Shown here one piece after another: positions 1-33,762 of a DNA stretch of 33,762 bases (within the stretch, counting starts at the first letter, position 1; every line of letters starts with the position of its first letter). The translations under genes were made by a program, and so were the position numbers. This DNA is from a virus. A model generated the notes under the pieces. It saw nothing but the letters and a program-made list of their open reading frames with translations. It had not been told where the DNA came from and ran no database searches. The stretch covers positions 1 through 33,762 of IMG/VR virus record IMGVR_UViG_3300009159_000014; one strand, 5' to 3'.

Positions 1-123
1 TTAAATGGTTCAGCATCTGTTGTATGGAAAGGATTTATGTTTAACGACTATGTAAATGTTCCATTTAGTACTGGTAATATCCAAGTTGATATTACTTGTA
101 TAGATGCATTATCATTTATGAAA
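1..123. repeat. Terminal direct repeat, left copy
   Basis: Bases 1-123 are identical to 33640-33762. The repeat lies inside a tail gene whose reading frame continues across the join, so it is most simply the overlap left when a circular or permuted genome is written as a line. A true packaged terminal repeat is possible but less likely in mid-gene. Confidence 0.95.
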
Positions 124-1635
124 AATAGTTATTCTCCTTATTCAGCCGATTCAAATCAACGACAAAATTTATATAGCGTAATAGCTGAAGGATTAAATTC
201 AATAGGATTTGTTAATTTTTCTAGTTTATATCAATGTTGCTCATATTACGGTTCTTTAATGTATGATAGAAGTATTGCTGCAGATAATGACCCATTTGAA
301 CAAACATATATTTATATTAGGGATTTGCAACAACAAAATTATTATGATTTAATAGAACAAATAGTTAAGTCTTTTGGATGTAGATTATTTCAACAAGCAG
401 GAGATTGGTGGATTATACCAGCTAATCAAATGGCAGCATCTACAATTTATTATACAAAGTTTAATTTAAGTACTGGAACTAAGACTGGTGGTACATTAAG
501 TAATGGAATAACAATATCTCCATATAATGGTTCTAATGTTCACTTTGTAAATAATTCTCAAAATAAGATAACAAGAAAAGGTTATCCAGTTATAAATGTT
601 AATGCACCAGTTAAATTCTCAAGTGAATCTATATCAAATGGCAGATTTAAAATAACTACTGGTAGTGCTATTAATAATTGGAGTAAGACAGAAGTTGGAA
701 GTGCTACTATTACATTATTATCTTATCCATCTGACCCATATAATGTAGTTAGATTTGTTGTAGGTGCAGGTGGAGGAAATGCCACAATTTTTAGCTATGC
801 TTCTCCTGGCACTTTGCCTTATTTTACCTCTCCAGGATTTACTTTTTCTTTTGATACAGCTATTAGTGGTGGTTGTGCCCTAGCAATAAGAATTTACGTA
901 GAAAACACTATCGGACAAAAATTCTATGCTAATTCAAGTGGCGTTTGGGGTGCCCCTGGTGTAGTTACAACATATAATGTTAATTATACGGCTGCTGTGA
1001 ATGTATACCAAACTATTACTTATAATCTTGAATTAGGTAATTTTAATATTGGTGGTACAAATTATAACGTAGAAGGTTATTTTAGAGTAGAATTTGAATG
1101 TACTACTGCAGGAACTATATTATTAAGATACCCTCATGCAAACCAAACTGCAACTGGATTACCAAGTTCTTTATTAGCAAAAAGATATGTAACTACAACA
1201 AATTCTTTAACTAAGGATTTTGATTCTTCTTTAGGCATTTATAGGTCTGATATTCCTTATTGTTATGGTGCTTTATTTTATTCAAATGGAGCTCCTATTA
1301 CAGCATGGTATAGATATTCTCATTTAGGAACAACATATTCTTCATTACCAATACTTATAGCAAGAGAGTTATCTAACCTATTTAATAGAAACTATGCTAC
1401 GTTAGAGGCTAATTTAGGACAAACAGTAGTTTCAAATAATGTTATTTATTTAAACAATACTTATACTATTACAGATAGTGCCACAAATGCACTTACTTAT
1501 ACTGGTAAAAAGTTTATAGCAAATAGAACTGATGTTAATTTATATATAAATCAAGAAAATAATTTACAATTATTAGAAATAACAGATACAGATAATTCCT
1601 CTACGGAATCTATTAGTTGGTCATTAAATAGTTAA
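1..1635 (+). CDS. Tail-tip hub-like protein, part after the join
   Basis: This is the 3' portion of a gene that starts at 33358 and crosses the join; the first in-frame ATG here (position 37) is internal. Rejoined, the protein is 638 aa. The N-terminal region is rich in beta strands. A following segment, about residues 190-235, has a Tyr/Gln-rich helix ending in KSFGCRLFQ and GDWWIIP, which I recognise from Bacteroidota phage tail proteins encoded just after the tape measure. The C-terminal half is Gly/Thr/Asn-rich beta structure, as in adhesive tail-tip domains. It directly follows the tape measure gene (TAATG overlap), the usual place for Dit/Tal proteins. Its likely role is the tail-tip hub and perhaps host contact. 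The exact family is inferred from position and general look rather than a diagnostic motif. Confidence 0.7.
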   Translation, partial: LNGSASVVWKGFMFNDYVNVPFSTGNIQVDITCIDALSFMKNSYSPYSADSNQRQNLYSVIAEGLNSIGFVNFSSLYQCCSYYGSLMYDRSIAADNDPFEQTYIYIRDLQQQNYYDLIEQIVKSFGCRLFQQAGDWWIIPANQMAASTIYYTKFNLSTGTKTGGTLSNGITISPYNGSNVHFVNNSQNKITRKGYPVINVNAPVKFSSESISNGRFKITTGSAINNWSKTEVGSATITLLSYPSDPYNVVRFVVGAGGGNATIFSYASPGTLPYFTSPGFTFSFDTAISGGCALAIRIYVENTIGQKFYANSSGVWGAPGVVTTYNVNYTAAVNVYQTITYNLELGNFNIGGTNYNVEGYFRVEFECTTAGTILLRYPHANQTATGLPSSLLAKRYVTTTNSLTKDFDSSLGIYRSDIPYCYGALFYSNGAPITAWYRYSHLGTTYSSLPILIARELSNLFNRNYATLEANLGQTVVSNNVIYLNNTYTITDSATNALTYTGKKFIANRTDVNLYINQENNLQLLEITDTDNSSTESISWSLNS

Positions 1636-1645
1636 AAAAAAGAAT

Positions 1646-2044
1646 ATGGCAATATTAGGAACAAATGTTATTTTATATTATTGGAATGGTTCTTCTGCTG
1701 TAGCTTTTTCATCATCTACAAACTGTTCTTTTAACACTTCTATGGAGTTAATGCCAGTATCTTCTATATCTTCTGCATGGGCCGTTGATTATAAACCAGA
1801 CTTAACGTCTTGGACAGTTGATTGTGATGGATTATTAGCTTTTGACGGATTTGACTTTGAGGATTTTCTTAATTTACAATACAATAGAACACAAATAACA
1901 ATAAAGTTTACTGTTAATACATCCCCTGCATATACAATTACTGGTTTAGCTAATATTCAAAGTATTACATATAGCGGAGATGTAAATGGAGTAGCAACTT
2001 ATTCGGTATCATTTCAAGGATGTAAAAGATATACAATAGCTTAA
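1646..2044 (+). CDS. Tail-tube-like paralogue A
   Basis: A 132-aa protein starting 10 bp after the hub gene in A-rich sequence. It lines up over nearly its whole length with the tail tube protein at 30050: a shared ST(N/S)CS near residue 25, then W...W(T/S)V..DGL around residues 45-65, then (N/S)RT.(I/V) near 80, and a C-terminal SGDV...ATYSVSF.G strand pair. This is the TP901-1-type major tail protein fold. Its location behind the tail-tip gene suggests a tail-tip or baseplate ring rather than the tube shaft; that role is inference. It begins with the same MAILG as the next gene, pointing to tandem duplication. Confidence 0.75.
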   Translation: MAILGTNVILYYWNGSSAVAFSSSTNCSFNTSMELMPVSSISSAWAVDYKPDLTSWTVDCDGLLAFDGFDFEDFLNLQYNRTQITIKFTVNTSPAYTITGLANIQSITYSGDVNGVATYSVSFQGCKRYTIA

Positions 2045-2054
2045 AAAAATAACT

Positions 2055-2663
2055 ATGGCAATTTTAGGTAGCGATTTAGCGTTATATTATAGAGCAGGTT
2101 CAAATAATTATGTTCCTTTTGCTGCTTCTACAAGTTGCTCTATGAGTACAAATACTTCTCAAGTTGAAGTAACTAATTACAATTCAGACTGGTTTAGAGA
2201 ATATAAAATGGATGTACTTGATTGGAGTGTTAGCATTGATGGCTTAATAACTATAGATGCTGTTGATTATAAAGATTTATTAGATTTTCAGCTAAACAGA
2301 ACTAGGATAGTTGTTAGATTTTCAGCTATAGGCTTAAAGCAAAATATGTTCTTTGGAAGAGCATATATTACAAACGTAACACTAAGTGCTCCAGTAGAGG
2401 GAGTAGCTACCTATTCAGTTACTGTTACTGGTGCTGGACCATATACTTTTAATGACCCAACTTTATGTGGTAGATATTTAGTTGAACTAACTACGGCTGG
2501 TTCTATTGAATGGGTTGATTGTGAGACTAATGATTTAAAGGCATTTGCAAGTACTGGGCCAATAACATTTTATCAATGTGCTCTTATATCTGGTGGATTA
2601 GCTCAAATATTTATAACTAGCGGAACTGGAACAATTACTCCAACAGGATATTGCTCACAATAA
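2055..2663 (+). CDS. Tail-tube-like paralogue B with C-terminal extension
   Basis: A 202-aa protein. Residues 1-130 are a third copy of the tail-tube-like fold (MAILGSDLALYY, STSCSMST, W.V.IDGL, LNRTRIVVRF, EGVATYSVTVTGAG). After about residue 133 comes a roughly 70-aa extension absent from the other two copies. It contains four cysteines (LCG, DCE, YQCA, YCSQ) and a Thr/Gly-rich end. The extension could be a small exposed domain on a tail-tip ring; its fold is not recognised. The 10-bp gap to its twin upstream and the shared N-terminus indicate a local duplication followed by domain gain. Confidence 0.72.
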   Translation: MAILGSDLALYYRAGSNNYVPFAASTSCSMSTNTSQVEVTNYNSDWFREYKMDVLDWSVSIDGLITIDAVDYKDLLDFQLNRTRIVVRFSAIGLKQNMFFGRAYITNVTLSAPVEGVATYSVTVTGAGPYTFNDPTLCGRYLVELTTAGSIEWVDCETNDLKAFASTGPITFYQCALISGGLAQIFITSGTGTITPTGYCSQ

Positions 2664-2668
2664 TAACT

Positions 2669-3265
2669 ATGAAACATACTAAAGACTATTTACTAATCAT
2701 TCTTATAGCATTTTTTGCTATATGGGTTTATAATGAAGTAAACAAATATGATAAACCAGTTGATTTTAGTGATACAAGAAAGTTTGCTAAAATTAAAGAG
2801 GTTCACGATACTACGTACAAAACATTGTACGTTAATACGTACAAGAAAGGAAATGATATACCATTCTATATCATCGATTCTGTACAAGTTTCTGTACATG
2901 ATACAATACGGATATTAAGCGAATATTATCGAATAAAAGCGTATACGGATACTATTAAAAAAGATTCTAATATCTTTGTGATAGATGATACTATCAGCCA
3001 AAATAGGATTATCTCAAGGGGATTTAAAGCCAAATTAACCGAAAAAACCATCTACGTAAAAGAGTATTATGCTCAAAAAGCCAAATTTGGTCTTTATTAC
3101 GGCATAAGAGGCGATTTTAGCCAAGATAAAGGCTTAGAAGTACTAAGTCCTGGATTAATGCTAAATGCCAAAAATAAGGCTCTAATAGGCCTTAATGTAA
3201 ATATTAATAAAAATTATAATATTAGCTACTCTGGTAGCGTATATTTTAAAATAGGTAGAAAATGA
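2669..3265 (+). CDS. Membrane-anchored envelope protein, spanin-like candidate
   Basis: The ATG at 2669, 5 bp after the previous stop, is chosen over an upstream TTG that would overlap the preceding gene. The 198-aa protein has an N-terminal transmembrane segment (about residues 7-22, LLIILIAFFAIWVY) and then a roughly 110-residue Asp/Thr/Lys-rich stretch with repeated HDT(T/I) and DT elements. The C-terminus is about 60 residues of alternating beta-strand sequence (GLYYGIRGDF, PGLMLNAKNKALIGLNVNI, YSGSVYFKI), like outer-membrane beta hairpins. The layout of inner-membrane anchor, periplasmic spacer and beta-rich end resembles proteins seen beside lysis genes in Bacteroidota phages. It overlaps the next small membrane-protein gene and sits three genes before the endolysin, so a spanin-like role in breaking the outer membrane is plausible but unproven. 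Confidence 0.6.
   Translation: MKHTKDYLLIILIAFFAIWVYNEVNKYDKPVDFSDTRKFAKIKEVHDTTYKTLYVNTYKKGNDIPFYIIDSVQVSVHDTIRILSEYYRIKAYTDTIKKDSNIFVIDDTISQNRIISRGFKAKLTEKTIYVKEYYAQKAKFGLYYGIRGDFSQDKGLEVLSPGLMLNAKNKALIGLNVNINKNYNISYSGSVYFKIGRK
2813..2844. repeat. Three alternating inverted 8-mers inside the spanin-like gene
   Basis: ACGTACAA (2813-2820), its reverse complement TTGTACGT (2825-2832) and ACGTACAA again (2837-2844) are separated by exactly 4 bases each, giving a 12-base period. Either adjacent pair can form an 8-bp hairpin. In protein terms it encodes Thr-Tyr-Lys twice. TCTGTACA also recurs twice just downstream (about 2879-2900). Confidence 0.7.
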
Positions 3266-3477
3266 TGGAATTTATAAGAAAAATGTTATCAAATAACTCA
3301 GAAGTGTCTTCAAAAAGAGTTGCTGGAATATTTACCTTAGTTAACGCAATAATCATTGGTTATATTTCGTTATACAAAAAAGACGGCCCTCAATATGTAT
3401 TTGATGGTTTATTGATGTACTCTGCATCAATGTTGGCCGCAACAGTAGTAACAAGTTTATTTCAAAAGAAAAATTAA
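3262..3477 (+). CDS. Small membrane protein, holin candidate
   Basis: A 71-aa protein overlapping the end of the previous gene by 4 bp (ATGA-type junction). It has a basic N-terminus (FIRKMLSNNSEVSSKR), one hydrophobic segment at about residues 20-36, a short polar turn (YKKDGPQ) and a second hydrophobic segment at about residues 47-65, ending in QKKN. Two membrane spans, small size, charged tail and placement two genes before the endolysin fit a class II holin. No family-specific motif is seen. The role rests on position and topology. Confidence 0.6.
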   Translation: MMEFIRKMLSNNSEVSSKRVAGIFTLVNAIIIGYISLYKKDGPQYVFDGLLMYSASMLAATVVTSLFQKKN

Positions 3478-3482
3478 TATAA

Positions 3483-3677
3483 GTGTCACAATTCAATCAA
3501 ATAGATACAGAATTAACTCCAGTAGGGATTGTTATAACATCTATATCTTGGTTAAATATTTTTGGTTTAGTAGAATTGAATCCATTATTACAAACTATTG
3601 TCTATTTGATGACCATTTGTTGGTTAGGTTTACAGATGTATAGCTTCCTAAAAAAGCAGTTTACAAAAAAGAAGTAA
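3483..3677 (+). CDS. Small membrane protein, second holin or antiholin candidate
   Basis: A 64-aa protein starting with GTG 5 bp after the previous stop. It has two hydrophobic stretches (about residues 13-30 and 34-55) and a strongly basic C-terminus (LKKQFTKKK). It lies between the first holin candidate and the endolysin. A holin/antiholin pair or a two-component holin is a reasonable guess. Nothing in the sequence says which of the two would be the lesion-forming partner. Confidence 0.55.
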   Translation: MSQFNQIDTELTPVGIVITSISWLNIFGLVELNPLLQTIVYLMTICWLGLQMYSFLKKQFTKKK

Positions 3678-3686
3678 TTTAGCTCC

Positions 3687-4142
3687 ATGAAATTAACCGC
3701 ACACTTTGAATTAGGAGAATTTACTAGAAGTGAATCAGCTAAAAGATGCGGTGTTTCTAATGAACCTACAGAAGAACATTTAAAAAATATTATAGTTCTA
3801 TGCGAAAAAGTATTAGAACCAATTAGGGCTAAGTTTGGCCCTATTAATATTTCTAGTGGTTATAGAAGTAAAACACTAAATCACTATATAGGTGGTGCAC
3901 TAAAATCGCAACATTCAGAAGGTAAGGCTGCTGATATTGACATGGATGGTTTTAATGGTATTTCTAATACTGAAATCTTCAATTATATAAAAGACAATTT
4001 AGAGTTTGACCAATTAATCTGGGAGTTTGGCGATAAGACTAAACCAGATTGGGTTCATGTTTCTTATAATCAAGGAGCAAATAGAAAGCAAGTTCTAAGA
4101 GGTTTAAAAGATAAGGGAAGAACAGTATATGCCGTTTACTAA
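3687..4142 (+). CDS. M15-family peptidase endolysin
   Basis: A 151-aa single-domain enzyme of the VanY/M15 zinc peptidase group, which cleaves peptide cross-links of peptidoglycan. The zinc-site signature SxHxxGxAxD is present as S74-Q-H76-S-E-G79-K-A81-A-D83, and the third zinc ligand is H124 in WVHVS. ISSGYRS (residues 55-61) is the usual element before it. The length is typical for phage M15_3-type endolysins with no separate cell-wall-binding domain. There is no signal peptide, so release depends on a holin, consistent with the two small membrane proteins just upstream. Confidence 0.9.
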   Translation: MKLTAHFELGEFTRSESAKRCGVSNEPTEEHLKNIIVLCEKVLEPIRAKFGPINISSGYRSKTLNHYIGGALKSQHSEGKAADIDMDGFNGISNTEIFNYIKDNLEFDQLIWEFGDKTKPDWVHVSYNQGANRKQVLRGLKDKGRTVYAVY

Positions 4143-4156
4143 CCAAAACAAGCAAT

Positions 4157-4864
4157 ATGGCCAAAGCCAAAAACGTAGGGATTATTGGAGATACCCATTT
4201 TCCCTTTTGTCATCCTAAGTATCTTGACTTCTGTTATGAAGTCTTTAACAAATTCCAATGTTCTGAAATTGTCCACATCGGTGATGAAGTAGATAACCAC
4301 GCTATCTCATTTCACGAGCATAATCCTAACGGAGAATCAGCTTCTAAAGAGGCTGTTTTAGCTATGCAACAATTAAACATTTGGTACAAGAGATTCCCTA
4401 ATGTAAAAGTATGTATCGGTAACCACTCAGCCCTTCATAAAAGAAAGGCCGTAGCGAACGGATTACCAGAACGTTTCATTAAATCCTATGAAGATGCTTG
4501 GGAAGCTCCTAGAGGCTGGAAATGGGCCTTAGAATGGGAAATGGATGGTGTTTTATATACCCATGGCACTGGTAGCTCTGGACAAGCTGGTGCAATTAAT
4601 AGAGCAAGAGATGCTCGACAATCAACTGTTATAGGTCATATTCACTCCTTTGGAGGGGTTTTGTACTCTTCTAGTGATAAGGATATGATATTTGGCATGA
4701 ACGTAGGCTGTGGTATAGATATTAACGCCTATGCAATGGAATATTCACGACCTTTCCCCAAACGACCAACATTAGGATGTGGAGTTGTTTTAGATGGCGG
4801 AAGAATTGCTATATTTGTGCCGATGCCTTTAGGGTCTAAGATAATTAGGCTACCAAGGAAGTAA
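4157..4864 (+). CDS. Calcineurin-like metallophosphoesterase
   Basis: A 235-aa protein with the full set of metal-binding motifs of this superfamily in order: GDTH (D12, H14), GDEVD (D43), GNH (N89, H90), THG (H136) and GHIH (H161, H163). It should be an active two-metal phosphodiesterase or phosphatase. The substrate cannot be read from the sequence; DNA ends, RNA or signalling nucleotides are all possible. It follows the endolysin by 14 bp and is closed by a hairpin at 4899, so it appears to be the last gene of the long rightward late run. Late expression makes a role in DNA processing at packaging or in countering host nucleotide signals conceivable, but this is speculation. Confidence 0.85.
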   Translation: MAKAKNVGIIGDTHFPFCHPKYLDFCYEVFNKFQCSEIVHIGDEVDNHAISFHEHNPNGESASKEAVLAMQQLNIWYKRFPNVKVCIGNHSALHKRKAVANGLPERFIKSYEDAWEAPRGWKWALEWEMDGVLYTHGTGSSGQAGAINRARDARQSTVIGHIHSFGGVLYSSSDKDMIFGMNVGCGIDINAYAMEYSRPFPKRPTLGCGVVLDGGRIAIFVPMPLGSKIIRLPRK

Positions 4865-4898
4865 CATTTAACAAACCCACTTTAGACAATTAACAAAT

Positions 4899-4944
4899 AA
4901 GTGTGTATCGTATTGATAATCAATAAGGTATGCACTTTTTATTT
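4899..4944 (+). terminator. Long hairpin after the metallophosphoesterase gene
   Basis: The arms 4899-4917 and 4919-4937 pair over about 19 positions, with three G-U pairs and one mismatch, and are followed by a T-rich tract (TTTTTATTT). This is a probable Rho-independent terminator ending the late run. Confidence 0.65.
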
Positions 4945-4961
4945 CTATAATAATTAAAACG

Positions 4962-4969
4962 TAATTTTG
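4962..4969 (+). promoter_or_regulatory. Candidate Bacteroidota -7 element TAATTTTG
   Basis: Perfect match to TAnnTTTG directly after a terminator-like hairpin and 1 base before an ATG at 4971. No convincing -33 TTG is visible. If used, transcription would begin at or just past that ATG. Confidence 0.45.
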
Positions 4970-4970
4970 T

Positions 4971-5087
4971 ATGAGTACCGAAGAAGCAAGAGAATTGATT
5001 GACAAATTGATGAAAGAAAGAGATTTGTTAGAGGCAAAATTAAAAGTGATAGCAGACAGACTTAGGTACTTAGTTTATAAAACTTAG
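4971..5087 (+). CDS. 38-aa helical small protein
   Basis: Small ORF of 38 codons ending 3 bp before the next ATG. The product is almost entirely charged helix (EEARELIDKLMKER, EAKLKVIADRL) and could form a short coiled coil. Because the TAATTTTG box lies immediately before it, the true start could be the internal ATG at residue 14, or the message could be leaderless. No family recognised. Confidence 0.5.
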   Translation: MSTEEARELIDKLMKERDLLEAKLKVIADRLRYLVYKT

Positions 5088-5090
5088 AAT

Positions 5091-5366
5091 ATGTTAATGC
5101 ACATTATACAGTTGACTGAAGATGAAGAAGATGAAGGTTATGATTTAACCGATAATTCTGAGCAATCTGATGCGTATATAAACATATACCAAGTAGCAAG
5201 TGTTACTGCAGATGATGAAAATGAAAACAGATGTTTTGTTTACATGGCTAATGAAGATTATTTCTATGTAGACGAATCAATAGATGATTTCATTAATAGG
5301 TATCAAGCAATACTTTATGGCTCAGTATTAACAAAATTTTATAATAGTTCTAATAAACAGAACTAA
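5091..5366 (+). CDS. Acidic hypothetical protein
   Basis: A 91-aa acidic protein 3 bp after the small helical ORF. It has an acidic segment (EDEEDEG) at residues 10-16, a strand-rich middle (AYINIYQVASV, CFVYMANEDYFYV) and a short helix ESIDDFINRYQ. The strand-strand-helix arrangement, with a polar substitute strand before xVxESIxxFI, is loosely like small FlbD-type folds. I do not assign a function. It is the last rightward gene before the terminator at 5410. Confidence 0.6.
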   Translation: MLMHIIQLTEDEEDEGYDLTDNSEQSDAYINIYQVASVTADDENENRCFVYMANEDYFYVDESIDDFINRYQAILYGSVLTKFYNSSNKQN

Positions 5367-5409
5367 AGATGCTCTCTCATAGGTGGTTTTGGTTTGGTTT
5401 TGGTAAGGG

Positions 5410-5437
5410 CCTCCAGGTAAAATCTGGGGGTTTTTTT
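5410..5437 (+). terminator. Rho-independent terminator, plus strand
   Basis: Stem CCTCCAG (5410-5416) / CTGGGGG (5424-5430) with one G-U pair, a 7-base loop, then T7 (5431-5437). It ends rightward transcription. Confidence 0.85.
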
Positions 5438-5443
5438 ATGTAC

Positions 5444-5473
5444 AAAAAAGGCCCACTATAAAAATAGTAGGCC
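5444..5473 (-). terminator. Rho-independent terminator, minus strand
   Basis: GGCC-C-ACTAT (5450-5459) and ATAGT-A-GGCC (5464-5473) form a 10-bp stem. The C/A mismatch on the plus strand becomes a U-G pair on the minus-strand RNA, and the U tract (A6 at 5444-5449 on plus) also lies on the minus side. It therefore ends the leftward early operon. Confidence 0.85.
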
Positions 5474-5502
5474 TAACCTTTAATCTATCTACAAAACACA
5501 AC

Positions 5503-5685
5503 TTATTTTATTTTCTGTTCTTTAATTGCAAATGTAACGATTGTTATAACACAAAGTACATATAATGCTCTAATAAATACATTCCAGTTGATAGGATTCC
5601 ATTCTCCAATTACAAATGCGAATGGAATGTAAGTAAATGTAAATAAACCAAAAATGCCAAGTAGTACTTCTTTGATGTTTTTCAT
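5503..5685 (-). CDS. Two-span small membrane protein
   Basis: A 60-aa protein and the last gene of the leftward operon. It has hydrophobic segments at about residues 8-26 and 35-53, separated by a polar loop (GEWNPINWN), and ends KEQKIK. It is a small inner-membrane protein of unknown role. Its early-operon position argues against a holin; superinfection exclusion or host membrane modification are possibilities only. The upstream gene ends 2 bp away. Confidence 0.6.
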   Translation of the reverse strand: MKNIKEVLLGIFGLFTFTYIPFAFVIGEWNPINWNVFIRALYVLCVITIVTFAIKEQKIK

Positions 5686-5686
5686 A

Positions 5687-5938
5687 CTAGAAAGGTAGTT
5701 TTTCTTTTGTTACAGAAGGGTCTGGCTTCCATAAATCCATTTCTACATAGAAGTCTGATTCTCCAGGTTCAAATGTTTTCTTCATTTTAAATAGGATGTT
5801 TGTCCATCCTTTGTTTTCTGCTGCGAAGTCATTAATCTTTTTTAAGTCATCTGGACCTAGGGATATTTTCCTTAGTGGTCCGTAAGCTGAAGTTAACGTC
5901 TTGCATCTCCCAAGATAGTTGTCTCTTGATTTGGCCAT
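5687..5938 (-). CDS. Hypothetical protein
   Basis: An 83-aa soluble protein with a basic N-terminus (MAKSRDNYLGRC), a central helix DDLKKINDFAAE, and a strand-rich C-terminus containing two DxW/Pro-rich turns (VEMDLWKPDP). No family recognised. Close packing with neighbours on both sides supports it as a real gene of the early operon. Confidence 0.65.
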   Translation of the reverse strand: MAKSRDNYLGRCKTLTSAYGPLRKISLGPDDLKKINDFAAENKGWTNILFKMKKTFEPGESDFYVEMDLWKPDPSVTKEKLPF

Positions 5939-5955
5939 GATATTTGTTTTTATTG

Positions 5956-6165
5956 TTAAATACTATTTTTTAATTCACTCTTTAGCTTCTCTAAGTAAAG
6001 AACAGCGTCCATTAGTTCTTGCTGTAAATGCTCTACCCAATCCTTAACATTCAAATCTGTTCTATCTAAGTTTGTACCATATTTAGTAAGGCCTAAGTTG
6101 GCTCTTTCTTTATACTTAACAACTACAGATTCTACTATTGAATCTAACTCTTGGTTATTCTGCAT
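5956..6165 (-). CDS. MazG-like all-alpha small protein
   Basis: A 69-aa helical protein with the order seen in short phage MazG-like or NTP-pyrophosphohydrolase-like proteins: YKERANLGLTKYGTNLDR, then DWVEHLQQELMDAVLYLEKL. In such proteins the E..D pair in the second helix binds metal (here E50 and D53 of QQELMDAVLYL). It is too short to hold the complete four-helix active site by itself, so it may act as a dimer or be a degenerate nucleotide-pool protein. It overlaps the upstream gene by 11 bp. Confidence 0.55.
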   Translation of the reverse strand: MQNNQELDSIVESVVVKYKERANLGLTKYGTNLDRTDLNVKDWVEHLQQELMDAVLYLEKLKSELKNSI

Positions 6166-6340
6166 CCTTTTTGTATTTTTTTACTTGAGCTTTAAGTGCT
6201 TCTCTCCACTTTAAATCTACTGAACCATCATCCAATATTGACTGGATAAGTTCAATAGTCTCGTTAGATACAAACTCTTTAGCCTTTTTAGTAGCTTTAG
6301 GAGCCTTTTCTGCTTTGTTTTCTAATTCTAATTCTTCCAT
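6155..6340 (-). CDS. Charged hypothetical protein
   Basis: A 61-aa protein whose first 25 residues are a Lys/Glu/Ala-rich, probably disordered tail (ENKAEKAPKATKKAKE). Two helices follow (NETIELIQSILDDG and LKWREALKAQVKKYKKD). It overlaps the downstream MazG-like gene, suggesting translational coupling. No family recognised. Confidence 0.6.
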   Translation of the reverse strand: MEELELENKAEKAPKATKKAKEFVSNETIELIQSILDDGSVDLKWREALKAQVKKYKKDAE

Positions 6341-6362
6341 GTTGTTTAATTTTATCGCCCTT

Positions 6363-6383
6363 GACCTATATATTTTTTAGGTC
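6363..6383. other. Intergenic hairpin
   Basis: GACCTA (6363-6368) and TAGGTC (6378-6383) form a 6-bp stem with a 9-base A/T loop in the 84-bp gap between the VRR-NUC gene and the next early gene. There is no strong U tract, so it may be an mRNA processing or stability element. Confidence 0.4.
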
Positions 6384-6424
6384 TTGAACTGTGTTTGTTA
6401 TATGATTTTTTAGCCCTACCTCTT

Positions 6425-6793
6425 TTACGACTTCCGAAGCTCACCTTCGATGAATTGCCAGTCTTTGCTTTCGCCATCTTCATTAAATATTTTAACTATA
6501 ATTTGTTCATCTCTTAACTGTTGGCATAACATCGCAGTACCACCGCACATTGCTAGATTGATTAAGAAAGACATCTGTTCTGGGGATGCCTTATCACCTA
6601 TTGCCTTAATCTCACAAGCCATAAATTGACCATATTTTTTACTATAGCCAATTATGTCTGGAACTCCTTTCTTACCAATAAATGCTCTACCTTTTACTGC
6701 TAAGTTGTTATTACGCCATACTTCGTTTCCTCTTTCACGTAAATAATCTAACATCATTTTTGTTAAATCAGAAGCCGTTTTGTATGTTGCCAT
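6425..6793 (-). CDS. VRR-NUC domain nuclease
   Basis: The start at 6793 (MATYKTASDL) gives 122 aa; a longer reading to 6835 would run into the upstream HNH gene. The protein shows the PD-(D/E)xK core of the VRR-NUC family: GVPDIIGY (D46), then the strand ACEIKA (E61, K63), then a helix containing EQ (E72, Q73). Stand-alone VRR-NUC proteins are common in phages and some resolve branched DNA. With an annealing protein and a helicase in the same operon, a role in recombination or trimming replication intermediates is likely. The exact substrate is inferred. Confidence 0.85.
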   Translation of the reverse strand: MATYKTASDLTKMMLDYLRERGNEVWRNNNLAVKGRAFIGKKGVPDIIGYSKKYGQFMACEIKAIGDKASPEQMSFLINLAMCGGTAMLCQQLRDEQIIVKIFNEDGESKDWQFIEGELRKS

Positions 6794-6794
6794 T

Positions 6795-7289
6795 TTATAC
6801 GTATAAAAGTGTAGTGTTATTTCTAACATTACCACTTAATTTACAAATTAAAGAACCTCTATTAATATTTTTAGCTTCAGCAGCATATCTTGTAGATTCA
6901 TAAAATATGCCAGTTTGATTATCCAATATTATTTTAGAACTTTTATTATGTCTTTGTCTTGGTTTTTTAACTAAAGGGTTTCTAAACCCAAAGTTAATAG
7001 AATATAATATATTATCTCTTCTACTTATCCACTCTAAGTTATTAATATTGTTATTTGATTTGTCAGAGTCTTTATGATTAACATCTGTAAGATTATATTT
7101 ATTTTCAATGAAATTGATAGCAACTAATCTATGTATATAAAGTCTTTTATTTTTACCATTAACTTGTAATACATAGGCATTGTAACCAAGTTTATCAATA
7201 TTAACCTTTAAAAACTTATTTGTTAGATTACTATAAACCCTTCCATCTGGGAAAATTAAGTAATTATTATATATCATTTTTGGCTCCAT
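6795..7289 (-). CDS. HNH homing endonuclease, NUMOD4-HNH-NUMOD1-like
   Basis: A 164-aa protein. The N-terminus (YLIFPDGRVYSNLTNKFLK) is the NUMOD4-like element. The HNH core follows at about residues 50-92 with H53 (HRLVA), the N71-H72 pair in VNHKD, and NLEW near residue 84. The C-terminus (IFYESTRYAAEAKNINRGSLICKLSG) is a NUMOD1-like DNA-binding helix. It makes a site-specific DNA break that spreads its own gene. It fills the space between two early genes, ends 1 bp before the VRR-NUC start, and looks more AT-rich and Asn-rich than its neighbours, consistent with a free-standing mobile insertion. Confidence 0.9.
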   Translation of the reverse strand: MEPKMIYNNYLIFPDGRVYSNLTNKFLKVNIDKLGYNAYVLQVNGKNKRLYIHRLVAINFIENKYNLTDVNHKDSDKSNNNINNLEWISRRDNILYSINFGFRNPLVKKPRQRHNKSSKIILDNQTGIFYESTRYAAEAKNINRGSLICKLSGNVRNNTTLLYV

Positions 7290-7319
7290 TTTGTAAAATT
7301 ACAATATATTTATTATATA

Positions 7320-7691
7320 TTAAGCGTGCTTAATCATTTCCTCTGTAGGAAACTTTACATATTTTACTGTTTCTTCTACCTTTATCTCACTGGATCTGAA
7401 GTATCTACGAGCTTTTTTGCGTAGCATATCAGCCCTCATAAAGTAGATTCTATCTCTTAGGTCAAAGTTTATAGCAAAGAACTCAATTCTAGTGTCAGAT
7501 ATACCAGATGGTTTTCCATCACGTTCATATTCTATCCAAAAATATTTATTAATTAGGGCCATCGGAGCTTGAATTACTAATACTTTAGTATTCTTAGCAA
7601 ATAGTTTTATAGCTTGATAGGTACCATCTTGGTTACGAGATTCCTCTATCTCGAACTTTCGTCTGTTTCTATAACCCTTATACTTTGCCAT
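7320..7691 (-). CDS. Hypothetical basic protein
   Basis: A 123-aa basic protein starting in a TAATG overlap with the helicase stop, so translation is probably coupled. It has a basic N-terminus (KYKGYRNRRK), several predicted strands (YQAIKLFAKNTKVLVIQ, KYFWIEYERDG, IEFFAINF) and a helix rich in Arg/Lys (MRADMLRKKARRYFR). It may bind nucleic acid. I do not recognise the family. Its position directly after the helicase hints at a replication accessory role. Confidence 0.65.
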   Translation of the reverse strand: MAKYKGYRNRRKFEIEESRNQDGTYQAIKLFAKNTKVLVIQAPMALINKYFWIEYERDGKPSGISDTRIEFFAINFDLRDRIYFMRADMLRKKARRYFRSSEIKVEETVKYVKFPTEEMIKHA

Positions 7692-9025
7692 TATTTATAA
7701 TCTATAAACGTCATAGTTTCTGGTAAAAATCTAAGAGCAATATTTTTAGTACTGCCATGTCTATTCTTTTCTACCTTACAAATAACCAAATCATTAGTTG
7801 GATATTCTTTGCCACCAATTTCTATTGGGTTAGTCATTTCGTAATAGTTAGGTCTCATAAGCATAATAACAGCATCAGCATCTTGCTCAATAGAACCAGA
7901 TTCTCTAAGGTCTGATAGCTGTGGCATTTTATCAGCTCTTTCTTCTACCTTACGAGATAATTGAGATAGGGCGATAATCGGTACTCCTAATTCTTTGGCT
8001 AAGGATTTAAGACTTCTACTAATCAAACTCACCTCTTGCTCTCGGTTTTGGTTTGTTTTGTTTTGTCCACTCATAAGTTGCAAGTAATCTATAAAGATGA
8101 CCTTTATGCCATACTTCTGCTTCATTATGGTTGCTTTAGCTCTTAATTGGGAAATACCTATACCGCCCGTATCTTCAATATGTAGAGGGGATAGTAAAAT
8201 CTTATCGTCAGACTTCAAAAGAATCTTTCTCTCTTCGTCATCCATTAAATTCATTCTAAGGCGTTTTAAGGGCACCATGCTCGTAATTGACTCTAACCTT
8301 TCAACTAATTGCTCTGAGCTCATTTCGAGGCTAAAAATGGCCACTGGGACCTTCTGCACGATACATAGATGGTAAATAGTAGAAAGCATGAAAGCTGTTT
8401 TACCCATTCCTGGTCTTGCAGCTATGATAACTAAGTCTGGTTTGCACCATCCTGCTAATGTGTTATTTATCTCTTCAAAACCAGTATTAAATCCTAAAAG
8501 TTCACCACTTTGTGCCTTGTCTCTAGCGTAGTTAAGACCCATAATAACATCATCAATGCTTTTTTCGTGGATATTGCCGAACTCTTGTAAAGCTATTAGT
8601 TTTGTATTTACAGTAGAAAGTAAATCTATAGCTTGACTATCATTGTCTAAACACTCCATCTCTGTTTGTTTAAACAGCATATAAGCCTCACGTTTTTTAT
8701 ATAGTTCTACAACCATGTCTATGTGAGTGTTAATATGCGAACCACCAGTTACATTATCAGTTAACTTTGAAAGATAGTAGGCACCTCCTAATTCTTTAAC
8801 TGTCTCATCATTAACTAATTTCTGTGCTATTGTAGATAAGTCTATAGAAACATTATCATCGTACATTTTTTTAATAGTAGCAAAAACTTTTTGGTGTCCT
8901 AAGTCATAAAATATTTCTGTTTTTAGATGTCCTACGACTAAAGGAAGTACTCTTTTGTCTAAAAGTATTGCACCAAGTATGTTCTTTTCTAGTTCTTTGC
9001 TATATGGTAATAAAACTGCTTCCAT
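7691..9025 (-). CDS. dnaB: DnaB-family replicative helicase
   Basis: A 444-aa hexameric 5'-3' helicase of the RecA-fold DnaB type. The N-terminal domain (about residues 5-100) carries LEKNILGAIL and the DLGHQ.VF motif that contacts primase. The Walker A motif is ARPGMGKT (203-210), H1a-region FSLEMS is at 231-236, Walker B is VIFIDYLQLM (309-318, D313), and the C-terminal DLRESGSIEQDADAV element is the H4 region. The length is close to bacterial DnaB (about 450-470 aa), so it could work directly with host primase; no phage primase is visible. The start overlaps the stop of the upstream initiator-like gene by 1 bp. Confidence 0.95.
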   Translation of the reverse strand: MEAVLLPYSKELEKNILGAILLDKRVLPLVVGHLKTEIFYDLGHQKVFATIKKMYDDNVSIDLSTIAQKLVNDETVKELGGAYYLSKLTDNVTGGSHINTHIDMVVELYKKREAYMLFKQTEMECLDNDSQAIDLLSTVNTKLIALQEFGNIHEKSIDDVIMGLNYARDKAQSGELLGFNTGFEEINNTLAGWCKPDLVIIAARPGMGKTAFMLSTIYHLCIVQKVPVAIFSLEMSSEQLVERLESITSMVPLKRLRMNLMDDEERKILLKSDDKILLSPLHIEDTGGIGISQLRAKATIMKQKYGIKVIFIDYLQLMSGQNKTNQNREQEVSLISRSLKSLAKELGVPIIALSQLSRKVEERADKMPQLSDLRESGSIEQDADAVIMLMRPNYYEMTNPIEIGGKEYPTNDLVICKVEKNRHGSTKNIALRFLPETMTFIDYK

Positions 9026-9624
9026 TATTTTAATTTAATCTTTGTTGATGATTCTGTATTGTTACCAAATTGGTTACTATTACGTTTCCATGTCCTTATT
9101 GCTGCTTTCCAATCCTTCATAGGGTTTTTACCTATCAACCATCCTCTGGCCTCGTAATGGTCTATAAATTGTGAGGCATCTAATGTAAAACCAATTTCCT
9201 TAGAATATTCGTTTACTAACTCAGCCGTAGGCCTAATAAATGTATTCTTATTGTTAGTGTTATTGTTAGGTAAACTTTTTATACCAATTTCGGTAAAGTT
9301 TTTTGTATGCTCTGGTAAACTTTCTTTACCATTGGTAAACTTTTTGTAATCATTCAAATATTCCATAAATACTGACGTTACACGTAAGTGTTTTGTAGCC
9401 ATACTTTTTTGTACTAACTCCTTATCTAACAATGAGTTAATAATATTCATTATGGTTTGCTTAGATAGGTCAAGGTCCTTACCCATGGTTTCTTTGCTCA
9501 TGTAGCACCAATGCGATTCATTATTCTGCATACGCATAATCGTATCTAATACGCAGTATTCATTGCACGAGAGATTAAATTCCTTCCGTACTGGATGAAT
9601 TATTGTTGTGTAAAATTGTGACAT
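9025..9624 (-). CDS. Replication initiator or helicase-loader-like protein with winged helix
   Basis: A 199-aa protein. Residues 10-85 read as a winged helix (LSCNEYCVLDTI; MSKETMGKDLDLSKQTIMNIINSLLDKELV), a type used to bind the phage origin. A Thr/Asn/Lys-rich linker spans about residues 90-130. The C-terminal element FIDHYEARGWLIGKNPMKDWKAAIRTWKRN is the tail commonly found on phage replisome-organiser proteins next to DnaB or DnaC. Gene order (initiator then helicase, 1-bp overlap) matches the lambda O/P arrangement in function. Which host or phage factor it loads is not visible. Confidence 0.8.
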   Translation of the reverse strand: MSQFYTTIIHPVRKEFNLSCNEYCVLDTIMRMQNNESHWCYMSKETMGKDLDLSKQTIMNIINSLLDKELVQKSMATKHLRVTSVFMEYLNDYKKFTNGKESLPEHTKNFTEIGIKSLPNNNTNNKNTFIRPTAELVNEYSKEIGFTLDASQFIDHYEARGWLIGKNPMKDWKAAIRTWKRNSNQFGNNTESSTKIKLK

Positions 9625-9628
9625 TAAG

Positions 9629-9838
9629 TTATTTTTTTATACGAAACACTACAACCCTAGCGTTATGGGTAAAACGCCTTTTAAGTATTGGGTTGAGTGA
9701 TTCTCGTATGGTTTGTGCGTTGATATTGGTCTTTCTGTTTGCTTGTGCTATTGACTTAAATGCTATCTCTTCTTTGGTATCAAGATATATCATTCTTACT
9801 TGTATGTTGTTCTCCAATCCCCTTATCTCTTGACTCAT
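9629..9838 (-). CDS. Small NUMOD1-like DNA-binding protein
   Basis: A 69-aa protein. After a strand (VRMIYLDTKEEIAFKSI) comes a helix-turn-helix-like stretch (AQANRKTNINAQTIRESLNP) and then KRRFTHNARVVVFRIKK, the layout of NUMOD1/IENR1 modules that usually accompany homing endonucleases. Here no nuclease domain is attached. It may be a remnant or a regulator using that DNA-binding module. Its start lies within the end of the preceding gene (59-bp overlap); the internal ATG at 9793 would remove the overlap but also the first 15 residues. Confidence 0.55.
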   Translation of the reverse strand: MSQEIRGLENNIQVRMIYLDTKEEIAFKSIAQANRKTNINAQTIRESLNPILKRRFTHNARVVVFRIKK

Positions 9839-10112
9839 TTGGCTTATAGTGGTTTTTTAGTCCTTTCATAAATTGTTGATTACTATACTTAAACTCTCTT
9901 TTGACGAAGAACTTTTCATCGATTTCTCCTCCATCCATTGAGTTGGGATATACGAGAACGTCATCGTCATAAAAGTTCCTAACCATGCCTGTGTCGTATA
10001 ATATGACTTTCCAAACTGTGTTTGTATCGGAACCGTAGTCAATCCAGGCGATTGCTTTACCGTACCCAAGTGGAGTATGTACATCAATAGTATTTTTTAA
10101 TTGGTAAATCAT
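9780..10112 (-). CDS. Hypothetical protein
   Basis: The start at 10112 is chosen because the ATG overlaps the stop of the preceding 38-aa gene in an ATGA junction; a longer reading to 10157 would cover that gene. The 110-aa product is strand-rich at first (IYQLKNTIDVHTPLGYGKAIAWIDYG, WKVILYD), with a loop YDDDV and a polar charged C-terminus (KPNESRDKGIGEQHTSKNDIS). The first part resembles a small beta-barrel such as an SH3-like fold. No family recognised. The 3' end overlaps the next gene by 59 bp. Confidence 0.6.
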   Translation of the reverse strand: MIYQLKNTIDVHTPLGYGKAIAWIDYGSDTNTVWKVILYDTGMVRNFYDDDVLVYPNSMDGGEIDEKFFVKREFKYSNQQFMKGLKNHYKPNESRDKGIGEQHTSKNDIS

Positions 10113-10225
10113 TTTCTTATAAATTGTTTTATTTCTATTATTGTCATGGCGGTACAATAAACAATAAGAAAAAGTGGTACTGAAATAAAGAAAAACTTTA
10201 TTATACCTAATGTATTTTTTATCAT
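10109..10225 (-). CDS. 38-aa single-span membrane protein
   Basis: An ORF of 38 codons between two early genes, starting 2 bp after the upstream stop and ending in an ATGA overlap with the downstream start. The product has one long hydrophobic helix (IIKFFFISVPLFLIVYCTAMTII) and a basic end (KQFIRK). Tight coupling on both sides is the main evidence that it is translated. Function unknown. Confidence 0.6.
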   Translation of the reverse strand: MIKNTLGIIKFFFISVPLFLIVYCTAMTIIEIKQFIRK

Positions 10226-10226
10226 A

Positions 10227-10385
10227 CTATTTAGTTTTAGGCATTATGGGTTTAACTACTTTTTTCTCTTTTTTCTCAAGCCAATCTAATATGTCATCTG
10301 CTCTTTCAAAGAGTTTACTATCCATGCCTTGGCCTAATGCTACCCACATGGCGAATTGCTCGTTAGTCATTGTTGGTTGATTCAT
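10227..10385 (-). CDS. 52-aa hypothetical protein
   Basis: An ORF of 52 codons starting 1 bp after the stop of the gene at 10387 and ending 1 bp before the next start. It has an amphipathic helical N-terminal half (TNEQFAMWVALGQGMDSKLFERADDILDWL) and a Lys-rich tail (KKEKKVVKPIMPKTK). It is a likely soluble small protein. Spacing with its neighbours supports real expression. No family recognised. Confidence 0.6.
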   Translation of the reverse strand: MNQPTMTNEQFAMWVALGQGMDSKLFERADDILDWLEKKEKKVVKPIMPKTK

Positions 10386-10386
10386 G

Positions 10387-10851
10387 TTATTTCTTTAATG
10401 CGATTTTAAATGTTGTTGTACTATACTTAGGAGCTGGGTAAATCATTTCGCCAGTCTCTGGGTCTACTAAAGGGTCTTTAATAGTTTTAAGTAAATTCTC
10501 TCGTTCTTTTTGCTTATACTTTATAGCCTCTAACTCTTGATTCATTTTAAGCCATGTATGGTCACCATCATAGGCATATTTAACGCCAGACTCAAACTTA
10601 CTTACTTCGGCACCTAAGACCTCTGCTTTGCCTTGTGGATGACTTGATAAGATTGTTATAACATCTTCCTTTAAGTCCGTTCTAATGCCATCTAAAAGCT
10701 GTATTAAAGCCTCTGCCTTAACAAGCATCTCAAGAGGATTGTCTCCAGTCTCTCTGAAGTGAGAAACGATAGTTTGTTTTAGTAACTCAATACTAAATTT
10801 TGTTGGTTCAATAGATGATAATTCAACCTTTGGTAATAATGTAAAACTCAT
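10387..10851 (-). CDS. Hypothetical protein next to the annealing protein gene
   Basis: A 154-aa mostly helical protein. It has helices SIELLKQTIVSHFRETG and PLEMLVKAEALIQLLDGIRTDLKEDVI, then a long charged helix (WLKMNQELEAIKYKQKERENLLKTIKD, residues about 100-126), and a short DPETGEMIYPAP turn before a strand end. The helix-coil pattern and position 5 bp after the putative annealing protein gene fit the helper proteins often coupled to phage recombinases. I cannot name a family. Confidence 0.65.
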   Translation of the reverse strand: MSFTLLPKVELSSIEPTKFSIELLKQTIVSHFRETGDNPLEMLVKAEALIQLLDGIRTDLKEDVITILSSHPQGKAEVLGAEVSKFESGVKYAYDGDHTWLKMNQELEAIKYKQKERENLLKTIKDPLVDPETGEMIYPAPKYSTTTFKIALKK

Positions 10852-10856
10852 TTTAT

Positions 10857-11552
10857 TTATTTTTTGGTTAATGATTCTTTTTTCATAGATAATAGTATCT
10901 TCAAATCTTCATTGCTATCAAATACTTGCTTGTAGCCAAAATAGATATCAGTTAATTGTTTCACTTTAGTGCTATTTGCTATTTCTACTTTTATAGCATC
11001 TAAATCAACTTCTTCTACATCTTCTACTATTTCTGCTACTACTTCTTTAACTGGCTTATTAGGTTTTTTTGGCTCTTCTGGTGTTACAAAGTCCATCTCT
11101 TCAGCAGGTGTAGCTTCAAATCCAGCAGACTTCATTAACCATGCAAGTAAGTTACGATACGCCTTACCTATAGAACGAGTCTGTGCCATTGATAAGATTG
11201 CATACTCATCAAACCTTTTCTTACTATGTTCAAAGTTGCTACAGATTGCTACTCCAGTAGCTACTAACTGACCAGTATTAATATTTCGTACTTCGCACTT
11301 AGCCATGTACTTTATTTCTACTTGACCAGGTTCTGTGCCTCTTCGAGTTAAGTCCGTAGTTTCTGTGATAATCGGCATTAACCCTAATGAGGCTCCAGCA
11401 AACTGCCATCCTTCAACATTAACGAATTGCTTACCTTGAATATTGCTTGATAAGCCTTTCTCTTTAATAAGTTTTGCTAATTGATTTGATAGTTCAAGCA
11501 TATCATCTGCTTTAATCAAATCGTACATTGGTTTAGTTATTTGATTTTCCAT
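10857..11552 (-). CDS. Putative single-strand annealing protein (Rad52-like group)
   Basis: A 231-aa protein. The conserved part is residues 35-155: KQFVNVEGWQFAGASLGL, a strand region ending in CEVRNINTGQLVATGVAICS, then YAILSMAQTRSIGKAYRNLLAWLMKSAGFEATPAEEMD. The motif of an (S/A)xAQTRxxGKAxR helix followed by an xGxExTPAEEM end is one I know from phage recombination-region proteins and resembles Rad52/Erf/Sak-type annealing proteins. Residues 160-185 are an acidic Pro/Lys/Val linker, leading to a C-terminal helical region. It should promote strand annealing during phage replication. Family membership is a judgement from motif pattern. Confidence 0.6.
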   Translation of the reverse strand: MENQITKPMYDLIKADDMLELSNQLAKLIKEKGLSSNIQGKQFVNVEGWQFAGASLGLMPIITETTDLTRRGTEPGQVEIKYMAKCEVRNINTGQLVATGVAICSNFEHSKKRFDEYAILSMAQTRSIGKAYRNLLAWLMKSAGFEATPAEEMDFVTPEEPKKPNKPVKEVVAEIVEDVEEVDLDAIKVEIANSTKVKQLTDIYFGYKQVFDSNEDLKILLSMKKESLTKK

Positions 11553-11745
11553 TTTTTAGTTGTTTTGTATTTGTGATAAATTGGTTTGGGAAAAATTGCA
11601 CATGATTGATTGGGTTCTCATCCCAGTAACTAACTAATAATTGCATTAGTTTATAGGATGCTTGATTGTAATTCATCTCGTGAATTATTTTAGCTACGAA
11701 TAGCTTTTGCTCTTGCTCTGATAATAAGTGGAATGTAGATATCAT
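11533..11745 (-). CDS. Hypothetical protein
   Basis: A 70-aa protein whose last 20 bp overlap the start of the annealing protein gene, suggesting coupled translation. It has helices SEQEQKLFVAKIIHEMNYNQASYKLMQLLVSYW followed by a polar tail ending KQLKNGKSNN. No family recognised. Confidence 0.6.
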   Translation of the reverse strand: MISTFHLLSEQEQKLFVAKIIHEMNYNQASYKLMQLLVSYWDENPINHVQFFPNQFITNTKQLKNGKSNN

Positions 11746-11756
11746 AGTATTTGGTT

Positions 11757-12134
11757 TTATTGTAAGGCGTATATGTTATTTGGTGTAAATAATTGGTCCA
11801 TAACAGCATCGTATTTTTCCATGTAGAATGGTATTACTTCTATGTCGTTCACAAATGTGTGAATCCCATGTAGTATAGTTGTTCTATCCCTTTTGAAATG
11901 AGGAGCTATTTGAGCAGCTTTTTGGCAGTAAGCCGTATGCAATATGTAGTATGCCATATTACGAGCTAAAACTAACTCTCTATTTCTTTTTGGGCTTAAC
12001 AAGTTTTTCATCTTAACTTCAAATACTTGTGTTACTACTTCTATAAGTTCATTTATTAACTTGCGTTCTATCTTATAAACTTTGTTAATGTTTAAAGATT
12101 CTCTTGATGGTCTGCCTCTATTCACTGTAATCAT
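11757..12134 (-). CDS. Stand-alone DnaA domain IV-like DNA-binding protein
   Basis: A 125-aa protein. Residues 40-100 match the C-terminal DNA-binding domain of the bacterial initiator DnaA: the SPKRNRELVLARNMAYYIL helix, an A..IA..F helix (AAQIAPHFKRDRTT), and the signature RDRTTILHGIHTF (82-94), equal to GRDHTTVxHAxxxI in DnaA. No AAA+ domain is present. It could bind DnaA boxes in the phage or host origin, acting as an origin-recognition factor or as a blocker of host initiation. The Lys/Arg-rich N-terminus (VNRGRPSRES) may add nonspecific DNA contact. It overlaps the upstream gene by 17 bp. Confidence 0.85.
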   Translation of the reverse strand: MITVNRGRPSRESLNINKVYKIERKLINELIEVVTQVFEVKMKNLLSPKRNRELVLARNMAYYILHTAYCQKAAQIAPHFKRDRTTILHGIHTFVNDIEVIPFYMEKYDAVMDQLFTPNNIYALQ

Positions 12135-12315
12135 TTATTTGGTTTTTTAATGCTTCTAATTTTTTAGCATAATAAGCTGTAACAATTTCTACTGTTTCAT
12201 AATCGTGCTTATCTAAACGAGTCTTTAACAGATAAGGCGTAAGCCCAGTGATGGCACATATTTTTTTAATATCACCATGTTTAAGCATAGCCCGATAATC
12301 CTTAACTTCTATCAT
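12118..12315 (-). CDS. Small helix-turn-helix protein
   Basis: A 65-aa protein with a compact HTH pattern: LKHGDIKKICAITGLTPYLLKTRLDKHDYETVEIVTAYYAKKLEAL. The helix IKKICAITG, the turn LTP and the recognition helix YLLKTRLDK fit a small transcription factor of the kind common in Bacteroidota mobile elements. It could regulate the early operon. It overlaps both neighbours by 14-17 bp, so it is embedded in a coupled run. Confidence 0.6.
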   Translation of the reverse strand: MIEVKDYRAMLKHGDIKKICAITGLTPYLLKTRLDKHDYETVEIVTAYYAKKLEALKNQINDYSE

Positions 12316-12604
12316 CTTGCGGTGGGTTGTTTTTGTTAATTAATTCTTGTCCTAGTTCTGTAAGTGTTCTACAAAAAATAGTAAAAGTTTTTCCGTCTTG
12401 TGTAAAAGTTACTTTAGCCTCTTCTGTGTTACTAAGCACTAACTTTATAGCTGGTTCTTGGCCATCTATTTTCTCGTTAGCTGCTGCGAATACTTGAGGT
12501 TCTCCATCGTCAAACTTAAAGCACCATTCTGCTGGAAATACGATTGTTTCACCTTTTACGTCTACTGTTGTGTTGTCGATTAATTCTTGTTCTTGATTTT
12601 CCAT
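12302..12604 (-). CDS. Acidic hypothetical protein
   Basis: A 100-aa acidic protein. It has a charged N-terminus (MENQEQELIDN), then alternating strands (ETIVFPAEWCFKF, EPAIKLVLS, EAKVTFTQDGKTFTIFCRTL) and a C-terminal helix. It is probably a small all-beta domain. No family recognised. It overlaps the HTH gene by 14 bp. Confidence 0.6.
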   Translation of the reverse strand: MENQEQELIDNTTVDVKGETIVFPAEWCFKFDDGEPQVFAAANEKIDGQEPAIKLVLSNTEEAKVTFTQDGKTFTIFCRTLTELGQELINKNNPPQDDRS

Positions 12605-12612
12605 GTTTATTG

Positions 12613-12846
12613 TTATTGTTGATTAAATAATTTAATATGTCTGTCTATTCCATGAACTGCGGCATCTAATGATGAGTAGTAAGAACTCCTCCAGTAGAAC
12701 CATTTACCATTTAGAATTTGATTATCCCATTTAATAACCATTCCTTTATAGGTATATTGTTTTGAGATTCTTCCGTTGCTGTTTACATAAGTGTACTCTT
12801 CTTTGATGCCTTTCTTTTTTTGCTCAAGGGTTAGTTTTTTGTTCAT
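12613..12846 (-). CDS. Basic, tyrosine-rich hypothetical protein
   Basis: A 77-aa protein with a Lys-rich N-terminus (MNKKLTLEQKKKGIKEEY) and a Tyr/Trp-rich middle (TYKGMVIKWDNQ, KWFYWRSSYYSS). It ends with a helix SLDAAVHGIDRHIKLFN. It resembles small single-strand or sheet-forming phage proteins of early operons but has no recognisable signature. Confidence 0.6.
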   Translation of the reverse strand: MNKKLTLEQKKKGIKEEYTYVNSNGRISKQYTYKGMVIKWDNQILNGKWFYWRSSYYSSLDAAVHGIDRHIKLFNQQ

Positions 12847-12855
12847 TGTTTATTA

Positions 12856-13050
12856 TTATGGTGTGGTAACTGTAAACAAGACTTTTTCTTCTGATAATGA
12901 TTTACCTAGTGATAAGTTTTGATAGACTAAATACGCCTTATCGTAATCTTTACCCATAGTGCCAGTTACTATAAGTCCATCCTTTCTAGTAAAATAGAAG
13001 GTCTCGTTTAATAAAAAGTCGTGCTCTTCGATAAATTGGTAGGTGTTCAT
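12856..13050 (-). CDS. Hypothetical protein
   Basis: A 64-aa protein. Strand pairs (ETFYFTRKDGLIVTGTMGKDY, AYLVYQNLSLG, EKVLFTVTTP) suggest a small beta barrel. It ends 9 bp before the next start. No family recognised. Confidence 0.58.
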   Translation of the reverse strand: MNTYQFIEEHDFLLNETFYFTRKDGLIVTGTMGKDYDKAYLVYQNLSLGKSLSEEKVLFTVTTP

Positions 13051-13051
13051 G

Positions 13052-13258
13052 TTATTTTGTTTTTGTGTTTAATTTAGAATGTCTGGTAAAATAGGTTTTT
13101 TTCTCTCCGATAACTGTTTTTCTCATTAGTAGCTCATACTCTAATGCTTCTATAACAGTTTTGCTAGTGTCGTTGTAGTAGACTTGTTCTCCTTTGCGAA
13201 GTAATCTACCAGTAAGACTGCATCTGCAGTCAAATGTTGCGGTAATTAATCTGAACAT
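13052..13258 (-). CDS. First gene of the leftward early operon, Cys-containing small protein
   Basis: A 68-aa basic protein, the first reading frame after the repeat-bearing upstream region. The N-terminus has F-D-C-R-C-S-L-T-G-R-L-L-R-K-G-E, a knuckle-like CxC followed by a Gly-Lys turn and YYN, similar to half of a treble-clef zinc site; no second Cys pair follows. The C-terminal half is charged helix. As the most promoter-proximal gene it should be the earliest expressed. Confidence 0.6.
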   Translation of the reverse strand: MFRLITATFDCRCSLTGRLLRKGEQVYYNDTSKTVIEALEYELLMRKTVIGEKKTYFTRHSKLNTKTK

Positions 13259-13348
13259 AATTTGTAGTTTTTTGCTTTGGTTTAGTAAAATTAAAGGTTT
13301 TTTGTTATTATTTAATATTTTTTAGTTAAATTATTGTTAAAGCGTCAA

Positions 13349-13444
13349 AGATTTTTGCTAGGTTTTTGTCCGCACAGATTTTTGCCCATGCTGGATTTTT
13401 GCCTACGTACCCAAGCAGATTTTTAGGCCTACCAGATTTTTGGC
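13349..13444. repeat. Iteron-like cluster of six AGATTTTTGCC-type repeats
   Basis: Six same-direction copies of (A/G)G(A/G)TTTTTG(C/T)C-like sequence start at 13349, 13360, 13376, 13393, 13417 and 13434; one reads AGATTTTTAGGCC. Spacings are 11, 16, 17, 24 and 17 bases, not multiples of 3, so the conservation is at DNA or RNA level. Such clusters upstream of an early operon commonly bind an initiator or repressor. Confidence 0.7.
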
Positions 13445-13683
13445 ACTTTGAAATTTTGTTTCAATGGTTGCATAGACAATCAATGTTGCAACTTTGATAC
13501 TATCTAATAGGTAGACTTCGCAATATGGGTATATTACATTCATATAAAATTCAATTTCTAGGCTATTTTTAGCCCTATTTTCAATACATATTTTAGAGTC
13601 AATCACTTGATGTGAACGACCTTTTTTTATCGTCTTATTATGACTTAAAATTAATTATGCCTATGTCAGTTATAATCTAAGAC

Positions 13684-13712
13684 AAAAAAGGCGCGATTGT
13701 TAGTCGCGCCTT
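13684..13712 (-). terminator. Rho-independent terminator of the peptidase cassette
   Basis: A perfect 9-bp stem AAGGCGCGA (13688-13696) / TCGCGCCTT (13704-13712) with a 7-base loop. On the minus strand it is followed by U6 (A tract 13684-13689). It lies 23 bp past the stop of the metallopeptidase gene. Confidence 0.9.
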
Positions 13713-13734
13713 ACACTATAAACGACACACACAA

Positions 13735-14712
13735 TTACATAGTTGACATCCACTTACTACATGACTCACACACTTCGCAGTTGAAATCTCTGGCATATTT
13801 AAGTGTCTTCGATTCGACTAGCTCGTCACATGATTCACACTTCATCCATTGCTCTTCGACTTTTGTTGCACTGGTGTAACAATCACTCCATCCATCCCAG
13901 TCATAATAACTTGAATATTTTGACATGTAAGAAACTGGATTCGGTTTTCTGGGTGTGAAAGTACATTCGTACACACTTGTCATGGATAACATAATCTCGC
14001 GACACATACAAAGACAATTTTCAACATCGTCAAAGACAACGACTTCATCGTCGCAGTGTGGATTATAATATCCACATGACATGTTAGCGACTGACACGCC
14101 CACTCCAGATTGATTCAAGGCGTACACATCAGTCAACATCCCAGATGCAAAATGATAACCATATAATCCGATTATCTTTGACACTTCTTTCTTAAATCTC
14201 TTCGACTGCAGTTGTGCGCCATATATTTCATTGACGAAATCGTCATTGCCTTTTCGGTCGCACTGGAGTATAAATCTAACATCCTCAAAAAATGACATGT
14301 TAGCGTCATAACTACCATCGCATCCGACTTCCTCGTCTCTAAAAAAAGCTACTTTGATATTATCCATATCGCGCAATAATTCAAGACATATAAATATCCC
14401 GACCTTATCGTCACCACCACACCCAGAAGGAGTCTTCATGTGCTTATTATATCCCATTGCACTGGATTCATCGCAAAGGATGGTGAAATCTTCATCTGGT
14501 ATTATCTTATGTACGGTATCAGTGTGCGACACAATACATGGATAACTGGTGGCATTACCTTTCGTCACATAGATGTTATCTTTTTCAATCACTGGTACCA
14601 GTCCCATCGCGATCGTTTGATTGACTATAAATTCATTCATCCTGGTGACGTCATAAGACTCACTTTGTATTTTTAATACATTAAGCAATCGTTGCTTCAT
14701 TATATTTTGCAT
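13735..14712 (-). CDS. M20/M28-type metallopeptidase with C-terminal zinc ribbon
   Basis: A 325-aa protein. All metal ligands of the di-zinc aminopeptidase fold are present in order: H63-x-D65 (SHTDTV), the bridging Asp in GCGGDDK (101-102), E127-E128 (RDEEVGCDG), D152 (QCDRKG) and H219 (YNPHCDDE). It should hydrolyse a peptide or similar amide bond; the substrate is unknown. It is closest in look to PepT-like M20 or M42 enzymes but shorter, with no clear dimerisation domain. After residue 245 a Ser/Tyr-rich linker leads to a zinc ribbon (C292, C295, C312, C315). The start may also be Met5 (14700). It overlaps the 537-aa gene by 32 bp and is followed by a strong terminator. It has no signal peptide. 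Confidence 0.85.
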   Translation of the reverse strand: MQNIMKQRLLNVLKIQSESYDVTRMNEFIVNQTIAMGLVPVIEKDNIYVTKGNATSYPCIVSHTDTVHKIIPDEDFTILCDESSAMGYNKHMKTPSGCGGDDKVGIFICLELLRDMDNIKVAFFRDEEVGCDGSYDANMSFFEDVRFILQCDRKGNDDFVNEIYGAQLQSKRFKKEVSKIIGLYGYHFASGMLTDVYALNQSGVGVSVANMSCGYYNPHCDDEVVVFDDVENCLCMCREIMLSMTSVYECTFTPRKPNPVSYMSKYSSYYDWDGWSDCYTSATKVEEQWMKCESCDELVESKTLKYARDFNCEVCESCSKWMSTM

Positions 14713-16294
14713 AGTTTTTTTCGTTTACGTTTTTTAATAAATTAGTGTACTCGTCAACATTAACATTGGCTACATAACCAGAATCGAGCGCGGTAACATC
14801 GCATGTTAAATAAAATTTGCCATCCACCATGCAACGCTCTGCATCATTTTCATGGGCCCATTCGCCATCATGTAATTCAACTGCATCGTCATAACGAATA
14901 TAATCTCCATTTATGTCGAATACACAATCCTCACATAAACAATAGTCGTCGATTGATTCAACATAAACAATTTCGCTGCTATTTTTTAAATAGTTAACAC
15001 CATTTACAATAACACAATCAATCTCTAATACCATCTCGTCTTCGTTATTGACGCATAAGTCTTCATTATTGACTAATCCTTCAATGTAAGTCCCATTAGG
15101 GCGACGATATTCAATATAACGCGCATCGTCTTCATCTATGTCGCAGCCATTGAATACATCGTAAACATTATTATTATGCTCGTCATAACTGCCATCAGTA
15201 TTTTTCAATATTTTATACTCACTTTCATTTTTGTTATTACTTAACACATCACCAGATAGAATCGACAAAGTGTCCATGTATGGATAATAATCAAATTTAT
15301 AACGACTCAATGTCACCTTTGGCGACGATATATAACCACCAGATAGATGTTTGTCAAAGTCTTCATGGTGACAAGATTGTCGACTTTTATAATAGTAGTC
15401 ATTATCATTCGCCCATTGAATAAACGAACCAGTAAGTGATTCATGAGTGTATATGGTGTCCATTGCCTTTTTTCCACCATCTAATAACCAGAGGATGGCG
15501 CGACCTAATACCTTGCCATTAATGTCATAAGCTACTAGTATTGACACTTTATCTTCGTTCATGGTGTAAATTGATAACCATTCGCAACACTCTTCATGTC
15601 GCATACATGACCCGAATAAATTAGTGTCTCTTCCTAATATGTCCGAATAATTGTCAACGAAATAGGCATCTGCAATCGCATCACCTTCAATCACCTTAAA
15701 ATTAATTTTCTTGCCTTCGCCTTCTTCGTCACCTAATACCGAAATATATGACTTAATAAGATTGCTAAATTTTTCATAATCAGTCGCGCTGATTTCATTG
15801 GCAACATGTTCATGTAGTAAATTTCTTGCCATCTTAACTGCCTTCATGTCTTGTCTTCCAGTGCGCGCCCATTTTCCATTCTCATTGACAACATGTTCGC
15901 GACCATAAGGCAAGTAGCTACACATCTCGCCACGCATAGTAATATAGTTAGCGAACTGGGTGTGTGTGTCTTCACTCCTTAACAGTCTTTGTGCGACGAT
16001 TGACTCATTGCGCATTGATTTCAACATGTCACGCATACTAGATGAATAATTCAAAGGTGCCTTAAAAATATTCTCAGTATTATCACATGCGTCATGGATA
16101 ATTCTCCAGTAGTCTTCGCCTTGTGGCGTGTCACACCATGCCATCGATGTGTCGATTGCTCTGGATAAGCTAGTAACTTCAAAAGTAAAAATGTCTTTCC
16201 TTTTTTCAATGTAAGATACGTTCATTGCATTTTCGAACGCTTGTGACTTCATTGGCTCTGGTAACATCCCGAACCATTCAATAATTGTTTTCAT
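14681..16294 (-). CDS. Large phage protein of unknown function with GSCMRH motif
   Basis: A 537-aa protein. Near the N-terminus (43-69) is a DTPQGEDYW element seen in phage proteins. The central block has GSCMRHEECCEWL (228-240), SILVAY, VLGRAILWLLDGG (262-274), MDTIYT and a FIQWANDNDYYYK helix. I know this combination as a widespread uncharacterised phage family. The C-terminal third (about 430-510) is acidic and contains repeated short cysteine and DGEWAHENDAERC-type elements, probably metal-binding. It has many Asp codons. No enzymatic function can be named. It is co-transcribed with the metallopeptidase (32-bp overlap) and preceded by two tiny membrane-protein genes. Confidence 0.7.
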   Translation of the reverse strand: MKTIIEWFGMLPEPMKSQAFENAMNVSYIEKRKDIFTFEVTSLSRAIDTSMAWCDTPQGEDYWRIIHDACDNTENIFKAPLNYSSSMRDMLKSMRNESIVAQRLLRSEDTHTQFANYITMRGEMCSYLPYGREHVVNENGKWARTGRQDMKAVKMARNLLHEHVANEISATDYEKFSNLIKSYISVLGDEEGEGKKINFKVIEGDAIADAYFVDNYSDILGRDTNLFGSCMRHEECCEWLSIYTMNEDKVSILVAYDINGKVLGRAILWLLDGGKKAMDTIYTHESLTGSFIQWANDNDYYYKSRQSCHHEDFDKHLSGGYISSPKVTLSRYKFDYYPYMDTLSILSGDVLSNNKNESEYKILKNTDGSYDEHNNNVYDVFNGCDIDEDDARYIEYRRPNGTYIEGLVNNEDLCVNNEDEMVLEIDCVIVNGVNYLKNSSEIVYVESIDDYCLCEDCVFDINGDYIRYDDAVELHDGEWAHENDAERCMVDGKFYLTCDVTALDSGYVANVNVDEYTNLLKNVNEKNYAKYNEATIA

Positions 16295-16318
16295 GTGTTG
16301 TGTGTTTTGTGTTATGAA

Positions 16319-16414
16319 TTAAAAATTATCAGCGACCATCATTAGTAAAAGGCAAAGGATTATAACTACAATCGATTGCTTGAATGTTAAATCTTTACTT
16401 TGTTGCATTTTCAT
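16319..16414 (-). CDS. 31-aa membrane microprotein
   Basis: An ORF of 31 codons ending 24 bp before the 537-aa gene. The polar basic N-terminus (MKMQQSKDLTFKQS) is followed by one hydrophobic span (IVVIILCLLLMMVADNF). It overlaps the upstream microprotein gene by 20 bp. Real expression is inferred from packing and from the clean membrane-protein composition. Confidence 0.5.
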   Translation of the reverse strand: MKMQQSKDLTFKQSIVVIILCLLLMMVADNF

Positions 16415-16511
16415 TTTCGATTAAAAGGTGAATTAATAATTTGCCAACATAAGAAACAAAGAAGGCAAATAAGACTAATTGAACTGCGAGAAACATATCT
16501 AAATTTTCCAT
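16395..16511 (-). CDS. 38-aa membrane microprotein
   Basis: An ORF of 38 codons, first of the cassette. It has a short acidic N-terminus (MENLD), one hydrophobic span (MFLAVQLVLFAFFVSYVGKLLIHLLI) and a polar end (ENENATK). It starts just after a small hairpin and palindrome in its probable leader. No family recognised. Confidence 0.5.
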   Translation of the reverse strand: MENLDMFLAVQLVLFAFFVSYVGKLLIHLLIENENATK

Positions 16512-16519
16512 AATGTGTG

Positions 16520-16554
16520 TGCCAATGGTTTTATTTGGCATCGTAATATTACGA
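16520..16554. promoter_or_regulatory. Hairpin and 14-bp perfect palindrome upstream of the peptidase cassette
   Basis: TGCCAA (16520-16525) pairs with TTGGCA (16535-16540), and TCGTAATATTACGA (16541-16554) is a perfect palindrome. Both lie within 45 bp upstream of the first cassette gene. The palindrome is the right size for a dimeric repressor operator; the binding protein is unknown. Confidence 0.5.
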
Positions 16555-16637
16555 AATAAACAAACACAAAAGTGAAATAATATTAAATAGTAGTAAAATA
16601 TTGCAAAATTGTTACCTGGTTATTGGTACGAATTTAG

Positions 16638-16789
16638 ACTGGGAGTAAAGGTTTTATACCATCCTTTACATGTGTGGATATATTCTACATTGTATTATAT
16701 ATTATATAATGTATATTATAATATACAATGTATATTGTATTATAGAATAAATAATACATACTATATTATATTAGGACCGCTTTACCAGT
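16638..16789. repeat. Large imperfect inverted repeat with A/T palindromic core
   Basis: The outer arms ACTGGGAGTAAAGG (16638-16651) and CGCTTTACCAGT (ending 16789) are imperfect inverted copies. Inside lie GTAAAGG/CCTTTAC (16645-16651 and 16663-16669), two direct ATTGTATTATA copies, and a perfect 18-bp palindrome TGTATATTATAATATACA (16710-16727). The region could extrude a cruciform or melt easily. Confidence 0.65.
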
Positions 16790-17008
16790 TGCATAAGATT
16801 TAAGCTAGTAACTATTTAGCCCATCGATTGTTATGTTTTGTGATTGAGTCAGTAAGATATCATATATTAAAATACTTACTTTAATACCCTACGAAAGCCC
16901 TCCTATTTAACATAATGGTAATTATAAGACAAAAGTATTACTGAATATCAGTTAGTTATATATTAAAAAATAGTACTATGCACCCCCTACCATCTTTTTT
17001 AGCGTAAT

Positions 17009-17027
17009 CAATGGTGTAACGCCATTG
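17009..17027. promoter_or_regulatory. Operator-like dyad CAATGG...CCATTG
   Basis: CAATGGTGTAACGCCATTG has 6-bp perfect arms, extended by one T-G and one G-C pair. It lies about 65-80 bp upstream of the late promoter candidate. Confidence 0.45.
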
Positions 17028-17091
17028 TGCCTCTCATATTTTTGATATAAAACATTGTTTTGCGATATTTTAATATTTGGTATTATTGTTG

Positions 17092-17099
17092 TAGCTTTG
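17092..17099 (+). promoter_or_regulatory. Late promoter candidate, -7 element TAGCTTTG
   Basis: Perfect TAnnTTTG with T-rich sequence about 20 bases upstream where a -33 box is expected (TTTT rather than TTTG). It is 65 bp before the zinc-ribbon gene that opens the rightward region. GTTGTAGCTT(T/C)G is repeated before the large terminase gene at 18158. Confidence 0.55.
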
Positions 17100-17108
17100 A
17101 CTTAATAT

Positions 17109-17133
17109 AGTCGTTGGGTGATTAAGAACGACT
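17109..17133 (+). promoter_or_regulatory. Leader hairpin AGTCGTT/AACGACT
   Basis: Perfect 7-bp arms (17109-17115 and 17127-17133) with an 11-base loop followed by TTTCTCT, beginning about 10 bases past the -7 box. It would sit at the very 5' end of the late transcript as a stabiliser or weak attenuator. Confidence 0.45.
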
Positions 17134-17163
17134 TTTCTCTAAAATAAGCACAATTTTTAAACT

Positions 17164-17358
17164 ATGAAAGATACAGTTAGTAAGAGGATTTACAAATGCA
17201 AGTGTGGTACTACTTTGCAGGAGTATGTTTGGTCGAGTTCCATAAGGGAACATACCATCGAGTGTGCAAAGTGTGGGATGATTCTTGGGTTTAATAACAT
17301 AAAGATAGACAAGGTAGTGAGTATTGTCTCTATCAGAACGCCAACCAAAAACCGATAA
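17164..17358 (+). CDS. Zinc-ribbon protein
   Basis: A 64-aa protein with C12-x-C14 and C34-xx-C37 framing a small ribbon (YKCKCG ... ECAKCG), plus H30, and a basic C-terminus ending TPTKNR. The first knuckle is CxC rather than the common CxxC. It is the first gene of the rightward region and ends 1 bp before the small terminase start. It may bind DNA or RNA and could be a late regulator or terminase accessory; neither is shown. Confidence 0.7.
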   Translation: MKDTVSKRIYKCKCGTTLQEYVWSSSIREHTIECAKCGMILGFNNIKIDKVVSIVSIRTPTKNR

Positions 17359-17359
17359 T

Positions 17360-17971
17360 ATGAACGCAGAGTTTAAGGATATAACGAAAGAAGCATTTAT
17401 CATTGCTTACAGAGAAAATTTTGGAAATATTACTATTAGTTGCCAGGCGTGTGGAATTAGTAGGACTATGTATCAAGGATGGATGAAGAACGATGTGGAG
17501 TTTAGAAAGACGTTGGCTGAAATAGAACCAGAGGAGATTATGTTGGATTGGGGGGAGCATAAGTTGATGGAGAGGATTAGTAAGGGTGATACTTTGGCTA
17601 CGATGTTTCTGTTAAAGACAAAGGGCAAAAGAAGAGGGTATATTGAAAAGACGGAGGTTGCTCATGAAGGGGATGTGGTTAAGCAGATTACTGTTAACGT
17701 ATTAAAGCCTGGTGCTACCTTGGCGGATATTCCTAAATTGGATGGTGATGAGAATAAAACTTTACCAGAAAGTTCGCCAATAGAGAACTTTGAGTCTGAA
17801 AATGGCAAGATTATTAACTTTGATACCCAAACTGACGATACTTATTTTGTTCCAGCTACTGCTGCTTCGGTTCCTAGTTTTGATACCGAAGAATTAATGG
17901 AGGTTCCGCTATATAATCACGACAAAGGTGAGATATTGGATTTGAACGAAGATGACGAATACGAAGAATAG
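17360..17971 (+). CDS. terS: Terminase small subunit
   Basis: The ATG at 17360 (MNAEFKDITK) is chosen because it follows the previous stop directly; an in-frame alternative start upstream would overlap the zinc-ribbon gene. The 203-aa protein has the DNA-binding N-terminus of small terminases: FIIAYRENFGNITISCQACGISRTMYQGWMKND, with the helix-turn-helix at about residues 24-44. A central ATMFLLKTKGKRRGY segment follows (common LKxKxxRGY motif). The C-terminal 80 residues are acidic and low-complexity (EDDEYEE end). It recognises the packaging start site and feeds DNA to the large subunit. Confidence 0.85.
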   Translation: MNAEFKDITKEAFIIAYRENFGNITISCQACGISRTMYQGWMKNDVEFRKTLAEIEPEEIMLDWGEHKLMERISKGDTLATMFLLKTKGKRRGYIEKTEVAHEGDVVKQITVNVLKPGATLADIPKLDGDENKTLPESSPIENFESENGKIINFDTQTDDTYFVPATAASVPSFDTEELMEVPLYNHDKGEILDLNEDDEYEE

Positions 17972-18208
17972 TGTTTAAAGGCCATTTTAAGGAGATTCTA
18001 GCCATTATCTACACTATAGTAGTATATTGACCTTAAAAAATACTTTATCAGTCAAAATGAGCCACATTTGACTTATAATCGGCTCAAACATGATTGATAT
18101 GTGTCAAATAAAAGGATTATTGACTTATATACCCATACCTCTGTATAAAACCAAAAAGTTGTAGCTTCGTTTCACCAAACCATATTTTTTAATTTTTCCC
18201 AATGACTT
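17972..18208. other. Structured gap between small and large terminase genes
   Basis: 237 bp without a gene in an otherwise packed region. It contains inverted repeats TTTTAAGG (17985-17992) / CCTTAAAA (18031-18038) and TGAGCC (18058-18063) / GGCTCA (18081-18086), an 8-bp palindrome ACTATAGT (18012-18019), and repeated TTTGAC/GTCAAA words. It may hold the packaging recognition site and/or a regulatory RNA, plus the promoter candidate at 18162. Confidence 0.55.
18162..18169 (+). promoter_or_regulatory. Promoter candidate before the large terminase gene
   Basis: TAGCTTCG, one mismatch from TAnnTTTG, within GTTGTAGCTTCG that repeats the sequence at the first late promoter. It is 39 bp before the ATG. 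Confidence 0.4.
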
Positions 18209-19345
18209 ATGAACGTAACCACCAATGTCGTTTTCGAAATACTGCAAGGAAGCCAAAAAAAAATATCCGTCATGCAAGGCGGAACAAGAAGTGGCAAGAC
18301 CTACAATATCTTGACCTGGTTTGTAGTAAAGCTCTTGCAGGAAAGCGGAAAGACCTTGACTATCTGTCGTTCCTCGCTACCGTCTATAAAGGGCTCTGTA
18401 ATGAGAGACTTTGTAGAGATACTGTCGAAATATGGTTTGTACTCAGAAGAAAAACACAACAAATCAGAAAACCTTTATTTTTTAGGTAATAATACAGTAG
18501 AGTTCGTATCAACAGACCAGCCGCAGAAGATTAGAGGTAGAAAACGTAATTATCTTTTTATCAATGAGGCCAACGAAGTAAACTACGAATCTTGGATGCA
18601 GTTAGCTCTAAGAACCACCGAAAAGATAGTAATTGACTATAACCCATCAGATTACTACAGTTGGATTTACGACAAGGTCGTTCCAAGAGAAGATGCTGAC
18701 TTTACCATCACTACTTACAAAGACAATCCGTTTTTAGAGAAGTCACTTGTAGAAGAGATTGAAAGACTAAAGGATTCAGACGTTCAATACTGGAGAGTTT
18801 ATGGTTTAGGGGAAAGGGCAATATCAGAAGCAACTATTTACACTCATTGGAAACGCAGACGTAATTTCCCAGAAGGCGGAGAAATATTTTACGGCCTAGA
18901 TTTTGGTTATAACAATCAAACAGCCTTGGTTCGTGTAAAGCACTACGATGGCGAAATATACGTAGAGCAACTTGTCTACGAAACTAAAATGTCTACTTCA
19001 GTACTTATTGACAAACTAAAGTCTTTGGGCCTTGGTAAGCGAGATGAGATATTCGCAGATGCCGCAGAGCCTAAAACTATCGCAGAGATTAATAAAGCTG
19101 GGTTTAACCTAAAGACAGCGATTAAAGATGTTTTCGCTGGAATCAATAAGGTAAAATCATTTTCTTTGTATGTTAAAAGCGATTCCTTAGATTTGTTGGA
19201 TGAGGTTAAAAACTATAAATGGAAAACCGACCATGATGGTAATACCCTCGATGAACCAGTTAAGTTTAGAGACCATTTAATGGATGCCATGAGGTATGCC
19301 ATATACACAAAATTCGCCAAACCAAAAAGGGGTTGGGTAGTGTAG
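18209..19345 (+). CDS. terL: Terminase large subunit
   Basis: A 378-aa packaging motor. The ATPase domain has Walker A GGTRSGKT (24-31) and Walker B YLFINE (115-120, catalytic E120). The C-terminal RNase H-like nuclease domain has acidic residues D231 (GLDFGYN), D284 (FADAAEP) and D359 (HLMDAMRYA). This is the Terminase_3 (PBSX-type) arrangement, at the short end of the family. It cuts concatemeric phage DNA and pumps it into the prohead through the portal encoded next. Whether packaging is by cos or headful cannot be decided from the sequence, though the mid-gene permuted assembly slightly favours a permuted genome. Confidence 0.95.
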   Translation: MNVTTNVVFEILQGSQKKISVMQGGTRSGKTYNILTWFVVKLLQESGKTLTICRSSLPSIKGSVMRDFVEILSKYGLYSEEKHNKSENLYFLGNNTVEFVSTDQPQKIRGRKRNYLFINEANEVNYESWMQLALRTTEKIVIDYNPSDYYSWIYDKVVPREDADFTITTYKDNPFLEKSLVEEIERLKDSDVQYWRVYGLGERAISEATIYTHWKRRRNFPEGGEIFYGLDFGYNNQTALVRVKHYDGEIYVEQLVYETKMSTSVLIDKLKSLGLGKRDEIFADAAEPKTIAEINKAGFNLKTAIKDVFAGINKVKSFSLYVKSDSLDLLDEVKNYKWKTDHDGNTLDEPVKFRDHLMDAMRYAIYTKFAKPKRGWVV

Positions 19346-19358
19346 GCTAAAAATTTGT

Positions 19359-19366
19359 TACTTTTG
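19359..19366 (+). promoter_or_regulatory. Promoter candidate before the portal gene
   Basis: TACTTTTG matches TAnnTTTG and is followed by TAAAAATATC, the same context as at 24388 and nearly that at 29416. The portal start lies 17 bases downstream. A -33 TTG with usual spacing is not clear. Confidence 0.5.
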
Positions 19367-19383
19367 TAAAAATATCATATAGC

Positions 19384-21129
19384 GTGAAATTAAATGAAAT
19401 ATTAGCAGCGATTAATCCTTTTCAACAAAAGGCAAAAGCTCCAAACGGAATGATAAATGTTACAAATCCATTTTCTGATTTTGGAGGATTACTTGCTGGA
19501 AGAACCTTATATCCAGAACTTAACCAAAGAAAATTTGTACTTGACTACGAAAACAATAGTGAGGTATATGCAATCATAAAGCGTATATCTAAAACTGTAT
19601 CTACTGTACCATTTTATGTTTACAAGGTAAAAGACAAGAAATCACTTACTCGCTACACAGCACTCACTAAAAACTCTACAACTACTCAAGACTTGGCTAA
19701 AGCTGAGTTAATGAGAGTAAAAGCCATAAGTGAGATTGCAGATTCCCCATTAAACAATTTATTAGAAAAACCAAACGAATATCAATCTCTTTCTGAGTTT
19801 ATTGAAAGCGTTATTGGTTATAAACTTATTTGCGGCAATTCTTTTGTATGGGCCAACCGATTAGAAAACGGTAAGGTTCAAGAATTAGTCGTGCTCCCTC
19901 CACAATACATGGCCATCATTTCTGATGGAACTATCAATGGGGTTGAAGGTTATTCTTTTACGCTTGTTGGATGGGATTTCTTAGATGCGAAAGACGTAAT
20001 CCATCTAAAATACTTCAACCCTTACTTTGACACTAACGGTAATCAACTATATGGACTTAGTCCTTTACAAGCTGCTTACAGAACTGTTCAGCGTAGCAAC
20101 GATGCCAAAGATACATCTGTTGGTATGTTACAAAATCAAGGACCTAAAGGTATCTTGTATGCTGACGAAGGTAATAACTTCGGACAAGAAGAAGCTGGTA
20201 AGTTAAAAGAAGATTTCTACAATCAGTACGGAACTAAGACTCAAGGTCAAATTGTTCAGAACGCTGGTAAGATTTTAATTGCTGGTGCTAAGTTGGGATG
20301 GGTTAACATGGGATTATCTCCTATTGACCTTCAGCTTTTAGAATCTGAGAAAGTTACTCTTAGAGAACTTTGTAACGTGTACGGAGTAAACTCTGCTTTG
20401 TTTAACGACCCAGATAACAAGACTTATAACAACATGAAGGAAGCTAAAAAGGAAATGCTTACGCAAGTAGTACTTCCAGAGTTAGTAGCACTTCGTGATG
20501 CTTTCAATAGATTCTTTGCAGTTGAAATTGGTAATGGCTACTATATCGATTTTGATATTACAGTATTCCCAGAGTTACAAGAAGATATGAAAGAGCTTTC
20601 TGCTATCTTATCTCAATCTTGGTGGATTAGTCCTAATGAAAAAAGAGCAGCTATGCGTTATGATACTTCTTCTGACCCAGTGATGGATGAGATATTTATA
20701 CCAGCAGGTTATCTACCTATTGATGAGTTGACAATGTTGCAAGACCCTAGAAATGCTCAACAACAAGGAGATTACAATGTACCGCCAGTGAAGAACGAAG
20801 GTTTTTTTTTGAGTAAGAGTGAAAGATTAGATGAGGTTTATTCTAAGTATAAGGCTATAACCAATATGGGCTATGCAGAATTAGAAGCCTGGTCTAAAAC
20901 AGAATGTTCAAAGAAAGCATCTTTAGACAGAGCACCGATAGAAAGAAATTTAAGATTGCTGTCTAAGAGCAAAGAAGATTGGACAAGTAATGATATTGAA
21001 GATGCTAACAGAACAATTAGCTTTGTCAGTAGAATGAAAGGAGCAGAACAAGGAGAACCAGCATCAAAAGGATGCCCTTCTAAAAGAGATATATCACTTA
21101 AAAACTGGGCTTACGACCCATCAAAATAA
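19384..21129 (+). CDS. Portal protein with extra C-terminal domain
   Basis: A 581-aa protein starting at GTG. Residues 1 to about 470 are an HK97/SPP1-type portal core: N-terminal VYAIIKRISKTVSTVPFYVY, LLEKPNEYQSLSEFIE, GNSFVWANRL, DVIHLKYFNP, LSPLQAAYRTVQ, then LLESEKVTLRELCNVYGVNSALFND, ending near PAGYLPIDEL. The extra about 108 residues after a polar linker (TECSKKASLDRAP, DWTSNDIEDANRTISFVSRM, KRDISLKNWAYDPSK) form a separate domain seen in Bacteroidota phage head regions. It makes the dodecameric DNA gate of the capsid vertex. A T9 run lies exactly at the junction. Confidence 0.92.
   Translation: MKLNEILAAINPFQQKAKAPNGMINVTNPFSDFGGLLAGRTLYPELNQRKFVLDYENNSEVYAIIKRISKTVSTVPFYVYKVKDKKSLTRYTALTKNSTTTQDLAKAELMRVKAISEIADSPLNNLLEKPNEYQSLSEFIESVIGYKLICGNSFVWANRLENGKVQELVVLPPQYMAIISDGTINGVEGYSFTLVGWDFLDAKDVIHLKYFNPYFDTNGNQLYGLSPLQAAYRTVQRSNDAKDTSVGMLQNQGPKGILYADEGNNFGQEEAGKLKEDFYNQYGTKTQGQIVQNAGKILIAGAKLGWVNMGLSPIDLQLLESEKVTLRELCNVYGVNSALFNDPDNKTYNNMKEAKKEMLTQVVLPELVALRDAFNRFFAVEIGNGYYIDFDITVFPELQEDMKELSAILSQSWWISPNEKRAAMRYDTSSDPVMDEIFIPAGYLPIDELTMLQDPRNAQQQGDYNVPPVKNEGFFLSKSERLDEVYSKYKAITNMGYAELEAWSKTECSKKASLDRAPIERNLRLLSKSKEDWTSNDIEDANRTISFVSRMKGAEQGEPASKGCPSKRDISLKNWAYDPSK
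20802..20810 (+). other. T9 slippery run at the portal domain junction
   Basis: The run is read GGT TTT TTT TTG AGT (residues 473-477). Loss of one T gives TTT TGA, an immediate stop; gain of one T gives TTT GAG TAA, a stop two codons on. Either slip yields a portal of about 475 aa lacking the C-terminal domain. Confidence 0.55.
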
Positions 21130-21134
21130 ATATT

Positions 21135-21530
21135 ATGAAATCATTTGAAAAATTAGAAAAGGCTTTAGAATTATTGTTTGAAGAAAAGGCAATCAATAAG
21201 ACTAACCCAAAAGGAATTTCACACGCTAATAGCTTAATTGCTAGTGGTGATGTCACTAAGCCATCATCTTGGGAAAGACCTTCTGTAGAAATGGAAAATG
21301 CTTATATCGATGAGAATGGATGGGATGAGTTTGCTAAATGGTTTTTGGGAGTTGATACTTCTATGGACAAAGAAACTAAAGGACATTATGGTTATATCTA
21401 TACTTCTGATTTTAAAACAGTTGATAGGGAAGGTTTACGAGCAATTAGACAAAGGTCAGCACAAAATGGATTGACTTCTGTTTTTGCAGCAGCAGGTAAA
21501 ATGATAGAAGCTATAGATGCCAAAAAGTAA
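21135..21530 (+). CDS. Head-region protein with FAKWFLGVD motif
   Basis: A 131-aa protein, 5 bp after the portal gene. The core ANSLIASGDVTKPSSWER ... WDEFAKWFLGVDTSMDKETKGHYGYIYTS ... LRAIRQRSAQNG is a small domain I know from phage head and protease-region proteins (WxxYAKWxLGxDxxxxxETKxxYxxP, then IRQRAAQ). Its function is not established. The N-terminal 25 residues are a charged helix. Like the extra portal domain, it may ride on the portal or the prohead. Confidence 0.7.
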   Translation: MKSFEKLEKALELLFEEKAINKTNPKGISHANSLIASGDVTKPSSWERPSVEMENAYIDENGWDEFAKWFLGVDTSMDKETKGHYGYIYTSDFKTVDREGLRAIRQRSAQNGLTSVFAAAGKMIEAIDAKK

Positions 21531-22369
21531 TGGCAAAAATATATACCTCATCTCAGCAATTTGCCTTACAACAAAAAATTGCAAGGAAGTCGATTAGAGA
21601 GTTTCAGCCGAAAATACTATCGGCATTACAATCTGATTTCGATAAAGCTGCTAAATTGGTGAAAGATTATGGAGTTCAACAAACGATTAATAATAGGAAT
21701 GCGTTATTTGACGGCAAGAATATTAATAATATTTTACGAACTTTGTATGAGAGTACAGGTGGTTATACCGCTATGAAGTACGAAAAGATATTTGACAAGT
21801 ATAAAAAAGACGAATCAGTAGATTTAGACCCATCGAACATTATGGATGAATGGTTAGCTTTCATGTTGTCTTATTGGACAACCTACAGCGGAACTAAAAT
21901 GTATGGGATTGAAAATACTACCAAGAATGAGATAACAAGAATATTGAACGGCTCTATTAGATACGGACAAGAAAATAACTTGAGTCTTAACGAGGTTAAT
22001 TCACTTGCGATTAAAACCCTAAAAGAAGGAAAAATTAACAACGCAAGGAGTCTACTGATTGCTAGAACGGAATCTCATCAAGCACTAAGTGCTGGTATGA
22101 TGGGAGCAGTTAATTTTGTTAACATACCTTTGCTCAAGCAATGGGTGGCAGCAGATTATCCTGCTAAGAATAATAGGTATCGAGATTGGCATAGAAGTTT
22201 GGATGTGAGAACTAATCCAGATAGAGGCGGAGTCAGAATACCAATTAATCAACCGTTCATGGTTAATACGCCAGAAAGAGGAGTAATTGAGATGCAATAC
22301 GCACATGATGCAAACGGAGGTGCAATGAATAATTGTAACTGTAGATGCTGTACTGTGTTTTTTGCTTAA
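21530..22369 (+). CDS. Minor head protein, gpF/SPP1 gp7-like
   Basis: A 279-aa protein overlapping the preceding stop by 1 bp. Its C-terminal part carries the family's features: a helix with ARSLLIARTESHQALSAGMM (the ARTE element), a WVAADYPAKNNRYRDWHRSLD segment, and a Cys-rich end NNCNCRCCTVFF. It belongs to the Mu gpF/SPP1 gp7 head morphogenesis group, a few copies of which associate with the portal and may guide DNA ejection. The length is typical for phages of this type. Confidence 0.88.
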   Translation: MAKIYTSSQQFALQQKIARKSIREFQPKILSALQSDFDKAAKLVKDYGVQQTINNRNALFDGKNINNILRTLYESTGGYTAMKYEKIFDKYKKDESVDLDPSNIMDEWLAFMLSYWTTYSGTKMYGIENTTKNEITRILNGSIRYGQENNLSLNEVNSLAIKTLKEGKINNARSLLIARTESHQALSAGMMGAVNFVNIPLLKQWVAADYPAKNNRYRDWHRSLDVRTNPDRGGVRIPINQPFMVNTPERGVIEMQYAHDANGGAMNNCNCRCCTVFFA

Positions 22370-22379
22370 ACAAATATAT

Positions 22380-23150
22380 ATGAGTAATTTTTATAACAAG
22401 AAAGCAGTTAGTGGTGTTCCAGTCGATATGGCTGATGATACAAGAACTATTGAGGTTTACTATTCTGCGTTTGGTAATGTAGATAGCGATGGCGATGTAA
22501 TTATGCCAGGCTCATTTACTAAGTCTATTAAAGAGAATGGTCCACAAGGCAAGAATAGAATCTGGCACTTGTTTAACCACTCTACAGACAAGCCAGTATC
22601 TAAGCCAAAGGAATTGGTAGAAGATGCGTTTGGTTTAAAGGCAATCGTTAAGATGCCAAATACAACTTTAGGTAGAGATACTTACGAGTTGTATAAAGAA
22701 GGTCATATCACAGAACATAGCATTGGATTCCAGACTATAAAGTCTCAAGCTAAATCTGGATATAACGAAATACAAGAAATTAAATTGTTTGAAGGTTCCT
22801 CAGTTTTATGGGGAGCCAATTCTAATACGCCAACAGTAATGGTTAAGTCTGAAATTAAATTAACTCTAATTGATGAGATAGCTAAAACTATCAAGTCTTT
22901 AAGAAATGGTTTTTATACAGATGAGACATTCGGATTGTTAGAATTAAAACTTAAACAATTACAACAATATCTCGCAGAGATGGAAGATGAAGATTCAGTC
23001 GCTTCAGAAGAACAACCGCCAGTAGATGAACCAACTATGTTGCAACCAGAAGGTGAATCAGAGATGGCATTGGAAGAAGAAGAAGACCCGATGATTTCCA
23101 TTGAAATTGAGGTAAGCAAATATTTACAATCATTTAAAATTTTTAACTAA
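22380..23150 (+). CDS. HK97-type prohead protease
   Basis: The ATG at 22380 (MSNFYNKK) is chosen over an upstream in-frame start at 22362 that overlaps the previous gene. The 256-aa protein has the U35/S78 protease features: YYSAFGNVDSDGDVIMPGSF, catalytic H67 in LFNHST, S114 in EHSIGF, and LFEGSSVLWGANSNTP (E138 region). Residues 200-245 are an acidic linker (EDEDSVASEEQ...EEEEDP). It cleaves the delta scaffold domain of the capsid protein encoded next (1-bp overlap). Confidence 0.93.
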   Translation: MSNFYNKKAVSGVPVDMADDTRTIEVYYSAFGNVDSDGDVIMPGSFTKSIKENGPQGKNRIWHLFNHSTDKPVSKPKELVEDAFGLKAIVKMPNTTLGRDTYELYKEGHITEHSIGFQTIKSQAKSGYNEIQEIKLFEGSSVLWGANSNTPTVMVKSEIKLTLIDEIAKTIKSLRNGFYTDETFGLLELKLKQLQQYLAEMEDEDSVASEEQPPVDEPTMLQPEGESEMALEEEEDPMISIEIEVSKYLQSFKIFN

Positions 23151-24316
23151 TGGTAGAAGAAATTAAAAGTGCTTTCGAAGGCGTTAAAACCGAAGTAAAC
23201 GGTGCTATCGAAACACTAAAAGCTGATAACGCAGTAGCGGTAGATGGCTTAAAATCAGAATTAGAAGAATTAAAATCTCAAGTTGCTGTAGTAAAAGATG
23301 CTGCAGACAAATTAGAGGCAAAAAACAATCGTAAGACAATGAACGAAAATCAATTTAAAGGTTTCAATGCCACTTTAGGTGAGCAAATTGAAAAAAATGC
23401 GGACAACATCGCAAAATTAGGTCGTGGTGAAATGAAGAATACTTCTTTCATTATGGACACTAAAGCAGTAGGTAACATGACAGAAGCAGTTAACTTGACT
23501 GGAGATATTCCTCGTCAATATGCTAACCAAGTTTATGGTTTACCTTCTCGTAAAATTCACGTTAGAAGTTTGTTACCAGTAGGTACAATCTCTCAAGGAT
23601 TATTTACTTTCCCTCAAGAAACTGGTGGTGAAGGTGCTCCTGCTAACCAAACTCAAGGTAGTGCAAAAGCTCAAGTTGATTTCGATATCAGCATGGTTAA
23701 TGCTCCTGCTCAAGTTATTGCTGGTTATGTTAAAATCTCTCGTCAAATGTTAGATGACGTTCCTGCTATGACTTCTTTCTTACAATCTCGTTTGTTAGAG
23801 AAATATCTAGTAGCTGAAGATGCTCAATTATTATTTGGTTCTGGAAGTGGTGTTAACTTGACTGGTTTGACTATCAATGCTGCTGCTGCAACTGGAGCTG
23901 CAACTGTTGACGTTGAGCAATTAGTACAAGCTATTGCACAAGTTGAAAACAGTAACTACTCTGCAACTGGTATCTTGATTAACCCTTTAGATTGGGCTGC
24001 TATTGTAAACACTAAGAACACTAACTCTGCGTACTCTTTACCAGGTTCTACAGTTGTTACAACTGATGGTCAATTATCTATTGCTGGTATTCCTATTTAC
24101 AAGTCTACTGCAATTACTGTAGATAAGTTTTTAGTAGGAGACTGGTCTATGGGAGCTCAAATCATGCAACGTAATGGTATCTCTGTTCAATTCTTTGACC
24201 AAGATGGTAACAACGCTGTTGAGAACATGATTACAGTTCGTGTTGAGGCAAGAATCGCTTTCCCTATCTACTACGCAAGTGCGTTTGTATATGGTGATTT
24301 CGGTAACGTAGCTTAA
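23150..24316 (+). CDS. Major capsid protein, HK97 fold
   Basis: A 388-aa protein. Residues 1-60 are a charged coiled coil (VEEIKSAFEGVKTEVNGAIETLK, ALKSELEELKSQV), the delta scaffold domain removed by the protease. The mature part has the expected E-loop (TFPQETGGEGAPANQTQGSAKAQVDFD), spine and P-domain (VIAGYVKISRQMLDDVPAM), GSGSGVNLTG, and A-domain NPLDWAAIVNTKNTN with ISVQFFDQDGNNAVENMITVRVEARIAF. It starts in a TAATG overlap with the protease gene and is followed by a strong terminator, as for a highly expressed gene. Codons here are visibly more uniform than in neighbours (GCT, GGT, CAA). Confidence 0.95.
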   Translation: MVEEIKSAFEGVKTEVNGAIETLKADNAVAVDGLKSELEELKSQVAVVKDAADKLEAKNNRKTMNENQFKGFNATLGEQIEKNADNIAKLGRGEMKNTSFIMDTKAVGNMTEAVNLTGDIPRQYANQVYGLPSRKIHVRSLLPVGTISQGLFTFPQETGGEGAPANQTQGSAKAQVDFDISMVNAPAQVIAGYVKISRQMLDDVPAMTSFLQSRLLEKYLVAEDAQLLFGSGSGVNLTGLTINAAAATGAATVDVEQLVQAIAQVENSNYSATGILINPLDWAAIVNTKNTNSAYSLPGSTVVTTDGQLSIAGIPIYKSTAITVDKFLVGDWSMGAQIMQRNGISVQFFDQDGNNAVENMITVRVEARIAFPIYYASAFVYGDFGNVA

Positions 24317-24336
24317 TCTTAGATTAACTCAAATAT

Positions 24337-24368
24337 AAAGGGGGCAGCCAAAAACTGCTCCCTTTTTT
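24337..24368 (+). terminator. Rho-independent terminator after the capsid gene
   Basis: Stem GGGGGCAG (24340-24347) / CTGCTCCC (24355-24362) with one G-U pair, extended by AAA/TTT, loop CCAAAAA, then T6. It separates capsid transcription from the connector and tail genes. Confidence 0.9.
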
Positions 24369-24387
24369 ATGTCTACTATATTTTAGT

Positions 24388-24395
24388 TATTTTTG
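24388..24395 (+). promoter_or_regulatory. Promoter candidate for the connector and tail genes
   Basis: TATTTTTG matches TAnnTTTG and is followed by TAAAAATATC as at 19359. It lies 20 bp past the capsid terminator and 15 bp before the next ATG; the T tract of the terminator supplies a -33-like TTTT at 19-base spacing. Confidence 0.6.
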
Positions 24396-24410
24396 TAAAA
24401 ATATCGGTAT

Positions 24411-24956
24411 ATGCAGATTATAAGGGATGTCACAACCACAGTAGAGCCAGTTTCAGAACCAATAACATTGTCTGAGGCTAAGAACTATTTAAAGATTGAC
24501 TTTGATGATGATAATGACTTAATTAGCTCTTTAATAGTTGCAGCAAGGGTTAGACTAGAGAAATATGCTGGTGTGGCTATGACAGCTCGTACTTTACAAG
24601 TTGTAGCCTATGTGGATGAGTTCATAGAATTACCATATGCACCACTTAATAATATCACTAAAGTTGAATATTGGAATAATGATAGCTGGACAGAAATTAC
24701 AATACCTCAGTATAATATCTTAGGCACTACGTATAAGAAGCTATATATGAACTCTTTTACTCACATGGAGTTTAGATTCACCTATACTTGTGGTTATGCA
24801 ACTACCCCTGCAGTAATGAAAACAGCCTTATACAAGATTCTTGCTGATTTATACGATTACAGAGAATCTTCTGTAGAAGATAGTAAGCCAAATGCTAACA
24901 TAGCATCTGCATACGAATTAATGAAGCCTTTTAAACGAGTAAGCATAATATTATAA
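24411..24956 (+). CDS. Head-tail connector, HK97 gp6-like
   Basis: A 181-aa protein. SEPITLSEAKNYLKIDFDDDNDLISSLIVAARVRLEKYAGVAM is the classic start of gp6-like adaptors, followed by LPYAPLNNITKVEYWN and a C-terminal helix pair (PAVMKTALYKILADLYDYRE). It forms the ring under the portal. It opens a new transcription segment after the capsid terminator. Confidence 0.9.
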   Translation: MQIIRDVTTTVEPVSEPITLSEAKNYLKIDFDDDNDLISSLIVAARVRLEKYAGVAMTARTLQVVAYVDEFIELPYAPLNNITKVEYWNNDSWTEITIPQYNILGTTYKKLYMNSFTHMEFRFTYTCGYATTPAVMKTALYKILADLYDYRESSVEDSKPNANIASAYELMKPFKRVSIIL

Positions 24957-25342
24957 TGATAAGTAACTTAAAAAATAGAATTACTTTTCAATCTAAAGTA
25001 TCAGAATCTGACGGTGCTGGTGGTCAAGTTTTAACTGATGTTGACTATTATACTTGTTGGGCTGAGATATTTAGAGAAAATCAAAATAAGACAAACATTG
25101 CTGGTAAGGATTCTATATCAGATAATATTGTTTTTAGAATAAGGGATGCACAAAGTATCTCTATTTCTAATGACCTTACTATTCTATATAACAGCAATAT
25201 CTACTTGATTAGCAGCATTATAGATGAAAACGACAATAAGAATTATTTAAGAATCACTTGTTCTACCTTAAAGAGAGTTGGTACTTGGGATAGTATTACT
25301 GCTTTCTGGGAGAATATTAGTACAACCTGGGAAAATACTTAA
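24956..25342 (+). CDS. Head closure protein, SPP1 gp16-like
   Basis: A 128-aa beta-barrel-type protein with the family's N-terminus (LKNRITFQSKVSESDGAGGQVLTDVDYYTCWAEIFR) and the FRIRDAQSISISNDLTILYNSNIYLISSI core. It plugs or completes the connector so DNA stays in and the tail can dock. It overlaps both neighbours by 1 bp. The C-terminus (TAFWENISTTWENT) contains a small internal repeat WEN-IS/WENT of unknown meaning. Confidence 0.85.
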   Translation: MISNLKNRITFQSKVSESDGAGGQVLTDVDYYTCWAEIFRENQNKTNIAGKDSISDNIVFRIRDAQSISISNDLTILYNSNIYLISSIIDENDNKNYLRITCSTLKRVGTWDSITAFWENISTTWENT

Positions 25343-25782
25343 TGTCATTCAGAATAGAATATAAAGGCATAGATAGACTTTCTAAGCGATTTAAGGCTGC
25401 TCCAGAAGAAGTTAAGAAAAAGGTTCACGATATAATAAATATAACCGTTTTGAGTATCGAGAATAACGCTAGGGCACGTGCACCGTTAGGAGAGACTTAT
25501 GGATTAAAAGGTTCTATATATAGCATTCCTTATAGTGGAAGTTATGGTGCGGTAGTTGGAGCACGTATTTATTACTCGCCTTTTGTCGAGTTTGGTACTG
25601 GTCCAGGATTCCAAATACCAGTATATAGGAACTTAAATATGACGTCACTTGAGGGATATGCAAATACATTTAAACGAAATAAAGGAAATGTAGTAAATTT
25701 GCCCCATAGACCGTTCTTATTTAATACAGCTTCGGAAGAACTATATAAAATGGTTAATACAATTAAAAAAATTAAAATATAA
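25342..25782 (+). CDS. HK97 gp10-like neck or tail completion protein
   Basis: A 146-aa protein. FRIEYKGIDRLSKRFKAAPEEVKKKVHDIIN, NARARAPLGETYGLKGSI and VEFGTGPGF followed by PHRPFLFNTASEE match the gp10 (tail completion) family. It belongs in the neck of the virion. The next gene, a fibre, starts in a TAATG overlap, so fibre and neck protein are translationally coupled. Confidence 0.87.
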   Translation: MSFRIEYKGIDRLSKRFKAAPEEVKKKVHDIINITVLSIENNARARAPLGETYGLKGSIYSIPYSGSYGAVVGARIYYSPFVEFGTGPGFQIPVYRNLNMTSLEGYANTFKRNKGNVVNLPHRPFLFNTASEELYKMVNTIKKIKI

Positions 25783-28700
25783 TGGCTACTCTTCAAGGTA
25801 AAGCGGTAAAAAATACATATAGACAAGTATTACAAATTGGTGCTAATAATTTAGGCGTAAGTGGCACTTTGCAACCAGTTCAAGATGGTTCTGGTGTTAA
25901 TACTGCTTTGTCATTATCTACTATAACTGCAACTGTTAATGGTGATTTAACTGTTACTGGTGATTTAATTATTACTGGAGGTGGATTACAAATTAAAGAA
26001 TTAATTGATGATACTGTTGCTAATTTAATTAAAAATGGTACTGGTATTACATGGACTTATAATGATGCTGGTGGTACTTTAACTGGAAATTTTACTGGAA
26101 CTACTACAGTTGTACCAGAAGGCACTAACTTATACTATACTCAAGCAAGATTTGATTCAGCTTTCGCTGCTAAGAGCACAACGAACTTGGCAGAAGGAAC
26201 GAATCTTTATTTTACAACTGCAAGAGGAGATGCAAACTTTGCAACTAATTTTGCAACTAAAACAACTACTAACTTGCCAGAAGGTACAAACTTGTACTTT
26301 ACTAACGCAAGAGCTAGAGCTGCTTTAAGCGTAACAGCAGGAACTGGTATATCTTATGATAATACAAGTGGTGTTTTTAACTTAGCTGCAATACCAAACG
26401 CAAGTTTAACCAATAGTTCAATTACTATCAATGGTCAAAGCGTATCATTAGGTGGTACAGTTACTTTGACTACAACAAATATTGCTGAAGGAACTAACTT
26501 GTATTGGACTACTGCAAGAGGTAACACTAATTTTACAACTAATTTAGCTGCATCAACAACAACTAACTTAGCAGAGGGTACAAACCTATATTACACTCAA
26601 GCAAGATTTGATACTGCTTTTAGCAATAAGAGCACTACAAACTTAACTGAGGGTACTAACTTATATTATACTACAGCAAGATTTAATACTGCTTTAGCAA
26701 CAAAAACAACTACTGATTTAGCTGAAGGAAGTAATTTATACTATACAGATACTCGTGCAAGACTTGCATTATCGTCATCTGCTACTGGTTTAACTTATGC
26801 TAACACAAGTGGTGTATTTAGCTTAACTGCTGGTTATGCTATACCTACTACCGTTAAATTAGGTCAATACGATATAGCTTATAATCGTTCTATCGTATCG
26901 GCTGGAGTAACTGGCACTACTACAAAAACATTAACCTTAACAGAACAAGATGCTAACACAATTACAGCTACTTGGACTGATTTAGGTATAACTACTATAA
27001 ATGGAACCGCAAATCAGATTGCCGCTAATACTGTTGGAAATACTACAACCATTGGATTTACTAATGACGTTACAATGCCAAACAACTTAATTGTTAGTGG
27101 TAATTTAACAATTAATGGTACTGCGACTTATGTAAATACACAATCAATATCAGCTAAAGACCCTTTATTTGAGGTTGCAAATGATAACAATACTACAGAT
27201 GCTGTAGACATAGGATATTATGGAAGATATTATGATTCTATTCAAGAAAGAATAGAGTTTACTGGATTATTTAGAGATGCTTCTAATGCTGGTAAGTTTA
27301 AATTCTTTACTGGCTTAGTAGATGAACCTACTAATGTAGTTAATACAAGTGGCGTTGGATATACAGTTGGAACTTTAGTTGCAAATTTTGAAGGAAGTTT
27401 AGCTGGTACCGCAAGTGCTGCAAACATACTTTCTACTGCAAGAAGTATATCTACTACTGGAGATGCTGCATGGACTGTAAACTTTGATGGTAGTGCAAAT
27501 GCTACTGCTGCTTTAACTTTAGCGAATACTGGAGTTACTGCTACAACTTACGGAACTTCTACTTCTGTACCTACAATAGCTGTAGATGGCAAAGGTAGAA
27601 TTACAAGTGCATCAAACACAAACATTGCTTTCCCAGTTACAACTGTAAACGGAGCTTCTGGAACTGTAGTTTTAACAACTTCGGTTATTGCAGAAGGTAC
27701 TAATCAATACTTTACAAGTGGTAGAGCACAAAGTGCTATTACTATATCAACAACTGGTACTAATGGTGCTGCAACATATACAAGTGGTAATATTAATGTA
27801 CCAATTTATATAGGCGGTAGTGGTTCTATTAATCAATTAGCATATTTTGATACTACTGGAACTATTAGTTCTTTATCAACTGCTACTTATCCTTCATTAA
27901 CTGAATTAAGTTATGTTAAGGGTGTAACAAGTGCAATACAAACACAGATTAATACTAAATTAGATACAACAACTGCAGCTTCTACTTATTTAGCTTTATC
28001 TGGTGGTACTTTAACTGGAGGACTAAGTGGAACTACTGGAACCTTTAGTGGAATTTTAACTACGCCACAAGTAAAAGCTGCAACAAGTGGAGGATTAAGC
28101 ATAAATGCAAATAGTGGAACTCAAATAGCTAATTTAGGTGCTGGTGGCGGTGCAAACATTACTTTATATGGTGGTTTAACTGGTACAAGTGCAAGTTTTT
28201 CAAGTACTGCTACTGCAACTGCTTTTATCCCAAGTGGTTCTACTGTACCTACAAATGGCATGTATTTAAGTGATGCAAATACTTTAAATTTTGCAACAAA
28301 TACTACTAATAGACTTTTGATAGCATCTAATGGTTCTGCTACATTTACAAATACAGAAACAACATTCAATTTTAATCCACAAACAAGTCTGTTATCAGGA
28401 TATAATTATTTGAATTTTGGTGGCTCTTCAATAATGTATAGAGCTGGAACAGATATGTATTTTGGTTCAAATGCTAAATATGGTTCAGCAGGAACAATAC
28501 TTGCTGCTTATACGTCACCAAATGGAATGGGTATGCTTAGTTTGGATGGAGGTGCTTTAAGATGGCAAGGACTAAATGCTTCAGTAACTGCAGGCACATC
28601 TTATTCTGTACCTACCAGATTTTATATTACTCCAGATGGCTCAGTTGGAATCGGAACTGGTTCTACTGTAAATAGTTTATTAAATTTAAAATCATCAACA

Positions 28701-29408
28701 ACAACTGAATTAAGACTTGAGTCTGTTGCTGGAACTTATCGTTCATTTATTGGGTTTAGAACTGATGGACAAAAATGGGATGTTGGTGTAAACATAAATG
28801 ATGGAAATGATGCTTTATCATTTAATTATGTAGGAAGTGAGAAAATGCGTATTACAAGTGGGGGTAATGTAGGTATTAATACTTCAGCAACTACAGTAAA
28901 ATTATATACTAGGTCAGATACTGCAACATCTGCTTCTTATGCTTTAGGTTGTGAAAATGGTTCAGTTAACTTATTTCTTATTAGAGGTGATGGAAATATA
29001 AATTTAGGTCTTGCTGCTAATTCTCCATATAATTCTTCAACAACTGGAAGAACAGCAGTTATTAATAGTAATGGTGATTTAGGTTATTTAGTATCTACAA
29101 GAGAATCAAAATCAAATATAGAATCTATTAAAAATGTTGATTTTATAAATAAACTTAATCCAGTACAATTTAATTATCGTAAAAAAGATAATTTAACAAA
29201 TGAATTTACTGATGAATTATACGATAACATTACTTATGGGTTTATTGCTGATGAAGTAGAGCAAGTTAACAAGGAATTAGTAATGTATAATCAAGACAAT
29301 TCTTTAGCTGGAGTTGAATATAATAGTATGATAGCAATATTGACAAAAGCTATACAAGAGCAACAAGCACAAATAGAAGAATTAAAAGCAATGATTGCAG
29401 CTAAATAA
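25782..29408 (+). CDS. Fibre protein with S74 intramolecular chaperone
   Basis: A 1208-aa repeat-rich trimeric fibre. Residues about 40-70 hold TVNGDLTVTGDLIITGGGLQIK, a beta-helix entry type. Residues 110-330 and about 637 carry eight copies of xEGxNxYxTxxR. The middle is Gly/Thr/Ser-rich. The last about 110 residues are a peptidase S74 chaperone: STRESKSNIESIKN with the Ser-Lys dyad, KLNPVQFNYR, YGFIADEVEQVN, GVEYNSMIAILTKAIQEQQAQIEELKAMI. The chaperone trimerises the fibre and then cleaves itself off before the conserved Ser (about residue 1104). It lies between neck and tail terminator genes, unlike the usual place after the tail hub, so it could decorate head, neck or tail. Confidence 0.88.
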   Translation: MATLQGKAVKNTYRQVLQIGANNLGVSGTLQPVQDGSGVNTALSLSTITATVNGDLTVTGDLIITGGGLQIKELIDDTVANLIKNGTGITWTYNDAGGTLTGNFTGTTTVVPEGTNLYYTQARFDSAFAAKSTTNLAEGTNLYFTTARGDANFATNFATKTTTNLPEGTNLYFTNARARAALSVTAGTGISYDNTSGVFNLAAIPNASLTNSSITINGQSVSLGGTVTLTTTNIAEGTNLYWTTARGNTNFTTNLAASTTTNLAEGTNLYYTQARFDTAFSNKSTTNLTEGTNLYYTTARFNTALATKTTTDLAEGSNLYYTDTRARLALSSSATGLTYANTSGVFSLTAGYAIPTTVKLGQYDIAYNRSIVSAGVTGTTTKTLTLTEQDANTITATWTDLGITTINGTANQIAANTVGNTTTIGFTNDVTMPNNLIVSGNLTINGTATYVNTQSISAKDPLFEVANDNNTTDAVDIGYYGRYYDSIQERIEFTGLFRDASNAGKFKFFTGLVDEPTNVVNTSGVGYTVGTLVANFEGSLAGTASAANILSTARSISTTGDAAWTVNFDGSANATAALTLANTGVTATTYGTSTSVPTIAVDGKGRITSASNTNIAFPVTTVNGASGTVVLTTSVIAEGTNQYFTSGRAQSAITISTTGTNGAATYTSGNINVPIYIGGSGSINQLAYFDTTGTISSLSTATYPSLTELSYVKGVTSAIQTQINTKLDTTTAASTYLALSGGTLTGGLSGTTGTFSGILTTPQVKAATSGGLSINANSGTQIANLGAGGGANITLYGGLTGTSASFSSTATATAFIPSGSTVPTNGMYLSDANTLNFATNTTNRLLIASNGSATFTNTETTFNFNPQTSLLSGYNYLNFGGSSIMYRAGTDMYFGSNAKYGSAGTILAAYTSPNGMGMLSLDGGALRWQGLNASVTAGTSYSVPTRFYITPDGSVGIGTGSTVNSLLNLKSSTTTELRLESVAGTYRSFIGFRTDGQKWDVGVNINDGNDALSFNYVGSEKMRITSGGNVGINTSATTVKLYTRSDTATSASYALGCENGSVNLFLIRGDGNINLGLAANSPYNSSTTGRTAVINSNGDLGYLVSTRESKSNIESIKNVDFINKLNPVQFNYRKKDNLTNEFTDELYDNITYGFIADEVEQVNKELVMYNQDNSLAGVEYNSMIAILTKAIQEQQAQIEELKAMIAAK

Positions 29409-29415
29409 TTTTACC

Positions 29416-29423
29416 TAAATTTG
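29416..29423 (+). promoter_or_regulatory. Promoter candidate for the tail genes
   Basis: TAAATTTG matches TAnnTTTG, with ATTG about 18 bases upstream as a -33 box and followed by TAAAAATAACC. The next ATG is 15 bases downstream. Confidence 0.6.
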
Positions 29424-29438
29424 TAAAAATAACCAAAT

Positions 29439-29603
29439 ATGAAAAACATCACACTAACAGAAGCAGACATTAAGCAATTAGAGGCCTTTTTTCAAGAGAT
29501 GCCTACAAAGTATGGGTTACCATTGATTCAGTTCTTTGGTAAGCTAAATGAGGCTCAAAATGGCCAACAAATGGATGTTAAAGAAGTAGAGGTAGAAGGA
29601 TAA
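29439..29603 (+). CDS. 54-aa hypothetical protein
   Basis: A small ORF of 54 codons whose stop overlaps the tail terminator start (TAATG). The product is helical and acidic (TLTEADIKQLEAFFQEMP, LPLIQFFGKLNEAQNG, ending VKEVEVEG). It sits right after a good promoter candidate. It may be a small chaperone or a leader cistron that couples translation to the tail terminator. No family recognised. Confidence 0.65.
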   Translation: MKNITLTEADIKQLEAFFQEMPTKYGLPLIQFFGKLNEAQNGQQMDVKEVEVEG

Positions 29604-30031
29604 TGAAAGACTGCGGATATGCCATACGAAAGGCTTATTTCGATAAGATAATGGGTGCTAACTACGAGCTATCAGTATATGATACTATAGCTCCAGATGG
29701 TTCAGAGCCTCCTTTCTTATTGATAAGTAGTCAGACATCAACAGAGACTAGCGACAAAACAAGCTATAACTTTGATGTAAGCATACAGTTTGACATTATC
29801 TATAGAACCTTTAAATCTGGGGAAGTAGGGCAAAAAGCGGTTGATGAATGGGCTAATGGTCTTTTAGAGATTATTGGAACAGCACCAGCTAATTACCCAA
29901 ATGCAGGACCAAACTTTAACATAGTAACTAGGAATATGGCATCAAACCAGGCTACTTTTGACTATGTAGAAGAAACATATATTTTTAGAAGAATCATAGT
30001 AGTAAATCACTATGTAACTCAAATAACATAA
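29603..30031 (+). CDS. Tail terminator-like protein (DUF3168 type)
   Basis: A 142-aa protein with the alpha/beta layout of siphovirus tail terminators: the N-terminal helix CGYAIRKAYFDKIMG, the strand LSVYDTIAPDGSEPPFLLISSQT, YNFDVSIQFDIIYRTFKSGEVGQKAVDEWANGLLEIIG, and a final strand with TYIFRRIIVVNHYV. It caps the tail tube and joins it to the neck. It precedes the tail tube gene by 18 bp, the standard order. Confidence 0.82.
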   Translation: MKDCGYAIRKAYFDKIMGANYELSVYDTIAPDGSEPPFLLISSQTSTETSDKTSYNFDVSIQFDIIYRTFKSGEVGQKAVDEWANGLLEIIGTAPANYPNAGPNFNIVTRNMASNQATFDYVEETYIFRRIIVVNHYVTQIT

Positions 30032-30049
30032 ACATAAAAAACAAATAAA

Positions 30050-30469
30050 ATGGCAACTACAGGAATTTTTAACGGTACTTTACTCGTAGTAAAGGTTGGC
30101 GGAATCGCATTTGCTCACTCTACATCTTGCTCATTAAGCGTAAGTACAGACTTACCAGACGCATCTACAAAAGATAGTCAAGGTTGGGCTGCTCAAATTC
30201 AAGGACAACGTTCTTGGTCAGTATCAACAGATGGCTTAGCAGTTATCGAGGCTTCTGCTGCTTTAATCAATGTAGAGGATTTATTCTCTTCTATCAGCTC
30301 AAGAACTGATGTTACTTTGACTTTCTCTACTTTTGTTAGTGGTGACAAGATTTGGACTGGTGTTGCACAAATAGAGTCTTTAGACTTTACTGGTGACATG
30401 GAATCTCCAGCTACTTTCTCTGCATCATTTACTGGTACAGGAGCATTAGTGATGACTACCAACGCATAA
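30050..30469 (+). CDS. Major tail tube protein
   Basis: A 139-aa protein of the TP901-1 major tail protein group: LLVVKVGGIAFAHSTSCSLSVSTDLPDASTKDS, RSWSVSTDGLAVIE, SSRTDVTLTFST, then IESLDFTGDMESPATFSASFTGTGAL. It stacks as rings to form the tail shaft. Order (terminator, tube, chaperones, tape measure) is canonical. It is the shortest and presumably ancestral form of three homologues in this genome, the others being at 1646 and 2055. Codons resemble those of the major capsid gene, as for another abundant protein. Confidence 0.9.
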   Translation: MATTGIFNGTLLVVKVGGIAFAHSTSCSLSVSTDLPDASTKDSQGWAAQIQGQRSWSVSTDGLAVIEASAALINVEDLFSSISSRTDVTLTFSTFVSGDKIWTGVAQIESLDFTGDMESPATFSASFTGTGALVMTTNA

Positions 30470-30486
30470 ACTAAAAACCAAAATAT

Positions 30487-30858
30487 ATGAGAGGACAATT
30501 TAACCTATCACTTTCTGATGGTAAGGTAATACCGCTTCGTTTCTGTACATGGTCTCTAAAGAGATTCTGTCAGTTACAAGGTATAGGACCTACTGAAATA
30601 GGTACAGCTTTAAGTGGTGAAACTGCTTTAGATGCAATAGTTAACCTAGTTAGGTCTGCTGCTGAATATCCATTCTACAAAGAAGGGAGAACTCCAGACT
30701 TCAAAGAGATTGACGTATGCGACTGGATAGATGATATGGGCGGTATTGCAGGAACTCAGTTCCAAGATATTATGGCTACATTATCTGAAAGCATGAGTAG
30801 TGGAATAGAGCAACCTAATTCTACATCAAGCGAAGGTGGTGATGAAAAAAAAAATTAG
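30487..30858 (+). CDS. Tail assembly chaperone, gpG-like
   Basis: A 123-aa protein: GQFNLSLSDGKVIPLRFCTWSLKRFCQLQGI, then TALSGETALDAIVNLVRSAAEYPFYKEGR and DVCDWIDDMGGIAGTQFQDIMATLSESM. This is the usual look of the upstream tail assembly chaperone in Bacteroidota siphophages. It ends GGDEKKN at an A10 run where a -1 shift continues into the next frame. It coats the tape measure protein during tail assembly and is not part of the virion in known systems. Confidence 0.87.
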   Translation: MRGQFNLSLSDGKVIPLRFCTWSLKRFCQLQGIGPTEIGTALSGETALDAIVNLVRSAAEYPFYKEGRTPDFKEIDVCDWIDDMGGIAGTQFQDIMATLSESMSSGIEQPNSTSSEGGDEKKN

Positions 30859-31172
30859 AATGGCTTGACATAGAAAGATATACAATGGGGGAGTGTCAAA
30901 TACTTCCCCATTTGTTTTGGGATATGACCATGGCCGAACTAGACTTTGTTTGGTACGGTTATAGGCATAAAGAAGAGCAAGAGTGGGTTAGAACAAGATG
31001 GCAAACTGCATTGCTTATTAACATTCAACTACCTAAAGGCAAGAAGGTTAAGCCTGCTGAATTAATAGAGTTGGATTGTGATAAAAGGAATATAAAGAAG
31101 AAAGTAAGAATAATGAGTAATGAAGAGTTACAAGAGGTATTAAAGAAATACGAAAATATTAAACCACAATAA
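30487..31172 (+). CDS. gpGT-like frameshift fusion product
   Basis: If the ribosome shifts -1 at 30852, the first 122 residues of the gpG-like protein join 106 residues of the downstream frame, giving about 228 aa. The downstream frame is open from the A run to 31172 and reads KLEWLDIERYTMGECQILPHLFWDMTMAELDFVWYG before a basic helical C-terminus (KGKKVKPAEL, KRNIKKKVRIM). In lambda and many siphophages the same fusion links the tape measure to the tail tube subunits. The internal ATG at 30885 could also start the T part alone (95 aa), but coupling by frameshift is the likelier use. Confidence 0.82.
30845..30854 (+). other. A10 -1 programmed frameshift site
   Basis: Zero frame reads GAT GAA AAA AAA AAT TAG. 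Slipping back one base gives AAA AAA AAA TTA GAA TGG, which leads into the open frame of the next gene. The stop immediately after the run favours pausing. Confidence 0.85.
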
Positions 31173-31174
31173 AA

Positions 31175-33358
31175 ATGGCTAACGAAGAAGGTATAAAAAT
31201 TCCCATTATTGCTGAGGATAGGTTTACTGAGACTATTAAGAAGATTGATGCTTATACTAAGATATTTGGTGAAACAGCTAGTAATACAGAAAAGAAATTA
31301 GCTGCTCTTGAAAAAGAGATGGTTAGATTAGTAGCTAATGGTATGGACCCAGCTAATAAGAAGATAGTTGAAATGAAGGCCAACTATGACAATCTAAATA
31401 ATTCTCTTAAAACTGGAGAAGGAGCATTAAAACAATCTAATAAGCAATGGACAGCATTATCTTTAGTTGTACAAGATTTACCGTTTGGATTTAGAGGTAT
31501 TCAAAATAACTTACCAGCATTGTTGGGAAGTATTGCAGGAGTTGGTGGTGCTGCTTATTTTGCATTTTCAGCCATTGTTGCTTTATATACTGCTTATGGT
31601 CAACAAATAAATGATGCCATATTAAAAACTACTGATTTAGAAAAGGCACAAAAAGAATTAAGTAAAGCTACTGTAGAAGCATCAAAATCAACTGAAACAG
31701 CAAGAACAGAGTTATTAAAAGTAACTTCTGTAGTTCAAGCAGCTAAAGATGGTTTTATTGATAAGACAGCAGCTCTTCAATATTATAATGAAAAACTTGG
31801 AGACTCTTTTGGCAAGGTAAAAACATTAGAAGAAGCTGAACAAGCATTAGTTGATAAAGCTCCAAAATATATAGAGGCCTTAATGCTAAAAGCTAAGGCT
31901 GAATTTTATTTTGCTAAGGCTTCTGAGTTTGCAGCAAAAAAAGATATAGCTAGTTTACAAGACCAAACAAGTGCTTTAGATAAGTTATTTATTACTGCAA
32001 ATACGATTGCTAAATTTGCTGACGTTACTGGTGTAAAAAGTATTATTAAAACACTTGTAGAAGGTGTTGGACAAGCTCAAAGAGAAGGAGTAGATAAGGT
32101 ACAGAAAACTGCTGGTGCAATAGCTGATGTTCTTACTGCTGAAGGTAAAAAATCAATGACTGCATATTTTGCTGCATTAAAAGATTCTGGTTTAACTGAT
32201 ACAGATATTCAAACTATTATTGATAAGTTAAATCAAAAGTTATTAAAGACTACGCAAAAAGCAGATGCAGAAAAATTAAAAGCTATTGATAAGGCTAATA
32301 ATGCAGAAATTAAGGCTTTTACTAGCAGTTTAGATGAGAGAGCTAAAAAGGAATATGAAGCTGGACTTGCATTAGCTGAGAACTTACAAGTAATGAGGGA
32401 TGCTGGTTATACAGATTCTATAACTTATTATACTGCTTATAGAGCAGAAATGGATAAAATTGCTGCTTATTATAATAACAAAGAGATTGAAGAAGCAAAA
32501 AAGACTAGCGATAAAATAGCTAAGGATGCAGAGATTATTGATAATAGAAACTTACAAAATTCATTAGATGCTTTAAAAATACAATCTGATGTTGCAATGA
32601 AGATTGCAAATTTATCTGGTAAAGCAAGTGCTACTGATAGAATAAAAATATTAGAGGAGTATAAAAATAGTTTATATGAATTAGCTTCTACTGGCGGATA
32701 TACTGCAGAACAGTTTGATAAAATAGATGATGCTCTAAAAAGAGTTGATGCTGCTATTGAAGGTTCAAAGGATAGGGTAAAAGATTATTCTATTACTTGG
32801 CAAGAAACTGCTAATGCTATTAATGGCATTTTAACTACTTTAGTAAGAGATTCTATAACAAAGTTTGCTGAAAATATTGGCAAAGCTCTTTCTGGTGAAA
32901 AAACTGACATATTTGGAGGTTTTTTAGAATTACTAGCTGGTGGTTTACAAGAAGTTGGTAAGGCTTTAATTGCCTACGGAATTGCTATGGATGCTTTTAA
33001 AAAGGCATTTAAAAACCCTTATGCTGCTATTGCTGCTGGTATTGCATTGGTTGCTGTTGGTGCAGCATTAAAATCTAGTATAAGTAGAACTAGCGGTGGA
33101 GCTGGAGGTGGTCAAACTCGTAATATTCCAGCATTTGCAAATGGAGGTATTATTTCTGGTCCTACAATGGGATTGATGGGAGAATATCCAGGTGCTAAAT
33201 CTAATCCAGAGGTAGTTGCTCCATTAGATAAATTAAAAGATATGTTAGGTGGTGGACAAGGTGGAACATTTGTATTAAGAGGACAAGACTTACTTTTGTC
33301 AGTAAATAGAGCACAAAAAGCATCAAACATTAAAGGACAAACAATTAGTTTAGCATAA
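31175..33358 (+). CDS. Tape measure protein
   Basis: A 727-aa protein, 2 bp after the chaperone fusion stop. It is a long alpha-helical protein rich in Ala, Lys, Glu and Thr. It has an N-terminal NEEGIKIPIIAEDRFTETIKKIDAY start typical of Bacteroidota tape measures, a LVVQDLPFGFRGIQNNLPALLGSIAGVGG segment leading into a hydrophobic stretch (about residues 112-145), long coiled-coil regions, and a second hydrophobic stretch (AAIAAGIALVAVGAAL) before a Gly-rich end with GGIISGPTMGLMGE and EVVAPLDKLKDML. It sets tail length; by the family rule of about 0.15 nm per residue the tail would be near 109 nm. The hydrophobic parts may enter the host membrane during DNA entry. Confidence 0.9.
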   Translation: MANEEGIKIPIIAEDRFTETIKKIDAYTKIFGETASNTEKKLAALEKEMVRLVANGMDPANKKIVEMKANYDNLNNSLKTGEGALKQSNKQWTALSLVVQDLPFGFRGIQNNLPALLGSIAGVGGAAYFAFSAIVALYTAYGQQINDAILKTTDLEKAQKELSKATVEASKSTETARTELLKVTSVVQAAKDGFIDKTAALQYYNEKLGDSFGKVKTLEEAEQALVDKAPKYIEALMLKAKAEFYFAKASEFAAKKDIASLQDQTSALDKLFITANTIAKFADVTGVKSIIKTLVEGVGQAQREGVDKVQKTAGAIADVLTAEGKKSMTAYFAALKDSGLTDTDIQTIIDKLNQKLLKTTQKADAEKLKAIDKANNAEIKAFTSSLDERAKKEYEAGLALAENLQVMRDAGYTDSITYYTAYRAEMDKIAAYYNNKEIEEAKKTSDKIAKDAEIIDNRNLQNSLDALKIQSDVAMKIANLSGKASATDRIKILEEYKNSLYELASTGGYTAEQFDKIDDALKRVDAAIEGSKDRVKDYSITWQETANAINGILTTLVRDSITKFAENIGKALSGEKTDIFGGFLELLAGGLQEVGKALIAYGIAMDAFKKAFKNPYAAIAAGIALVAVGAALKSSISRTSGGAGGGQTRNIPAFANGGIISGPTMGLMGEYPGAKSNPEVVAPLDKLKDMLGGGQGGTFVLRGQDLLLSVNRAQKASNIKGQTISLA

Positions 33359-33762
33359 TGGCATACGTATTAAAGTATAATCTACAGCAATCATTAAGAG
33401 ATGAAAGTAAATTATTCATAAATATTTACGAGGATGGAGGTAGTGGTTCAGTATATTCATATACTCCTACTTCTATTACTATAACGCCAAATTCTAATAG
33501 TGATGAACCAGAACCAGGTATTATATCTTCTCAATTAAACTTCTCATTTCTTATTTCAACTCAAGATGATTTTAATAATTTTCCATCATTACTTAGTTTT
33601 AATGATAGGCAATATTATGTAGAATTGACTAGAACCCCATTAAATGGTTCAGCATCTGTTGTATGGAAAGGATTTATGTTTAACGACTATGTAAATGTTC
33701 CATTTAGTACTGGTAATATCCAAGTTGATATTACTTGTATAGATGCATTATCATTTATGAAA
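33358..33762 (+). CDS. Tail-tip hub-like protein, part before the join
   Basis: The 5' part of the gene continued at 1-1635. It starts in a TAATG overlap with the tape measure stop. From 33358 the frame is open to the window end (135 codons), of which the last 41 repeat the left end. The N-terminal domain (YNLQQSLRDESKLFINIYEDGG, EPGIISSQLNFSFLIS, YYVELTR..., VVWKGFMFND) is the strand-rich beginning found in Bacteroidota phage tail proteins behind the tape measure. Joined protein: 638 aa. Confidence 0.72.
   Translation, partial: MAYVLKYNLQQSLRDESKLFINIYEDGGSGSVYSYTPTSITITPNSNSDEPEPGIISSQLNFSFLISTQDDFNNFPSLLSFNDRQYYVELTRTPLNGSASVVWKGFMFNDYVNVPFSTGNIQVDITCIDALSFMK
33640..33762. repeat. Terminal direct repeat, right copy
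   Basis: Exact copy of bases 1-123. Removing one copy leaves a 33,639-bp circle and restores one intact tail gene. Confidence 0.95.

Follow-up and report, generated by a model that had tools for sequence, protein, structure and literature searches.

The accessory operon of the virus IMGVR_UViG_3300009159_000014, which has the early operon on one side and the terminase genes on the other, raises the question of whether it is an acquired module, and what chemistry such a module might bring to the phage. The stretch of DNA analysed here (hereafter, the window) covers positions 1–33,762 of this IMG/VR record. The initial annotation described a self-contained four-gene cassette at 13684–16511, and the ORF list did confirm four ORFs on one shared strand (minus), with small corrections of the coordinates. 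The earlier end at 16511 truncates the first gene, the start of which is at 16541. This first gene of the variable operon, M1 (16395..16541), codes for a 48-aa microprotein with a single transmembrane (TM) segment, and is followed by M2 (16319..16414), which codes for a 31-aa single-TM microprotein, by the gene for a 537-aa protein (14681..16294), named SCM for its invariant Ser-Cys-Met motif, and by the gene for a 325-aa metallopeptidase of the M42/M28/M20 type (MH clan) with a zinc-ribbon-like CxxC...CxxC C-terminal tail (13735..14712). M1 and M2 share 20 nt, a gap of 24 nt separates M2 from the SCM gene, and the SCM and peptidase genes overlap by 32 nt.

The operon ends, as proposed earlier, with a perfect intrinsic terminator (13688..13712, minus strand) consisting of a 9-bp stem followed by a T-run. 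A perfect stem with a different sequence is found in the relatives L009, L092, and L102, and this retention of the stem despite sequence change supports the terminator as real. As for the upstream palindrome that had been reported, inverted repeats do exist there, but the long AT-rich one, located just beyond the upstream end of the variable region (16678..16771), is imperfect, and the second one (16461–16542) is weaker. The aligned sequence of the 16678–16771 repeat is retained in sibling phages. A search for a Bacteroidetes-type promoter ahead of the operon gave no convincing site, and a megablast comparison of the window with phage records returned no match.

The unusual base composition of the two large genes (CG dinucleotides, GAC and TCG codons) was borne out by the comparison within the window. 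Their codon usage (z = 8.5 and 7.0) is among the most deviant in the window, the observed/expected CpG ratios are 1.12 and 1.29 (median of the remaining genes, 0.54), TCG makes up 11–19% of the serine codons, and GAC accounts for 37% and 56% of the Asp codons. However, the adjoining terminase genes deviate in codon usage too (z = 4.0 and 8.1), and CpG ratios above 1.1 are also observed in two other genes of the window. Thus, composition alone is weak evidence for acquisition.

For comparison of gene content, relatives were fetched using the terminase and the DnaB-type helicase as queries. The identity between the window and the near-identical phage L254 is 96.5% as far as position 13450, 84% across 16575–18039, and 97.7% from position 18051 on, with 2.5 kb of unrelated DNA replacing positions 13451–16574; L251 is alike, and the other DNA in these two phages amounts to 2.2–2.5 kb. 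The region 13451..16574, which has no DNA similarity to these two phages, was therefore defined as an exchangeable slot. Since the flanks of near-identical phages that are devoid of the cassette match on both sides at 96–98%, exchange is supported. In total, 29 relatives align to both sides of the slot, and the slot takes interchangeable payloads, which include GP88, TreK-like proteins, a family of 300-aa proteins with no Pfam match, and others. Upstream sequence of 2.8 kb or more was available for 38 terminase loci; both large genes are present in three of them, and the SCM gene lies at a contig end in one. As judged from these alignments, the module is accessory and exchangeable, which agrees with the earlier proposal of an acquired module, and strict conservation in all relatives is contradicted by the near-identical phages that do not carry the cassette. 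The family of about 300 aa is a common occupant of the slot (L254:3294-4199, L251:3951-4796, L271:3800-4693, L286:2785-3678), and the two members tested gave no Pfam match.

Bioinformatics analysis of the peptidase revealed matches to the Pfam M42 family (PF05343; E-value, 3.8e-5; 23.3 bits, cut-off 23.2) and to PHROG 4191 (E-value, 4.5e-58). Residues H63, D65, D101, E127, E128, D152, and H219 are invariant in 202 homologues, and the set of two-metal ligands and catalytic residues typical of the MH clan (H-x-D, D, E-E, D, H) is complete, so at the sequence level the active site is intact. The protein thus resembles M42/M28/M20 enzymes in its full metal ligands and catalytic acids, but differs from them in being a member of a short, divergent phage family (PHROG 4191), partnered by SCM, and with the zinc-ribbon-like tail added. 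Its best curated relatives are PepT-like proteins, acetylornithine deacetylase, and DapE, all far under the cut-off, and a PDB sequence search with the peptidase gave nothing useful. The bond that the enzyme is predicted to cleave is an amide bond or an N-terminal peptide bond. Six early ORFs are conserved in Phimunavirus, and of these the peptidase alone is annotated (PMC6115819). Bacillus and Brevibacillus phages (L004, L248) have a relative of the peptidase in an annotated region with no apparent SCM neighbour.

The SCM protein matches no model of Pfam, NCBIfam, or PADLOC, and a PDB sequence search with the SCM profile gave nothing useful. Its relatives were gathered via alignments, as the plain-protein search of IMG/VR yielded one relative only. 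The protein consists of an N-terminal region, a GNAT-like core (residues ~198–305), and C-terminal beta-hairpin repeats (residues ~371–509). Seven residues (Y211, S229-C230-M231, R265, Y282, and D341) are invariant in 96 diverse members, and they may group in one pocket. AlphaFold gave a mean pLDDT of 92.4 for the whole protein, and a pLDDT of 90.7 with a pTM of 0.80 for the conserved core, which was modelled separately (residues 140–350; 15245..15877, minus strand). With both the whole protein and the core as Foldseek queries, the best 50 PDB matches listed were all GNAT-type transferases, with FemX, an aminoacyl-tRNA-dependent transferase, among the best matches of the core. The figures are weak: the best E-values are 4.2e-3 (core) and 6.0e-3 (whole protein) within a range of 4e-3 to 1e-1, and, as no match falls under an E-value of 0.001 and the TM-scores are below 0.45, GNAT membership is not established.

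The core follows the GNAT order of elements (strand-helix-helix-strand-strand-strand-helix), but differs in that the acetyl-CoA loop of motif A, the pyrophosphate loop (R/Q)xxGx(G/A) that links strand 4 to helix 3, is present in 0 of the 96 members, and in that the invariant Ser-Cys-Met stands directly before the second helix. The Amidoligase_2 core (PF12224) was found neither in the SCM protein nor in its 96 relatives. A GNAT-type phage protein involved in host takeover has been described, namely the Rac acetyltransferase of phiKMV-like phages, the action of which leads to host-protein cleavage (PMC7552054). Compared by description, Rac retains an acetyl-CoA pocket, is thought to use host proteases, and has no phage peptidase partner; since this pocket is missing from the SCM family, Rac was rejected as a homologue.

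The two large genes do co-occur elsewhere, and very frequently in the loci sampled: an adjacent same-strand SCM gene accompanies the peptidase gene in 64 of the 78 viral and 71 of the 80 genomic peptidase-anchored loci, and the neighbours mostly overlap or lie within 50 nt of each other. In the opposite direction, 39 of the 81 SCM-anchored loci have an adjacent peptidase gene, and many of those with none sit on long contigs. The distance matrices of the two proteins are correlated (r = 0.29; permutation maximum, 0.06; 89 non-redundant pairs), although shared phage ancestry may account for part of this correlation. The usual order is SCM followed by peptidase, whereas in Crassvirales, e.g., phi38:1, the peptidase gene comes first. 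Besides Crassvirales, the pair is found in Drulisvirus, Phimunavirus, Maculvirus, huge phages, and CTnDOT-type transposons with TraM/TraN. The carriers of the SCM family include podoviruses of Klebsiella, Pectobacterium, and Vibrio as well as Bacteroides conjugative transposons. In three genera of Autographiviridae examined, the ORF before the peptidase gene has the SCM motif and repeats, and Foldseek ties the SCM model of the window to proteins of Klebsiella KpV48, Pectobacterium Nobby, and Vibrio DE17; because the sequence match is weak, this link depends on the combination of motif, position, and fold. Cultured members of the group exist, including Klebsiella Drulisvirus and Cellulophaga phi38:1. 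One copy in Phocaeicola vulgatus has the TraM and TraN genes of a conjugative transposon nearby, and an N6 methylase adjoins the SCM-peptidase module in Phocaeicola. As far as the sequences tell, this is a widespread enzyme pair in an exchangeable slot, and one of its partners is unmodelled in the family libraries searched.

Several other observations concern the same loci. In Odoribacter laneus (L173:505-5990), the gene of the defence protein IetS (PADLOC E-value, 6e-270) lies directly upstream of the SCM-peptidase pair. Three to five SCM ORFs stand in tandem in L054, L055, and L061, and records of huge phages contain 7–14 SCM places each. A toxicity screen of one Drulisvirus identified three toxic proteins of 69, 182, and 146 aa (PMC7291057), sizes that fit neither SCM nor the peptidase, which were thus rejected as candidates for these proteins.

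A lead on the chemistry comes from another occupant of the slot. In L275 and L315, it contains genes for a class-II glutamine amidotransferase (GATase) and an amidoligase, the L275 pair being recognized by Pfam (GATase_4; E-value, 8e-8, and Amidoligase_2; E-value, 8.7e-10), and three further loci have such a pair. The profile of the peptidase tail matches five out of five of these GATases (E-values from 2e-9 to 6e-5; best shuffled decoy, 0.24). The SCM-repeat profile matches the N-terminus of one amidoligase (1.8e-5; hhalign P, 1.8e-6), and the repeats of phi38:1 SCM align to those of the L275 amidoligase with a score of 83 (shuffled maximum, 67); this likeness between acidic, low-complexity repeats is modest, being strongly significant in one out of five amidoligases. 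The L275 pair (PF12224 and PF13230) is therefore comparable to the SCM-peptidase pair in its slot, in the same-strand order with the ligase or transferase first, in the C-terminal tail shared by the hydrolases, in the related repeats of the ligase, and in the membrane microproteins upstream, but the window has a GNAT-like SCM core instead of the amidoligase core and an M42-like metallopeptidase instead of the class-II amidotransferase. Slot sharing alone does not imply like function, because single genes that are unrelated (GP88, TreK-like, and the 300-aa family) are found there as well. The amide-chemistry proposal is thus mainly based on the adaptor tails common to both pairs: adaptor parts of one kind are found on two enzyme pairs that are unrelated to each other, of which amidoligase/GATase has known amide chemistry. 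Peptide ligases linked to peptidases were reportedly treated by Iyer et al. in 2009.

The two microproteins have a different distribution. M1 has a hydropathy peak of 2.31 and homologues in close relatives, and close homologues of M2 are found in L009, L092, L089, and L094. A census of M1-like ORFs gave 62 hits, 21 with SCM, 4 with amidoligase, and 37 with other payloads. The M1 copy of the amidoligase locus in L403 aligns to M1 with a score of 160 (shuffled maximum, 39), and amidoligase payloads likewise have short TM ORFs upstream. Because M1-like ORFs lead operons with other payloads, M1 is a part of the locus rather than of the pair; on the basis of the census, the microproteins were rejected as members of the SCM-peptidase pair, and the idea of a self-contained four-gene cassette is not supported in that form. 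Judging by these distributions, the exchangeable unit is the SCM-peptidase pair with its terminator. M1-like single-TM microproteins lead the variable operon across the phage group, whatever the payload.

Taken at a probability of roughly 0.5, our main reading is that the locus encodes an exchangeable two-enzyme payload predicted to act on a target of the host or the phage by forming and cleaving amide bonds. The SCM protein would act as a transferase-like enzyme with a GNAT-like fold devoid of the acetyl-CoA loop, and it would attach an acyl or aminoacyl group to the target, perhaps via the invariant cysteine. The adjacent MH-clan peptidase would hydrolyse an amide or N-terminal peptide bond, and thereby either supply the donor or trim or remove the product. 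The SCM repeats and the zinc-ribbon tail of the peptidase may serve as adaptors, either to a target that both enzymes share or between the two proteins, and the target would most likely be a host protein or an anti-phage component. SCM catalysis is part of this conjecture, and so are the direction in which the chemistry runs, its target, and any benefit. Since phages and conjugative elements share the pair, and since it has an early-region position in Autographiviridae, a candidate role in host takeover or counter-defence, as the initial annotation suggested, is plausible. A more specific version, in which SCM represents a new amide-bond-forming (aminoacyl- or peptide-conjugating) class that is directed at proteins, uses the cysteine and a GNAT-derived fold with no acetyl-CoA, has a reversing peptidase, and is interchangeable with amidoligase/GATase, is rather doubtful and is put forward tentatively.

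It is also conceivable, although unlikely, that the peptidase is the effector and SCM a non-catalytic adaptor or activator that brings the substrate, e.g., a host or defence peptide to be degraded. The fully conserved catalytic ligands of the peptidase, the long SCM repeats, which suit binding, and the weak GNAT similarity of SCM are all compatible with such a division of labour. Yet the seven invariant core residues, several of them reactive or charged, persist across very divergent SCM members and look catalytic, and many SCM genes, often in multiple copies, have no adjacent peptidase gene. An auxiliary metabolic pair, with peptide scavenging feeding amino acids and SCM as an accessory acyltransferase acting on free amino acids or peptides, could be suggested by the best curated relatives of the peptidases, which are peptide and acyl-amino-acid hydrolases (all far under the cut-off). 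This is improbable, as the presence in conjugative transposons, the swapping with unrelated payloads in the same slot, and the adaptor tails common with the amidoligase pair fit a role in conflict or modification better.

The module could also have other mobile elements or DNA as its target, through superinfection exclusion, a toxin-antitoxin-like system, or a Mom-like GNAT acyl modification of phage DNA. Carriage by phages and conjugative elements, the adjoining N6 methylase in Phocaeicola, and the position directly downstream of IetS in Odoribacter point in that direction. However, no PADLOC model matches SCM or the peptidase of the window, L188, or L173, NCBIfam gives none for SCM, Pfam found no DNA-binding domain, and the partner of SCM is a peptidase, not a nuclease, which together make this explanation improbable as well. 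The SCM family, which has no counterpart in Pfam, NCBIfam, or PADLOC, or in sequence searches of the PDB, has a putative active site that is invariant and an enzyme partner that is nearly constant. Its replacement by an amidoligase/GATase pair that has these tails too makes amide-bond chemistry a testable prediction for what had been a "hypothetical protein".

The slot is not the only variable site in this phage group. A second indel site is located at positions 20793–21524 of the window (~0.7 kb, after the portal gene region); this segment is missing in L251, L252, L253, and L255, and is present in L254.
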